This document shows, one piece after another, positions 1-64,000 of a stretch of 64,000 nt of DNA. A program made the position numbers and the translations under genes. This DNA is from Lysobacter sp. yr284. Its GTDB lineage: Bacteria > Pseudomonadota > Gammaproteobacteria > Xanthomonadales > Xanthomonadaceae. The first letter of the stretch is position 1. Each line of letters opens with the position of its first letter. The notes under the pieces were generated by a model, which was given only the letters and a program-made list of their open reading frames with translations, was not told the origin of the DNA and did not search any database. The stretch is taken from positions 868,001-932,000 of the forward strand of contig NZ_FNPT01000001.1 in assembly GCF_900107375.1 (NCBI RefSeq). The letters are read 5' to 3'.

Positions 1-1
1 C

Positions 2-979
2 GCGCTCGGCCTGCACGGCGACAGCGCGGCGCGCGTGAGCGGCGTCGGCACCCTGGCCAAGGCCGGGCCGGCGCAGCTGGCGTTCCTGGCCAATCCCAAA
101 TATCGCTCGCAACTCGACGCCAGCGCCGCCGGCGTGGTGGTGATGCGCGAGCAGGACGCCGCCGGCTACGCCGGCACCGCGCTGATCGCGCGCGATCCCT
201 ACTCGGCCTTCGCCAAGATCTCCGCCCTGTTCGAGCCCCGGCCCGAACGCCCGGCCGGCATCCATCCTTCCGCCGCGATCGATCCCAGCGCCGAGGTCTC
301 CCCGGCCGCGCACGTCGGCGCGTTCGTCAGCATCGGCGCGCGCAGCCGGGTCGAGGCCGGCGCCGCGATCGGCCCGGGCTGCGTGATCGGCGAGGACTGC
401 ACGGTCGGCGAAGGCTGCGAACTGGTCGCCCGGGTGACCCTGGTGACCCGGGTGCGCCTGGGCAAGCGCGTGCTGGTCCATCCCGGCGCGGTGCTCGGCG
501 CCGACGGCTTCGGCCTGGCGATGGAGGCCGGCCGCTGGCTCAAGGTGCCGCAGCTCGGCGGGGTGCGCATCGGCGACGACTGCGAGATCGGCGCCAACAC
601 CTGCATCGACCGCGGCGCCATCGAGGACACCGTGCTCGAGGAGGACGTGCGCCTCGACAACCAGATCCAGATCGGCCACAACGTCCACATCGGCGCGCAC
701 AGCGCCATGGCCGGCTGTTCGGCCGCGGCCGGCAGCGCCCGGATCGGCCGCTACTGCCTGATCGGCGGCGGCGCCGGCGTGCTCGGCCACCTGGAAGTCT
801 GCGACAAGGTCACCATCACCGCGATGAGCCTGGTCACCAGCTCGATCCGCGAGCCGGGCGAATACTCCTCCGGCACCCCGCTGATGGACAACCGCAGCTG
901 GCGCAAGAACGCCGCGCGCTTCAAGCAGCTCGACGCGATCGCCCGGCGCACCCGCGGCAGCGGCGGCGACGGGGCCTGA
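2..979 (+). CDS. lpxD: UDP-3-O-acylglucosamine N-acyltransferase LpxD (5' truncated)
   Basis: LpxD adds the second (N-linked) hydroxyacyl chain in lipid A synthesis, using acyl-ACP in the cytoplasm. The frame is open to the window edge and reads ALGLHGDSAARVSGVGTLAKAG before any good start, so the first roughly 15-20 codons lie outside the window; the GTG at 35 encodes an internal Val (ARVSGVG). An N-terminal uridine-binding region (AFLANPKYRSQL) is followed by many left-handed beta-helix hexapeptide repeats (IGPGCVIGEDCTVGEG). The QIGHNV motif holds the expected catalytic His. The C-terminal helix region (NRSWRKNAARFKQLDAI) is present. First gene of the lpxD-fabZ-lpxA-lpxB series. Highly confident. 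Confidence 0.97.
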   Translation, partial: ALGLHGDSAARVSGVGTLAKAGPAQLAFLANPKYRSQLDASAAGVVVMREQDAAGYAGTALIARDPYSAFAKISALFEPRPERPAGIHPSAAIDPSAEVSPAAHVGAFVSIGARSRVEAGAAIGPGCVIGEDCTVGEGCELVARVTLVTRVRLGKRVLVHPGAVLGADGFGLAMEAGRWLKVPQLGGVRIGDDCEIGANTCIDRGAIEDTVLEEDVRLDNQIQIGHNVHIGAHSAMAGCSAAAGSARIGRYCLIGGGAGVLGHLEVCDKVTITAMSLVTSSIREPGEYSSGTPLMDNRSWRKNAARFKQLDAIARRTRGSGGDGA

Positions 980-1141
980 GCCGCGCGCGCGGCGCCCGGC
1001 TGGGTACGATGCCGCTTCCATACGGTGCCGCCACACCCGCCGCGGAAACTGCGGGACAATGACGGAACCGTGTCACACCACAAGGGCCGCCATGCACGGC
1101 GGCCGCGAGCACAGGACGTGCGTCAAAGGACGAAAGACAAG

Positions 1142-1597
1142 ATGAGCCAGACCCTGCAACTCCCGCTCGACGTGCCGGCGATCCAGCAGTTGCTGCCGCA
1201 CCGCTATCCGTTCCTGCTGATCGACCGCGTGCTCGAGTTGGAACCCAACAAGCGCGTGCTCGCCATCAAGGGCGTGAGCTGCAACGAGCCCTTCTTCAAC
1301 GGCCACTTCCCCGGCAACCCGGTCATGCCCGGCGTGCTGGTGATCGAGGCCCTGGCCCAGGCCGGCGGCCTGCTGACCCAGGTCACCCACGGCGGCGTCG
1401 CCGCCGGCCGCTCGTTCTACCTGGTCAAGGTCGACAAGGCCAAGTTCTCGCGCATGGTCGTGCCCGGCGACCGCCTGGAGCTGGAAGTCACGCTCAAGCG
1501 CATGATCCGCAACATGGCCCTGTTCGACGGCGTCGCCCGCGTCGACGGCAACGTGGTGGCCTGCGCCGAGATCATGTGCGCCGAAGCCAAGGAATGA
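1142..1597 (+). CDS. fabZ: 3-hydroxyacyl-ACP dehydratase FabZ
   Basis: Dehydrates 3-hydroxyacyl-ACP to trans-2-enoyl-ACP in type II fatty-acid elongation, competing with LpxA/LpxD for the hydroxyacyl-ACP pool. The 151-aa hot-dog protein has the usual family length from the ATG at 1142 ([10 protein letters not shown]). H55 in [12 protein letters not shown] and E69 in [10 protein letters not shown] are the expected catalytic pair; [12 protein letters not shown] is the conserved N-terminal motif. The frame is open further upstream to 1025, but that stretch is not FabZ-like. It sits between lpxD and lpxA, with only 4 nt to lpxA, so it is probably co-transcribed. Confidence 0.97.
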
Positions 1598-1601
1598 CCC
1601 G

Positions 1602-2384
1602 ATGAGCGCCACCATCCACCCCACCGCCTTCGTCGATCCCGCCGCGAAGCTCGGCGACGGCGTCGTGGTCGGCGCGTTCTGCTACATCGGCGCGCAGGTC
1701 GAAGTCGGCGCCGGCACCGCGTTCGGCCCGCACTGCGTGGTCCAGGGGCCGACCCGGATCGGCCGCGACAACCGCTTCCACGCCCAGTGCGCGATCGGCG
1801 GCGACCCGCAGGACAAGAAATTCGCCGGCGAGCGCACCGAACTGGTCATCGGCGACGGCAACAACTTCCGCGAGTTCGTCACCGTCAACCGCGGCACCGG
1901 CAGCGGCGGCGGCGTCACCCGCATCGGCGACCGCAACTGGCTGCTGGCCTACACCCACATCGCCCACGACTGCCAGGTCGGCAACGATTGCGTGTTCTCC
2001 AACAACTCCACGCTCGCCGGCCACGTGGTGGTCGAAGACCACGTGATCATGAGCGGCTTCGCCGGCATCCATCAGTTCTGCCGGGTCGGCGCGCACGCCT
2101 TCATCGGCATGGGCGCGCTGGTCAACGGCGACGTCGCGCCGTTCCTGATGGTCGCCCAGGACGGTTACGGCCGCCCGCGCGGTATCAACGCCGAAGGCCT
2201 CAAGCGCCGCGGCTTCGGTCCCGAGCGCATCGCCGCGATCAAGCGCGCCTACCGCGCGGTGTTCATGTCCGGCGCCTCGCTGGAGGACGCGCGGGCCAAG
2301 CTCGAGGAACTCGCCGCCGACAGCGTCGACGTGCGCGCGTTGCTGGACTTCATCGGCAACGGCGAGCGGCCGCTGCTGCGCTGA
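1602..2384 (+). CDS. lpxA: UDP-N-acetylglucosamine acyltransferase LpxA
   Basis: Catalyses the first step of lipid A synthesis, O-acylation of UDP-GlcNAc from hydroxyacyl-ACP. At 260 aa it matches family length. Left-handed beta-helix hexapeptides fill the N-terminal two thirds. The HIAHDC motif (H119, H122) carries the catalytic His (H122, equivalent to E. coli H125), and LAGH plus GIHQF supply the other conserved His residues. The C-terminal acyl-ACP-binding helices ([23 protein letters not shown], shown here only by its conserved pattern of Leu/Arg) are present. Starts 4 nt after the fabZ stop. Confidence 0.97.
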
Positions 2385-2391
2385 GGCGAGG

Positions 2392-2898
2392 ATGGCGACG
2401 ACGGTCCAGCGCCTGCGCATCGGCCGGACCGCGTTCGCCTACGCCACCGACGGCGCCCAGCAGCGCGCCGAGGTCGCCGAGATCTTCATCGACGAGCGTC
2501 CGCTCGCGCACTGGCTCGGCATCGCCCGCGACCTGGGCAACGCCGACACGGACCTGGAGACGCAACGCCCGCTGGCGCTGGTCGAACGCGGCCGCGCCGC
2601 GTTCCTGGGCCTGCAGCCGGCGCACAACCAGTTCGGCTCGGGCCGGCTGGTGCTGTACCGCTGCCACTGCGGCAGCGACTATTGCGGGACGATCTCCTGC
2701 GTCCTGGAAGTTGACGGCGATCACGTCGTTTGGCGGCAAGTGACCCTCGAGGACGACAATGGCCCCATGTCCGGGGCCGATCCGGGCGAGAATGCGGCCT
2801 CATCCGCCTGCCCGCCCGGCGCGCCGTTGCGGTTCGTGTTCGACCGCGACCAATACCGAGGCGAACTGGAACGCCACTTCACACCGCGCCGGTCCTGA
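2392..2898 (+). CDS. Hypothetical protein with a CxCx5CxxxxC cluster
   Basis: I do not recognise the family. The 168-aa product is soluble, with no signal peptide or membrane segment. It has an acidic, beta-rich N-terminus (IFIDERPLAHWLGIARDLG) and a striking cluster near residues 90-103, CHCGSDYCGTISC, that looks like a small metal or disulfide knot. The ATG at 2392 follows GAGGCGAGG, a good ribosome binding site, 7 nt after the lpxA stop. It lies between lpxA and lpxB, which are normally adjacent, so it is a lineage-specific insertion riding in the lipid A operon. Its size and stand-alone position resemble orphan immunity-type proteins, but no function can be assigned. Confidence 0.8.
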   Translation: MATTVQRLRIGRTAFAYATDGAQQRAEVAEIFIDERPLAHWLGIARDLGNADTDLETQRPLALVERGRAAFLGLQPAHNQFGSGRLVLYRCHCGSDYCGTISCVLEVDGDHVVWRQVTLEDDNGPMSGADPGENAASSACPPGAPLRFVFDRDQYRGELERHFTPRRS

Positions 2899-2930
2899 CG
2901 GCGCAACGTCCAAGAGCGCCCCATCCCCCG

Positions 2931-4172
2931 ATGAACGCCCCTGCGCCCGCTCCGATCGCCGCCCCCATCGACGAGATCTTCCCCGCCGCGCCCCCGCCGC
3001 CGCCGCGTTTCGCCCTGATCGCCGGCGAAGCCTCCGGCGACCTGCTCGGCGCCGGGCTGATCGAGGAACTGCGCCGGCGCCATCCCGGCGCCGAGTTCGT
3101 CGGCATCGGCGGCGAGCAGATGCGCGCGGCCGGCATGGACTCCTGGTTCGACGCCGGCGAACTGGCGGTGATGGGCCTGGCCGAAGTGCTCAAGCACCTG
3201 CCGCGGCTGCTGCGCCTGCGCCGCGACGTGCGCCAGCGCATCCTCGACTGGAAGCCCGACGCCTTCATCGGCATCGACGCGCCCGACTTCAATCTCGGCG
3301 TGGAGCGATGGCTCAAGCAGCGCGGCGTGCGCACCGTGCACTACGTCAGCCCGTCGGTGTGGGCGTGGCGGCGCAAGCGCGCGCAGAAGATCGGCCAGAG
3401 CGCCGACCGGGTGCTGTGCCTGTTCCCGATGGAGCCGCCGATCTACGCAGAATACGGCGTGGATGCGCGTTTCGTCGGCCATCCGCTGGCCGACGAGATG
3501 CCGATCCATCCCGACCGCGACGGCGCGCGCATGACCCTGGGCCTGGACGACGAGGCGCCGATCCTGGCGATGCTGCCGGGTTCGCGGGTCGGCGAGATCG
3601 AGACCCTGGCGGCGGATTTCATCGCCGCCGCGGCCGTGCTGCTGGCGGCGGAACCGCGCCTGGGCATCGTCGCGCCGATGGCCAGCGCGCGCGCGCGCGG
3701 CGCGTTCGAACGCATCCTCGACGCCCATCCCGACGGCGCGCGGGTGCGCCGCGCGCTGCGCGTGGTCGACCGCGGCGCGCGCACGGTGATGGTCGCCAGC
3801 GACGCGGTGCTGCTGGCCTCGGGCACCGCCACGTTGGAGGCGATGCTGGCCAAGCGGCCGATGGTGGTGGCCTACAAGGTTTCGCCGCTGACCTACGCCC
3901 TGGTCAAGCGCCTGGGCATGCTCAAGGTCGACCGCTACGCGCTGCCGAACGTGCTGGCCGGCGAGGCGGTCGTGCCCGAGCTGATGCAGCACGACTGCAC
4001 CCCGGAGAACCTCGCCGGCGCGGTCCTGCGCTGGCTGCGCGACCCCGCCGCGGGCGCCGCGCTGCTGCCGAAATTCCAGCGCATCCACCTGGAGCTCAAG
4101 CGCGACGCCTCCGCGCGCGCCGCCGACGCCATCGTCGAGCTGATCGGCGAGCGCGCCGCGAGCGCGGGCTGA
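2931..4172 (+). CDS. lpxB: Lipid-A-disaccharide synthase LpxB
   Basis: Condenses UDP-2,3-diacylglucosamine with lipid X to form the beta-1,6 lipid A disaccharide at the inner membrane (GT19). Conserved blocks are visible in order: GEASGDLLGAGLIEEL, YVSPSVWAWRRKRAQKI, LPGSRVGEIE, GTATLEAMLAKRPMVV and LPNVLAGEAVVPELMQ. From the ATG at 2931 the protein is 413 aa; the first roughly 30 residues (Ala/Pro-rich) are a lineage-specific extension before the conserved PRFALIAGEASGD. The frame is open upstream to 2730, overlapping the preceding gene, but that part has no LpxB similarity. Confidence 0.96.
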   Translation: MNAPAPAPIAAPIDEIFPAAPPPPPRFALIAGEASGDLLGAGLIEELRRRHPGAEFVGIGGEQMRAAGMDSWFDAGELAVMGLAEVLKHLPRLLRLRRDVRQRILDWKPDAFIGIDAPDFNLGVERWLKQRGVRTVHYVSPSVWAWRRKRAQKIGQSADRVLCLFPMEPPIYAEYGVDARFVGHPLADEMPIHPDRDGARMTLGLDDEAPILAMLPGSRVGEIETLAADFIAAAAVLLAAEPRLGIVAPMASARARGAFERILDAHPDGARVRRALRVVDRGARTVMVASDAVLLASGTATLEAMLAKRPMVVAYKVSPLTYALVKRLGMLKVDRYALPNVLAGEAVVPELMQHDCTPENLAGAVLRWLRDPAAGAALLPKFQRIHLELKRDASARAADAIVELIGERAASAG

Positions 4173-4289
4173 GCCGGCGGCGGGCGTCCGGCCCCGCCTG
4201 ATAAGCTTGCGCGCGTGCAGGAGCGGGCCGTCCGCCGCCGCTCGCGCCTTGCCGCCCTGCGCTCACTTCTCTGCCAACCGCCGCCCGCC

Positions 4290-4910
4290 TTGAACGCAAC
4301 CGCCGCCCCGCCCCGCCCTCGCAGCAAGCCGCGCCTGATCGCCGGGGTCGACGAAGCCGGCCGCGGCCCGCTGGCCGGGCCGGTCGCGGTGGCCGCGGTG
4401 ATCCTGCATCCGCGCCGCCGCATCGACGGCCTGGACGATTCCAAGAAGCTCACCGAAGCCCGGCGCGAAGCGTTGTTCCCGCTGATCCAGGAACGCGCGC
4501 TGGCGTGGCGGATCGAGTTCGTCGAGGTCGAGGAGATCGACCGCATCAACATCTTCCAGGCGACCATGACCGGCATGCGCCGCGCGCTGCTGGCGCTGAC
4601 GCCGCAGGCCGAGCTGGCGCGGGTGGACGGCAACCACCTGCCCCGCGACTTGCCCTGCCGCGGCGAGGCCCTGGTCGGCGGCGACGCGCTGGAGCCGGCG
4701 ATCATGGCCGCCTCGATCCTGGCCAAGGTCGCGCGCGACCGGCTCATGCAGCAATTGCACCAGCAATGGCCGCACTACGGTTTCGACCGCCACAAGGGCT
4801 ATTCCACCGCCGCGCACCTGGCCGCGCTGCAGGCGCACGGCCCGTGCCCGCAGCACCGGCGCAGCTTCGCGCCGGTGCGGATCGAGGCCGAGCAGCGCTC
4901 GTTGTTCTAG
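4290..4910 (+). CDS. rnhB: Ribonuclease HII
   Basis: Removes ribonucleotides from RNA:DNA hybrids and misincorporated rNMPs. The acidic catalytic set is visible: [14 protein letters not shown] (Asp, Glu), the DDSKKL motif, and [13 protein letters not shown] with its Asp; [12 protein letters not shown] is the conserved C-terminal block. The start is uncertain. TTG at 4290 ([14 protein letters not shown]...) gives 206 aa, close to family size; GTG at 4215 would add 25 basic, non-conserved residues. No clear ribosome binding site supports either. Position directly after lpxB is the usual arrangement. Confidence 0.93.
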
Positions 4911-4985
4911 GCCGCCGCCGCGGCCCGCAGGCCCGGCGCCTGGACTCCCGTGCAGGCCCTCCGAAGCTCGCAAGCCTTGGCTGTC

Positions 4986-5067
4986 GTGGGAGGGCCTTCA
5001 GGCCCGATGCCTTTCGCTCAGGCCGCGATGATCCGAAACAACCGCCTCGCGCCTGAAGACCCTCCCC
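4986..5067. repeat. REPIN (type-B REP pair)
   Basis: GTGGGAGGGCCTTCAGGCCC followed by GATGC at 4986-5010, and a degraded inverted partner (GCGCCTGAAGACCCTCCC) ending near 5067. The 354-nt gap between rnhB and the next gene otherwise holds nothing I can name. Confidence 0.75.
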
Positions 5068-5264
5068 CAACAGCCAGCGCCCGGACCCGCCGCAAGCCGC
5101 CTGAACGTCCGGCCGTGCCACAGGTCACAACGACTTGCGACCCGCGCGCGCACACTCGCGCCAGGCGCATCGTTGGCCATCCTCCCAACGCACCGGTCCG
5201 CGTCGTTTCCCGGCCCGCGACGCGAGCCTCCCCGCCCCCGCAACGGCCGGACGCGAGGTGTTCC

Positions 5265-5897
5265 ATGCGCATGCCTCACCCCACCCCGACCGCCGAGCCG
5301 CTGCCGTTCGAGCGCGCGCCGCCGCCGCACCACCTGCAGCCCTACGAGCCGGCCATGGCCCTGCGCCCGGCGGCGATCGCCGCGTTCGACGCGCTGCTGC
5401 ACGAACTCCACCCCGACGCCGCGCGGATCGACGCCGACCGCCTGCAACGCCTGGCCGCGTGGCTGGCCGCGCTGCCGCCGCAGCGGGCGCGGGGCGTGGT
5501 CGACGAGCGCCTGCGCTGCCTGCAGGACCTGCGCACGATGGCCGCCGACCCGGCCTGGAACTGCGATCCGGCGCTGCGCCGGCGGCTGGAGCGGCTGTTC
5601 GCCTACGTCGACCACGACGAGGGCCTGATCCCCGACCGGGTGCCGCTGCTGGGCCTGCTCGACGACGTGCTGCTGGTCGAACTGGCGTGGCCGGCGTTCG
5701 CCGCCGAAGCCGAGGACTACCGCGACTTCTGCGCCTACCGGCAGCTGGAGCATCCGCCCGGCGACGCCGAAGCGCAGCGCGCGGCCTGGGCGCGCGACCG
5801 GCTCGCCGAACTGGCGCTGCTGCAGCACCACGCCCGGGTCAGCGACAGCCACTACGCCAACGGACGCACGCCCGAGCCGGTGTTCCGGATCGCGTGA
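5265..5897 (+). CDS. DUF1232 (YkvA-like) domain protein
   Basis: A 210-aa protein of unknown role. Residues about 112-145 (YVDHDEGLIPDRVPLLGLLDD) match the DUF1232/YkvA signature, a helical hairpin with an IPD..P..G..DD core often found in small membrane-associated proteins. The rest is helical, rich in Ala/Arg/Leu. The ATG at 5265 is chosen because GCGAGGTG lies about 7 nt upstream; the long open frame before it is Pro/Arg-rich and REP-derived. It sits between rnhB and dnaE, which are commonly adjacent, so this is a lineage-specific insertion. Domain call fairly good, function unknown. Confidence 0.75.
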   Translation: MRMPHPTPTAEPLPFERAPPPHHLQPYEPAMALRPAAIAAFDALLHELHPDAARIDADRLQRLAAWLAALPPQRARGVVDERLRCLQDLRTMAADPAWNCDPALRRRLERLFAYVDHDEGLIPDRVPLLGLLDDVLLVELAWPAFAAEAEDYRDFCAYRQLEHPPGDAEAQRAAWARDRLAELALLQHHARVSDSHYANGRTPEPVFRIA

Positions 5898-5939
5898 ACG
5901 CGCGTGGCGGCCCGCCACCGCGTTCCCGCATCGGCCCTC

Positions 5940-6210
5940 TGCAGGAGCGGCGCAAGCCGCGACCACAGGGCGGCCGATCGCGTCGCCCGTCCGCCATCGC
6001 CGACCACAACCCGCAACCGCGCTCCCGCCATCGCCCCCTGTAGGAGCGGCGCAAACCGCGACCGCGGGACGGCCGATCGCATCGCAGACCGCGGCTCGGG
6101 CGTTCGCTGCTCGCGAGCTTGCCGCGCAGCGGATGGGCCTCTGCGTACGCGATGGCGTCGCCGGCGACGCGACCGGCCGCCTCGCGGTCGCGGCTTGCGC
6201 CGCGCCTACA
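5940..6210. repeat. Three type-A REP elements
   Basis: Copies of GTAGGAGCGGCGCAAGCCGC + GACC at 5940-5964 (first bases TGCAGG) and 6039-6063 (one change in the loop), and an inverted copy at 6186-6210. They occupy much of the 545-nt gap between the DUF1232 gene and dnaE. The last roughly 230 nt before dnaE should hold its promoter, but I see no clear consensus boxes. Confidence 0.85.
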
Positions 6211-6442
6211 GTCGCCGGGTCCGGCATCCGCGCGCCCAACCGCGCACCGCACGATTCCCAATCCGGTGAGATTCGCCGCGCGCCGGCGATCGTCCCCTGT
6301 CAAGCCTTGCCCCACGCCACCGGGCTGATACCCTGCAATCCGGCACTTTCCCCGCCGTGCCGACTGCCGTCCCGGGCTCCCGCCGCCAAGGCGCGCGACG
6401 CCCGGCACGAGCTGCCCCGGCACGGCCGCACAACCGGTACGC

Positions 6443-9979
<3,537 letters not shown>

Positions 9980-9998
9980 GCGCGCCGTCGCGCGGCGA

Positions 9999-10045
9999 AA
10001 AACGGCAACGAGTCAAGCGTCCAGGCGCAACGCCGTTGCCGTTTT
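9999..10045 (+). terminator. Hairpin after dnaE
   Basis: AAAACGGCAACG (9999-10010) pairs perfectly over 12 bp with CGTTGCCGTTTT (10034-10045), with a 23-nt loop. The final four T and the position 20 nt after the dnaE stop suggest a terminator, though the loop is long. Confidence 0.55.
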
Positions 10046-10067
10046 CCCGCGAACGCCTTGGCAGTTT

Positions 10068-10096
10068 CCGTACCTGCCCCATGCCTATCGGTACGG
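10068..10096. promoter_or_regulatory. Inverted repeat upstream of accA
   Basis: CCGTACC (10068-10074) and GGTACGG (10090-10096) form a perfect 7-bp inverted repeat with a 15-nt spacer, 50 nt before the accA ATG and just upstream of a possible -10 (TAGACT). It could be an operator or part of the accA leader; no regulator is known to me for this sequence. Confidence 0.35.
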
Positions 10097-10145
10097 TCCG
10101 GCCGGCTAGGCTAGACTGTGCCCTTCCCCGGCCCATGGCCTACGC

Positions 10146-11105
10146 ATGAACCCCAATTACCTCGACTTCGAGCAGCCCATCGCCGACCTGGAAGCCAAGA
10201 TCCAGGAGCTGCGCCATGCCAGCAGCGGCCCGGCGGTCGACATCGACACCGAAATCCACGCCCTGCAGGACAAGCTGCGCCTGCGCACCGCGCAGATCTT
10301 CCGCGACCTGAGCTCGTGGCAGATTTCCCAGCTCGCCCGCCACCCGGCCCGGCCGTACACGCTGGACTACGTGCGGGTGATGTGCGACGAGTTCCAGGAA
10401 CTGGCCGGCGACCGCGCCTTCGCCGACGACAACGCCATCGTCGGCGGCCTGGCCCGCATCGGCGGCCGCGCCGTGGTGGTGATCGGCCACCAGAAGGGCC
10501 GCGACACCAAGAGCAAGATCAAGCGCAACTTCGGCATGCCGCGCCCGGAGGGCTACCGCAAGGCGCTGCGGCTGATGAAGCTGGCCGAACGCTTCGGCCT
10601 GCCGCTGCTGACCTTCATCGACACCGCCGGCGCCTGGCCGGGCATCGACGCCGAAGAGCGCGGCCAGTCCGAGGCGATCGCGCGCAACCTGCTGGAGATG
10701 GCCGAGCTCAAGGTGCCGGTGATCTGCACCGTCATCGGCGAAGGCGGTTCCGGCGGCGCGCTGGCCATCGGCGTCGGCGACCGCACCTTGATGCTGGAAT
10801 ACAGCACCTACTCGGTGATCACTCCGGAAGGCTGCGCCTCGATCCTGTGGAAGACCGCCGAGAAGGCCAAGGACGCGGCCGAGCAGCTCGGCCTGACCGC
10901 CAAGCGCCTGTCCGAGCTGGGCCTGATCGACAAGATCGTGCGCGAGCCGATCGGCGGCGCGCACCGCAATCCCAAGCAGATGGCCACGCGCCTGAAAGCG
11001 GTGCTGCTCAACGAACTCGACGCGCTCGAGAACGTGCCGGTGGCGGAACTGCTGCAGCGCCGCTACGAGCGGCTGCGCGGCTACGGCGCGTACGAAGCCG
11101 CCTGA
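10146..11105 (+). CDS. accA: Acetyl-CoA carboxylase carboxyltransferase subunit alpha
   Basis: AccA pairs with AccD to transfer CO2 from carboxybiotin to acetyl-CoA, giving malonyl-CoA for fatty-acid synthesis. At 319 aa it has the family length. Visible blocks: the N-terminal coiled region ([18 protein letters not shown]), [51 protein letters not shown], the oxyanion-forming [15 protein letters not shown] and [15 protein letters not shown]. It follows dnaE with 166 nt between, containing a hairpin and an inverted repeat, so it may have its own promoter. Confidence 0.98.
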
Positions 11106-11158
11106 TCCCTTGAGCGCCTGAAGCCGCCTGGGCGCGGCGCGACGACGGAGAGCCACGG

Positions 11159-11938
11159 ATGGCGCTGGGAACCTTCTTCAAATGGGCCGGGGGCGGCGTG
11201 GTCGCCCTCATCGCCGCGCTGTGCCTGCTGCTGCAGGGCGCGTACTGGTACGGCGCGTCGATGTTGCCCGAACGGCTGCCGCAGCCGCGGCGCGAGTATC
11301 CGCCGCTGGCGCGCGAGGTCTTGTGGCGCAGCCTGGGCGGCGGCGACCGTCCGCTCGAAGTGCGCCGGCTCAACATCTTCAGCTACACCGGTTTGATCTT
11401 CGAAGCCGTGGCGACGTACTTGGCGCAGACCGACGGCCTCGCCAAGGAACCCGCCGACCTGAGACTGGTGGACTGGACCTCCAGCGCGGCCCGATCGGCG
11501 ATCGTCGAGGCGCGGTATGCCCATATCGTCGCGCCTGCGCCTTCGGGAGCCTCCAACGCAGAAGCGCTGCAGCAGTTCAGTTACGACCATCAATTCGAGT
11601 CGCTGGCGCTGTTCATCCGCTCCAGCCGCGAATGGCCGGCCGAGCGCATGGCCGACCTCGTGCTGGACTCCGGCGACTACGGCCGCGACAGCGCCACCCT
11701 GGAACAGGCGGCGCAGGCCTACTTCGCGCAGCCGGTCGAACGGCTCACGCGCGAGCAGCTGACGCTGCTGGTCCTGCTCGACCACGGCCTGCACAACCAC
11801 GATCCGCAGTGCCGCGCGCAAACGTTCCGCGACGCCTATGCGCAGGCCCTGCAGGAGATCGGCGATCCCAAGCTGCCCACGTTGTCGGCGCAAACGCTGG
11901 CGCGGCTCAAACCCATCGACTGCCCGCCCGACGCATGA
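11159..11938 (+). CDS. Membrane protein with degenerate GT51-like C-terminus (copy 1)
   Basis: A 259-aa protein with one N-terminal membrane segment (residues about 9-31) and a periplasmic remainder. Residues about 150-230 (ALFIRSSREWPAERMADLVLDSG...YFAQPVERLTREQLTLLVLLDHG, by pattern) resemble the end of the GT51 peptidoglycan glycosyltransferase fold, the segment that reads ILexYLN...YFgkpa..Lt.aEaalLa in active enzymes. The two catalytic Glu motifs of GT51 (EDxxFxxHxG and the downstream Glu) are not found, so it is probably not an active transglycosylase. It overlaps the next gene by 4 nt (ATGA) and that gene is its paralogue. Assignment is by eye and moderate. Confidence 0.7.
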   Translation: MALGTFFKWAGGGVVALIAALCLLLQGAYWYGASMLPERLPQPRREYPPLAREVLWRSLGGGDRPLEVRRLNIFSYTGLIFEAVATYLAQTDGLAKEPADLRLVDWTSSAARSAIVEARYAHIVAPAPSGASNAEALQQFSYDHQFESLALFIRSSREWPAERMADLVLDSGDYGRDSATLEQAAQAYFAQPVERLTREQLTLLVLLDHGLHNHDPQCRAQTFRDAYAQALQEIGDPKLPTLSAQTLARLKPIDCPPDA

Positions 11939-12675
11939 GCCAGGCCCCGACCGCACCGCGCCAGCGCGCGCCTGCCCGCCGACGCGGGCCGATCGTCGCC
12001 GGCGCGCTGCTGATCGTGCTCGCCGCGACTGCCTTCGCATTGCCGTATGCGCTGTACTGGCACGCGCTGAAGCACTTGAGCGAGCCTGCGCCGCAAGCGC
12101 AACAGCGCTATCCCGACGCGCTGCGGCAGTTGTACTGGACCTTGCACGGCGGCCACGGCCCGATCCGGGTGCGGCGCCTGAGTCCGCCCGGCTTCGCCCG
12201 CGAGTTGCTGACCGATCCCGGCGACGGACGCGCGGCGAGCGTACCGGCCGACCAGCGGCTGCTGTACCGCGTCGCTTACCTCCAGCGCACCCGGCTGCCG
12301 TCGCGCACGGGCACGCTGCAACGCCACCTGGCCCAGGCCGCGCTGGCGATCCGCCTGAGCCGCGAATACGACGGCGCAGGCCTGATCGACTACGCGCTGG
12401 AGCAAGACCGTTTCGCCGACGGCGGCCCCGCCGGCATCGACGCCGCCGCGCGCCGTTACTTCGACCGGCCGGCGCAGTCGCTGTCCGCGCATGAACAAGT
12501 CGCGCTGCTGATGCTGGCGCAGGCGCCTTCGTATTTCGATCCGGGCTGCCATCGCGAACGTTTCGCCCGGCGTTATGCGTGGGCGCTCGAAAAAACCGGC
12601 GTGGCGTCGACGCAAACGATACCGGCGCGGATGCGCACGGGGATTTGTGCCCGCGGCGGCGGCGACCCGGGCTGA
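11935..12675 (+). CDS. Membrane protein with degenerate GT51-like domain (copy 2)
   Basis: A 246-aa paralogue of the preceding gene, overlapping its stop by 4 nt, so translationally coupled. Basic N-terminus, one membrane segment (about 19-41), then a periplasmic domain. Residues about 125-220 track the GT51 fold well: TGTLQRHLAQAALAIRLSRE matches the region before KxEIL, GPAGIDAAARRYFDRPAQSL matches G..Gi.aAA..YFgk....L, and QVALLMLAQAPSYFDP matches the aAlLAgl.qaPs.ydP block. The upstream catalytic EDxxF motif is missing. Role unknown; possibly a scaffold or regulator of cell-wall synthesis. Not present in the typical accA-tilS neighbourhood. Confidence 0.72.
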   Translation: MSQAPTAPRQRAPARRRGPIVAGALLIVLAATAFALPYALYWHALKHLSEPAPQAQQRYPDALRQLYWTLHGGHGPIRVRRLSPPGFARELLTDPGDGRAASVPADQRLLYRVAYLQRTRLPSRTGTLQRHLAQAALAIRLSREYDGAGLIDYALEQDRFADGGPAGIDAAARRYFDRPAQSLSAHEQVALLMLAQAPSYFDPGCHRERFARRYAWALEKTGVASTQTIPARMRTGICARGGGDPG

Positions 12676-12730
12676 GCGAAACGCATCGGACCCGAAGGCG
12701 CAACTTCAGAGCCGCGCCATCGCTTCGCTT

Positions 12731-12755
12731 GTGGGAGGGCCTTCAGGCCCGACGC
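12731..12755 (+). repeat. Type-B REP element
   Basis: GTGGGAGGGCCTTCAGGCCC followed by GACGC, between the convergent GT51-like gene and the flavin oxidoreductase. A weak opposite-orientation remnant (GCATCGGACCCGAAGG) precedes it near 12685. Confidence 0.8.
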
Positions 12756-12777
12756 GGTCCGCCCAGCCCGCGGCGAT

Positions 12778-13845
12778 TCACGCCCAGGCGCGCTGATACT
12801 GCTCCGGCACATGCGCCGCCGCGCCCAACTCGCGCGCCGCGCGATGCGGGAAATACGGATCGCGCAGCAACTCGCGCGCCAACAGCACCACGTCGGCCTC
12901 GCCCTGGGCGACGATGCTCTCGGCCTGCGCCGCACGCGTGATCAGGCCGACCGCGCCGGTGGCGATGCCGGCTTCGCGGCGGATGCGCGCGGAGAACGGC
13001 ACCTGGTAGCCCGGCTCGTCGCCGGGAATGCGCGCATCGGGAAGCAGGCCGCCGCTGGACACGTCGATCAGGTCGACGCCCAGGTCCTTGACCATGCGCG
13101 CCAGCTCCACGCTCTGCTCGATGTCCCAGCCGCCCTCGGCCCAGTCGGTGGCGGAGATGCGCAGCCACAGCGGCAAGCGCTCCGGCCACACCTCGCGCAC
13201 CGCCGCCAGCACTTCGCGCAGCAAGCGGGTGCGGTTGTCGAAACTGCCGCCGTAGCGGTCCTGGCGCCGGTTCGACAGCGGCGACAGGAACTGGTGCAGC
13301 AGGTAGCCGTGCGCGGCGTGGATCTCGACCAACTGGAAGCACGCATCCAGCGCGCGTTGCGCGGCCGCGGCGAAGTCGTCGACCACGGTGCGGATCTCGA
13401 TCGGCTGCAGTTCGCGCGGTTGCGTCGCGCCTTCGCGGAACGGCAGCGGCGAGGCCGCCACCGGCGTCCAGCCGCCGTCCTGCGGCGCCACCGGCCGCCC
13501 GCCGAGCCATGGCGCCTCGACGCTGGCCTTGCGTCCCGCATGCGCCAGTTGCACGCCCACCGCCGCCTCGCGCGAACGCAGGAAGCAGGAGATGCGATGC
13601 CAGGCCTCGGCTTGCGAGGCGTTCCACAGGCCGGTGTCGGCGGCGGAAATGCGGCCTTCCGGCGACACCGCGCAGGCCTCGGTCAACACCAGTCCGGCGC
13701 CGCCGACCGCGCGGCTGCCGAGGTGGACCATATGCCAGTTGTTGGGCAGGCCGTCGCTGGCCGAGTACTGGCACATCGGCGAAACCGCCAGCCGGTTGCG
13801 CAGGGTCAGCGAGCGTTGCGACAGCGGAGCGAAAAGCCGGGACAC
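12778..13845 (-). CDS. NADH:flavin oxidoreductase, YqjM-type old yellow enzyme
   Basis: An FMN-dependent ene-reductase of 355 aa that reduces activated C=C bonds with NAD(P)H; physiological substrate unknown, often linked to electrophile detoxification. The bacterial YqjM-like subclass is indicated by SPMCQYSASDG, with C25 equivalent to the redox-tuning Cys26 of YqjM, plus HLGSRAVGGAGLV, QLAHAGRKAS, EIHAAHGYLLHQFLSPLSN and RYGGSFDNRTR. The start is GTG at 13845 (VSRLFAPLS); the frame is open further up to 13944, but that part has no family similarity. Divergent from tilS, with 105 nt between. Confidence 0.92.
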   Translation of the reverse strand: MSRLFAPLSQRSLTLRNRLAVSPMCQYSASDGLPNNWHMVHLGSRAVGGAGLVLTEACAVSPEGRISAADTGLWNASQAEAWHRISCFLRSREAAVGVQLAHAGRKASVEAPWLGGRPVAPQDGGWTPVAASPLPFREGATQPRELQPIEIRTVVDDFAAAAQRALDACFQLVEIHAAHGYLLHQFLSPLSNRRQDRYGGSFDNRTRLLREVLAAVREVWPERLPLWLRISATDWAEGGWDIEQSVELARMVKDLGVDLIDVSSGGLLPDARIPGDEPGYQVPFSARIRREAGIATGAVGLITRAAQAESIVAQGEADVVLLARELLRDPYFPHRAARELGAAAHVPEQYQRAWA

Positions 13846-13950
13846 GACGGGACTCTCATCAGGGGAACGCGAATCAAGGTATAGGCGCCCCGGCGCCGGG
13901 GCAGCACCACGCATGGGTTGCTGCGTCCCGCGGCGTGGCACCATGCGCGC

Positions 13951-15252
13951 ATGTCCTGCTCAGGCGCCGATGCGCTTCCCGCCGCCCTCGCCGCCCTGCC
14001 CGCCGCGCCGGTGTGCGTGGGCTACAGCGGCGGCCTGGATTCGAGCGCGCTGCTGCATGCGCTGGCGGCCTCGCCGCTGGCGCGCGCGCGCGGCCTGCGC
14101 GCCTGGCACGTGCACCACGGGCTGCATCCGCAGGCCGACGGCTGGGCCGCGCATTGCGCCGAAGTCTGCGCCGGCTACGGCCTGGAACTGACCGTTTCGC
14201 GGGTATCGGTTGCGCGCGACAGCGGCGACGGCCCCGAGGCCGCGGCGCGCGCCGCGCGCCATGCCGCGTTCGCCGCCGGCCTGGGCGAAGGCGAGGCGCT
14301 GGCGCTGGCGCACCACCGCGACGACCAGGCCGAGACCGTGCTGCTGCGCCTGCTGCGCGGCTCCGGCCCGGACGGCCTGGCGGCGATGCGCGAATGGCGC
14401 GAGTGCGGCCGCGGGCGCCTGTGGCGGCCGCTGCTGGCGCTGCCGCGCGCGGCGCTGGAGGCCTACGCGCAGCGCCACGGCCTGCGCTGGATCGACGACC
14501 CCAGCAACGCCGAGGACCGCTACGACCGCAACTTCCTGCGCCAACGCGTGCTGCCGCTGCTGCGCGAACGCTGGCCGCAGGCGCCGGCGGCGCTGGCGCA
14601 ATCGGCGCGCCTGCAGGACGACGCCGCCGGCCTGCTCGAACAGGGCGACGCGCTGGCCCTGGCCCAGGCGCGCAGCCTCGACCCGCACGCGCTCTCGCGC
14701 AGCGCCCTGCGCGCGCTGGCGCCGGCGCGGCGCGCGCGCGTGCTGCGGCGCTGGATCGCCGCGCTGGCGCTGCCGCCGCTGCCGGCGCAGGGCGTGGCCC
14801 GGATCGAAACCGAGCTGCTGTACGCGCGCGCCGACGCCGACGCCGAATTCGCCTGGAACGGCGCCCGCGTGCGCGCCTGGCGCGACCTGCTGCACGCGGC
14901 GCCGCAACGCCCGCCGCTGCCGCCGGACTGGCGCGCCGACTGGGACGGCGCCGCGCCGCTGGCGCTGCCGGGCGGCGGTCGCTGGCGCCTGCACGGAACC
15001 GACCGCTTCGACGCCGCCCTGCGCGCGCACCCGCGCAGCGGCGGCGAACGCATCGCCCTGCCCGGCCGCGCTCATCGCCACAGCCTCAAACATGCGCTGC
15101 AAGCGCTCGGCGTACCGCCGTGGGAACGCGAACGCCTGCCGCTGCTGAGCGCGGCCGACGGCGAACTGCTGGCCGCGGGCGACCTGTTGTACTCCGCACG
15201 CCTGCAGGCTTGGCTGCGCGAACGCGCGGCGCGGCTGGAGTGGGAACCGTAG
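13951..15252 (+). CDS. tilS: tRNA(Ile)-lysidine synthase TilS
   Basis: Modifies C34 of the minor CAU-anticodon tRNA-Ile to lysidine using ATP and Lys, allowing AUA decoding. The N-type PP-loop SGGLDS (residues 26-31) is intact; WHVHHGLHPQADGW, ALAHHRDDQAETVLLRLLRGSG and RNFLRQRVLPLL are family blocks. C-terminal TilS domain follows (GERIALPGRAHRHSLKHALQALGVPPWERERLPLL, by pattern). 433 aa from ATG 13951; an in-frame start at 13918 is upstream but adds non-conserved residues. In related genomes it often follows accA; here it is separated by three other genes. Confidence 0.95.
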   Translation: MSCSGADALPAALAALPAAPVCVGYSGGLDSSALLHALAASPLARARGLRAWHVHHGLHPQADGWAAHCAEVCAGYGLELTVSRVSVARDSGDGPEAAARAARHAAFAAGLGEGEALALAHHRDDQAETVLLRLLRGSGPDGLAAMREWRECGRGRLWRPLLALPRAALEAYAQRHGLRWIDDPSNAEDRYDRNFLRQRVLPLLRERWPQAPAALAQSARLQDDAAGLLEQGDALALAQARSLDPHALSRSALRALAPARRARVLRRWIAALALPPLPAQGVARIETELLYARADADAEFAWNGARVRAWRDLLHAAPQRPPLPPDWRADWDGAAPLALPGGGRWRLHGTDRFDAALRAHPRSGGERIALPGRAHRHSLKHALQALGVPPWERERLPLLSAADGELLAAGDLLYSARLQAWLRERAARLEWEP

Positions 15253-15269
15253 CCGTCGCCGCAGCGGCC

Positions 15270-15743
15270 GATTCGCAGTCGCGGCTCGCGCTGCTCCTAC
15301 AAGGCCAGCCCGAAGCTTCGCGACCTCCCTGTAGGAGCGGCGCAAGCCGCGACCGCGCCACCGCAACGCCCGGCGAAACCCTCCAGCACGACGCCATCGG
15401 CAAGCCGAAACCGCCGCAGCAACTGCCGATTCGCAGTCGCGGCTCGCGCCGCTCCTACAAGGCCAGCCCGAAGCTTCGCGACCTCCCTGTAGGAGCGGCG
15501 CAAGCCGCGACCGCGCCACCGCAACGCCCGGCGAGCCCCTCCAGTACGACGCCATCGCCAAGCCGAAACCGCCGCAGCAACTGCCGATTCGCAGTCGCGG
15601 CTCGCGCCGCCCCTACAAGGCCAGCCCGAAGCCCTGCGACCTCCCTGTAGGAGCGGCGCAAGCCGCGACCGCGCCACCGCAACGCCCGGCGAAACCCGCC
15701 TATGCGACGTCATCGCCAAGCCGAAACCGCCGCAGCGGCCACC
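15270..15743. repeat. Three tandem 158-bp repeats, each with an inverted pair of type-A REPs
   Basis: GATTCGCAGTCGCGGCTCGC recurs at 15270, 15428 and 15586, and a decayed fourth start (GATTCGCGCCCG) at 15744, an exact period of 158 nt each time. Each unit has an inverted REP (GTCGCGGCTCGCGCCGCTCC + TAC), about 27 nt of spacer, then a forward REP (TGTAGGAGCGGCGCAAGCCG + CGACC), then a unique tail (CCACCGCAACGCCCGGCGA...). Copies differ at only a few bases. It fills most of the 635-nt gap between tilS and xseB. Confidence 0.93.
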
Positions 15744-15887
15744 GATTCGCGCCCGCACCTCGCACCGTTCCCGCAAAGCCACCGCGCAACCGCGCGGCCC
15801 CCGCCACAACGCGCCTGCGACCTGCCGCCGCAGCCTCTTCACCCCGCGCGCATTGACCCCGTCCGCCCCCCGGCTCACACTTTCCCC

Positions 15888-16163
15888 ATGCCCCGCAAAA
15901 CCACTATCGAAGCCTCGCCGGTCGCCGATTTCGAGCAGTCGCTGGATGCGCTCGAGCAACTGGTCGAGAAGATGGAACACGGCGAGATGAGCCTGGAAGA
16001 GTCGCTGGCCGCCTACGAGCGCGGCGTCGGCCTGTACCGCCGCTGCCAGAGCGCGCTGGAGCAGGCCGAGCTGCGCGTGCGCCTGCTGACCGATCCGCAG
16101 GAGCCGGCCAGCGCCGAGCCGTTCGGCAACGCCGGCCCGCCGGGCAGCGATGTCGATGCCTGA
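15888..16163 (+). CDS. xseB: Exodeoxyribonuclease VII small subunit
   Basis: XseB is the small, multi-copy helical subunit of exonuclease VII, which degrades single-stranded DNA from both ends. The 91-aa product has the full family signature: [40 protein letters not shown] and [12 protein letters not shown]. The C-terminal tail (Glu/Pro/Gly) is variable. The start at 15888 gives [17 protein letters not shown], typical in length. It overlaps the next gene by 14 nt, so xseB-ispA is a tight pair, as in E. coli. Confidence 0.95.
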
Positions 16164-17097
16164 GCCGCGCGCCGCCGGGTCCGCGCCCGGCGCGGACGCC
16201 GCGACCGATCCGCGCGCGCTCGATGCCGTCCTCGGCCGCTGGCGCGAACGCGCCGACGCCGCGCTGGCGCGGGTCCTGCCCGACAGCGAGGCCGAGCCGC
16301 GCCGCCTGCACCAGGCCATGCGCCACGCCGTGCTGCTCGGCGGCAAGCGCATGCGGCCGCTGCTGGTCTACGCCAGCGGCGCCTTGTTCGAAGTCGCGCC
16401 GATCGCGCTCGACGCGCCGGCCGCCGCGGTCGAGCTGATCCACGCCTATTCGCTGGTCCACGACGACCTGCCGGCGATGGACGACGACGCCCTGCGCCGC
16501 GGCCAGCCGACCGTGCACGTGGCCTTCGACGAAGCCACCGCGATCCTCGCCGGCGACGCGCTGCAATCGCTGGCCTTCGCCACCCTCGCCGACACCGACG
16601 TCGCCGACGCGATCCGCGTCGACCTGCTGCGCAGCCTGGCCCAGGCCGCGGGCGTGGCCGGCATGTGCGGCGGCCAGGCGCTGGACATCGACGCCACCGG
16701 CGCCGGCGTGCAGCTGTCCCTGGACGCGCTGGAACGCCTGCATTCGCTCAAGACCGGCGCGCTGATCCGCGCCAGCGTGCGCATGGGCGCGCTGTGCGGC
16801 GGCGCCGACGCCGCCGCGCTGGCGGCCCTGGACCGCTACGCGCACGCGCTCGGCCTGGCCTTCCAGGTGCGCGACGACATCCTCGACATCGAAGGCGACA
16901 GCCAGACCCTGGGCAAGACCGCCGGCAAGGACCTGGCCCAGGACAAGTCGACCTTCCCCGCGCTGATCGGCCTGGACGCCTCGCGCGCGCGCCTGGACGA
17001 ACTGGCCGCGTCGATGCGCGAAGCGCTGGAGCCGTTCGGCCCGCGCGCGGCCGCGCTGCACGCACTCGGGCGGCTGGCGATCGAACGCGATCGCTGA
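16150..17097 (+). CDS. ispA: (2E,6E)-farnesyl diphosphate synthase
   Basis: Prenyl transferase that condenses DMAPP/GPP with IPP to give FPP for quinones and undecaprenyl phosphate. The first Asp-rich motif DDLPAMDDD starts at residue 105 with the SLVHDDLP lead, and the second, DDILDIEGD, starts at about 242; [14 protein letters not shown] is the conserved IPP-binding block. At 315 aa it is slightly longer than E. coli IspA because of an Ala/Pro-rich N-terminus of about 20 aa. ATG 16150 lies inside xseB; a later ATG at 16156 (MPEPRAAG) is also possible. dxs, often the next gene, is not here. Confidence 0.96.
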
Positions 17098-17127
17098 CGC
17101 GCGCGGCGGCGCAGCGACGACCACATC

Positions 17128-17149
17128 GGCGGGCTTCGGCCCGCCTTTT
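17128..17149 (+). terminator. Rho-independent terminator after ispA
   Basis: GGCGGGC (17128-17134), loop TTCG, GCCCGCC (17139-17145), then TTTT. About 30 nt after the ispA stop. Confidence 0.85.
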
Positions 17150-17375
17150 CGTTTCGGCGCCCGCGCCGGCGCGGCGGCGATGGCCCGGACCGCCTCGCGC
17201 CCCTTTCGTCCTTCGTCGACCGCAGCCCAGTTGTCAGGCTTCGACGCCAGCGCCTACGCTGCGGTCGAAGCGGCAACGGCTAGCGACCGACGCCGCCTGG
17301 AACGCCATCGCCCAGGCGATGGCTTCGGCCGTCGCTCGCGAGCGCCGCGGCCCATCAAGGAGGATGCACCGCCCC

Positions 17376-19514
17376 ATGAAGCGCCTACTTCCGTTCGCCG
17401 TCGCGCTGTGGCTCGGCGCCGCGCTTTTCCCGGCCCAAGCGGCGCCGCCGAGCCAAGACGACCTGCGCGCCAATCCCGACGCGCTGCCGATGCAATCGGT
17501 ATGGCAGCTGCGGCCGGTGGATCCGCAGGCGCCGCCGTGGCAGGACGTGTTCGCCTTCAGCCTGGGCATGGCGCCCGAGCAGATGGCGCGGTCGCGCTGG
17601 TTGGGCCTGAATACCGGCGCGGACAGCGAGCGTTCGCCGGCGCTGTTCGACGCGCTGGACGGCCGCGCGGTGTTCCTCTCGCCCGCGGCCCGCGGCTTCT
17701 GCGACGGCCGCTGGCGGGTCGTGCGGCTGGAGCGGATCGACCTCGACGATTCGCTGCAGCCTTCGCTCAAGCTGTGGTTGGTCGAGCGCGCGCCCGATGG
17801 CGCCCAGCGCACCGCGCTCGGCTACGGACGCGTCGACGAACAGGGCCGATGGACCGTGCCGCCCAAGACCTGCGCCGGCGAAGACAGCGCCCTCGCCGCA
17901 TCGTCCGCGGCCCTGCCCGCGCCGATGCCGGGCGAACCCGCGCCGCCCGCATCCGGCCTGCGCGTGGACACGGTGGCCGGACAGCCCGGCTTGCGCGACG
18001 CGCAGGGCCGCTGGCGCAGCCCCGCGCCGTTGCGCGACATCGCCACCGCGCAGTGGCTGCGCAGCCGGCAAGCGCCGGTGGCTGCCAGCGCGACCGCCCT
18101 GGGCCTCATCGACGGCCGCGGGCGCACGGTGATCCCGTTCGTGTTCGAGCAACTGGCCGATGCGGCCACGCCGCGCCGCATCCGCCTGTGCACCGCCGCC
18201 GGCCAGGATCCGCAACTCGATGCCGCCACGCCGCGCGTCTGCGGCTGGCAACGCCTGCGCGGCGGCAAGGCCGCGGCCCTGCGTCCCGTCCAGGACCCGG
18301 GCACCGGCCGATGGGGCTACCAGGACGCCCGCGGGCGTTGGGCGATCGCGCCGCAGTTCCGGCAGGCGCGCGCCTTCCGCCATGGCTATGCGGTGGTCGC
18401 GGGGCCGTATCCGCACGACTGGCGCCCACCCGGCTGGAACGACGAACGCCCGATCGTCCGCAAGATCCAGCGCGTGGGCCGGCACTGGGTCGCCGAAGCG
18501 ATGGTGCGCAACGCCTCCACCGGCGCCGACTGGAGCCTGCGCTACGGGCTGTTGAACGACGCCGGGCAGTGGCTCGCGCCGGTGCCGGACCACGCGCTGC
18601 ACATCGCCGTGCTGTTCCCGCCCGGAGGCCGCAGCGGTTTCTACGCGCAAATGCTGGCCGAGCACCTGCCCCGGCTGTTGGGCCGCGAGGTGCGGGTCGA
18701 CTACATGCCCTCGGCGACCGAGGACGCCTACCGCCAACTGATGACGCAGGGCGGGAACGCCAAGGTCCTGCTGGCCGCGCTGCGGCTGCCGCGTGGCGGC
18801 ATCCAGGGCGTGCACAGCGGGCAGGCGATCGATCGGCTGATGCACGCGCTGCGTCCGGTCACCCTGCTGACCTCCGAGCCGCTGGTGCTGGCCATCGACA
18901 GCGCCAAGGCCGATGCGCTGGGCATCCACGACACCCAAGGCCTGCTCGCCTATGCGCGCGCGCATCCCGGCGCGCTGCGCATCGCCACCGGCGACGACGG
19001 CTGGACCGGGCACCTCGCCTTCGGCCAGTTCCGCGCGCTGAGCGGCGTGGACGTGCAGCGGGTGATCATCGCCGGCATGTATCCGCCCTCGGACATCGTC
19101 ACCCAGGCGCATGCGGCGGAATTGCTGTTCGCCCCGGTGAACGGCGTGGCGGTGGCGGTGCGGCGCGGCCAGTTGCGGGTGATCGGGACCGCCGCCGAGC
19201 CGGCGCATCCGCAGGTCTTCGACGGCGCGAGCTGGCCGACGCTGGCGTCGAGCGCGCCGCTGGCGGACTTCACCGCCTACGACCGCTTCAGCCTGTGGGC
19301 GCCCGCAAATTCGGACGCGGCGTCCGAGCGCAGGCTGCAGCAGGCCGTGGCCCAGGTCCTGGCGCTGCCGTCGGTGCAAAAACAGTTGCAGGACCTGCAA
19401 GTGGTCGCCGGCGGCGGTTCGCCCGACGCCTTGCTGGCGCTGGAACACGAAGAACGCCAGCGCTGGGAACGCGCGATTTCGGTCCCGGCTTCCGAATCGC
19501 CGCCGACGCCATGA
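17376..19514 (+). CDS. Secreted WG-repeat protein fused to a Bug/TctC-type receptor domain
   Basis: A 712-aa exported protein. A Sec signal peptide (MKRLLPFAVALWLGAALFPA, cleavage after AQA near residue 22) is followed by about 220 residues of unknown type, then WG-like repeats: GLIDGRGRTVIPFVFEQLAD (about 243-262) and WGYQDARGRWAIAPQFRQAR (about 310-330). Residues about 408-712 match the Bug (tripartite tricarboxylate receptor) fold: an FPPGGRSGFYAQMLAEHL start, PVTLLTSEPLVLAIDSAKAD, LLAYARAHPGALRIATGDDG, a WPTLAS block, and an E..RW end. No TctA/TctB transporter is nearby. AGGAGG lies 12 nt before ATG 17376. Role unknown; possibly a ligand sensor. Confidence 0.82.
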   Translation: MKRLLPFAVALWLGAALFPAQAAPPSQDDLRANPDALPMQSVWQLRPVDPQAPPWQDVFAFSLGMAPEQMARSRWLGLNTGADSERSPALFDALDGRAVFLSPAARGFCDGRWRVVRLERIDLDDSLQPSLKLWLVERAPDGAQRTALGYGRVDEQGRWTVPPKTCAGEDSALAASSAALPAPMPGEPAPPASGLRVDTVAGQPGLRDAQGRWRSPAPLRDIATAQWLRSRQAPVAASATALGLIDGRGRTVIPFVFEQLADAATPRRIRLCTAAGQDPQLDAATPRVCGWQRLRGGKAAALRPVQDPGTGRWGYQDARGRWAIAPQFRQARAFRHGYAVVAGPYPHDWRPPGWNDERPIVRKIQRVGRHWVAEAMVRNASTGADWSLRYGLLNDAGQWLAPVPDHALHIAVLFPPGGRSGFYAQMLAEHLPRLLGREVRVDYMPSATEDAYRQLMTQGGNAKVLLAALRLPRGGIQGVHSGQAIDRLMHALRPVTLLTSEPLVLAIDSAKADALGIHDTQGLLAYARAHPGALRIATGDDGWTGHLAFGQFRALSGVDVQRVIIAGMYPPSDIVTQAHAAELLFAPVNGVAVAVRRGQLRVIGTAAEPAHPQVFDGASWPTLASSAPLADFTAYDRFSLWAPANSDAASERRLQQAVAQVLALPSVQKQLQDLQVVAGGGSPDALLALEHEERQRWERAISVPASESPPTP

Positions 19515-19535
19515 CCGGCCCGGCGCGGAAACGAA

Positions 19536-19559
19536 AAAGGCGGGCCGAAGCCCGCCTTT
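19536..19559. terminator. Bidirectional terminator between convergent genes
   Basis: AAAGGCGGGC (19536-19545), loop CGAA, GCCCGCCTTT (19550-19559). A-run on one side and T-run on the other suit both the WG-Bug gene (+) and the DUF4870 gene (-). Confidence 0.9.
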
Positions 19560-19589
19560 CGCATTCGTGCGGCGTGCGCCGCGAGCCGC

Positions 19590-19937
19590 TTACTTCACCA
19601 GACGCAGGGTGAAGGGGTAGCGGTAGGCCTCGCCCTTGTTGGCGGCCAGCGCGGCCATGATGGTCAGCACCAGCCAGGCCAGGCCGACGGCGATCATCAC
19701 CAGCACGCCGATCAGCACCAGGGTCAGGATGCCGCCGATGATCATGCCGATGATCACGGTGATGTTGAAGTTCAGCGCTTCCTTGCCCTGGTCGGCGACG
19801 AAGGGCATGGTGTCCTTCTTCATCAGCCACACCACCAGCGGGCCGAGCAGGGTGCCGAAGGGAACGATCAAACCGACCAGCGTGCTCAGATGAGCCAGCA
19901 TGCCCCAAGTCTTTTCGTCCTGACTGATATCGTTCAT
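19590..19937 (-). CDS. DUF4870 domain small membrane protein
   Basis: A 115-aa integral membrane protein. The N-terminus DEKTWGMLAHLSTLVGLIVP, then LLGPLVVWLMKKD, FVADQGKEALNFNITVIIG and the C-terminal GEAYRYPFTLRLVK, are characteristic of DUF4870, a four-helix membrane family of unknown function. ATG 19937 is preceded by AGGGGAAG on the - strand. It ends at a shared terminator with the convergent WG-Bug gene. Family assignment is confident; function is not known. Confidence 0.93.
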   Translation of the reverse strand: MNDISQDEKTWGMLAHLSTLVGLIVPFGTLLGPLVVWLMKKDTMPFVADQGKEALNFNITVIIGMIIGGILTLVLIGVLVMIAVGLAWLVLTIMAALAANKGEAYRYPFTLRLVK

Positions 19938-20198
19938 TACGCTTCCCCTACGTGGTATTGGATGGAGTGGGTGGTCGAAGTTCCCGCGCCGGCGGCCCGG
20001 TTCCCCTGCCCGGCATCATAAACCGCTTTCATCACAGATTAACCACGGCACAGCGCAAGTTTCGCAGGCCGCGGCGCAACGCAATGCGGCGGCGTACGCG
20101 GCCGCCCCGCCCTGCGCGGGCGCCACGGTTTCGGAATCGGAAAAGCGCGCGCGGCGCAGCGCCGGTTCGCGGCCGCTGCCGGCCGCGCCCGGCGCCGC

Positions 20199-21365
20199 TC
20201 AGGCCCGGCGCCAGTCGCGCAGCGGCGGCAAGCCGCGGCTGTCGGGGAACACGCTGCGCTCCACCGCCGCATCGGCCACGCCCAGGTGCTCGACCAGCAC
20301 GCTCTTGAACACCGCGCGCAGGTCGGTGGTGGCGCGCAGGTCGCGGCCCTCGTTGAGCTGGGACGGCGCCAGCCCCGGCCAATCGCCGCCGATGCGGCCG
20401 CCGCGCACCGCGCCGCCGCACAGCAGGGCCATGCCGCCGGTGCCGTGGTCGGTGCCGTCGGTGCCGTTGAGCGCGGCGGTGCGGCCGAACTCGGTCACCA
20501 CCGCCACCACCGTGCGCGGCCACGCCGCGCCGAAGCCTTCGCGCGCCGCGGCCAGGCCCTGGTCGAGCTCGGCCAGCTTGCGCTGCAGCTGCGGCGCCTG
20601 GTTGCGGTGGCTGTCCCAGCCGCTGTCCTCGACGAAGCCGATGCGCGGGCCGTCGGCCGCGCCCATGCGCTGCGCCGCCACCCGCATCGCCTCGGGCAGG
20701 GCGAACGCGCCCTTGCCGTCGCGCTGCATTCCGGCGCTGCCGGCGGAGCGCTGGAAGGTCTCGCTCAGGCGCGGATCGGCCGCGTACAGCGGCTGCAGCT
20801 GTTGCAGCAGCTGCGGATCGACCGGGCGCGGCAACGGCGGCCACCAGTTGCTGGCGCGGTCGCTGCCGCGCAGCGCCAGCGGCATCACCGCCGCCACCGC
20901 CAGCGCCTGCCCGCCGGGCATCGCGCGCGCGCAGCGGCCGAGCCAGCCGTCGCGCGCGCCGTTCGGGGTGGCGGTGCCGTTCTCCAGGCAATCCTGGGCG
21001 TCGAAGTGCGAGCGCTGCCGGTACGGCGGCGCCACCGCCACCAGCGGCAGCAACTGCCCGGCGCGGTACATCGCCGCGGACTGCTGCATCGCCGGGTGCA
21101 GGCCGAACAGGCCGTCGATGCGGATCGGATCGGCGACCGCGCCGTCGCGGCGCAGGCCGGCGTAGGCCGGCTCTGCATACGCGGGCAGCAGGTGCAGGCC
21201 GTCCAGGCCGCCGCGCAACAGCACCAGCAGCAGGCGCGTGTCGCGGCCGCCGGCCGCGGCCGCGGTGACGCGCGGGAACAGGGTCAGCAGCGCGCTGGCG
21301 CCGAACGCGGCGAGCAGGCCGCGACGCTGGCGGTCGAGCGCGCTCAGGGTCTGGTCGTGCGCCAT
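20199..21365 (-). CDS. DUF1501 domain-containing exported protein
   Basis: A 388-aa exported protein of the DUF1501 family (alkaline-phosphatase-like fold). The N-terminus has a twin-Arg-like region followed by a hydrophobic stretch (RQRRGLLAAFGASALLTLFP), suggesting Tat or Sec export. LLLVLLRGGLDGLHLLPAYA, FDAQDCLENGT, FVEDSGWDSHRNQ, VTEFGRTAALNGTDGTDHGTGG (by pattern) and DWPGL are the family blocks; the TDHG stretch is a likely metal-binding region. It starts immediately downstream of the DUF1800 gene, its usual partner, and is surely co-transcribed. The exact role of the pair is unknown. Confidence 0.92.
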   Translation of the reverse strand: MAHDQTLSALDRQRRGLLAAFGASALLTLFPRVTAAAAGGRDTRLLLVLLRGGLDGLHLLPAYAEPAYAGLRRDGAVADPIRIDGLFGLHPAMQQSAAMYRAGQLLPLVAVAPPYRQRSHFDAQDCLENGTATPNGARDGWLGRCARAMPGGQALAVAAVMPLALRGSDRASNWWPPLPRPVDPQLLQQLQPLYAADPRLSETFQRSAGSAGMQRDGKGAFALPEAMRVAAQRMGAADGPRIGFVEDSGWDSHRNQAPQLQRKLAELDQGLAAAREGFGAAWPRTVVAVVTEFGRTAALNGTDGTDHGTGGMALLCGGAVRGGRIGGDWPGLAPSQLNEGRDLRATTDLRAVFKSVLVEHLGVADAAVERSVFPDSRGLPPLRDWRRA

Positions 21366-21366
21366 C

Positions 21367-22890
21367 TCAGACTCTCCACTGGAACGCGGGGCTGGCGAAC
21401 AGCAGCGAGCAACCGTCGCTGGCCGAACCGGCGCGGCGCAGGCCGATGGCGAAGTCGCCGCTGACCGCCTGGCTGCCGAGCACCGCCAGCGCGCGCTGGT
21501 ACGGGGTGATGTCGCCCGAGTCCACCCGCGCGGCGAACATCTGCGCGGCCTGGATGCGCTTGAACAAGCCGTCGGGGCTGCTCCAGTCGGCGGCGGTGTC
21601 GGGAAAGCCGGCCGGCGAGCGCGGCGTGAACACCGGCTGGCCGAGGCTGGCGAGCAGCCCGACCAGCGCGCGCGCCTGGTCGCCCACCGGCAGTTCGCCG
21701 GCGCGCAGCGCGGAGATCACGAAATCGTTGGGCGTCTTGAACTTGCGCGCGTCCGCCGTCCAGGCCTGCTCGCTTTCGAGCAGCGCGCGGTACAGCGCGC
21801 GCAGGTCGCCGTCCTCGCGCAGGTAGGCCTGGGCCATGCGCTCCACCAGCGCCGGCGGCGGCTGGTCGGCGACGAAGTGGCGGGCGAGCTTGAAGCTGAG
21901 GTGGCGCGCCGTGGCCGGATGCCGGGCGAGATCGGCCAGCACCGCGCGGCCCTGCTCCTGCCCGCCTTCGGCGTAGCTGCGGCCGAGCACGCGGCGCGCG
22001 CCGGGCTCGTGCGCGTTGGCGCGGAACACGAACGACTGCGCGGCGGCGGCGTCGCGCGGGCCGGGCGTGCTCCAGCCGGTGATCGCGCGCGCCAGTTCGA
22101 TCACGTCCTCCTGGCGATAGCCGCCGTCGACGCCGAGGGTGTGCAGTTCGAGGATCTCGCGCGCCAGGTTCTCGTTGAGGCCGCGCTTCTCGCGCCCGAG
22201 CCTTTGCGCGCGCATCGCCACGCGCGAGTCGTCGCCGATGGACGCGGCGTTGTCGAGATAGCGCAGCATCGCCGGGTGCCGCTCCACCGCCAGCAGCATG
22301 TCCTGGAAGCGGCCGAGCACGTGCGGGCGGATCGCCTCGCGCTCCATCGAGCCGGCGTACAGGCGGGCGTTGCCCTTGTCGATCGACACGGCGAAATGGT
22401 TCGACCAGAACTGGCTCAGGCGCTCGACGAAGGGCGCGTCGGTGTCGGCGGCATGGCGGTAGCGCGCGGCGAATTCGGCCAGTTGCCGGCGGCGCAGTTC
22501 GCGCCGCAGCTGGTCGGCGGGATCGCCGTCGTCGCGGCCGGCGGGCGGGCGCTCGCGCGCGGCGTCGCCCGGATCGGCGGCGCGCGCGCGCCGGCGCGTG
22601 CGCGGCAGGGGCTCGTCCGCGGCCGCCATCGTCGCGGGCGCGGCCGGGTCGGCCATCGGCGCGGCGACGGCGCCGCGCTGCGCGCGCGCGGCGCGACTGA
22701 GCTGCTGCTGGCGGAATTCCAGGCGCAGGGTCTCGACGCTGCCGGGCAGGCCGGCGAACGCATCGAGCGCAGGCGGGCGGCGCAGCTGCGCGAGCAGGAT
22801 CTCGCGCCCGTCGTCGCCGCTGCGCTCCAGTTCGCCCGGGCGCGCGCCCAGTCCGAAACGATTGGCGGCCGTGGCCTTGCTGGCGCTCAT
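21367..22890 (-). CDS. DUF1800 domain-containing protein
   Basis: A 507-aa member of the DUF1800 family. Visible family blocks are ANRFGLGARPGEL at the N-terminus, ERLSQFWSNHFAVSIDKG, MEREAIRPHVLGRFQDML, HPAMLRYLDN, NENLAREILELHTLGVDGGY, QEDVIELARAITGW, and KLARHFVADQPPPALVERM. There is no obvious signal peptide. A low-complexity Ala/Pro/Arg insertion lies at about residues 75-130. Upstream of, and almost abutting, the DUF1501 gene; this pair is widespread in proteobacteria with no established biochemical role. Confidence 0.93.
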   Translation of the reverse strand: MSASKATAANRFGLGARPGELERSGDDGREILLAQLRRPPALDAFAGLPGSVETLRLEFRQQQLSRAARAQRGAVAAPMADPAAPATMAAADEPLPRTRRRARAADPGDAARERPPAGRDDGDPADQLRRELRRRQLAEFAARYRHAADTDAPFVERLSQFWSNHFAVSIDKGNARLYAGSMEREAIRPHVLGRFQDMLLAVERHPAMLRYLDNAASIGDDSRVAMRAQRLGREKRGLNENLAREILELHTLGVDGGYRQEDVIELARAITGWSTPGPRDAAAAQSFVFRANAHEPGARRVLGRSYAEGGQEQGRAVLADLARHPATARHLSFKLARHFVADQPPPALVERMAQAYLREDGDLRALYRALLESEQAWTADARKFKTPNDFVISALRAGELPVGDQARALVGLLASLGQPVFTPRSPAGFPDTAADWSSPDGLFKRIQAAQMFAARVDSGDITPYQRALAVLGSQAVSGDFAIGLRRAGSASDGCSLLFASPAFQWRV

Positions 22891-23006
22891 CGGGGTTCCC
22901 GGCGGGTGGACTACCCGATGGAAACGGCCCGGCGCGGCGCGGGTTGACAGCGCGGGCGCCCGTTCAGGGCGCTGCCGCGCAAAACCGCGACAGCGGCCCG
23001 GCGCTT

Positions 23007-23165
23007 GTGGGAGGGGCTTCAGCCCCGACGCTTTGCGCTCAGGTCGCGACGAGCGGCGACGACCGCGCCGGAGCCGGCGCGTGTGTGAGCGGCCCCAGCC
23101 CCGACGCCTTGCGCACAGGCCGCGGCGAACGGCGACAGGAGCGTCGGGGGCTCAAGCCCCTCCCA
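23007..23165. repeat. Type-B REP cluster
   Basis: GTGGGAGGGGCTTCAGCCCC + GACGC at 23007-23031, a decayed second copy (GTGAGCGGCCCCAGCCCCG) near 23083-23105, and an inverted copy at 23141-23165 (GCGTCGGGGGCTCAAGCCCC + TCCCAC). It fills most of the 335-nt gap between the DUF1800 start and the pmbA stop. Confidence 0.88.
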
Positions 23166-23225
23166 CAACCGCCGCCTCGCGATGCTTCCTCGTCGGCCGC
23201 GCGCCTTGCGCGCGCGGCGCGGGCC

Positions 23226-24599
23226 TCACTCGCCCGCCACCGTCATCTTGCCCAGCAGGATCGAACCGGTGCGGATGTGCGAGCGCGGGTCGATGTCGGT
23301 GCCGACCGCCTCGATCCCGGCGAACATGCGCCGCAGGTTGCCGGCGATGGTGATGCCGTCGACCGGGTACTGGATCTCGCCGCCCTCGACCCAGAACCCG
23401 GCCGCGCCGCGCGAGTAGTCGCCGGTGACGCCGTTGACGCCCTGCCCCATCAGCTCGGTGACCAGCAGGCCGCGGCCCATTTGCCTCACCAGCGCATCGA
23501 AATCGCCGGCATTGGCGGTGACCTGCAGGTTGTGCACGCCGCCGGCGTTGCCGGTGGTGCTCAGGCCGAGCTTGCGCGCGGAGTAGCTGCCGAGCACGTA
23601 GCGCTGCAGCACGCCGCCTTCGATCAACGACGATTCGCGCGTGGCCACGCCCTCGGCGTCGTAGGAGCTCGAACGCAGGCCGCGCACCAGGAACGGGGTT
23701 TCCCGGATCGAGAACCATTGCGGAAACAGCGTCTGGCCGACGCTGTCGACCAGGAAGCTGGTGCGCCGGTACAGGTTGCCGCCGCTGATCGCGCTGATCA
23801 GGTGGCCGATCAGCGAGCGCGCGCTCTCGGCCGCGAACATCACCGGGTACTCGCCGGTGGCGAGCTGGCGCGGCGCCAGCCGCGAGACGGTGCGCTCGGC
23901 GGCCTTGCGGCCCACCGCCGCGGCCGATTCCATGTCTTCCGGCGCCAGCCCCAGGGTGTACCAGCCGTCGCGCTGCATCTGCTCGCCGCGCCCGCCGATC
24001 AGCGCGCAGCTCAGGCTGTGCTGGGTGCTGCGCTCGCGGCCGATGAAGCCGTGCGAGTTGGCGTACACGCCGATGCTGGCGCCGGTGCCGATCGAGGCGC
24101 CGTCGGAGTTCTCGATCCGCGCATCGGACCCGCGCCCGGCCGACTCGCAGGCCAGGGCCAGCTCGATCGCCCGGTCGGCGTCGATCAGCCAGGGGTGCCA
24201 GGTGTCGAAGTCGCGCTCCTCGCGCGCCATCAGCGCCGCGTCGGCCAGGCCGGCGGCCGGGTCGTCCTCGGTGTAGCGGGCGATCGCGCAGGCCTGCTCG
24301 ACCGTCGATTCCAGGCTGTCCTCGCGCAGGTCGGCGGTGCTGGCGCTGCCCTTGCGCTGGCCGAAGTAGACGGTGATGCCGATTCCGCGGTCGCGGGTGG
24401 ACTCCACCGTCTCGACCTCGCCCATGCGCACGTTGACGCTGAGGCCGGCGTCTTCCGAGCACGACACCTCGGCCTGGGTCGCCCCGCGCGCGCGCGCCGC
24501 CGCCAGCAGGCGCTGGGACAGCTCGGCCAGCGCGTCCAGGCGCGCATCCGGGTCGGCGAAGGTGTGGGCGGCGGCGGCGGTGAGGGCTTGCGCGTTCAA
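23226..24599 (-). CDS. pmbA: Metalloprotease subunit PmbA (TldE)
   Basis: PmbA partners with TldD in the heterodimeric TldD/TldE protease that trims peptides such as microcins and CcdA. It is the non-catalytic half: no HExxxH is present, as expected. 457 aa. Blocks visible: [76 protein letters not shown] and the terminal [15 protein letters not shown]. Divergent from darP, with 71 nt between. tldD lies close by on the same strand, with darP between them. Confidence 0.96.
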
Positions 24600-24670
24600 T
24601 GGCTTATCCTAGTCGGTGGCGGCGCCGCGGGCGGCGTCGCCGTAATGTTCAGTTTATCGAGGGAAGTGCG

Positions 24671-25243
24671 ATGCGCGGCAGAGACGAAGACACCGGCGAA
24701 TTTTTCAGCCCCAGCCGCAGCCAGAACCGGCGCGAGGCGCTGGAGGTGCTGGCGCTGGCGGAAAAACTGGTCGCCCTGACCGAGGCCCAGCTGGCCAAGC
24801 TGCCGGTGCCCGAGGCGCTGCTGCCGCACATCCGCGAGACCAAGCGCATCACCGCCAACGTCGCCCACAAGCGCCAGCTGGCGTTCCTGGCCAAGCAGAT
24901 GCGGCGCGAGGACGAGGACGCGCTGGAAACGCTGCGCGACGCGATGGACGAGAACGGCGACGCGGCGCGGCGCGAAGTCGCGGCGATGCACCGGGTCGAG
25001 CAATGGCGCGATCGCCTGCTCGAAGACGGCGACACCGCGCTGGCCGCGCTGCTCGACGAGCATCCGCAGGCCGACCGCCAGCGCCTGCGCCAGCTGGTGC
25101 GCAACACGCTCGAAGAGCGCAAGCGCAACAAGCCGCCGCATTCGTTCCGCGAGCTGTACCGCGAGCTGCGCGCGGCGATCCTCGGCCAGGGCGCGAGCGA
25201 CGAAGACGCCGGCGACGACCAGGCCCCGCCGGACCAGGAGTGA
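24671..25243 (+). CDS. darP: Ribosome biogenesis factor DarP (YjgA, DUF615)
   Basis: DarP associates with late 50S precursors and helps maturation of the peptidyl transferase region. 190 aa from ATG 24671 (MRGRDEDTG), supported by GAGGGAAG upstream; the open frame extends further up to 24599 without similarity. The family pattern is clear: [52 protein letters not shown] and the C-terminal [20 protein letters not shown]. It lies between pmbA (divergent) and tldD (convergent), a frequent arrangement. A decayed copy of its C-terminal segment follows. Confidence 0.95.
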
Positions 25244-25261
25244 GCGCAGCGCGCGCCGGCC

Positions 25262-25440
25262 ATGGCCGGCGACGGGCGATTGCTGCGCAGCGAGACCTGG
25301 CGGACGCGCTTCATCGACCGAGGCATCGAAGCCATCGGTGCCTTTTCGCTCGAACATCCGGCTGCCGACAAGAAAGCGCTCAAGCGCTGGGTGCGGCAGG
25401 CGCAGGCGGCGAAACGTCGCCACGGCACGCCGCGGCTGCG
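25262..25440 (+). pseudogene. Decayed duplicate of the DarP C-terminal segment
   Basis: From about 25286, 19 nt or so after the darP stop, the same strand reads ETWRTRFIDRGIEAIGAFSL then EHPAADKKALKRWVRQAQAA. It lines up without gaps with the DarP segment [20 protein letters not shown] then [21 protein letters not shown] count about 16 identities in 43. The similarity stops soon after KRRHGTP. The frame then runs on open, but antisense to tldD, so no intact gene is likely. A start (ATG 25262) is present, and a short expressed peptide cannot be excluded. Confidence 0.55.
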
Positions 25441-25501
25441 CCAGCCGCGCGCGCCCGACGAGGCCCGCCGACGCGGCCCGCGCCCGCTCGCGGCGAAGGC
25501 G

Positions 25502-26944
25502 TCACGACTGGGTGCCGCCGACGGTCACCCCGTCGATCAGCAACGACGGCTGGCCGACGCCGACCGCCACGCTCTGCCCGTCCTTGCCGCACACGCCCAC
25601 GCCCTCGTCCAAGGCGAGGTCGTGGCCGATCATGCTGACCTTCTGCATCGTCTCCGGGCCGTTGCCGATCAAGGTCGCGCCCTTGACCGGCGCGGTGATC
25701 CTGCCGTCTTCGATCAGGTAGGCCTCGGTCGCCGAGAACACGTACTTGCCGCTGGTGATGTCGACCTGGCCGCCGCCGAAATTGACCGCGTACAGGCCCT
25801 TCTTGACCGAGCGGATCATCTCTTCCGGGTCGTGGGTGCCGGCGAGCATGTAGGTGTTGGTCATGCGCGGCATCGGCAGGTGGGCGAAGGATTCGCGGCG
25901 GCCGTTGCCGGTCGGCGCCATGCCCATCAGCCGGGCGTTGAGGGTGTCCTGCATGTAGCCGACCAGCACGCCGTCTTCGATCAGCGTGGTGCAGTTGGTC
26001 GGGGTGCCTTCGTCGTCGACGTTGAGCGAGCCGCGGCGGCCTTCCAGGGTGCCGTCGTCGACGATGGTCACGCCCTTGGCGGCGACGCGCTGGCCCATGC
26101 GGCCGGCATAGGTCGAGGTGCCCTTGCGGTTGAAGTCGCCTTCCAGGCCGTGGCCGACCGCTTCGTGCAGCAGCACGCCGGGCCAGCCCGAGCCGAGCAC
26201 CACCGGCATCACCCCGGCCGGCGCGTCGACCGCGTCGAGGTTCACCAGCGCCTGGCGCAGCGCTTCGCGCGCCCACTGCTGCGGCCGGTCGCTGCCGAGC
26301 AGGTCGGCGTAGCTGTAGCGTCCGCCGCCGCCGGCGTAGCCGCTCTCGCGGCGGCCGTTCTGTTCGACCAACACCTGCACGTTCAAGCGCACCAGCGGGC
26401 GCACGTCGGCGGCGAGCACGCCGTCGCTGCGCGCCACCAGCACGGTGTCGAGCACGCCGTTGAGGCTGACCACGACCTGGCGCACGCGCGGATCGGCGGC
26501 GCGCAACAGTTGGTCGAGCTGGCGCAGCGCCTCGACCTTGGTCTCGTTGGAGACCGAATCGATCGGGTCTTCGCTGCGGTACAGCGAACGGCCGCTGCCG
26601 CGCACCAGCGTGCGCGGCGCCTGCGCGCCGCCGTCGCGGGCGATCGCGCGCGCCGACTTGGCCGCGCCGAGCAAGGCCTCGCCGTTGATCTCGTCGGAAT
26701 AGGCGAAGCCGGTCTTCTCGCCGCTGATCGCGCGCACGCCGACGCCTTGCTCGATCGAATGCGCGCCGTCCTTGACGATGCCGTCCTCGACCGTCCAGCT
26801 CTCGCGGCGCGAATGCTGGAAGTAGAGGTCGCCGAAGTCGATGCCCGGCCCGAGCAGGGTGCCGAAGCTGCGCTCCAGGCCGCTGGCGTCGAGCCCGGCG
26901 GGCAGGAGGAGGCGGGATTCGGCGAGCTGGATCGGCAGGGTCAT
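25502..26944 (-). CDS. tldD: Metalloprotease TldD
   Basis: The catalytic subunit of the TldD/PmbA protease. HEAVGH (H260-H264) is the zinc-binding HExxxH motif, followed by [16 protein letters not shown] and the distal conserved Cys-containing VGVCGKDGQ region. 480 aa, the family length. Other blocks: [18 protein letters not shown] (near the N-terminus), [19 protein letters not shown], and [21 protein letters not shown]. Downstream of yhdP on the same strand, with 460 nt of REP-rich sequence between, and convergent with darP. Confidence 0.97.
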
Positions 26945-27190
26945 GTCGGAACCGGGATGAGGGGAAAGGGCATCTTAGGCGCCCGCGGCGCCGCTGTGGC
27001 GGCGCGCAGGGCGGGACTGGGACAAGACACTAGATAGTGGCGGCGGGCGCCGGATCAACCGTGGGCGGGGCGTCTGGGCCGGTGCCGTTCGGTGGGTCGC
27101 GGCGGTCTGGCACGCGAGCGGCGGGCCTGAAGGCCCTGCCGCAGGAACAGCGCCTTGGCCTCGGGCTTTGTGAAGAGACTTCGGCCCCAG

Positions 27191-27354
27191 GCTTGCGGGA
27201 GAAGCCTCAGCCGGGGCTTGTGGGAGAAGCCTCAACCGGGGTTTGCGGGAGGAGCCTCGGCTCATGGCCTTTGTGGGAGGGGCTTGAGCCCCGACGCTTT
27301 CCGGCCGGGTCGCCGCGGCCGGGCACAAAGGCGTCGGGCCTGAAGGCCTTCCCA
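27191..27354. repeat. Type-B REP cluster in the yhdP-tldD gap
   Basis: Several tandem decayed copies (GGCTTGTGGGAGAAGCCTCA, then GGGGCTTGTGGGAGAAGCCT, then GGGTTTGCGGGAGGAGCCTC) from about 27207 lead into GTGGGAGGGGCTTGAGCCCC + GACGC at 27273-27297, with the inverted partner GCGTCGGGCCTGAAGGCCTT + CCCA ending at 27354. A further piece (GCGGGCCTGAAGGCCCTGCC) lies at 27121-27140. This explains most of the 460-nt gap. Confidence 0.85.
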
Positions 27355-27404
27355 TTAAAACGACGCGGCCCCGACACGCCCGGCCCGCAGCCGCCTGGGC
27401 GGCC

Positions 27405-30400
27405 CTACCCCGCCGGCGGCGGCGCCTTGGCCGCGGCGCGGGTCTGCTCGCGGCTCACCACTTCGACCTTCGGCTCCTTCCACGGGCCGGTCACCCGGTA
27501 GGTGCGCGAGGTCAGGCTGCCCAGCGGCTTCTGCAGCACCGCGTTGGCGGCCGCGCCGATCGCCGCGCCGACCGGACCGGCGGCGAGCGCGCCGACCGCG
27601 GTCAGCACGTTGGCCGCCTTGGGCCGCACTTCGATGGTCTGGTCGTAGCTCTGCGCGCGCAGGTCGGCGGCGCCGCGGATGGCGATGCTCGCGGCCGGGC
27701 CGTCGATGCTGAGGTCGTCGCTGCGCGCGCTGCCGTTGCCGAAGCGCACCGTGCCGCCGACCCGGTCGAAGGCGAAGCCCTTGGAGAACAGGTCGCGGAA
27801 GTCCAGGGTCAGCCGCCGCGGCAGCTGGGCCACGCTGAGCAGGCCGAGCATGCGGCCGGCGCCGGGCTCGACCTCGATCAGGCGGCCGTCGCGCACGTCC
27901 AGGCTGAGGCTGCCTTCCAGCGAGCCCAGCGCGATCGCCGCCGGCGCGCCGGGCCAGCCGGCATCGAGCCGCGCCTTGCCCTTGCCGCCGCCGATCTGGC
28001 CGCCGAAGCCGAAACCGTTCATCAGCGCGCCGACGTCGCCGCTGTCCACGGTCGCGCTCAAGTGGGTGCGCGCGGCGGCGCCGCGGCCGGTCCAGTCGCC
28101 GCTGAGGTCGATGGACTGCTTGCCGCCGCGGGTGCTGATCTGGTCGATGCGCATGCCCGCCGGGGTCGGCCGGGTGCGCACGCTGGCGGTGCCGAGCGCG
28201 GCGCTGCCGAAGCGCAGGTCGGCGATGTCGAGGTTCAAGGCCGGGATCTTGGCCGGGTCCATCGCGGCGTCGGCCGGTTTGGCCGCGGCTGCGGCCGCGG
28301 TCGCGGCGCTCGCCGGCGCATGCGCGCCGTTGCCGCCGGCGCCGGCCGCAGCCGCGCCGCCGCCCGCGTTGACCGCCGTCCAATGCACCCGCGCGAACTT
28401 GCCGGCGATGCTGCCGCCCTCGCCGGCCGGAATCATCACCGCGCCGTCCAGCGCCGCGCCCTCGGCGCGCACCGCGGTCGCGCCGCGCGCGGCCGGCGCC
28501 ACCACCAGGCGGGTGTTGGGGAACACCCCGCCGAGCAGTTGCAGGCGCTGCACGTTGACGTCGATGCGCTGCAGCGGCAGGCCGTCGTCGGAACCGTCGC
28601 CGTGGGCCAGCGCGATCCAGTCGATCGCCTCCAGCGTGTCGGTGCGGCCGGTCACCAGCAAGCCGCCCGGCGGCGGCGCGTCGTCGACGCGATTGGCGCC
28701 CAGCACCACCCGCACCCCGGTCTTGCCGTTGCTGTTGCGCGAACGCAGCGCCAGGGTGTTGCCGAGCGCGACGCGCACATCGCCGCTGCCCAGCGGCAAC
28801 GGCGTTTCGATGCTCGCCTGCAGCGGCGTCGCCGCGGCCTTGTTCAACGGCGGCGGCAGGCCGATCGCGGTGCCGACCAAGTTGGACTGCAGCTGCAGCA
28901 AGGTCGGCGGCTGCGCCGATGCGCCGGCCGCCTTCGCCGCCGGCGTCCTGGGAATCGAAATCCCCACCGTCCACAGCGAGCGCCCGTCCAGGTACGGCTT
29001 GAGCCAGGCCAGATCGTCCGGCCCGCGCGCGATCAGGTCGTCGGCGCCGGACATCGCGTCCAGCCCCGCTTCGAACGCATTGCCCTTGTCGCGCACGTAG
29101 TCCTCGCCGGCGCGCAGCGACAGCTTGCCCGGCGCGCCGTCGTGCAGCACCGACAGATTCTCCGCGGCGAACCCGGCGCGGCTGAAGTCGGCATGGCCGC
29201 GCACTTGTTCGAAGGCGACCTTCCAGCGCGGATCGGCGAGCTTGGCATCGGCCAGGTCGACCCCGCCCTTGAGCGTGGTATGCCCGCCCTCGCGCAGCGC
29301 CAATTGCATATCGAAGGCGACCGCGGCCGGGCCGCTCGCGCGCAGGTTGTCGAGGGTGTCGGCATGTTCCTTGTGCAGCGGGCTCTGCCGCAGCAGCGCC
29401 AGCAGTTGGCCGGCCTCGGCGTCGGTCTGCGCCTTCACGTACAGCACGCCGTCGTGGTAGCGCTCGATCCCGGACTGCACCTTGCGCACGCCGACCCCGG
29501 CGATCCTGCCGCCGCCCTCGACGCTGAAGCCGTCGCCGACGAAAGCGATGTCGGCGTCGAGCGCCTCCACCGCCGGCCAGTCGGGCTGGAACTTCACGGT
29601 CGCGCCGCGCAGCTTGCCGCCGGCGTGGAACAGGCCGTTGTTGCGGTTGAACGGCCAGTCGTCGAGATCGCCCGAGACCACCGCATGCGCGTCGGTCAGG
29701 GTGCCGGCGACCAGCGCGGTGTCGAGCCAGTTCAACAGCCGTTGCGACATCTGGCTGCGCACCCAGAAACCCTTGGCGACCGGCAGCCGGATCGGATCGA
29801 GGTCGGCGGCGATGTCGATCCACGGCCGCGAACCGTCGCCCTGCCACCACATCCCGCCGCGCGCGCGCAGGCCGAAATCGCCGCCGTCGATGCGCAGCGC
29901 GGTGGTGCCCACGCGCCAGCCGCCGCCCTCGCGCCAGCCGCCGACGCTGCCGCCCAGCTTGACCGTATGCGGCACGCCGAACCCCGACGGCCAGTCGAAG
30001 CGCATCGGCGAATTCGGATCCAGGTCGAAGGCGAAGCCGTCGGCGTCGGCCTGGAACGTGCCGGCCAGCCCTTGCAGGCCCGGCGAATGGCCGACCGGAT
30101 CGAAGCCGAGCGCATCGACCCGGGCGCTGGCGAACATCGGCCCGTCGCGATGGCCGTTGACCGCGATCGCGCTCAGCGACACCCGCGGCCTGGCGGTCTC
30201 GAACCAGCGGCGCAGGCGTTCGGGCAGCGCATCGCTGAGCGCGGCGACCGCGATCAGCGGGCCGGCGTCGATGCGGTCGGCGCGCAGCGCGTAGCGCACG
30301 CCGCCGGCGACGGCCAGGCCGTCGAGGGTCTGCACGTTGGCGCCGCTGCCGATGCGCAGCCTGGACGCGTCCAGGCGCCAGCCGTTGTCGGTGAGGCGGT

Positions 30401-31595
30401 AATGCGCGAGCGCCTCGACGTGTTCGAACTCGACCCGCGCCGGCGGCGGGGTCTTGGCGGCGCCCGCATCGGCGCCGGCTTTTGTGGGAGGGGCTTCAGC
30501 CCCGATGCTCTTCGTTCCGCTCGCCGCGACCGGGCCGGAAGGCGTCGGGCCTGAAGGCCCTCCCACAGTCGCTGCGGCCGATTTCTTCGAAGAGGCGTCA
30601 GCCGCGACGCCGTCGGCCCCGCTTGCCGCGGACGGGCCGGACGGCTCGTTCAACGCAGCGGCGACCGGCGCCGCGGCCGCGGCGATCGCCGCGGGCACCG
30701 AGGTCGACGCCGCCGTCGCCGGCGCGTCCGCCGGCGCGGTGCGTTCGGCGCGCAGGCCGACCCGGTCCAGCGCCGCCGACACCATCACCCCGGCCACCCG
30801 GTGCTCGCGCAGGTCGGCCCAGGCCTCGGCCCGGCCCTGCCCGGAGTCGATCCGGATGCCGGCGATCTTCAACAGCGGCGACCAGCCCGCCAGGTCGGCG
30901 CGCACCGCGCCGGCATAGGCGCGGCCGTCGCCGCGCTTGCGGTCGAAATCCAGCACCACGTCCAGCGGCGCGGACGGCGCGCCGTCCGCGCCCGCGCTCG
31001 GCCAAGCGCGCGCGCCGGCGCGCACGCGGTCGCCGTTCACGCGCAGGCGCAGGTCGATCTTCGGCACCCGCGCGTCCAGGCCCAGGCTCGGCGCGACCAC
31101 CGCCAGCTTGGCGCCGATCACCTGCAGCTCGCCCAGGCCTTCCAGCGCCGACAGCGGATCGCCCTGGTCGGCGCGTTCCTGCCCGGGCAGGCCGCGCACT
31201 TTCCAGCGGCCGTCGTCGGCGCGCTCCAGGGTCAGGTCGAGCCCGCTCAGGCGCAGTTCGGAGAACGCCTGCCCCGGCCACACGCCGGCATACAGCGACA
31301 CCAGCATCTGCGCATCGCCGATGTTGAACGCCTGCGCGCCTTCGCCGATGCGCAGCCCGTCCAGGCGCAGCAACGGCCCGCGCCGGGTCCACTGGGTCTC
31401 GACCCGGTCGAACGCGACCGGCCGCCCGGCGCGCTGGCTCAGCCACGCCGCGACCCGGTCCGGATGGCGCTCGGCCAGCGGCAACAACTGGCTGGCCAGC
31501 GCCAGCAACGACGCCACCAGCACCAGCACCACCACCGCGCCGTAGAACGCGGCACGGCGGGCGATGCGCAGGCGGCGGCGCAGGGGCGGGGGCAT
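27405..31595 (-). CDS. yhdP: AsmA-like envelope protein YhdP (large)
   Basis: YhdP belongs to the AsmA/TamB-like group thought to carry phospholipids from the inner to the outer membrane. 1396 aa from ATG 31595 (MPPPLRRRLRIARRA): an N-terminal membrane anchor (about 16-38), DUF3971 region, and an AsmA-like C-terminus (GRMLGLLSVAQLPRRLTLDF, then LFSKGFAFDRVGGTVRFGNG). A low-complexity insert at residues about 285-385 includes GGPSGPTPSGPVAASGTKSI, encoded by an in-frame inverted REP pair (30484-30566). Order rng-yhdP-tldD is the familiar one. Confidence 0.93.
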   Translation of the reverse strand: MPPPLRRRLRIARRAAFYGAVVVLVLVASLLALASQLLPLAERHPDRVAAWLSQRAGRPVAFDRVETQWTRRGPLLRLDGLRIGEGAQAFNIGDAQMLVSLYAGVWPGQAFSELRLSGLDLTLERADDGRWKVRGLPGQERADQGDPLSALEGLGELQVIGAKLAVVAPSLGLDARVPKIDLRLRVNGDRVRAGARAWPSAGADGAPSAPLDVVLDFDRKRGDGRAYAGAVRADLAGWSPLLKIAGIRIDSGQGRAEAWADLREHRVAGVMVSAALDRVGLRAERTAPADAPATAASTSVPAAIAAAAAPVAAALNEPSGPSAASGADGVAADASSKKSAAATVGGPSGPTPSGPVAASGTKSIGAEAPPTKAGADAGAAKTPPPARVEFEHVEALAHYRLTDNGWRLDASRLRIGSGANVQTLDGLAVAGGVRYALRADRIDAGPLIAVAALSDALPERLRRWFETARPRVSLSAIAVNGHRDGPMFASARVDALGFDPVGHSPGLQGLAGTFQADADGFAFDLDPNSPMRFDWPSGFGVPHTVKLGGSVGGWREGGGWRVGTTALRIDGGDFGLRARGGMWWQGDGSRPWIDIAADLDPIRLPVAKGFWVRSQMSQRLLNWLDTALVAGTLTDAHAVVSGDLDDWPFNRNNGLFHAGGKLRGATVKFQPDWPAVEALDADIAFVGDGFSVEGGGRIAGVGVRKVQSGIERYHDGVLYVKAQTDAEAGQLLALLRQSPLHKEHADTLDNLRASGPAAVAFDMQLALREGGHTTLKGGVDLADAKLADPRWKVAFEQVRGHADFSRAGFAAENLSVLHDGAPGKLSLRAGEDYVRDKGNAFEAGLDAMSGADDLIARGPDDLAWLKPYLDGRSLWTVGISIPRTPAAKAAGASAQPPTLLQLQSNLVGTAIGLPPPLNKAAATPLQASIETPLPLGSGDVRVALGNTLALRSRNSNGKTGVRVVLGANRVDDAPPPGGLLVTGRTDTLEAIDWIALAHGDGSDDGLPLQRIDVNVQRLQLLGGVFPNTRLVVAPAARGATAVRAEGAALDGAVMIPAGEGGSIAGKFARVHWTAVNAGGGAAAAGAGGNGAHAPASAATAAAAAAKPADAAMDPAKIPALNLDIADLRFGSAALGTASVRTRPTPAGMRIDQISTRGGKQSIDLSGDWTGRGAAARTHLSATVDSGDVGALMNGFGFGGQIGGGKGKARLDAGWPGAPAAIALGSLEGSLSLDVRDGRLIEVEPGAGRMLGLLSVAQLPRRLTLDFRDLFSKGFAFDRVGGTVRFGNGSARSDDLSIDGPAASIAIRGAADLRAQSYDQTIEVRPKAANVLTAVGALAAGPVGAAIGAAANAVLQKPLGSLTSRTYRVTGPWKEPKVEVVSREQTRAAAKAPPPAG
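30484..30566. repeat. In-frame REPIN inside yhdP
   Basis: GTGGGAGGGGCTTCAGCCCC + GATGC at 30484-30508 and inverted GCGTCGGGCCTGAAGGCCCT + CCCAC at 30542-30566, with the conserved spacer (CTCGCCGCGACCGGGCCGGA). A more decayed half (AAGAGGCGTCAGCCGCGACG) lies near 30590. The 83-bp element sits inside the coding frame of yhdP without breaking it. Confidence 0.92.
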
Positions 31596-31730
31596 CAGCG
31601 GGCCGCGCCGCAGTGCGCGGCGCTCAGGCGAGGGGCGAAACCCGCAACGGGGACTGCAGCGGCCGCGCACGCGCGCAGCGACGCGGAACGGCTGCCGCCG
31701 CTGCCCGCCGCCCGCGCCCGGCGTGCCGCT

Positions 31731-33218
31731 TTAAAGCAACACCACATCGAACTGCTCCTGCGCATACTGGTCGTCGGCCTGGAACCGGATCGACTTGCCG
31801 AGGAACTCCTCCAGCTCGGCCACCGCCGCCGACTCCTCGTCGGTGATCCGCGCCACCACCTTGGGCGAGGCGATCACCAGCAGCCGCGCCGCGTCGAACT
31901 GGCGCACCTGGCGGACGATGTCGCGGAAAATCTCGTAGGTCACCGTCTCCGGCGTCTTCAGCGTGCCGCGCCCGCCGCACTCGTGGCAGGCCTCGCTGAG
32001 CTGGCGCTCCAGGCTCTCGGTGGTGCGCTTGCGGGTCATCTCCACCAGGCCCAGCGGCGAGAACTCGTACACCGTGGTCTTGGCGTGGTCGCGGGTCAGC
32101 GACTTCTCCAGCTGGCGCAGCACCTGGCGCTTGTGCTCCGGGTCGGTCATGTCGATGAAGTCGATGATGATGATCCCGCCGAGGTTGCGCAGCCGCAGTT
32201 GCCGGGCGACCGACTGGGCCGCCTCCAGGTTGGTGCGGTAAACGGTTTCCTCCAGGTTGCGTTGACCCAGGAACGAACCGGTGTTCACGTCGATGGTGGT
32301 CATCGCCTCGGTTTGGTCGATCACCAGGTAGCCGCCGGACTTCAGCGGCACCTCCTTGTCGAGCGCGCGCTGGATCTCGTCCTCGACCCCGTACAGGTCG
32401 AAGATCGGCCGCGCGCCGGTGTAGTGCTCGATCTTCTCGGCCAGCCCCGGCATGTACTGGGCGGCGAAGCTGCGCAGGCGCTCGCTGGTCTCGCGCGAGT
32501 CGACCTTGACCTTCTCCACGTCGCGCCGGATCAGGTCGCGCACCGCGCGCAGCGGCAGGCTCAGGTCCTCGTACACGCGCTCGCCGATCTTGCTGCTGCG
32601 CGACTTCTCCGCGATCAGCGCCCAGGCCCGGCTCAGGTAGGCGATGTCCTCGGCCAGCGCTTCCTCCGGCTGGCCCTCGGCGTTGGTGCGCACGATGTAG
32701 CCGTGCTGCTCGGTCGACGGCGCCAGCGCGGTCACCAGCGACTTCAGCCGCGCGCGCTCGCCCTCGTCCTCGATCCGCGCCGACACCCCGACCACGCGCG
32801 TGCGCGGCAGCAGCACCAGGTAGCGCGAGGGGATCGACAATTGCGTGGTCAGGCGCGCGCCCTTGCTGCCGATCGGGTCCTTGACCACCTGCACCACGAT
32901 TTCCTGGCCTTCGCGCAGCAGCTCGGCGATCGGCCGGGTCGGCGCCGGCGGCAACGGCGCTTCGTCGCCCTCGCCTTCGCCGAGCTGGCTGGGCTTGACG
33001 ATGTCGGCCGCGTGCAGGAACGCCGCGCGCTCCAGGCCGATCTCGACGAACGCCGCCTGCATCCCGGGCATGACCCGCTGCACCTTGCCCTTGTAGATGT
33101 TGCCGACCACCCCGCGGCGCCAGCCGCGCTCGATGTGCAGCTCCTGCAGCATGCCGTTCTCGACCACGGCGACGCGGGTTTCGCGCGGGGTGACGTTGAC
33201 CAGGATTTCTTCAGTCAT
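31731..33218 (-). CDS. rng: Ribonuclease G
   Basis: Endoribonuclease that matures the 5' end of 16S rRNA and cleaves mRNAs. 495 aa. The N-terminal S1 domain is seen in VVGNIYKGKVQRVMPGMQAA, then FVEIGLERAAFLH. The catalytic Asp pair of the RNase E/G family is D310 (MTTIDVNTGSF) and D353 (IIIIDFIDM), spaced by 43 as in RNase E. The Zn-link motif CHECGGRGTLKTPETV is present near residue 415. maf lies upstream and yhdP downstream on the same strand, a conserved order in related genomes. Confidence 0.97.
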   Translation of the reverse strand: MTEEILVNVTPRETRVAVVENGMLQELHIERGWRRGVVGNIYKGKVQRVMPGMQAAFVEIGLERAAFLHAADIVKPSQLGEGEGDEAPLPPAPTRPIAELLREGQEIVVQVVKDPIGSKGARLTTQLSIPSRYLVLLPRTRVVGVSARIEDEGERARLKSLVTALAPSTEQHGYIVRTNAEGQPEEALAEDIAYLSRAWALIAEKSRSSKIGERVYEDLSLPLRAVRDLIRRDVEKVKVDSRETSERLRSFAAQYMPGLAEKIEHYTGARPIFDLYGVEDEIQRALDKEVPLKSGGYLVIDQTEAMTTIDVNTGSFLGQRNLEETVYRTNLEAAQSVARQLRLRNLGGIIIIDFIDMTDPEHKRQVLRQLEKSLTRDHAKTTVYEFSPLGLVEMTRKRTTESLERQLSEACHECGGRGTLKTPETVTYEIFRDIVRQVRQFDAARLLVIASPKVVARITDEESAAVAELEEFLGKSIRFQADDQYAQEQFDVVLL

Positions 33219-33419
33219 GAGGCGGCGCGGGTCCGGTGCGGGGGGCGTGGAAACGATCGGGGAAACGGCGTGTCGGGGAAATACGGAAGAACGCGGCGTG
33301 GGCGGCGCGCGACGGGCGCGGGACCAAGATAGCGCGCGGCGCCCGCAGGATCGGAGCCGATGCGGCAGGCTAAGTTCCGCCGCGTCGGAAAAACGCCCGC
33401 GGCGCAGGCCCGGCGCCGG

Positions 33420-33989
33420 CTAGGCGCCCAGGCCGAACTCGCGCAGCAGCCGCGCGGTCTCGTGCAGCGGCAGCCCCATCACGCCCGAATAGCTGCCGGC
33501 CAGATGGCTGACGAACACCTCCGCGCCGCCCTGGATGGCGTAGGCGCCGGCCTTGCCCATCGGCTCGCCGCCGGCGACGTAGCGCTCGATCTGGCCTTCG
33601 TCGAGCGCGGCGAAGCTGACGTCCGACACCGACACCGCCTGCGCCTCGCGCGCCGGCGTGACCAGCGACACCGCGCTGATCACCTGGTGGGTGCGGCCGG
33701 ACAGCCGCCGCAGCATGGCGCGGGCGTCCTCCGCATCGCGCGGCTTGCCGAACACCTCGTCGTCGAGCACCACCTCGGTATCGGCGCCGAGCACCACCGC
33801 GGCCGGGTTGGCGACCACCTTCAGCAGGCCGGCGCCGGCCTTCTCGCGCGCCACCCTGCGCACGTAGTCGGCGGCGGGCTCGCCGGGCTGGCGTCGTTCG
33901 GGAATATCGAGATCGATGAGGCCGAATTCCAGGCCGAGCCGGCCGAGCAATTCGCGTCGCCGCGGCGACTGGGAGGCTAGATAGAGCAT
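33420..33989 (-). CDS. maf: Maf family nucleoside triphosphate pyrophosphatase
   Basis: Hydrolyses non-canonical or excess NTPs (dTTP/UTP type) to monophosphate and pyrophosphate. 189 aa from ATG 33989 ([15 protein letters not shown]); an in-frame ATG at 34001 would add four residues. [10 protein letters not shown] binds the triphosphate, D70 in LGADTEVV is the expected catalytic residue, [28 protein letters not shown] and [20 protein letters not shown] are family blocks. The ending [12 protein letters not shown] is typical of the YhdE subtype. Upstream of rng. Confidence 0.95.
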
Positions 33990-34113
33990 GCGCGAAAGCA
34001 TAACCCGCGCTGACTGAGCGCCGCCCCAAGCCCGACGGCGCAAACCCCGCACCGAATCACGGTTCGTTAACCGGTTCAGCAAGACCCTTACCTCGTCCCT
34101 CAAGGAGTTCCAC

Positions 34114-34914
34114 ATGACCCGGTCGTCGTCCTCGCCGCTCGTCCGCCTGCCGTCGCTGTCGCCCCGCCTGTCCCGCCTGTCGTTGCGCCCGCTGGCGCTC
34201 GCCGCCGTCCTCGCCTTCGGAGCCGCAACCGCCATGACCGCGTCCGCCCAGACCGCGCCCTACGTCGCCACCGACGGCACCCTGCTGTCGGTGTCGGCCG
34301 AATCCACCGCCAAGCGCACCCCCAACATCGCCACCGTCTCCACCGGCGTGGTCACCCAGGCCGCCGACGCCAACGCGGCGATGCGCGCCAACGCCGAGCA
34401 GATGGCCAAGGTCGTCGCCGCGATCAAGGCCGCCGGCATCGCCGAGCGCGACATCCAGACCAGCGGCATCAACCTCAACCCGCAGTACCGCTACCAGGAA
34501 AACCAGCCGCCGCAGATCACCGGCTACCAGGCCAACAACAACGTCAACATCGTGATCCGCGACATTTCCAAGGTCGGCAAGATCCTCGACTCGCTGGTCG
34601 CCACCGGCGCCAACCAGATCAACGGCCCGACCTTCGACCTCGACGACAAGGACAAGGACGCCGCCTTCGACGAAGCCCGCCGCGGCGCCATCGAGAAGGC
34701 CCAGGCCCGCGCCGAGATGTACGCCAAGACCCTGGGCATGAAGGTGCGCCGCATCGTCAGCGTCAGCGAGGGCGGCCGCTTCGCCCCGCCGATGCCGATG
34801 CCGATGATGGCCATGCGCATGGAGAAGGCCGGCGCCGCCGCCGACACCTCGGTGTCGCCGGGCGAGAACAGCCTGTCGATGAACCTCGACGTCGTGTTCG
34901 AGCTGGGCAAGTGA
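34114..34914 (+). CDS. SIMPL domain (DUF541) periplasmic protein
   Basis: A 266-aa exported protein. The N-terminus is long and Ser/Arg/Leu-rich, ending in a hydrophobic core ([20 protein letters not shown]), with likely cleavage after SAQ. AAGGAG lies 8 nt before ATG 34114, supporting this start. The remainder is SIMPL/DUF541: [77 protein letters not shown]. coli YggE of this family is linked to oxidative stress; the mechanism is unknown. Followed at 1 nt by a 58-codon ORF. Confidence 0.93.
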
Positions 34915-34915
34915 G

Positions 34916-35092
34916 ATGAGCGGCAAGAAGACCGTGCCGGGCGGTTCCGACCCGCGTCCGGGCCGCAGCCCGGGCTATCCCGAGCCGCAGCCGCAGGACC
35001 GCGAGGACGCGCACCGGCCCAAGCGCCCCAAGCCCAACCCCGACGAGGGCGGGCTGGAGCGCGAGCCGGAGACCGGGCCGGGCCAGGACTGA
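34916..35092 (+). CDS. 58-aa Pro-rich hypothetical protein
   Basis: An ATG 1 nt after the SIMPL stop opens a 58-codon frame: MSGKKTVPGGSDPRPG, a Pro/Glu/Arg-rich middle and an acidic end (EREPETGPGQD). No Cys, no hydrophobic stretch, so a disordered cytoplasmic peptide. It ends 29 nt before a strong terminator, so it sits inside the SIMPL transcription unit. Coding status rests on position and start spacing only. Confidence 0.6.
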   Translation: MSGKKTVPGGSDPRPGRSPGYPEPQPQDREDAHRPKRPKPNPDEGGLEREPETGPGQD

Positions 35093-35120
35093 AGCCGGCT
35101 GCGGTGGCGCAGTGACCAAG

Positions 35121-35152
35121 ACGAGGCCCGCGCAAGCGGGCCTCGTCGTTTT
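35121..35152 (+). terminator. Rho-independent terminator after the SIMPL unit
   Basis: ACGAGGCCCGC (35121-35131), loop GCAA, GCGGGCCTCGT (35136-35146), then CGTTTTC. A perfect 11-bp stem. The following 430 nt up to the TonB-like gene hold no feature I recognise. Confidence 0.92.
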
Positions 35153-35581
35153 CGCGGGTGCGCAGCGGGTATGGCTGCGTCGCCGCGGCTGCGCGCCTGC
35201 ATGCGTTCGGGCGCGGACGCGCGCATGGCCTGCACGCGAGTCAGACCCGACGACGCACGACAAGTGGCCAAGCGCATGACCGGCCGAACGCCGTTGCCGG
35301 TCGTTCAGGCAAGCTGCCCCTCGCCGGGCTGCGCGCGCGCGGCGCATGGCGCCGGAAATGGGCGCCGATCCCCGCACGAATCCAGACGTTGCCGGCCCGC
35401 TCGCCTCGCTGCGTGCGGCCGCCCTGCCCCCTCGCCTCCACCCAAAGTCGCAAACGAGAACCGCTTGCATCCGCGCCGGGACCCAGCGCATTTTTGTGAC
35501 ACGGCGCCGTCTTCAGCTTCAACCCCGCGGGCGGTACCGGGCCGTTGTCACTGCTGCACGACAAACTCAAGGAGGATGCCC

Positions 35582-36265
35582 ATGGTCCGCACGCTCCCGT
35601 CCCATCACGCCCACGAATCCCTGGACGGCACCCGCATCGCCGCCAACGCCGGCGCCATCGCCTTCAACGCCGCCATGCTGATGCTCATGCTGGCGCCGCT
35701 GAGCGCGCCGCAGTTGATCCAGAAATCGCTCGACCCGGTGACCGACATCGTCCTGCTGCCGCGCCCGCCAAGGCCGATCGACCCGCCGAAGCCGCCGCCG
35801 AAGCCGGAACCGGTGCGCACGATCGTCAAAGACCCGCCGCCGCAGATCCAGCGCCCGGTGCAGCAGGAGGTCGCGCCGCCGCAGGAAGTCGTGGTCGACC
35901 AACCCGCGCTGCCGATGGATTTCCAGGGCGTCGAGCAGGTCGCGATCGCCACCCCGCCGAGCACCGGCATCGGCCGCGGAACCATCGAAGGCGCGACCCT
36001 GCAGGTGCTGCGCAACCCGGCGCCGACCTATCCGGTCGACGCGATCCGCAACAACCTCACCGGCACGGTCGAGCTGGAGATCCTGGTCGGCATCGACGGC
36101 AAGCCGCTGGAGGTCAGCGTCGTGCGCAGCAGCGGCCACCGCTCGCTCGACCAGGCCGCGCGCAAGGTCGTGCTGCAACGCTGGACGTTCCAGCCGGCGA
36201 TGGAGAACGGCCAGGCCGTGCAGGCGCGCGGCCGCGTGCCGATCCAGTTCAAGCTCGATCAGTAG
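35582..36265 (+). CDS. tonB: TonB-like energy transducer
   Basis: TonB proteins couple inner-membrane proton motive force (ExbB/ExbD) to outer-membrane TonB-dependent receptors. 227 aa: a cytoplasmic N-terminus, one hydrophobic segment (about 20-42, NAGAIAFNAAMLMLMLAPLS), a Pro-rich spacer (RPPRPIDPPKPPPKPEPV), and the TonB C-terminal domain (about 145-227, with NPAPTYPVDAIRNNLTGTVE and RWTFQPAMENGQAVQARG). AAGGAGG ends 6 nt before ATG 35582; an ATG at 35576 overlaps it and is less likely. No exbBD nearby. Symbol is by family; the host may carry several TonBs. Confidence 0.9.
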   Translation: MVRTLPSHHAHESLDGTRIAANAGAIAFNAAMLMLMLAPLSAPQLIQKSLDPVTDIVLLPRPPRPIDPPKPPPKPEPVRTIVKDPPPQIQRPVQQEVAPPQEVVVDQPALPMDFQGVEQVAIATPPSTGIGRGTIEGATLQVLRNPAPTYPVDAIRNNLTGTVELEILVGIDGKPLEVSVVRSSGHRSLDQAARKVVLQRWTFQPAMENGQAVQARGRVPIQFKLDQ

Positions 36266-36348
36266 CGGCGAGGCGCTCGTCGGCGCGACGCAAGCCGCCG
36301 CCGCCGAACCGGCTGCGCAAGGCCCTCGCCCGAGGGCCTTGCGCTTTT

Positions 36349-36431
36349 GCGGGAGGGCCTTCAGGCCCGATGCTGTTGTCCCCGATCGCCGCGAACCGGG
36401 CGCAAGGCATCGGGTCTGAAGGCCCTCCCGC
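36349..36431. repeat. REPIN (type-B REP pair)
   Basis: GCGGGAGGGCCTTCAGGCCC + GATGC (36349-36373) and inverted GCATCGGGTCTGAAGGCCCT + CCCGC (36407-36431), with the conserved GATCGCCGCGAACCGGGC spacer. Lies between the convergent tonB and rlmH genes. Confidence 0.92.
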
Positions 36432-36474
36432 AAACGCGAAAAACAGCGTGCCCGCCGGCGCTGCCGCGCAACGA

Positions 36475-36945
36475 TCAGGCGCGGTGATAAGGATGATTGG
36501 CCAACAGCGCCGCCGCCCGGTACAACTGCTCGGCCGCGACCAGCCGCACCAACATGTGCGGCAAGGTCAGCGGCCCCAGCGACCATTGCTCGTCGGCGCG
36601 CGCCAGCGTGTCCGGCGCATGCCCCTCCGGCCCGCCGATCAGGAACGCCAGGTCGCGCCCCTGCCCGCGCCAATGCTCCAGGCGCTGCGCCAGTTGCTCG
36701 GACGTCCACAACCGTCCGCGCCCTTCCAGCGCCACCACGCAGGCGTTCTTCGGCAACGCCGCCAACACCCGCACGCCCTCGTCGGCGGTCGCGCGCGCCG
36801 CGTCGCGGCCCTTGCCGCGCAGGCCCGGCTCGATCTCCACCAACTCCAGCGGCAACCAGTGCGACAAACGCTTCTGGTACTCGCCGAAGCCTTCGGCGAC
36901 CCAGCGCGGGGCGCGTTCGCCGACGGCGATCAGTTTGCTCTTCAT
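36475..36945 (-). CDS. rlmH: 23S rRNA pseudouridine(1915)-N3-methyltransferase RlmH
   Basis: SPOUT methyltransferase that methylates pseudouridine 1915 in helix 69 of 23S rRNA, acting on the 70S ribosome. 156 aa from ATG 36945 (MKSKLIAVGERAP). Family blocks: GFGEYQKRLSHWLPLELVEI, LEGRGRLWTSEQLAQRLEHW, FLIGGPEGHAPDTLARADEQ, and the C-terminal SLGPLTLPHMLVRLVAAEQL, then YRAAALLANHPYHRA. Usually next to rsfS; here rsfS is 18 kb away (55095), with the ppiD-to-tig block between. Confidence 0.96.
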   Translation of the reverse strand: MKSKLIAVGERAPRWVAEGFGEYQKRLSHWLPLELVEIEPGLRGKGRDAARATADEGVRVLAALPKNACVVALEGRGRLWTSEQLAQRLEHWRGQGRDLAFLIGGPEGHAPDTLARADEQWSLGPLTLPHMLVRLVAAEQLYRAAALLANHPYHRA

Positions 36946-37059
36946 GCGCGCATGGTAGCCCGGCGGCGGCGGACGCGATGCGCAGGCGCGGCCGGCATCG
37001 CGCTGCAATGCCGCGATGACGGCTCGCCCCGCAGCGCTGCGTCGCAACGGCTCAATCCC

Positions 37060-37084
37060 TGTAGGAGCGGCGCAAGCCGCGACC
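37060..37084 (+). repeat. Type-A REP element
   Basis: TGTAGGAGCGGCGCAAGCCG + CGACC, perfect copy, upstream of rlmH in the gap to ppiD. Confidence 0.9.
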
Positions 37085-37172
37085 ACGACAACCAAACCAC
37101 CGCGCCCGCAAGCTTCCGCTGCGCGCGCTTGGGTTTGCGACGAACACGAAACCCGCCACCCGCGCCGCAAAA

Positions 37173-37204
37173 CGAAAAGGCCCGGCGATCGCCGGGCCTT
37201 TTCG
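37173..37204. terminator. Terminator downstream of ppiD
   Basis: Perfect palindrome GGCCCGGCGATCGCCGGGCC flanked by CGAAAA and TTTTCG, 28 nt after the ppiD stop on the - strand. Symmetric, so it works in both directions. Confidence 0.9.
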
Positions 37205-37231
37205 CTCACGCAGGTCGGGCGAATCCGCGCC

Positions 37232-39223
37232 TCAGCGCAGGTTCTCCTCGACCACCTTGATCTGCATGCGCTTGCGCAGCGACGAAGTCAGTTCGGTCAC
37301 TTCGTCCTGCGCCGCCGCCTGCGCGGTCTGGCTGCGCAGCATGTCCATCTCGGCCGGCTTGAGCGTGGTCTTGTCGCCCGGCGCGATCTTGCCGATGGCG
37401 AACACGACGTAGCGCCCGTCGGGCAGCCTGGCCTTGCCGGCCGCGATCTTGCCCTGCGCCGCGGGCTGCACGGCGAAGATCGCCTCGGTCATTTCCGGCG
37501 GCAGCATCGGCATGCCGCGGACCACGCCCGGCAGCTCCTGCGGCGGCGGCAACTGCTTGGAGCTGGCGATGGCCGCCAGCGCCTCGCCGCCGACGATGCG
37601 CGCGATCAGCGCGTCGGCGTTCTTTTCCGCGGCCTTGGTCGCGCGATCGGCGCGAACCGCGGCGATCACCTTGTCGCGCACCTGCGCCAGCGGCTGGGCG
37701 CGCTCGGGCGTGTGCGAGACGACGCGGATCAGCACGCTGTGGTCCTGGCCGATGTCGATCGGATCGCTGACGGTGTTGTCCTGGATGCGCTGGTCGGAGA
37801 ACGCCGCGCGCACCACCGCCGGGTTCTGCGCGACGCCGACGTTGGCCGCGGCGTTGCGGGTCACCGCCGCCAGCTTCTGCACGGTCAGGCCGGCGGCCTT
37901 GGCCGGGCCTTCCAGCGTGGTCGGGTTCTTGTAGACCTGATCGACCAGCTTGGCCGAGAACTCGTTGAAGGCGCGCTCGCGGGCGGACTCGGTCTCCTCG
38001 CGCAGCAGGGTCTCGCGCACCGCCTCGAACGGCTGCTGCGAGCCGCTCTTGATCTCGCGCACCTGGATGATGTGCCAGCCGCCCTCGGCCTTGACCGGGT
38101 CGCTGACCTGGCCGGCCTGGAGCTTGAACGCGGCGTCGTTGAACGCGCCCGGGATCGCGCCGCTGCCCATCCAGCCCAGGTCGCCGCCGGCGGCCTTGGA
38201 GCCCAGGTCGTCGCTGTTGGCGCGCGCCAGCGCGGCGAAGTCGGCGCCGGCCGCCTTGGCCTGGGTCGCGACCTGCTTGGCCTTGTCCTCGGCCGCCTTC
38301 TGCCCGGCCGCGTCGGCGCCGCTGGGCACGTTGATCTGGATGTGCGAGACCAGGCGCTGCTCGGCGGCCTGGAACTTGTTCTTCTCGGCCTCGTAGCGCT
38401 TGAGCAGGTCGGCCTCGGTCGGCGCCGCCGGCGCCGGCATGTTCGCGGCGTTGAGTTCGACGTACTCGATGCTCACGCTCTCGGGCAGGCGGAAATCCTT
38501 GCCGTGGCCGTCGTACCACTTCTGGATGTCGGCCGCGGCCACGTCGGCGGTATCGGCCGGCTGCGGCGGCAGCTCGATCAGGCTGATGTCGCGCTTCTCG
38601 CCGAGCAGCTTGATCAGGCGATCGGTCTCGCTGGCGGTGGCGAAGCTGCTGCCGGCCAGAGCGGCGGGCAGCATCGAGGTCTGCAGGGTGTCGCGCACGT
38701 ACTGCTCGAACTGGGTCGGCGTACGCGGCGGAGTGCCCATCTGCAGGCCGAGGATGTAGCGCTCCTGGTTGAACTTGCCGCTGCCGTCCTGGAAGTCCGG
38801 GATGCCCTGGATCGACTTGACCACCAGCGCGTCGCTGACGATCACGCCGTCGACTTCGGCGGCGAGCTTGCGCACGCGCTCGTCGATCAGGCCGTCGAGC
38901 ACTTCGCGCTTGCTCTCCAGCTTCTCGAATTCGCGCGCGTCGAAGTTGGCGCCCTGCTGCTGGCGGGCCTGGTCGCGGGCGCGGTTGAAGCGCTCGTCGA
39001 AGTCGGCGCGGGTGATCGATTCCTTGCGCCACAGCATCGAGGCCGGCCACCACGACGGCGCCGAACGCCACCACGTCGGCGCGATCTCGATGCGCGCGAC
39101 CGCGTTGTCGGTACGCTGCACCATGTACTGCTCGATGCCGACGAAGGCGAAGGGAACGATCAGCAGGCCGAGGATCACGGTGGCGATCCAGCCCGAGGTC
39201 TTGTCGCGGAGTGTCTGCAGCAT
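37232..39223 (-). CDS. ppiD: Periplasmic folding chaperone / peptidyl-prolyl isomerase PpiD
   Basis: Membrane-anchored SurA-like chaperone near the Sec translocon. 663 aa: N-terminal anchor (about 12-33, SGWIATVILGLLIVPFAFVG), SurA_N-like chaperone region, a central parvulin domain (AEQRLVSHIQINVPSGADA ... GGDLGWMGSGAIPGAFNDAA), and a C-terminal chaperone region. An oddity is the Trp-rich stretch at about residues 47-64, PTWWRSAPSWWPASMLWR, with five Trp, just after the membrane anchor. Follows hupB/lon in the usual proteobacterial order, after two tRNA-Asp and a tRNA-Val. Confidence 0.96.
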   Translation of the reverse strand: MLQTLRDKTSGWIATVILGLLIVPFAFVGIEQYMVQRTDNAVARIEIAPTWWRSAPSWWPASMLWRKESITRADFDERFNRARDQARQQQGANFDAREFEKLESKREVLDGLIDERVRKLAAEVDGVIVSDALVVKSIQGIPDFQDGSGKFNQERYILGLQMGTPPRTPTQFEQYVRDTLQTSMLPAALAGSSFATASETDRLIKLLGEKRDISLIELPPQPADTADVAAADIQKWYDGHGKDFRLPESVSIEYVELNAANMPAPAAPTEADLLKRYEAEKNKFQAAEQRLVSHIQINVPSGADAAGQKAAEDKAKQVATQAKAAGADFAALARANSDDLGSKAAGGDLGWMGSGAIPGAFNDAAFKLQAGQVSDPVKAEGGWHIIQVREIKSGSQQPFEAVRETLLREETESARERAFNEFSAKLVDQVYKNPTTLEGPAKAAGLTVQKLAAVTRNAAANVGVAQNPAVVRAAFSDQRIQDNTVSDPIDIGQDHSVLIRVVSHTPERAQPLAQVRDKVIAAVRADRATKAAEKNADALIARIVGGEALAAIASSKQLPPPQELPGVVRGMPMLPPEMTEAIFAVQPAAQGKIAAGKARLPDGRYVVFAIGKIAPGDKTTLKPAEMDMLRSQTAQAAAQDEVTELTSSLRKRMQIKVVEENLR

Positions 39224-39473
39224 GTCCGGGTCGGGTTAAGTCGTAAGCCGGACAGTTTAGCGCGGTTCTGCGGCCTGGGCGGCGCGGGACGACGGTCGTC
39301 GCATTCGGCCGGGCCGGCGGCGCGGCCCGTGCGGCTCCGGCCGCGTCGGAATCCGGGTGGAGGCCGCGGGCCAAGCCTCATCGGCCGCTTGCTGCGAACG
39401 TACGTTCGCATCGCTCGGGCGCGGGAATCCGGATGCGCAACCCGGACGTGGCATCCGCGCGCGGAAAAAAGAA

Positions 39474-39497
39474 AAGGCACCGTTTCCGGTGCCTTTC
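39474..39497 (-). terminator. Terminator of second tRNA-Asp
   Basis: On the - strand, AAAGGCACC, loop GGAAAC, GGTGCCTTT then TCTTTTTT. Just downstream of the distal tRNA-Asp. Confidence 0.9.
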
Positions 39498-39504
39498 AAA
39501 CAAC

Positions 39505-39581
39505 TGGCGGAGTGGACGGGACTCGAACCCGCGACCTCCGGCGTGACAGGCCAGCATTCTAACCGACTGAACTACCACTCC
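39505..39581 (-). tRNA. tRNA-Asp (anticodon GTC), copy 2
   Basis: 77 nt with encoded CCA. 5' GGAGTGG pairs with 3' CCACTCC, discriminator G. Anticodon stem-loop reads GGCCTGTCACGCC with GTC in position; T-loop GGTTCGAGTCC. Identical by eye to the neighbouring copy at 39687-39763. Confidence 0.97.
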
Positions 39582-39653
39582 GCGCTTTGAAACTCCGGCC
39601 TTCGATCGGTGCCGCAGTGCGACAAAATCGAGGACCCTCACTTATATAAAAAA

Positions 39654-39679
39654 CGAAGGCGCCGTTTCCGGCGCCTTCG
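39654..39679 (-). terminator. Terminator of first tRNA-Asp
   Basis: On the - strand, CGAAGGCGCC, loop GGAAAC, GGCGCCTTCG, then TTTTTTATATAAG. Each tRNA-Asp thus seems to have its own terminator. Confidence 0.9.
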
Positions 39680-39686
39680 ACAAAAC

Positions 39687-39763
39687 TGGCGGAGTGGACG
39701 GGACTCGAACCCGCGACCTCCGGCGTGACAGGCCAGCATTCTAACCGACTGAACTACCACTCC
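39687..39763 (-). tRNA. tRNA-Asp (anticodon GTC), copy 1
   Basis: 77 nt, CCA encoded, same sequence as the copy at 39505-39581. The spacer between the two copies contains a terminator and an AT-rich stretch (CTTATATAAAAAACG on the + strand). Confidence 0.97.
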
Positions 39764-39867
39764 GCATTTTTCGAAACTTTACTACTAAAACTCGTTTCCG
39801 AAAACCCGTTTCGCTCGTCGATTCCGCTTGCGCGAAGGAACCGGAACGGCAGAAAGACCAGCGACTC

Positions 39868-39942
39868 TGGTGGGTGCTGAGGGTTTCGAACCCCCGACCC
39901 TCTCCTTGTAAGGGAGACGCTCTACCGCTGAGCTAAGCACCC
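39868..39942 (-). tRNA. tRNA-Val (anticodon TAC)
   Basis: 75 nt with encoded CCA. Acceptor GGGTGCT/AGCACCC; D-arm TAGCTCAGCGGTAGAGC; anticodon loop CTTACAA gives TAC; T-arm GGGGGTTCGAAACCC. Sits between hupB and the tRNA-Asp pair. Confidence 0.97.
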
Positions 39943-40004
39943 GGATGACCTGGGCTGACTGCTTTGGGTTTCGTCGACAGTGCGCTGCACCGCCGCCGAG
40001 TTGA

Positions 40005-40277
40005 TTAGTTTACGGCATCCTTCAGCGCTTTGCCAGCCTTGAAGGAGGGATTCTTCGAGGCCGGGATCTTGATGGTCTCGCCGGTCTTGGGGTTGCGGCC
40101 CTGGCGAGCGGCGCGCTTGCGCACCTGGAAGGTGCCGAAGCCTACGAGCGTGACAGTGTCGCCCTTCTTCAGCGCCTTGGTGACGACATCGATCAGCGCA
40201 TCGACGGCGGCGGTAGCGTCGGTCTTCGACAGCTCGGCGGTTTCGGCGACGGCGCCTACGAGTTCGGCCTTGTTCAT
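40005..40277 (-). CDS. hupB: DNA-binding protein HU-beta
   Basis: Nucleoid-associated DNA-bending protein. 90 aa from ATG 40277 ([20 protein letters not shown]). The beta-arm region is intact: [20 protein letters not shown] followed by [20 protein letters not shown]. The frame extends upstream to 40451, but that part covers the promoter and is not HU. HU downstream of lon is the standard arrangement. A good sigma70-type promoter is visible (separate entry), so it is probably strongly expressed independently of lon. Confidence 0.98.
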
Positions 40278-40405
40278 TATTTTCTTGACTCCCTGTGCGG
40301 TTGCGACCGCGAGTTCTGAGAATCGGAGCGACGCCGCAGGAGGCGCGCTCCGATCAAGTATGCCGCGCAGAAGTTGTACTTCGATTGGGGCTGCGCGGTT
40401 GCGGT

Positions 40406-40434
40406 CGTTATACCAGCGGCCTATAGGGGGCGCA
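40406..40434 (-). promoter_or_regulatory. Sigma70-type promoter of hupB
   Basis: On the - strand, TTGCGC (40434-40429), 17-nt spacer, TATAAC (40411-40406), about 129 nt upstream of the hupB ATG. The best -35/-10 match noticed in the window. Confidence 0.6.
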
Positions 40435-40512
40435 AGCTTGAAAGCCAGCACTGGCGCGGCTTTCAGCGTTTTTTCGCGCCCCCTTCGGGCGCCCTCCGAC
40501 CGACGGCCCGGG

Positions 40513-42957
<2,445 letters not shown>

Positions 42958-43156
42958 TGGAGCTCTCGACAAGCGTGGGGTGAGGATGCCGGGGCATCCA
43001 GGCTCCCGTTATGGGGGTGGCGGCCCGGGAGCGCAAGCAAAGCCCGCCGGGCGGCCCGCAAAATCGACAAAAACCGCTTTGAAATCATCGCCTTGTGATA
43101 CAAATCCTTGGCTGGGACAAAGCGTCCCGCCCGCCCTCCCCGCCAGGACGCCACCG

Positions 43157-43810
43157 ATGCAACGATTGCAGGCTGCCATCGATCGATACAACGAAATCCG
43201 GACCCGGTTCTGGGACGACGACTACAACACCCTGCTGCCGGCCGGGCCGGCCGCCAGCGACGAGATCGCCCGCCTGCAGGCGCTGGAGCCGCGGCCGCTG
43301 CCGCAGGACTTGCAAACCTTCTACCGCCAGTTCGGCGGCCTGCAGAACTGGAACAACACCGAGTCCCATTGCATGCAGCTGCCCGACCCGGCGCAATTGG
43401 CCGATGGTCTGGAGCACGCCGATGCGTGGCAGCGGATCCGCTCGCTGGGGCTGGCCGACATGATCGTCTACAGCTGGGCCAACGACCGGCACGAATTCGC
43501 GCCGGGCCAGGCCTTCGACCAGGACGAGCTGGATGCGCTCAATGCGCGCTACCGCTGCTTCGGCTGGTACCGCACCGATACCGTCGCGGAAAGCGCGTGG
43601 TACGTCTACGCCGACGAGGACGGCCGCTTCGGCGCGCTGTACTACGACCAGGACGACTTCGGCGGCGTGCGCCGCGAGCTGCGCGCGATGCTGGCGGCGA
43701 GCCCGGCCCGGCAGACGCTGGAGGACGCGTTGTGCGAGGGCGTGGAGCGCGCGCAGCGGGCGATGGTCGAGTGGAACGGGGATGGCGACGAGGACGAAGG
43801 CGTCGTCTGA
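43157..43810 (+). CDS. SMI1/KNR4 (SUKH) family protein
   Basis: A 217-aa soluble protein. The N-terminus AIDRYNEIRTRFWDDD is followed by the SUKH signature ALEPRPLPQDLQTFYRQFGG and a later DMIVYSWANDRHEF, then GWYRTDTVAESAWYVYADED, an acidic end (GDGDEDEGVV). SUKH proteins are often immunity partners of polymorphic nuclease toxins, but many stand alone; no toxin is adjacent here. It lies between lon and clpX, on the opposite strand, in a core protease cluster where no such gene is usual. Domain call is by eye. Confidence 0.78.
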   Translation: MQRLQAAIDRYNEIRTRFWDDDYNTLLPAGPAASDEIARLQALEPRPLPQDLQTFYRQFGGLQNWNNTESHCMQLPDPAQLADGLEHADAWQRIRSLGLADMIVYSWANDRHEFAPGQAFDQDELDALNARYRCFGWYRTDTVAESAWYVYADEDGRFGALYYDQDDFGGVRRELRAMLAASPARQTLEDALCEGVERAQRAMVEWNGDGDEDEGVV

Positions 43811-43830
43811 TGCGTGCGGCTTGAGCGGTT

Positions 43831-43913
43831 GCGGGAAGGGCCTCAGCCGCGACGCTTCTGTGCCGGGTCGCCGCGACCGGAGCCGAAAGCGTCGGGACTG
43901 AAGTCCCTCCCAC
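43831..43913. repeat. REPIN (type-B REP pair)
   Basis: GCGGGAAGGGCCTCAGCCGC + GACGC (43831-43855) and inverted GCGTCGGGACTGAAGTCCCT + CCCAC (43889-43913), with spacer GGGTCGCCGCGACCGGAGCC. A further half copy (GCTGAAGCCCCTCCCGCAC) follows at 43920-43938. Confidence 0.88.
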
Positions 43914-43987
43914 ACGAGCGCTGAAGCCCCTCCCGCACGAGCGCCGAAGTCCGTCGCGCACGAGCGAAAACCGCTCCCCGAAAACGA

Positions 43988-44012
43988 TCGCCCCCGCACT
44001 GGGCGGGGGCGA
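43988..44012 (-). terminator. Terminator of clpX
   Basis: TCGCCCCCGC and GCGGGGGCGA form a 10-bp stem; on the - strand it is followed by TCGTTTTCGG. 6 nt after the clpX stop. Confidence 0.85.
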
Positions 44013-44017
44013 AGGTC

Positions 44018-45313
44018 TTACTCGGCCGAGGCCACCTTGGGCTGTTGCTGCGCCGGCGGCGTCTGGTAGATCAAGTACGGCTCGGACTTGTGCTCGATGA
44101 CCGACTCGTCCACCACCACCTTGCTGACGTTCTCCAGCGACGGCAGTTCGTACATCGTGTCCAGCAGCACCGATTCGACGATGGTGCGCAGGCCGCGCGC
44201 GCCGGTCTTGCGCTTGAGCGCCTTCTTGGCGATCGCCGAGAGCGCGTCGGGGCGGAACTCCAGCTCGACGTTCTCCATCTCGAACAGCTTGCGGAACTGC
44301 TTGGTGATCGCGTTCTTCGGCTCGGTCAGGATCGAGATCAGCGCCGGCTCGTCGAGTTCCTCGAGCGTGGCGACCACCGGCAGGCGGCCGACGAACTCGG
44401 GGATCAGGCCGAACTTGATCAGGTCTTCCGGCTCGACCTCGGCCAGGATCTTGCCGATGTCGATCTTGCGCTCGGCGCTCTTGACCTTGGCGCCGAAGCC
44501 GATGCCGCCGGCCTCGGTGCTGCGCTGCTGGATGATCTTGTCCAGGCCGGCGAACGCGCCGCCGACCACGAACAGGATGTTGCGCGTGTCGACCTGCAGG
44601 AATTCCTGCTGCGGATGCTTGCGCCCGCCCTGCGGCGGCACGCTGGCGATGGTGCCCTCGATCAGCTTGAGCAACGCCTGCTGCACGCCTTCGCCCGACA
44701 CGTCGCGGGTGATCGACGGGTTGTCGCTCTTGCGCGAGATCTTGTCGATCTCGTCGATGTAGACGATGCCCTGCTGCGCCTTCTCGACGTCGTAGTCGCA
44801 CTTCTGCAGCAGCTTCTGGATGATGTTCTCCACGTCCTCGCCCACGTAACCGGCTTCGGTCAGCGTGGTGGCGTCGGCGATGGTGAACGGCACGTTGAGC
44901 AGCCGCGCCAGCGTTTCGGCGAGCAGGGTCTTGCCCGAACCGGTCGGGCCGACCAGCAGGATGTTCGACTTCGACAGTTCGACGTCGTCGTTCTTCTGCC
45001 GGCTCTCGATGCGCTTGTAGTGGTTGTACACGGCGACCGCGAGCGTGCGCTTGGCGCGCGTCTGGCCGATCACGTACTGATCGAGCACCTCGAGGATCTC
45101 GCGCGGCTTGGGCAGGTGGCTGCGCGCCGACTGCGCCTTCTCCTCGAGTTCCTCGCGGATGATGTCGTTGCACAGCTCCACGCATTCATCGCAGATGAAC
45201 ACGCTCGGGCCCGCGATCAGCTTGCGGACTTCGTGCTGGCTTTTACCGCAGAACGAGCAATACAGGATCTTGTTGCTGTCGCCCGTGCTGCGTCCTTGTC
45301 GTTCGTCGGTCAT
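44018..45313 (-). CDS. clpX: ATP-dependent Clp protease ATP-binding subunit ClpX
   Basis: Unfoldase that feeds tagged substrates to ClpP. 431 aa. The N-terminal zinc-binding domain has C19, C22, C41 and C44 ([24 protein letters not shown]). Walker A GPTGSGKT lies near residue 125, Walker [12 protein letters not shown], and the IGF-type ClpP-binding loop is at about [13 protein letters not shown] 45313 gives the normal N-terminus. Downstream of clpP (203 nt apart) and followed by a terminator, so transcribed as clpP-clpX or separately. Confidence 0.98.
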
Positions 45314-45516
45314 GCTTGGTTTGGCCCGTTGGTGCTCAGTCTTGTGGTGCGCGTTGGCTTCTTAATATGCCCAAAACGCCTGGGCGGCAAGCGCCGCCGA
45401 GGCTTGTTCAGGCGGCTCGGACCGAGGATAGCACAGCGCCCCGGACCGTCCCTTTCGCCAGTTACCGCAGTGCGATCAAGGGTTTGCGCGCTGTGTCGGC
45501 CCGCCCGGCGGCGTCC

Positions 45517-46143
45517 TTACGAGGCCTGGATGGTCTCGTCGGGACGGCGCTCGAGCACCTGGTCGACCAGGCCGTAGTCGCGCGCGGCCTCGGCGCTCTT
45601 GAAGTTGTCGCGCTCGGTGTCGCGGGCGATGGTCTCCAGCGACTGGCCGGTGTGCTTGGACAGGATCTCGTTCAGGCGCTGGCGCAGGGTCAGGATCTCG
45701 CGCGCGTGGATGTCGATGTCGGTGGCCTGGCCCTGGAAGCCGCCCAGCGGCTGGTGGATCATCACCCGCGAGTTCGGCAGCGCCAGGCGCTTGCCCTTGG
45801 TGCCGGCGGCGAGCAGCAGCGCGCCCATGCTGGCGGCCTGGCCGATGCAGATCGTGCTCACGTCCGGCTTGATGTACTGCATGGTGTCGTAGATCGCCAT
45901 GCCGGCGGTGACCACGCCGCCCGGGGAGTTGATGTAGAAGTTGATGTCCTTCTCGGGGTTTTCGGCCTCGAGGAACAGCATCTGGGCCACGATCACGTTG
46001 GCGACGTGGTCGTCGACGCCGCCGACCAGGAAGATCACGCGCTCTTTGAGCAGGCGCGAGTAGATGTCGTAGGCGCGCTCGCCGCGGCTGGTCTGTTCGA
46101 CCACCATCGGCACCAGATTCAGGGCTTTGGTTAGGTTATCCAT
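45517..46143 (-). CDS. clpP: ATP-dependent Clp protease proteolytic subunit ClpP
   Basis: Serine protease chamber of ClpXP/ClpAP. 208 aa from ATG 46143 ([18 protein letters not shown]). The catalytic triad is complete: S105 ([14 protein letters not shown]), H130 (VMIHQPLGG) and D179 ([16 protein letters not shown]), with the same spacings as E. coli Clp[21 protein letters not shown] forms the oxyanion region. Lies between tig and clpX, the universal order. The 313 nt up to tig hold the tig hairpin and presumably the clpP promoter. Confidence 0.98.
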
Positions 46144-46420
46144 GGGTTGAACGGCACCTGTGGCTGACGTAGGGGGGCGCTGGGTTGCTTGCGCGGTTCC
46201 GCCCAACTTGGGGCCGGTCGCGGCGCAGCGCAAGAGGCGCGATTGCCAAAAACGCGGCGCGGGCGCCGGCCGGCGGGGTTGCGTGCCGGACTTGCCCGCG
46301 ATCCGGGCCGATGCCGCCGGCCGCGGCGGCGAAGGCCCTGGCGCGCAGGGCCCGAGGCGGGTGCGCCGGACGCGGGCCGCCGGACTGCGGCCTCCTCGCC
46401 CGGGGACCTCGCAAAGCAAG

Positions 46421-46446
46421 CGGCCCGCGGCGAAGGCCGCGGGCCG
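46421..46446 (-). terminator. Hairpin downstream of tig
   Basis: CGGCCCGCGGC and GCCGCGGGCCG (11-bp stem, 4-nt loop); on the - strand followed by CTTGCTTTGC, a weak T-tract. 11 nt after the tig stop. Confidence 0.6.
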
Positions 46447-46456
46447 GTGCGATCGC

Positions 46457-47764
46457 TCAGTTCGGACGGATCGCGTCGCTGAACGACAGCGGCTGCTCGG
46501 TGTGCTGGGCGCGCTCGGCGATCCAGTCGATCACCTGCTCTTCCATCACTCGGTTCTGCAGGCCGGCCATCAGCTGCTGGTCGTTGCGGTACAGGTCGAT
46601 CACCTGCTGCGGCTCCTCGTAGGTCGAGGCGATCAGGCGCAGGGTCTCGTTGACGCGCTTGGGCTCCAGGCGCAGGTCGTTGCGGCGGGCGATCTCGCCG
46701 ACCAGCAGGCCGACCAGCACGCGCTTGCGCGCGGCGTCCATGTAGTTCAGGTGGGCGTCGTCCGGCGCGGTGACCTGGCGGCCCTGGCGGCGGGCCTGCT
46801 CGACGGTCTGCCAGACCATGTTGCGGGCTTCCTGCTCGACCAGCTTCGGCGGCATTTCCACCGACTCGTAGGCCTTGACCAGCTGCTCGCCGACTTCCTG
46901 GCGCAGGCGGTTCATCAGCGCGCCCTTGAGCTCGCGCTCCAGGTTGGTGCGGATGTCGGCGCGGAACTGCTCGGCATCGCCGCTGCGCACGCCGAAGCTC
47001 TTGATGAACTCGGCGTCGACCACCGGCAGCACCGGCTCGGACACGTGGTTGAGCTTGAGGTGGACGTCGGCGGTCTTGCCGGCGACCTCGGCGGCGCGCC
47101 AGTCGGCCGGGAACTCGACCTGGGCGACCTTCTCCTCGCCGGCCTTGACCCCGACCATGGCGTCTTCCAGCGGCTTGAACATCGCGCCCGAACCGATCTG
47201 GGTGCTGCCGTACTCGGCGCCCTCGGCCGGCATGCGCAGGCCGTCGATCTCGGTCCAGGTCTCGACCTCGACCACGTCGCCTTCCTGGGCGCCGCGCTCG
47301 ACCGACTGCAGGGTGCGGCGCTGCAGGCGCAGGTTCTCGATCATCGCGTCGATGTCGGCGTCGGTGACCTCGGCGGCGTGGCGCACCACTTCCAGCTTGG
47401 CCATGTCGATGTCGCCGAAGTCCGGCACGACTTCGAAGGTGGCCACGTAGGACAGGGTGCCCTCGGCCTCGCCGGCCGGCTCGATGCTCGGGTTGCCGGC
47501 GATCTGCAGCTGCTCCTTGCGGATCGCGTCGCCGAAGCTCTCGCGCAGCATGCCGTCGAGGATCTCGGCGCGGACCTGGGCGCCGAAGCGCTGCTCGATG
47601 ATCTTGGCCGGCACCTTGCCCGGACGGAAGCCCTTGATGTTGGCGCCGCGCGCGATCTCGCGCAGGCGGCCGCCGACCTGGTTCTCCAGATTTTCGGCCG
47701 GCAGGCTGAAGGTCAGTCGGCGCTCCAGCGAGCCCAGCGATTCCAGCGAAACTTGCATATCCAC
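46457..47764 (-). CDS. tig: Trigger factor
   Basis: Ribosome-associated chaperone and prolyl isomerase. 435 aa. N-terminal ribosome-binding domain with the signature loop [23 protein letters not shown]-type PPIase domain ([15 protein letters not shown] ... [20 protein letters not shown], with [14 protein letters not shown]) and a helical C-terminal arms region ([40 protein letters not shown]). First gene of tig-clpP-clpX; a tRNA-Leu lies upstream on the same strand. The 439 nt between tRNA-Leu and tig hold no gene that I can support. Confidence 0.97.
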
Positions 47765-48203
47765 TCCTGCGACCGCGGCACCTGCCGCGGCGACGATGTT
47801 GTTGATCCGGTCCGGCCGCCGGCCCGGGGGTGAAGCTCGCCGGCCGGCGGAACTTGCTAGTTTGGCCGATTACGCGCTGGCCTGCCAGCGTTGCGGGGCG
47901 CAAAGGCCGGCGGGTGGCGGGTTTTGGGGTCGCGGGCCGGGTTTTGCGCAGGCGTCGCAGGAGGCGATGGGACGCGGCCGGGGCGTCGCCGCAGCCGGGA
48001 GCGTGGCCGATGCCGGGACGGAGCGGCGGGCCGGGCGGCAATGGCGCGGTTCGGGCTGGCGGCGAACGTCGTTGTGCGAGCGCCGGGACCAGCGGCCGCG
48101 CGCTCGTCGGCCGCAGCCAGGGACGCGGATGCCGGCGCCAGCGCCGGCGGACTCGTCCTGCCGCCGGGGCGGCAACGGCAGCGGTTTTTCCTGCGCGAGG
48201 CCT

Positions 48204-48288
48204 TGGTGCGAAAGGCGGGACTCGAACCCGCACGGTGTGAACCGCTGGAACCTAAATCCAGTGCGTCTACCAATTCCGCCACTTTCGC
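48204..48288 (-). tRNA. tRNA-Leu (anticodon TAG)
   Basis: 85 nt with encoded CCA and a long variable arm, as expected for Leu. Acceptor GCGAAAG/CTTTCGC; anticodon loop ATTTAGG gives TAG; T-arm GCGGGTTCGAGTCCCGC. Upstream of tig, a common arrangement. Confidence 0.97.
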
Positions 48289-48539
48289 AAACGCCGGCGC
48301 GGGGCCGGGTCCGCATTCTAACGGCGCGCGGACGCAAAAGCCGAGTCCTCGCCGGACGGCCCGGCGGCGGCGGCGGGGAGCGAAAGGCCCCGGCGCCACG
48401 TCCCAGGCAGCGGCTCGGCGCAACGCCCGGACGCGGCCGCGAGCCCGCTGCGCGACGCCGCCGCAAGCGCCAGCGCCGGCAAGCCGGCGACCGGCGTGCG
48501 CGGCTATGCTGCCCGCCTCCCCTTCCGCCGGCGACCGCC

Positions 48540-49499
48540 ATGCGCGAGCTGTATCCCGAGATCGAGCCCTACCGCACCCACCGCCTGGCCGTGGACGCGA
48601 TCCACGAACTGCATGTCGAGGAATGCGGCCATCCCGACGGCCTGCCGGTGCTGTTCCTGCACGGCGGCCCCGGCGCCGGCGTGTCGCCCTATCACCGCCG
48701 TTTCTTCGATCCGGCCCGCTACCGCATCGTGCTGTTCGACCAGCGCGGCGCCGGCAAGTCCACCCCGCACGCGGAACTGCGCGACAACACCACCTGGGAC
48801 CTGGTCGCCGACATCGAACGCATCCGCGCGCTGCTCGGGATCGAGCGCTGGGTGGTGTTCGGCGGCTCGTGGGGCTCGACCCTGGCGCTGGCCTACGCCC
48901 AGACCCACCCGCAACCGGTGATGGCGCTGGTGCTGCGCGGCATCTTCCTCGGCCGGCCGCCGGAACTGCGCTGGTTCAACGAACTCGACGGCGGCGCGCG
49001 CTGGATCTTCCCGGAGCGCTGGCAGCGCTATCTCGACTACATCCCCGAGGAGGAGCGCGGGCAGATGGTCGAAGCCTACTGGCGGCGGCTGGACAGCGAC
49101 GATCCGCAGGTGCGGCGCGAGGCGGCGATGGCCTGGAGCGATTGCGAAGGCGGCAGCACCACCCTGCTGCACGATCCCTTCGAATCGGGCATCCACGGCG
49201 ACACCGATTCGGCGGTCAGCGTCGCCCGCGCCGAAGCGCACTACTTCCGCCACGATGTGTTCCTGGAGCCCGACCAGTTGCTGCGCGACGTCGACCGCAT
49301 CCGCGACATCCCGGCGACCATCGTGCACGGGCGCTACGACATCATCTGCCCGGTCAAGAGCGCGGTCGATCTTGCCGCGGCCTGGCCGCAGGCGGAGCTG
49401 CGCATCGTCCTGGCCGGGCACAGCGCGGCCGATCCGGCGATCGTGGATGCGCTGGTGACGACGACCGACGCGCTGGCGGAGCGCTTCGGCCCGCGCTGA
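48540..49499 (+). CDS. pip: Proline iminopeptidase
   Basis: Alpha/beta hydrolase that cleaves N-terminal proline from peptides (peptidase S33). 319 aa from ATG 48540. HGGPGAGVSPYHRRFFDP is the family oxyanion-hole region, DQRGAGKSTPHA follows, and the catalytic triad is S110 (GGSWGSTLAL), D267 (HGRYDIICP) and H294 (LAGHSA). Cytoplasmic: no signal peptide. The frame is open far upstream, but the conserved N-terminus MRELYPEIEPYRTHRL fixes the start. Stands alone, divergent from the tRNA-Leu. Confidence 0.96.
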   Translation: MRELYPEIEPYRTHRLAVDAIHELHVEECGHPDGLPVLFLHGGPGAGVSPYHRRFFDPARYRIVLFDQRGAGKSTPHAELRDNTTWDLVADIERIRALLGIERWVVFGGSWGSTLALAYAQTHPQPVMALVLRGIFLGRPPELRWFNELDGGARWIFPERWQRYLDYIPEEERGQMVEAYWRRLDSDDPQVRREAAMAWSDCEGGSTTLLHDPFESGIHGDTDSAVSVARAEAHYFRHDVFLEPDQLLRDVDRIRDIPATIVHGRYDIICPVKSAVDLAAAWPQAELRIVLAGHSAADPAIVDALVTTTDALAERFGPR

Positions 49500-49685
49500 G
49501 GCGGGCGCCGGCCGCAGCCAGCGCGCCGCCGACCGCGAACGCCGGCACGACTCGCGCGCCGGCGCGCCCGGCGCGATCGCGACGAGCGCAACGGCCGCCG
49601 GCGATCGCAGGCAGGCGACGCGGCAGGCCGCCGGCGCGCCGGGCCGAAGCCGAACCGGCAACGACCGGCTCCGGCCGCGGCAAGG

Positions 49686-50402
49686 CTAGGCCGACACCGC
49701 CGCCAGGATCGGCCACTGCGCCGCGCACGCCGGGCAACGGCCGCTGCCGAACAGGTGCGCGATCCAGGCCTGCAGCTCATCGTCGCCGTGGCCCTGCGCG
49801 CCGCGCCACAGCCATTCGCCCACCGGCGGCAGCGCGGCCGGATCGGCCGGCACGATCGGCGCGGAGCGCTCGTTCTTGCCATGCACCCATTCCTGGTCGG
49901 TCAGGAAAAACCCGTACTCGCCGATCACGACCATCAGATCCGTCGCGCAGGCCGGGCACGAGCCGTCGAGTTCGCCGCTCAGCAGACGATCGTAATGCTC
50001 CGCCCACGGCTCGCCGTCTAGCAGCAACACCGCCTGTTGCAGGCAGACGATGTCCGCGCGCGGCAACCCAGGCGCCTGCAGCGACTCGGCGGCCAGCGAA
50101 CGCAGCTGCGCGGCCAGCGCCGCGTAGCGCTCGCGCTCGCCGGGGCCGGTTTGCGGCGAGGCGAGAATGGTCGCCGCCAGCGAAACCGGCATGACCCGCG
50201 CCGACGGCGCCCATCCGCGCGCGGCCTCGAACAAGAACGGCAGCGCCGGATAGCTCGCCGAATAGACCGTGCCCTGGTGGCAGATGCGCGACCACAGTTC
50301 GGTCCAGACCTGCGCGGCGGGGTCCGGGTCCAGCGCAGCCAACAGCGCCGGCACCTCGTCGGCAGGGCCGTAGGCGTCCTCCAGCGCGCTCCAATCGGTC
50401 AT
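49686..50402 (-). CDS. HEAT-repeat-like hypothetical protein with two CxxC motifs
   Basis: A 238-aa soluble protein. The N-terminus WSALEDAYGPADEVPALLAA, then WTELWSRICHQGTVYSASYP and ALPFLFEAARGWAP, resembles HEAT-type orphan proteins common in actinobacteria and proteobacteria that are sometimes annotated as immunity-like. Two CxxC pairs (CPACATDLMV near residue 149 and CPACAAQWP near 228) suggest a zinc site. No toxin gene is adjacent. ATG 50402 is the first start. Function unknown; family link is by recollection and moderate. Confidence 0.75.
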   Translation of the reverse strand: MTDWSALEDAYGPADEVPALLAALDPDPAAQVWTELWSRICHQGTVYSASYPALPFLFEAARGWAPSARVMPVSLAATILASPQTGPGERERYAALAAQLRSLAAESLQAPGLPRADIVCLQQAVLLLDGEPWAEHYDRLLSGELDGSCPACATDLMVVIGEYGFFLTDQEWVHGKNERSAPIVPADPAALPPVGEWLWRGAQGHGDDELQAWIAHLFGSGRCPACAAQWPILAAVSA

Positions 50403-50550
50403 TCGCTCTCCTGTGCGCTGCGTGCGCGCAGCCGCTGGCGGAACCGCACGATACGCAAAAACAGCCGCTCGCGCCGATGTCCGGCGACGTCCGCCGCGGC
50501 GGCCGAACGCGCAGCCGGTGCGCTCGCGCAGACACGACCCGCAAACAAAA

Positions 50551-50584
50551 ACGGACCTGCCGACTGCGCAGTCGACAGGTCCGT
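50551..50584 (-). terminator. Terminator downstream of the first secreted Cys peptide
   Basis: ACGGACCTGCCGACTG and CAGTCGACAGGTCCGT (one mismatch) around a 2-nt centre; on the - strand it ends in TTTTTGTTTG. It lies 95 nt after the stop of the peptide gene. Confidence 0.88.
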
Positions 50585-50678
50585 CGGTTACCGGAATCGC
50601 GGCCGGGCCGGCGCTCGCGCGTGCGGCGCGAGAACCGCCCTCGCCCTGCGGCGCGGCCGCAACCCGCGAAAACTCCGA

Positions 50679-50900
50679 TCAGAACACGCAGTGTCCGCCG
50701 CCGACCGGGCAGGCCTTGACGAAGACCCACTTGTGGTTGCTGCAGGTGTAGTAGTTGCGCCAGCTGCCCTGCACGATGTTGGTCGTGGCGCCGTTCGGAT
50801 TGCAGTACGCGCCGCCGATCTGCGCATTCGCCACGCCGACGCCGCCTACCAGACCCACCGCGAAAACCGCAGCCGCCAACTTCATCATCGTCCGCTTCAT
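50679..50900 (-). CDS. Small secreted 4-Cys protein (1)
   Basis: A 73-aa precursor. Signal peptide MKRTMMKLAAAVFAVGLVGG with cleavage after ANA (near residue 26) leaves a mature protein of about 47 aa with four Cys. Key spacing: C-x19-C, then C-x4-W-x5-C (CSNHKWVFVKAC), then C-x6-C (PVGGGHCVF). Its Trp/Cys layout matches the neighbour at 51344-51574. AAGGAGAAG lies 3-6 nt before ATG 50900, a strong site. Probably disulfide-bonded outside the cytoplasm; function unknown. A terminator follows. Confidence 0.85.
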   Translation of the reverse strand: MKRTMMKLAAAVFAVGLVGGVGVANAQIGGAYCNPNGATTNIVQGSWRNYYTCSNHKWVFVKACPVGGGHCVF

Positions 50901-51343
50901 GAACTTCTCCTTTTCGTAAACATGATGCCGCTGGAGTTTCGCCGGCCTGCGCATGCGCAACGATGCGCGCGCGCCGGCCGGGGCGGACAGCCAGCGATTC
51001 TGTCCGCCGTTGGGGGATCGGTGCTTCTCGGTGGGGATGCAACGATGAAAGCCGGGGCTATCGAAGCCGCGCGGCCTGTGCTGCATGGATAACGGATTTC
51101 CCCTGCGCTGTCCGCAGATTCGCAGCCGATGTCGCAGCCGAACTGTGATCCGGCCCGACACTTCTCGCGCTTCATGCGGACCGGCCCGACGATCGGTCAC
51201 AACCGCTTGCGGAACCACCGCGCATTCGCGATCCGCACCCGTTCGCACATCGCACGAACGGCGCGTCTATGCGGCCCTGGATCGCGAACGCTTGCGGCCA
51301 GCCCGGTCCCCACCGGGCCGACCGTCACGGCGAGCGGCGCCGA

Positions 51344-51574
51344 TTACTGGTTCATGCACACCCATCGCGTGCCGACCCAGCCGCAGGTGCTGACCAACTG
51401 CCAGCCGCTGCCGTCGCATTCGTACTTGTAGGCGATGTCGCCCCCCCATTCGGTCCTGACCGCGCCGACATGCTCGCTGTCGCAGGTGCCCGGCGGGACC
51501 GCGCCCGCGCTCGCGCCCAACACCGCACCCATCGCGAACAACCCCATCGCGATGCCCTTGATCGTCATGTTCAT
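51344..51574 (-). CDS. Small secreted 4-Cys protein (2)
   Basis: A 76-aa precursor. Signal peptide MNMTIKGIAMGLFAMGAVLG with cleavage near ASAG-AVPP leaves about 50 residues with four Cys. Spacing: C-x21-C, C-x4-W-x5-C (CDGSGWQLVSTC), C-x8-C (GWVGTRWVC). The middle motif is the same as in the adjacent 50679-50900 product, so they are paralogues. AAGGGAGA precedes ATG 51574 by 8 nt. Intergenic sequence (443 nt to the sister gene, and about 580 nt upstream towards the tRNA cluster) contains no other gene I can support. Confidence 0.85.
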   Translation of the reverse strand: MNMTIKGIAMGLFAMGAVLGASAGAVPPGTCDSEHVGAVRTEWGGDIAYKYECDGSGWQLVSTCGWVGTRWVCMNQ

Positions 51575-52118
51575 GGATCCAGTCTCCCTTGTTCTGAATG
51601 GCCTGCGGCTGCGTTGCCCAGACTCGCTGCGTCCGGTCGGTGTCCCTGCGTCTAAGGCTGGCGCGACAACGCTAGTCGGTGAGCGTGTCGCGCGCACGCT
51701 GCGAGGCACAAAAATTGCGCCGAGAGGCCGCGCTGCGCACACGCACGATGAGGATGCAGCGCGGGGTTTGAGCGGCATCTCGCTTCGATGCGTTCGCGCG
51801 ATGGCCGCTGTTCGAGGGCGGCAACGGTGCGTCGATGGCTGCGCGCGACTGCACATGCGGCGCGGACGAGGTCCAAACGTTGCGGCCGGATCGATGACTT
51901 GCGCAACGAGTACGACCTGCGCGATTCGGAGCGCGGCGCGGTCGGCGACGGCACGCGCGGCAATCGAAAGCGCAGTCGCCGCAGCGCCGGGCGAGCGCTC
52001 GCGAGTGGCGGCCGATGCAAACGGATCGACTCGCATCGCCCTCGCGCGGTCGTCCCGTCCGCGTCAGCGAGGAACCCGCGCGGAAACGCCCGCGAACGCT
52101 TTTCGCGAGGCAAAGAAA

Positions 52119-52148
52119 AAGGGACCTGGCATCGCTGCCAAGTCCCTT
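52119..52148 (-). terminator. Terminator of the tRNA cluster
   Basis: AAGGGACCTGGCA and TGCCAAGTCCCTT with a 4-nt loop TCGC; on the - strand it is followed by TTTCTTTGCC. Just after tRNA-Lys, the last of the four tRNAs. Confidence 0.9.
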
Positions 52149-52156
52149 CTCTTTAT

Positions 52157-52232
52157 TGGTGGGCCGTCAAGGATTCGAACCTTGGACCTATTGATTAAGA
52201 GTCAACTGCTCTACCAACTGAGCTAACGGCCC
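52157..52232 (-). tRNA. tRNA-Lys (anticodon CTT)
   Basis: 76 nt, CCA encoded. Acceptor GGGCCGT/ACGGCCC; anticodon loop CTCTTAA gives CTT; T-arm CAAGGTTCGAATCCTTG. Fourth in the order Pro-Arg-His-Lys, read on the - strand. Confidence 0.97.
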
Positions 52233-52319
52233 GGTAAAACCGAGGAGCGAAATCTTACACAACAACTTCGCTCCGCACAACACTTTCGTTACAACAAATT
52301 CCGTCGCAACGATTTTGAT

Positions 52320-52396
52320 TGGGGTGGCTGAGGGGACTCGAACCCCCGACATCTGGAATCACAATCCAGTACTCTAACCAGCTGAGCTACAGCCAC
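52320..52396 (-). tRNA. tRNA-His (anticodon GTG)
   Basis: 77 nt, CCA encoded. Acceptor GTGGCTG/CAGCCAC with an extra G at position -1 (52397) as required for His identity; anticodon loop ATTGTGA gives GTG; T-arm GGGGGTTCGAGTCCCC. Confidence 0.97.
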
Positions 52397-52446
52397 CACA
52401 GAAACACTTGCCAGCTGCGCATTATACCGCACAGCGCTTGCGAATT

Positions 52447-52523
52447 TGGCGCGCCCGGCAGGAATCGAACCTGCAACCACCGGCTTAGAAGGCCGGTGCT
52501 CTATCCGGTTGAGCTACGGGCGC
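52447..52523 (-). tRNA. tRNA-Arg (anticodon TCT)
   Basis: 77 nt, CCA encoded. Acceptor GCGCCCG/CGGGCGC; anticodon loop CTTCTAA gives TCT, reading AGA/AGG; T-arm GCAGGTTCGATTCCTGC. Confidence 0.97.
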
Positions 52524-52566
52524 CAGGAAAGTCGAATCTTAACTGACGGCCGGCCTGGACGATGGA

Positions 52567-52643
52567 TGGTCGGGGCAGAGGGATTCGAACCCACGACATC
52601 CAGCTCCCAAAGCTGGCGCTCTACCAGGCTGAGCTATACCCCG
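52567..52643 (-). tRNA. tRNA-Pro (anticodon TGG)
   Basis: 77 nt, CCA encoded. Acceptor CGGGGTA/TGCCCCG (G-U/A-near-pairs at the end); anticodon loop TTTGGGA gives TGG; T-arm GTGGGTTCGAATCCC. First in the cluster, so the promoter should lie just above 52643. Confidence 0.96.
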
Positions 52644-52884
52644 GAACCGGGACTTCCGAAGCGCGCCAACGCCGCGAAAGGCCGCATAGTTTCGTCGCGG
52701 TTACCTGAACTGTCAATCCTGTCGCGCAATCCGCCCGCGCCGCCGGTCCGCGCCCGGCGGTCGCACACTTGGAAACATCCTGCCGCGGCCGGCCGCAAGC
52801 GCCGCCGTGTATGCTTTCGGCGGTCAGAAATCATTCTCATCCGCCGGCGCGGCCGGCGGTACGCGACGAAAAGGAGCTACACCG

Positions 52885-53649
52885 ATGATGCGCAGCGGCA
52901 ACCCCGCCCTCAAGGAATCCACCTTCCTCGACCTCGGCAGCGGCGCGGTCGTGACCGGCAACGGCCAGGCGATGACCCTGAACGGCACGGTCAACAAGAC
53001 CGGCTTCCTGCTGCTGCTGACCGTGCTCACCGCCGCGTTCGCCTGGAACCAGATCGAGATCGGCCCGCGCGGCCAGGTCTCCGGCGCCGGCCTGTACCTG
53101 TGGGGCGGCCTGATCGGCGGCCTGATCATGAGCCTGGTGACCACCTTCAAGAAGGAGTGGTCGCCGATCACCGCGCCGATGTACGCGCTGCTGGAAGGCT
53201 TCTTCCTCGGCGCGATCTCCTCGATCTTCGAAGCGCGCTTCCCGGGCATCGTGATCCAGGCGGTGATGCTGACCTTCGGCACCCTGTTCGCGCTGCTGGC
53301 GGCGTACCGCACCGGCCTGATCAAGGCGACCGAGAACTTCAAGCTCGGCGTGGTCGCGGCCACCGGCGGCATCGCCCTGGTGTACCTGGCCTCGATCGTG
53401 CTGCGGATGTTCAACATCGAGATCCCCTACATCCACCAGTCCGGCATCATCGGCATCGGCTTCAGCCTGTTCGTGGTGGTGATCGCGGCGCTGAACCTGG
53501 TGCTGGACTTCGACTTCATCGAAAACGGCGTCGAGCAAGGCGCGCCGAAGTACATGGAGTGGTACGGCGCGTTCGGCCTGATGGTCACCCTGGTGTGGCT
53601 GTACATCGAGTTCCTGCGCCTGCTGTCGAAGCTGCAGTCGCGCAACTGA
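52885..53649 (+). CDS. Bax inhibitor-1/YccA family membrane protein
   Basis: A 254-aa integral membrane protein of the BI-1/TMBIM group (YccA/YetJ type, several with proven calcium-leak activity in homologues). Six to seven hydrophobic segments are visible between residues about 35 and 250. The N-terminus MMRSGNPALKESTFLDLGSG is typical. AAGGAGC lies about 8 nt before ATG 52885. It stands alone, followed by a terminator shared with the convergent Lrp gene. The YccA link to FtsH in E. coli may or may not apply here. Confidence 0.93.
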   Translation: MMRSGNPALKESTFLDLGSGAVVTGNGQAMTLNGTVNKTGFLLLLTVLTAAFAWNQIEIGPRGQVSGAGLYLWGGLIGGLIMSLVTTFKKEWSPITAPMYALLEGFFLGAISSIFEARFPGIVIQAVMLTFGTLFALLAAYRTGLIKATENFKLGVVAATGGIALVYLASIVLRMFNIEIPYIHQSGIIGIGFSLFVVVIAALNLVLDFDFIENGVEQGAPKYMEWYGAFGLMVTLVWLYIEFLRLLSKLQSRN

Positions 53650-53668
53650 TTGCGCAGCAAGACTCGCG

Positions 53669-53693
53669 AAAGGGCGCCTTCGGGCGCCCTTTT
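53669..53693. terminator. Bidirectional terminator (BI-1 / Lrp)
   Basis: AAAGGGCGCC, loop TTCG, GGCGCCCTTTT. Lies between the convergent BI-1 and Lrp-family genes; the T-tract serves the + strand and the A-tract the - strand. Confidence 0.9.
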
Positions 53694-53719
53694 CGTTTGC
53701 GCGGCGCGCGTGCGCGCGG

Positions 53720-54184
53720 CTACAGCGGCAGTTCGTAGCTGCGCTTGACCACTTGGCTGGGCAAGTCGGTCTTGACGTTGGCGATGCCGTTGGCGCGGGT
53801 CAGGTGGGTGGTCTGGAAGCGGCGGTAACCGTCGAGGTCGGCGACCACCACGCGCAGCATCGCGTCGCATTCGCCGAGCACGATGTAGCACTCCATGACC
53901 TGCTCGAGCGCCTGCATCGCGGCGACGAAGCGGTCGATGGTCTCCGCGTCCTGGGTCAGCAGCCAGACCCGGGTGAACAGGGTCATGGACAGGCCGAGCC
54001 GGGCCGGCGCGAGCACGGCGACGTAGCGCTCGATCACCCCGGCCTCCTCCAGCAGCCGGACCCGGCGCAGGCACGGCGACGGCGACAGGCCGACGCGTTC
54101 GGCCAGCTCGGCGTTGGCGATGCGTCCCTCGCGCTGGAGCACGCGCAGGATGCGGCGGTCGGTCTCGTCGAGGCGCATCGGCAT
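53720..54184 (-). CDS. Lrp/AsnC family transcriptional regulator
   Basis: 154 aa. N-terminal HTH (LDETDRRILRVLQREGRIAN, then LAERVGLSPSPCLRRVRLLE) followed by the RAM ligand-binding domain (MECYIVLGECDAMLRVVVAD, then LDGYRRFQTTHLTR). This is the single-effector architecture of Lrp/BkdR-type proteins. It is transcribed divergently from a LysE-type amino-acid exporter 96 nt away, with an inverted repeat in the gap; a local regulator/exporter pair responding to an amino acid is the likely reading. Ligand unknown. Confidence 0.94.
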   Translation of the reverse strand: MPMRLDETDRRILRVLQREGRIANAELAERVGLSPSPCLRRVRLLEEAGVIERYVAVLAPARLGLSMTLFTRVWLLTQDAETIDRFVAAMQALEQVMECYIVLGECDAMLRVVVADLDGYRRFQTTHLTRANGIANVKTDLPSQVVKRSYELPL

Positions 54185-54209
54185 CTCCCGCGCCTATCGG
54201 CGCCAGTTG

Positions 54210-54224
54210 TGGCAGTTCCTGCCA
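54210..54224. promoter_or_regulatory. Candidate Lrp-family operator between divergent genes
   Basis: TGGCAG-TTC-CTGCCA, a perfect 6-bp inverted repeat with a 3-nt spacer, inside the wider dyad TTGTGGCAGTTCCTGCCAAT. It is the most symmetric element in the 96-nt region shared by the regulator and the LysE gene. Confidence 0.5.
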
Positions 54225-54280
54225 ATAATTCCGACAAACGCGGCATCCGCGCAACCCTGTGCCGGCCGGACTGGCCGACC

Positions 54281-54919
54281 ATGGCGGGCATGGACCTGCA
54301 CACCGCCCTGCTCTTCTGCGCCACCGTGTTCCCGCTGATCTGCACGCCGGGGCCGGACATGCTGTTCGTCGCCTCGCAAAGCCTCGGCGGCGGCGCCGCG
54401 GCCGGGCTGCGCGCCACCGCCGGGGTCTGCGCCGGCTACCTGCTGCATTCGCTGCTGGCGGCGCTGGGGTTGGCGGCGCTGGTCGCGGCTTCGCCGCTGC
54501 TGTTCCAGGCGCTGCGCTGGATCGGCGTGGCCTATCTGGCGTGGCTGGCGTTCAAGCTGCTGCGCGCGGCGCTGCGGCCCGGCGCGCTGGAGCTGCGCCC
54601 GGCCGGCGCCCGCGCCGACGCGCTGCGCCGCGGCTTCCTGACCGCGGCGCTGAATCCCAAGGGGATGATGATCTACCTGGCGATCCTGCCGCAGTTCATG
54701 CGCGCCGATGCGCCGGCCGCGCCGCAGGCGATCGCGCTGTCGGCGGTGTTCGTGGCGGGCTGCGGCCTGGTGTATGCGGCCTTGAGTTTGCTGCTCGGGC
54801 GCGGCGCGCGCGGCGGCGCCGGCGATCAGCCGAAACTGGGCGGACGGCGGCGGCGCTGGATCGATGGCGTCGCCGGCGGGTTGATCGCGGCGGCGGCCGG
54901 GAAGCTTGCGTTGAGTTGA
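54281..54919 (+). CDS. LysE/RhtB family amino-acid exporter
   Basis: 212 aa, with about six membrane segments. The family signature PLICTPGPDMLFVASQSLGG and the later FLTAALNPKGMMIYLAILPQ are present. LysE/RhtB proteins export amino acids such as lysine, threonine or homoserine lactone; the substrate here is not visible. Two in-frame starts are possible, 54281 (MAGMDLHT) and 54290 (MDLHT), the second more family-like. Divergent from the Lrp gene, which probably controls it. Confidence 0.93.
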   Translation: MAGMDLHTALLFCATVFPLICTPGPDMLFVASQSLGGGAAAGLRATAGVCAGYLLHSLLAALGLAALVAASPLLFQALRWIGVAYLAWLAFKLLRAALRPGALELRPAGARADALRRGFLTAALNPKGMMIYLAILPQFMRADAPAAPQAIALSAVFVAGCGLVYAALSLLLGRGARGGAGDQPKLGGRRRRWIDGVAGGLIAAAAGKLALS

Positions 54920-54985
54920 GGCCGCGGTGCGACAGAAATCGCGTGGGCCGCGGTGCTGAAGGTCGCGCGGTATGTGCGGTGGCGC

Positions 54986-55010
54986 GGTCGCGGCTTGCGC
55001 CGCTCCTACA
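54986..55010 (-). repeat. Type-A REP element
   Basis: Inverted copy GGTCGCGGCTTGCGCCGCTC + CTACA between the convergent LysE and rsfS genes. Confidence 0.9.
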
Positions 55011-55038
55011 AACGGCGACGCGTGGGATCGGCACCATG

Positions 55039-55066
55039 AAAAACGGCGCCCCGAGGCGCCGTTTTT
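55039..55066 (-). terminator. Terminator downstream of rsfS
   Basis: AAAAACGGCGCC, loop CCGA, GGCGCCGTTTTT; perfect 12-bp stem with A/T flanks, 28 nt after the rsfS stop. Marks the end of the leuS-to-rsfS unit. Confidence 0.93.
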
Positions 55067-55094
55067 CGTATCGCGCTGCAGTGTCGCCGACGCG

Positions 55095-55526
55095 TCAGTA
55101 ACGCTCGCCGTCGTCCGACTCGCGGCCTTCCACGCCTTCCGGCGGCGGCGGCTGGTCGCCGACGGTCCACAGGCGTTCGAGCGCGTAGAACTCGCGCACG
55201 CGCGGCAGCATGACGTGCACGACCACGTCGCCGAGGTCGACCAGCACCCATTCGGCCTCGCGCTCGCCCTCCACGCCCAGCGGCATGACATCGAGGTTCT
55301 TGGCGAACTTGACGACTTCGTCGGCGATCGACTTGACGTGCCGGGTCGAAGTGCCGGAGGCGATCACCATGTAGTCGGTGACGCTGCTCTTGCCGCGCAC
55401 GTCGATTTCCACGACATCCTTGGCCTTGAGTTCTTCCACCGCGGCGTGGACCGTCTTGAGCACCAACTCGGTCGGCGGCGGCGGGTTCGGCAACTGGGTC
55501 TTGATGACTTGGGCTTGACTGGTCAA
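55095..55526 (-). CDS. rsfS: Ribosome silencing factor RsfS
   Basis: Iojap-family protein that binds L14 of the 50S subunit and blocks subunit joining when nutrients fall. 143 aa. Family blocks: [40 protein letters not shown], and [20 protein letters not shown] then [16 protein letters not shown] short Pro-rich tail is specific to this lineage. Last gene of the leuS-lptE-holA-nadD-rsfS order; the usual next gene rlmH is 18 kb away. Confidence 0.97.
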
Positions 55527-55611
55527 GAGGGTACGGCTCGTGGTTCGGAAGATGTGCGCCGATTATACCCAAGGCCCCCGCAGCGGCGCTGCGGACCGGG
55601 CGCCGGGGCGT

Positions 55612-56271
55612 TCAGGCGGGGGTCGCGCCGCGGCCGGCGACGACGCCGTAAAGGCCGCATTGCCGGATATAGGCGGCGACCGCGGGCGGCACGAAGGCGT
55701 CCCAGGGCCGGCCGGCGGCGATGAACTCGCGCACCTGGCTGGCCGATTCGGCGTGCAGCGGCTGCTTGAGCCGGTAGACGCGCCCGGCCGGGGCCTGGCG
55801 CAGGCTGGCCGGGTCGGCGGTCTCGCGGCCGGGTGCGATGGCTTCGATGCGGGCGGCGTCGAGCGGGCTGCCCGGTCGTTCGGCGACGACGAAATGGGCC
55901 AGCCCGAACAGCGCCTCCCATTCGCGCCACTTGGGCAGGTCGAGAAAGCTGTCGGCGCCGACCAGCAGCGCCAGCGGGCGCTCGGGGCCGAACTCCCGGC
56001 GCGCCTCGCGCAGGGTCTCGACGGTGTAGGAGCGGCCCTCGCGGCGCAGTTCGCGCCGGTCCACGGCCAGGCCGGCTTCGTCGGCCACGGCCAGGTCGAG
56101 CATGTGCGCGCGCTGCTGCGCGTCGGCGCCGGGCGCGGCGCGGTGCGGCGGGTCGGCGGCCGGCATCAGCCGCACCTGCGCGGCCAGCGCGTCGCGCGCG
56201 GCGCGGGCGACGGCGAGGTGGCCGTCGTGGATCGGGTCGAAGGTGCCGCCGTAGAAGACCGCCAGGCTCAT
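55612..56271 (-). CDS. nadD: Nicotinate-nucleotide adenylyltransferase
   Basis: Adenylates nicotinate mononucleotide to deamido-NAD in NAD synthesis. 219 aa. The nucleotidyltransferase signature GGTFDPIHDGHL (HDGH, residues 15-18) is intact, followed by RLMPAADPPHRAAPGADAQQ. The later LLVGADSFLDLPKWREWEAL and a QVREFIAAGRPW-like end (in place of ISST motif) are family-typical. Start ATG 56271; the holA stop is 16 nt upstream. Confidence 0.96.
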   Translation of the reverse strand: MSLAVFYGGTFDPIHDGHLAVARAARDALAAQVRLMPAADPPHRAAPGADAQQRAHMLDLAVADEAGLAVDRRELRREGRSYTVETLREARREFGPERPLALLVGADSFLDLPKWREWEALFGLAHFVVAERPGSPLDAARIEAIAPGRETADPASLRQAPAGRVYRLKQPLHAESASQVREFIAAGRPWDAFVPPAVAAYIRQCGLYGVVAGRGATPA

Positions 56272-56287
56272 CGCCGCCGCGCGCCGT

Positions 56288-57334
56288 TCAGTGCGCGGCG
56301 ACCGCGAGCAGGCGCAGCGCGCGCGGCTCGGCCACCGCCAGCAGCAGCCGTTCCAGCGCGACCCAGGCGTCGCCGGCCTCGCGGCCCTTGGCCATGCGGT
56401 CCACGCGCCCGGCCTGGACCAGCAGCGCTTCCCAGCGGCGCGCGTCGTGGCGCTGCAGGGCGCGGCGGTACATCGGCTGCTTGGAATCCCAGATGCGCTG
56501 GGCCTTGAACTCGGACGACAGGTTGCCGCCGCGCGCCGAGACCCGCGCCAGCGCGGCGGTGCGCTGCAGTTCCATCACCACCATGCCCAGCAGCGCCGGC
56601 ACCGCTTCGCCTTCGGCGCGCAACCCGGCGAGCATGCGCGAGACCTGCCCGCCCTGCCCGTTCATGGCCGCGTCGAGCACCCGGAACACGTCGAAGCGCG
56701 CCGCGTCGGCGACCAGCGCCTGCATGCGCTCGACGGTGAGGGTGTCGCCGTCGGACAACAGCGCCAGCTTGTCGACTTCCTGCGCGGCCGCGAGCAGGTT
56801 GCCTTCGACCCGGTCGGCCAGGCTCTGCACCGCGTCGCGGTCGGCGCGCAGGCCGCGCTGGCGCAGGCGGCGCTCGATCCATTCGGGCAGTTCGTGCGGC
56901 TTGATCGCCCAGGCCACGGCGATGTGGCCGCGGCGGCCGATGGCTTCGCTCCACTTGCCGCCGTGCTGCTTGCTCCATTCGCCGGCGGTGACCAGCAAGG
57001 TCGCGTCGTGCGGCGGATCGGCGCAGAAATCGGCGATGACTTCGGCCCCCTCTTTGCCCGGCTTGCCGCTGGGCAAACGCAGTTCCAGCAGGCGCCGGCT
57101 GGCGAACAGGCTCGGCGCGCGGAAGCTCGCCGACAGCGCGTTCCAGTCGGGCTCGCGCTGGTTGCCTTCGGCTTCGAACACTTCGCGCTCGCCGATGCCC
57201 TGGGCGCGCGCGGCGGCGCGCACGGCGTCGGCGGCTTCGAGCACGCGCAGCGGCTCGGGGCCGGCGATCAGGTAGGCCGGGCGCAACGGTTCCTGGTCGA
57301 GTTGGGCGACCAGGCGTTCGGGGGTGAGTTCCAT
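56288..57334 (-). CDS. holA: DNA polymerase III delta subunit
   Basis: The delta subunit opens the beta clamp within the clamp-loader complex. 348 aa. Blocks: LTPERLVAQLDQEPLRPAYL, IAGPEPLRVLEAADAVRAAA, QREPDWNALSASFRAPSLFA, RRLLELRLPSGKPGKEGAEV, and GNLLAAAQEVDKLALLSDGD. No Walker A, as expected for delta. Lies between lptE (40 nt upstream) and nadD (16 nt downstream). Confidence 0.95.
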   Translation of the reverse strand: MELTPERLVAQLDQEPLRPAYLIAGPEPLRVLEAADAVRAAARAQGIGEREVFEAEGNQREPDWNALSASFRAPSLFASRRLLELRLPSGKPGKEGAEVIADFCADPPHDATLLVTAGEWSKQHGGKWSEAIGRRGHIAVAWAIKPHELPEWIERRLRQRGLRADRDAVQSLADRVEGNLLAAAQEVDKLALLSDGDTLTVERMQALVADAARFDVFRVLDAAMNGQGGQVSRMLAGLRAEGEAVPALLGMVVMELQRTAALARVSARGGNLSSEFKAQRIWDSKQPMYRRALQRHDARRWEALLVQAGRVDRMAKGREAGDAWVALERLLLAVAEPRALRLLAVAAH

Positions 57335-57374
57335 GACGGCGGCCTCGCGCGTCGGGCGCAGCGCGGCGGGCGGC

Positions 57375-57902
57375 TCAGCGCCGCTCGACGACCGCGCCGC
57401 GCTCGGTCACCGCGCCGATCCGGCGCAGCACCGCCGAACTCATCTCGCGGCGCATTTCGCGCATGAGGATCTCGCGCTCGCCTTCGGTGCCGATCGCGTT
57501 GGTCGGGTTCGACACGTAGTCGCGCGACAGCTCGATGCTCTGGCGCGGCACCAGCGGCTTGCCGTCGGACTTGCGCAGTTCGAACACCACCGCGTAGCGC
57601 AGGCTGTATTCCTGCACGCGGCCGAGTTCGTCGAGCGCGGCCGGGGTGTCGCCCCAGCGTTCGGACATCAGGTCCAGCACCGCCACTTCGGTCGAGCCGT
57701 CCTGGGCCGGCACCGCGCCGGCGCGGGTCAGGGCCTGGGCCAGCGATTCGGCCAGCGGGCTGTAGCGGTCCACCGAGACCACCCGCACCGGGCCGAGGTC
57801 CGGCGGCAGGGTCAGGGCCTGGCGCAATTGGAAGCCGCAGGCCGACAGGGCCAGCACGAGAGCCGCAAGCGACGTGCGGGCGAGAAGGGAGCGAGGCGTC
57901 AT
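57375..57902 (-). CDS. lptE: LPS assembly lipoprotein LptE
   Basis: Outer-membrane lipoprotein that plugs and stabilises LptD in LPS export. 175 aa from ATG 57902 (MTPRSLLARTSLAALVLALS). The lipobox is LSAC, giving a lipidated Cys near residue 22, followed by the family start GFQLRQALTLPPDLGPVRVV. Later blocks: LDLMSERWGDTPAALDELGR and YVSNPTNAIGTEGEREILMR. Upstream in-frame start at 57938 adds 12 residues. Lies between leuS and holA, the usual order. Confidence 0.96.
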   Translation of the reverse strand: MTPRSLLARTSLAALVLALSACGFQLRQALTLPPDLGPVRVVSVDRYSPLAESLAQALTRAGAVPAQDGSTEVAVLDLMSERWGDTPAALDELGRVQEYSLRYAVVFELRKSDGKPLVPRQSIELSRDYVSNPTNAIGTEGEREILMREMRREMSSAVLRRIGAVTERGAVVERR

Positions 57903-58040
57903 GGGTCGAAGTCTGGACGAGGCGGCCGTGGGCAGCAATAGCGAAGGCTGAACCGTGCGACGCGGTGCGCGCGGCCGCCGCAGGGCCGCGCACGTGCCGG
58001 GCGCCGCCGCGGGCGGCAGCGCCCTTGCCGCGGCGCGGGC

Positions 58041-60857
<2,817 letters not shown>

Positions 60858-61011
60858 CTACCGCAGCGCACAAAAGCCCGCCACGCATCGCGCCGCACGC
60901 GGCCGGCGCGGGACCGCCGGCGGCCGCGGCGCGACCGCCGGCGCGCCGTCCGCGCGGCGGCCCGGCCCGGGTATGGGAAGATGACCCGGTCGGACCGCCC
61001 CCGAGCCCGCC

Positions 61012-62781
61012 TTGGCCCAGCCTTCGCCGCCCGCGTCCCCTCCCCCGCCGCCGTCGCGGCTGGCGTCGCGCTATCGCGCCTACCGGCTGCCGGCGTTCGT
61101 ACTGGCCGCGGCGCTGCTGGCCGCGGTCGGCGTGGCGACCGTGGCCGGCCTGCGCAGCTTCGCCAACAGCGCCGAGTGGGTCGAGCACTCCTACCAGGTC
61201 ATCGCCGAGATCGAATCGACCCTGGCCGCGACCCGCACGGTCGAATCCAGCGCGCGCGGCTACCGCCTGACCGACCGCCCCGCCCTGCACGCCGAATACC
61301 TGGCCAGCATCCCCTCGGCGCTGAACCATTCCAGCGGCCTGATCGCGCTGACCCGCGACAACCCGCGCCAGCACCGCCTGGCCCGCGACGTCGAGCGGCG
61401 GGTGCGCCAGCGCCTGGCCGAGATCGACCGGCTGCTGGAAATGCACATGCGCGACCCGCAGCAGGCCCGGATCAGCAGCCAGACCAGCCACGGCGCCGAG
61501 CAGATGCGCGCGCTGACCGCGGTCGCCGACGCCATGCGCGAGTACGAGCGCGCGCTGCTGGCCGCGCGCGACGCGCGCACCGAGCGCAACGCCGCCCTGC
61601 TGACCGCGCTGGTGATCGGCGGCCTGCTGCTGGCGCTGAGCCTTTTGGCCCTGCTGATGCTCAACCTGTGGCAGGAGAACAAGCGCAGCCGCGCGCTCGA
61701 ACGCGAGAGCCGGCAGGCGCTGGCCGAACTGGAGGCCTCCGCCGCCGAGCGCCAGCGCCTGACCGAGCGCCACCGCAGCCTGAGCCACTACGCCGGCCTG
61801 CTGCAGAGCTGCCAGACCCTGCAGGAAGCGATGGACATGACCGCCCACGTCATCGCCGACCTGATCCCGGAATTCGGCGGCCGCTGCTACATCCTGCGCG
61901 CCTCGCAGAACCTGGCCGAGACCGCCGCGCGCTTCGGCCGCGAGGCCATCGCCAGCGCCGACCTGCTGCACCCCGACGATTGCTGGGGGCTGCGCCGCGG
62001 CCGCCTCCACCGCAGCCAGGCCCACGACGGCGGCGTGCGCTGCGCCCACCTCGCCCGCGCCGACGCCGCTGCCGACGCCGCCGGCGGCGACCCGCGCTGG
62101 AGCCTGTGCGTGCCGCTGATGGCGCAGAACACCTCGCTCGGCCTGCTGTGCCTGAGCGGCGAGCGGCCGCCGCGCGAGGCCGACCTGGCCCTGATCCAGT
62201 CCATCGCCGAGCAGCTCAGCCTGGCGGTGGTCAACCTGCAACTGCGCGAGACCCTGCGCGTGCAGTCGCTGCGCGACCCGCTGACCGGGCTGTTCAACCG
62301 CCGCTACCTGGAAGAGAACCTGCAGCGCGAACTGCTGCGCTGCCAGCGGCGCAAGCTGCCGCTGTCGGTGCTGATGCTCGACGTCGACCACTTCAAGCGC
62401 TTCAACGATACCCACGGCCACGCCGCCGGCGACGCGCTGCTGGCGCGGGTCGGGCAGCTGATGCAGGAATTGGTGCGCAACGAGGACATCGCCTGCCGCT
62501 ACGGCGGCGAGGAATTCACCATCGTCCTGCCCGAGGCCGACGCGGCGGCGGCGATGCAGCGCGCCGAGCAGATCCGCGCGGCGATCGCGGCGACCACCAT
62601 CGTCCACCTGCGCCAGACCTTCGGCCCGGCGACCTGCTCGATCGGCCTGGCCACCAGCGCCGGCGACCGCGACACGCCGCAGCAACTGCTGCAGGCCGCC
62701 GATGCGGCGCTGTACCGGGCCAAGGCGGAAGGCCGCGACCGGGTCGTCGACGGCAACCGGCCCGCGGCGGCCCGCGCTTGA
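61012..62781 (+). CDS. Membrane diguanylate cyclase (CHASE3-like / GAF / GGDEF)
   Basis: 589 aa. Two membrane segments (about 27-49 and 199-222) flank a periplasmic helical domain of CHASE3 type (EIESTLAATRTVESSARGYR). A coiled linker (RQALAELEASAAERQRLTER) leads to a GAF-like domain (about 260-400) and a GGDEF domain with GGEEF at 498-502. RNED, five residues before it, forms the inhibitory I-site RxxD, so an active, feedback-inhibited cyclase is expected. DPLTGLFNRRYLEENL starts the domain. Start is TTG at 61012; no ATG is in frame nearby. Divergent from leuS. Confidence 0.93.
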   Translation: MAQPSPPASPPPPPSRLASRYRAYRLPAFVLAAALLAAVGVATVAGLRSFANSAEWVEHSYQVIAEIESTLAATRTVESSARGYRLTDRPALHAEYLASIPSALNHSSGLIALTRDNPRQHRLARDVERRVRQRLAEIDRLLEMHMRDPQQARISSQTSHGAEQMRALTAVADAMREYERALLAARDARTERNAALLTALVIGGLLLALSLLALLMLNLWQENKRSRALERESRQALAELEASAAERQRLTERHRSLSHYAGLLQSCQTLQEAMDMTAHVIADLIPEFGGRCYILRASQNLAETAARFGREAIASADLLHPDDCWGLRRGRLHRSQAHDGGVRCAHLARADAAADAAGGDPRWSLCVPLMAQNTSLGLLCLSGERPPREADLALIQSIAEQLSLAVVNLQLRETLRVQSLRDPLTGLFNRRYLEENLQRELLRCQRRKLPLSVLMLDVDHFKRFNDTHGHAAGDALLARVGQLMQELVRNEDIACRYGGEEFTIVLPEADAAAAMQRAEQIRAAIAATTIVHLRQTFGPATCSIGLATSAGDRDTPQQLLQAADAALYRAKAEGRDRVVDGNRPAAARA

Positions 62782-62956
62782 GCGCGGCCGCCGCCTGAGC
62801 GCCGCGACGCGCGGATGCGCGGGCGGCTGCAACCGTCGCGCTTTCGCGCCGGATCGCTGCGATACCGGGCGAACGCGCCGACGCTGAAACTTTTTCCGCG
62901 ACGGCCCGGGGCGGCGAACCGCCCCGGGCCGGGATCGCGCGCCGCAGCGCGCTGGA

Positions 62957-63127
62957 TCACACGCAGATGCGGGCGACCGGCTTGCCTTCCTTGTCGTACA
63001 GCAGCTTCTCGGTCTTGCCGATCGGGCACGGCACCGGCAAGGGCTTGAAGATCTGGGCGGCGGCGTGGGTGGCGAAGGCCAGCAGGCCGGCGGCGGCCAG
63101 GGCCGCGAAGAAACGCGATTTGCTCAT
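62957..63127 (-). CDS. Small secreted two-Cys protein (1)
   Basis: A 56-aa precursor. Signal peptide MSKSRFFAALAAAGLLAFAT, cleavage after HAAAQ, leaves about 31 residues with two Cys separated by 20 (C-PIGKTEKLLYDKEGKPVARI-C). No ribosome binding site stands out except GCGAG upstream. A GC-rich hairpin lies downstream (62908-62932). The similar two-Cys layout of the next - strand gene suggests the pair is related. No known function. Confidence 0.75.
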   Translation of the reverse strand: MSKSRFFAALAAAGLLAFATHAAAQIFKPLPVPCPIGKTEKLLYDKEGKPVARICV

Positions 63128-63368
63128 GGGTGGTTCGACTCGCTGGGCGAACCGGAAATCTAGTGGCGATGACGTCGGAAGCCCCGGTCCGTATGGCCTC
63201 CCGCCGGCGCCCACCTTGCGCAAGCGCTGCCTTGCTGGCAAGTGCAACGGCTCAGGCGGACAGCGTTTTTTGGCAAAACCGGTTAAGGAAACGCAACCGC
63301 GCCGCCCCATCGCAAGCCAGCCCGCGACGGCTTCGCCGACCCTACGCCGGCGTGCGGCGACAACGCGC

Positions 63369-63599
63369 TCAGCCGGCCCGCGCCGGCGGCGGCGACGCGC
63401 TCGCCGCCCTGCAGGCCCACCGCAGCGAGCCGTCGGCCTGCGGCGCGGCGATGAGATGTTCGCCGCGGCGGCAGATCGCTGGTGTGTGCTTGGCCTGCTT
63501 GCCGCGGTCGGCGCCGCTGTTGCCTTCGCCGCTGGCCCAGGCCGCGCCGCAGGCCGCCAACGCCCGCAACGCGAGCGCCGCCACGGTGGTGTCGCGCAT
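63369..63599 (-). CDS. Small secreted two-Cys protein (2), tentative
   Basis: A 76-aa frame from ATG 63599: hydrophobic signal-like N-terminus (TTVAALALRALAACGAAWAS), then a mature part with two Cys 19 residues apart (C-RRGEHLIAAPQADGSLRWA-C), close to the arrangement in the 62957-63127 product (spacing 20). The tail is Ala/Pro-rich. Very GC-rich, so coding status rests on the signal-like N-terminus and paralogue resemblance only. The 334 nt between its start and 63934 hold nothing I can name. Confidence 0.5.
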   Translation of the reverse strand: MRDTTVAALALRALAACGAAWASGEGNSGADRGKQAKHTPAICRRGEHLIAAPQADGSLRWACRAASASPPPARAG

Positions 63600-63933
63600 C
63601 GTCGTTCGCTCGCTCGAAGGCCGCGGCGGCCGCGGCGTGCGGCCAACCTGCGCGCCGGCGGCCGCAGCGGCAAGCGCCGGCGCGCGACAGCGGCACGCTG
63701 CCGCGCGGGCCGGCGCGCCGCGCGGGCGCCCTAGCCCGTTCGTCACGTTGACCCGCGGCCCGCGCGGCTTGCATGCTGGCCCGGCCCGGCGGCCGTGCAG
63801 GGGGATTCCGATGCGGCGCCGCGCGCCATGCTCCTGCGTTTCCACATCCGCGACGCGGCACGGACGGCGCCTCGCTGCCGCGGGCCTGCGCCCGCACGAC
63901 GCCTCGCCCGCCCAAGACGGAACCGACCCGACC

Positions 63934-64000
63934 ATGATCCGATCGCACGCCGCCGCACCGCTCGCCCTCGCCGTCCTGTCCTGCCTGTTCGCCGCCGCCG
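63934..64000 (+). CDS. 5' end of an exported protein (truncated by window)
   Basis: ATG 63934 opens MIRSHAAAPLALAVLSCLFA and runs off the window edge. The stretch is a typical signal-peptide start (positive n-region, Leu/Ala core with a Cys). No further identification is possible. Confidence 0.5.
   Translation, partial: MIRSHAAAPLALAVLSCLFAAA

Follow-up and report, generated by a model that had tools for sequence, protein, structure and literature searches.

Within the 64 kb stretch of Lysobacter sp. yr284 DNA analyzed here (the window), a single open frame encodes a protein in which a region of WG repeats precedes a domain of the Bug/TctC type (WG-Bug, Table 1). The gene is the only match to this protein in its own genome. 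Upstream lie matches to tilS, xseB and ispA and downstream matches to DUF4870, DUF1501, DUF1800 and PmbA/TldD, and no transporter or kinase was found among the ten window neighbors that we scanned. The hairpin GGCGGGC-TTCG-GCCCGCC occurs exactly twice in the window, in inverted orientation on either side of WG-Bug, and not at all in shuffled sequences. The same arrangement flanks the gene in a second Lysobacter genome (G208). A terminator scan of the region listed two sites against 1.0 in shuffles, which is not clearly above chance. With these surroundings, WG-Bug in the window looks like a single-gene unit. By base composition the gene does not stand out as foreign, its GC3 (0.904) lying within the range of seven window genes (0.884–0.967). 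Farther upstream, positions 15247–15802 hold three direct copies of a repeat with 158-base spacing. The copies overlap both the end of tilS and the region preceding xseB; relative to the 240-nt reference copy, the other two are 94% and 83% identical.

Table 1. Features of the WG-Bug locus in window coordinates
Feature	Position	Strand	Basis
Polyprenyl synthetase family (ispA), upstream neighbor	16150..17097	+	family match
Terminator-like hairpin, then TTTT, between ispA and WG-Bug	17128..17145	+	terminator scan
WG-Bug fusion gene	17376..19514	+	open frame, 712 residues plus stop
Probable Sec signal peptide, residues 1–23	17376..17444	+	by eye
N-terminal segment, residues 24–107	17445..17696	+	retained in WG-less relative G173
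WG-repeat region, residues 108–405	17697..18590	+	missing from G173
WG-like core 1, residues 151–162	17826..17861	+	pattern match
WG-like core 2, residues 205–216	17988..18023	+	pattern match
WG-like core 3, residues 243–254	18102..18137	+	pattern match
WG-like core 4, residues 314–326	18315..18353	+	pattern match; within best Pfam stretch
WG-like core 5, residues 391–402	18546..18581	+	pattern match
Bug/TctC-like domain, residues 406–702	18591..19481	+	Pfam, PDB sequence alignment
Second hairpin, inverted relative to that at 17128..17145, between WG-Bug and DUF4870	19539..19556	.	not listed by terminator scan
DUF4870, convergent downstream neighbor	19590..19937	-	family match

Both Pfam profiles score above their cut-offs in the one 712-residue frame, as the initial annotation had proposed: PF14903 (WG_beta_rep) with 40.4 bits (cut-off 25.6, best stretch 313–341) and PF03401 (TctC) with 33.9 bits (cut-off 27, stretch 489–701). 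Two outcomes had been named beforehand as refuting the fusion, the lack of a PF03401 match and a WG stretch outside WG profiles; neither occurred. The repeats had been placed at about residues 243–330; they are present but extend farther, with five cores spread over residues 151–402. The Bug domain is likewise present, with its bounds corrected from 408–712 to 406–702. The predicted signal peptide agrees with the start of the protein, which by eye resembles a Sec signal peptide, and similar starts are seen by eye in the remaining full-length members. Residues 1–130 gave no Pfam match at E 0.01, and an NCBIfam scan of the whole protein found nothing even at E up to 10. Searches of an open-access library brought to light no description of a WG-Bug fusion, in line with the earlier claim that it is undescribed; one article (PMC8767351) contains both WG and Bug terms, in passages that treat them apart. 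WG-Bug is a new architecture built of known parts.

Distribution and descent of the fusion

Counting each sequence once, we obtained 17 full-length members (3 Lysobacter, 5 Variovorax and 9 Comamonas by genus group), and the order of the parts is kept in all 17. Sampled genomes (G numbers) carry the genus name of the named genome in their group. In the window's genus group 4 of 20 genomes match at 1e-5, three at full length and one (G173) in two pieces. A family sample returned 2 of 198 genomes at 1e-20, both of the window's genus, and a class sample returned the window's own genome (1/369 at 1e-30). A contig scan confined to close relatives gave four loci, in Variovorax sp. KBW07, V. boronicumulans, Comamonas odontotermitis and L. 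enzymogenes. The genus group of V. boronicumulans contains 7 matches in 101 genomes at 1e-30 (3 full length, 4 mainly to the Bug part) and that of C. odontotermitis 9 in 53, all spanning residues 1–15 to 700–706; the family sample around V. boronicumulans, with two candidates scored per genome, contains 2 in 399. Five plasmid records have a match, two of them full length. The copy on the V. paradoxus VAI-C record (2.48 Mb) is annotated as "WG repeat-containing protein" and that on the V. boronicumulans EBFNA2 record (938 kb) as "tripartite tricarboxylate transporter substrate-binding protein", each annotation naming one half of the fusion. A candidate second fusion (L013) was rejected as an ordinary Bug gene with an open frame in front.

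DUF4870 occurs in 14 of the 20 genus genomes (1e-20). In two of these (G000 and G208) WG-Bug lies between ispA and DUF4870, and in the other 12 ispA and DUF4870 are found at the locus with no fusion match (E 1e-8). An insertion at this site in the line of G000 and G208 is the simplest reading. The copies of L. enzymogenes ATCC 29487 (L009), whose protein is identical to that of G200, and of G173 occupy other sites. By eye, several empty sites in other Lysobacter genomes carry a single hairpin of the type described above. At the L. enzymogenes locus the opposite strand carries an alkaline phosphatase downstream of WG-Bug (L009 10738–12444).

All family members fall on a single branch (100/100) in a tree of Bug domains, for which the tree tool issued a long-branch warning; solo divergent Bugs are the neighbors of the family, and five ordinary Bugs lie apart. 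Nested among the comamonad copies is a clade of the three full-length Lysobacter copies (100/99), and the branches that enclose this clade are not strongly supported (93/86, 82/71). Judged from these sequences, WG-Bug was likely transferred from comamonads to Lysobacter. The solo divergent Bugs (L042, L043, L044 and L045, Variovorax group) are the nearest relatives met outside the family, being 32–38% identical. They have a 100/100 branch and, by eye, the GGR(S/T) start of the pincer loop in common with it, but comprise 327–349 residues as cut here and have no WG part. By eye, L042, L043 and L044 come after an apparent acyl-CoA dehydrogenase frame.

In the G173 copy (L032 7571–8836) the open frame passes from the N-terminal segment to the Bug domain, and residues 108–405 are missing. 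For residues 24–107, dN/dS is 0.429/0.447 against the window copy and 0.41/0.503 against G208, and this leftover segment looks nearly unconstrained. The corresponding values for the Bug part are 0.261/0.501 and 0.257/0.516; it looks constrained, though less so than in full-length pairs, nine of which give dN/dS ratios of 0.19–0.49 in the WG part and 0.17–0.37 in the Bug part (these pairs have members in common and so are not independent). The Bug domain of G173 agrees with six comamonad copies at 187–208 of 297 positions and with the three Lysobacter copies at 190–200 of 297, and in the tree it falls outside the full-length group (96/98 with 19 rows, 90/76 with 27 rows). We therefore dropped the idea that G173 arose by a deletion among the other Lysobacter copies; it may have lost the WG part or have lacked it from the start.

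The Bug-type domain and the WG-repeat region

PF03401 also scores above its cut-off in all six other family proteins that were scanned singly, G173 included (36.7–51.2 bits). Seven Bug or tripartite tricarboxylate transporter (TTT) receptor sequences from the PDB align with the window protein from residues 403–408 to 688–702 (E 1e-14 to 6e-4): the TphC and TBP terephthalate receptors (7ndr, 8hka, 8hk9, 8hkb), AdpC (5oei), BugE (2dvz) and Bug27 (2qpq). In the best of these alignments residues 408–702 pair with residues 24–308 of 7ndr (E 1e-14). The solved receptors are stand-alone chains of 301–334 residues, whereas WG-Bug carries the N-terminal segment and the WG region in front. The first pincer loop of TTT receptors has the signature P-F-X-A-G-G-X-X-D, as given in passages of PMC5812351 and PMC8556258. 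The GG of this loop is present in all 18 family sequences and the final Asp in one. Because the signature is complete in none of the 18, we class the domain as a divergent PF03401 domain rather than a typical TTT receptor.

We mapped the TphC pocket, with the roles of its positions taken from the relevant passages of PMC8556258, onto WG-Bug through the PDB sequence alignment, a mapping by sequence in which single positions may be off. TphC G33 and G34 correspond to the GG (18/18), T35 to R419 (18/18), P86 to P472 (18/18), Q150 to G539 (18/18), N197 to P587 (18/18) and T242 to D636 (18/18). S154 corresponds to W543 in 17 of the 18 sequences and to G in one, and D37 to G, S, A or D, with D in one sequence. 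T155, a direct ligand contact, pairs with T544 in 12 sequences and with I or V in six. WG-Bug thus differs from TphC by an Arg, a Trp and an Asp at T35, S154 and T242, in addition to the incomplete signature. Invariant positions make up 11 of 17 in the pocket against 121 of 297 over the domain in a ten-sequence set; in the larger set the excess is smaller, with 7 of 17 (18 rows) against 86 of 297 (17 rows).

These observations bear on whether WG-Bug still binds a small ligand. The retained pincer GG and the invariance of R419, P472, G539, P587 and D636 at TphC pocket positions speak for a receptor, the reading that we prefer; the variation at T544, the Gly in place of W543 in one sequence and the modest pocket excess in the larger set speak against it. 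The variable contact and the eroded signature, with its Asp in a single sequence, would also suit a Bug domain that no longer binds small ligands and instead acts within an envelope protein as a structural or protein-binding module. Five invariant pocket residues and the pocket excess in both sets argue against such a loss, which we consider somewhat unlikely.

PF14903 scores above its cut-off in all five other full-length members scanned singly (40.0–54.7 bits). In the window protein it yields two stretches at E up to 10 and one at E up to 1. Both the repeat cores and this above-cut-off match liken the N-terminal part to WG-repeat proteins. The WG core pattern matches five times in the window protein and two to five times in each of the other full-length members; shuffling residues 24–405 2000 times gave 0.0065 matches on average and one at most, a descriptive figure, since the pattern was written after the cores had been seen. 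Four cysteines of the WG part (109, 166, 272 and 289) are present in all 17 full-length proteins. A profile of residues 24–405 found nothing significant among solved structures, its one match being a ribosomal protein at E 1.6. In a search of 399 genomes with at most four candidates scored per genome, the same profile matched outside the family over 38–103 columns of the WG stretch (6/399 genomes), and the whole WG module was not seen with another partner. A DUF6093 match in two of five members stayed below its cut-off (best E 4e-4), and we regarded it as a chance hit. AlphaFold2 gave poor models (mean pLDDT 35.1 for the full protein and 38.2 for residues 24–405) that confirm neither fold. We know of no function assigned to PF14903. 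A passage of PMC8078820 counts it among repeat families that were modelled because a structure was lacking.

Candidate roles of WG-Bug

At five of the nine Comamonas loci (L066–L070) WG-Bug belongs to a co-directional block of seven genes, in the order LLM monooxygenase, alkylhydroperoxidase-domain protein, WG-Bug, acyl-CoA-dehydrogenase-like protein, ABC ATPase, binding protein and permease, as called by simple open-frame callers. The family names given to the block derive from L067, where the first two genes pass the cut-offs of TIGR04027 and TIGR04030. The ABC proteins of this locus are nearest to taurine, sulfonate and nitrate systems, and the binding protein to the SsuA family (94.3 bits, cut-off 163.5); we leave the substrate of the importer unassigned because these scores fall below the NCBIfam cut-offs. 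The last four genes of the block recur in V. paradoxus VAI-C, 50–64% identical, upstream of WG-Bug and on its strand, and in the Bug-domain tree this arrangement and the Comamonas block fall on separate branches. No terminator after WG-Bug turned up in L066–L070 in a simple scan (four-base loops, 350 bases), and L065 has a peroxidase-related gene upstream (TIGR01926). At the five Comamonas loci with the block, the neighbors point less to signaling than to the uptake and oxidation of organosulfur compounds.

On this evidence from gene order, WG-Bug could be an accessory receptor for organosulfur scavenging that binds a sulfonate, a sulfate ester or an oxidation product and aids the SsuABC-like importer or the oxidoreductases, with copies elsewhere doing the same alone. 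The block is absent within the available flanks at 12 of 18 loci, the window's included, and relatives of the binding protein occur in 46 plasmid records, of which a single one, from Variovorax, also has WG-Bug. These counts and the below-cut-off ABC scores speak against such a role. The link is suggestive without being general, and we judge an organosulfur role for the whole family unlikely. Other neighborhoods differ. In Variovorax KBW07 WG-Bug is followed, on the other strand, by a phosphonoacetaldehyde hydrolase (TIGR01422; L006 10369–11340). WG-Bug of C. odontotermitis is convergent with dxs-ispA-xseB (L008 10293–13521), likewise in L064, and the window copy follows xseB-ispA, which may be a coincidence.

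The initial annotation had noted that no TctA lies nearby; the observation holds for the whole genome, which gave no TctA match at all. Across the genus group, TctA was found above its cut-off in none of the 20 genomes and below it in six, and PF03401 matched once in each of four genomes, which are exactly the carriers of the WG-Bug family. In contrast to this single copy, the genomes of V. boronicumulans and C. odontotermitis gave 53 and 29 matches to the protein at 1e-5, and nearly all of these cover the Bug part. Because TctA is missing above cut-off and PF03401 is single-copy in the carriers, a tripartite-transporter role of WG-Bug in Lysobacter is unlikely. An ordinary TTT receptor with its membrane parts encoded elsewhere would account for the full-length homology of the Bug domain to TTT receptors, and most Bordetella Bugs likewise have no membrane partner gene nearby, according to a passage of PMC5812351. 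Given the TctA result for the window's genus group and a signature complete in none of the 18 sequences, we regard this explanation as very improbable. The same review (PMC5812351) mentions in passing a TctAB fusion, and it describes BctC of Bordetella pertussis as a TctC homologue with a role in signaling as well as transport. BctC is accompanied by BctBA and the two-component system BctDE, whereas WG-Bug has no such neighbors in the window; a kinase partner, not found among the ten window neighbors scanned, could be encoded at a distance. A read-through or assembly join of two genes, to which we give practically no credence, is ruled out by the relatives: the fusion recurs in 17 distinct sequences from three genus groups, and two of these sequences come from complete plasmid records.

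WG-Bug may have a structural, an organosulfur or a sensor role. Our preferred reading, which we hold tentatively and with a little less than even confidence, is that WG-Bug is an orphan receptor that is exported and is docked by its WG domain on an envelope partner other than TctAB. From what was computed, namely both domains in one frame, conservation in 17 proteins, altered pocket loops and, for the genus group, the lack of above-cut-off TctA and of any other PF03401 match, we infer the following model. After export, the Bug-type domain at the C terminus, which we expect to be two-lobed, would bind a small and probably anionic compound in its remodelled pocket and close on it. The WG-repeat beta domain at the N terminus, probably stabilized by disulfides, would dock the receptor on a cell-envelope partner, and this partner would read or take over the closed form. 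In Lysobacter the receptor would feed no TctAB carrier. Docking by the WG domain is not needed in all members, because G173 has an open Bug frame without the WG part. In a broader and rather doubtful version, WG-Bug would represent a new class of periplasmic receptor: a WG-repeat domain would have been joined to a divergent Bug domain in comamonads, where the fusion would be tied to organosulfur scavenging, and Lysobacter would have received it as one self-contained gene. There it would be the sole Bug protein, and its partner would be something other than TctAB.

Some bacteria have very large numbers of Bug proteins, many of them without a known carrier (PMC5812351). The WG-Bug genes form a small family that is shared by a few bacteria of soil and water. 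As a single-copy gene in Lysobacter genomes with no other PF03401 match and no above-cut-off TctA, it offers a clean setting for the role of a Bug protein without its transporter, and the natural WG-less relative in G173 would allow the function of the WG part to be tested by comparison.
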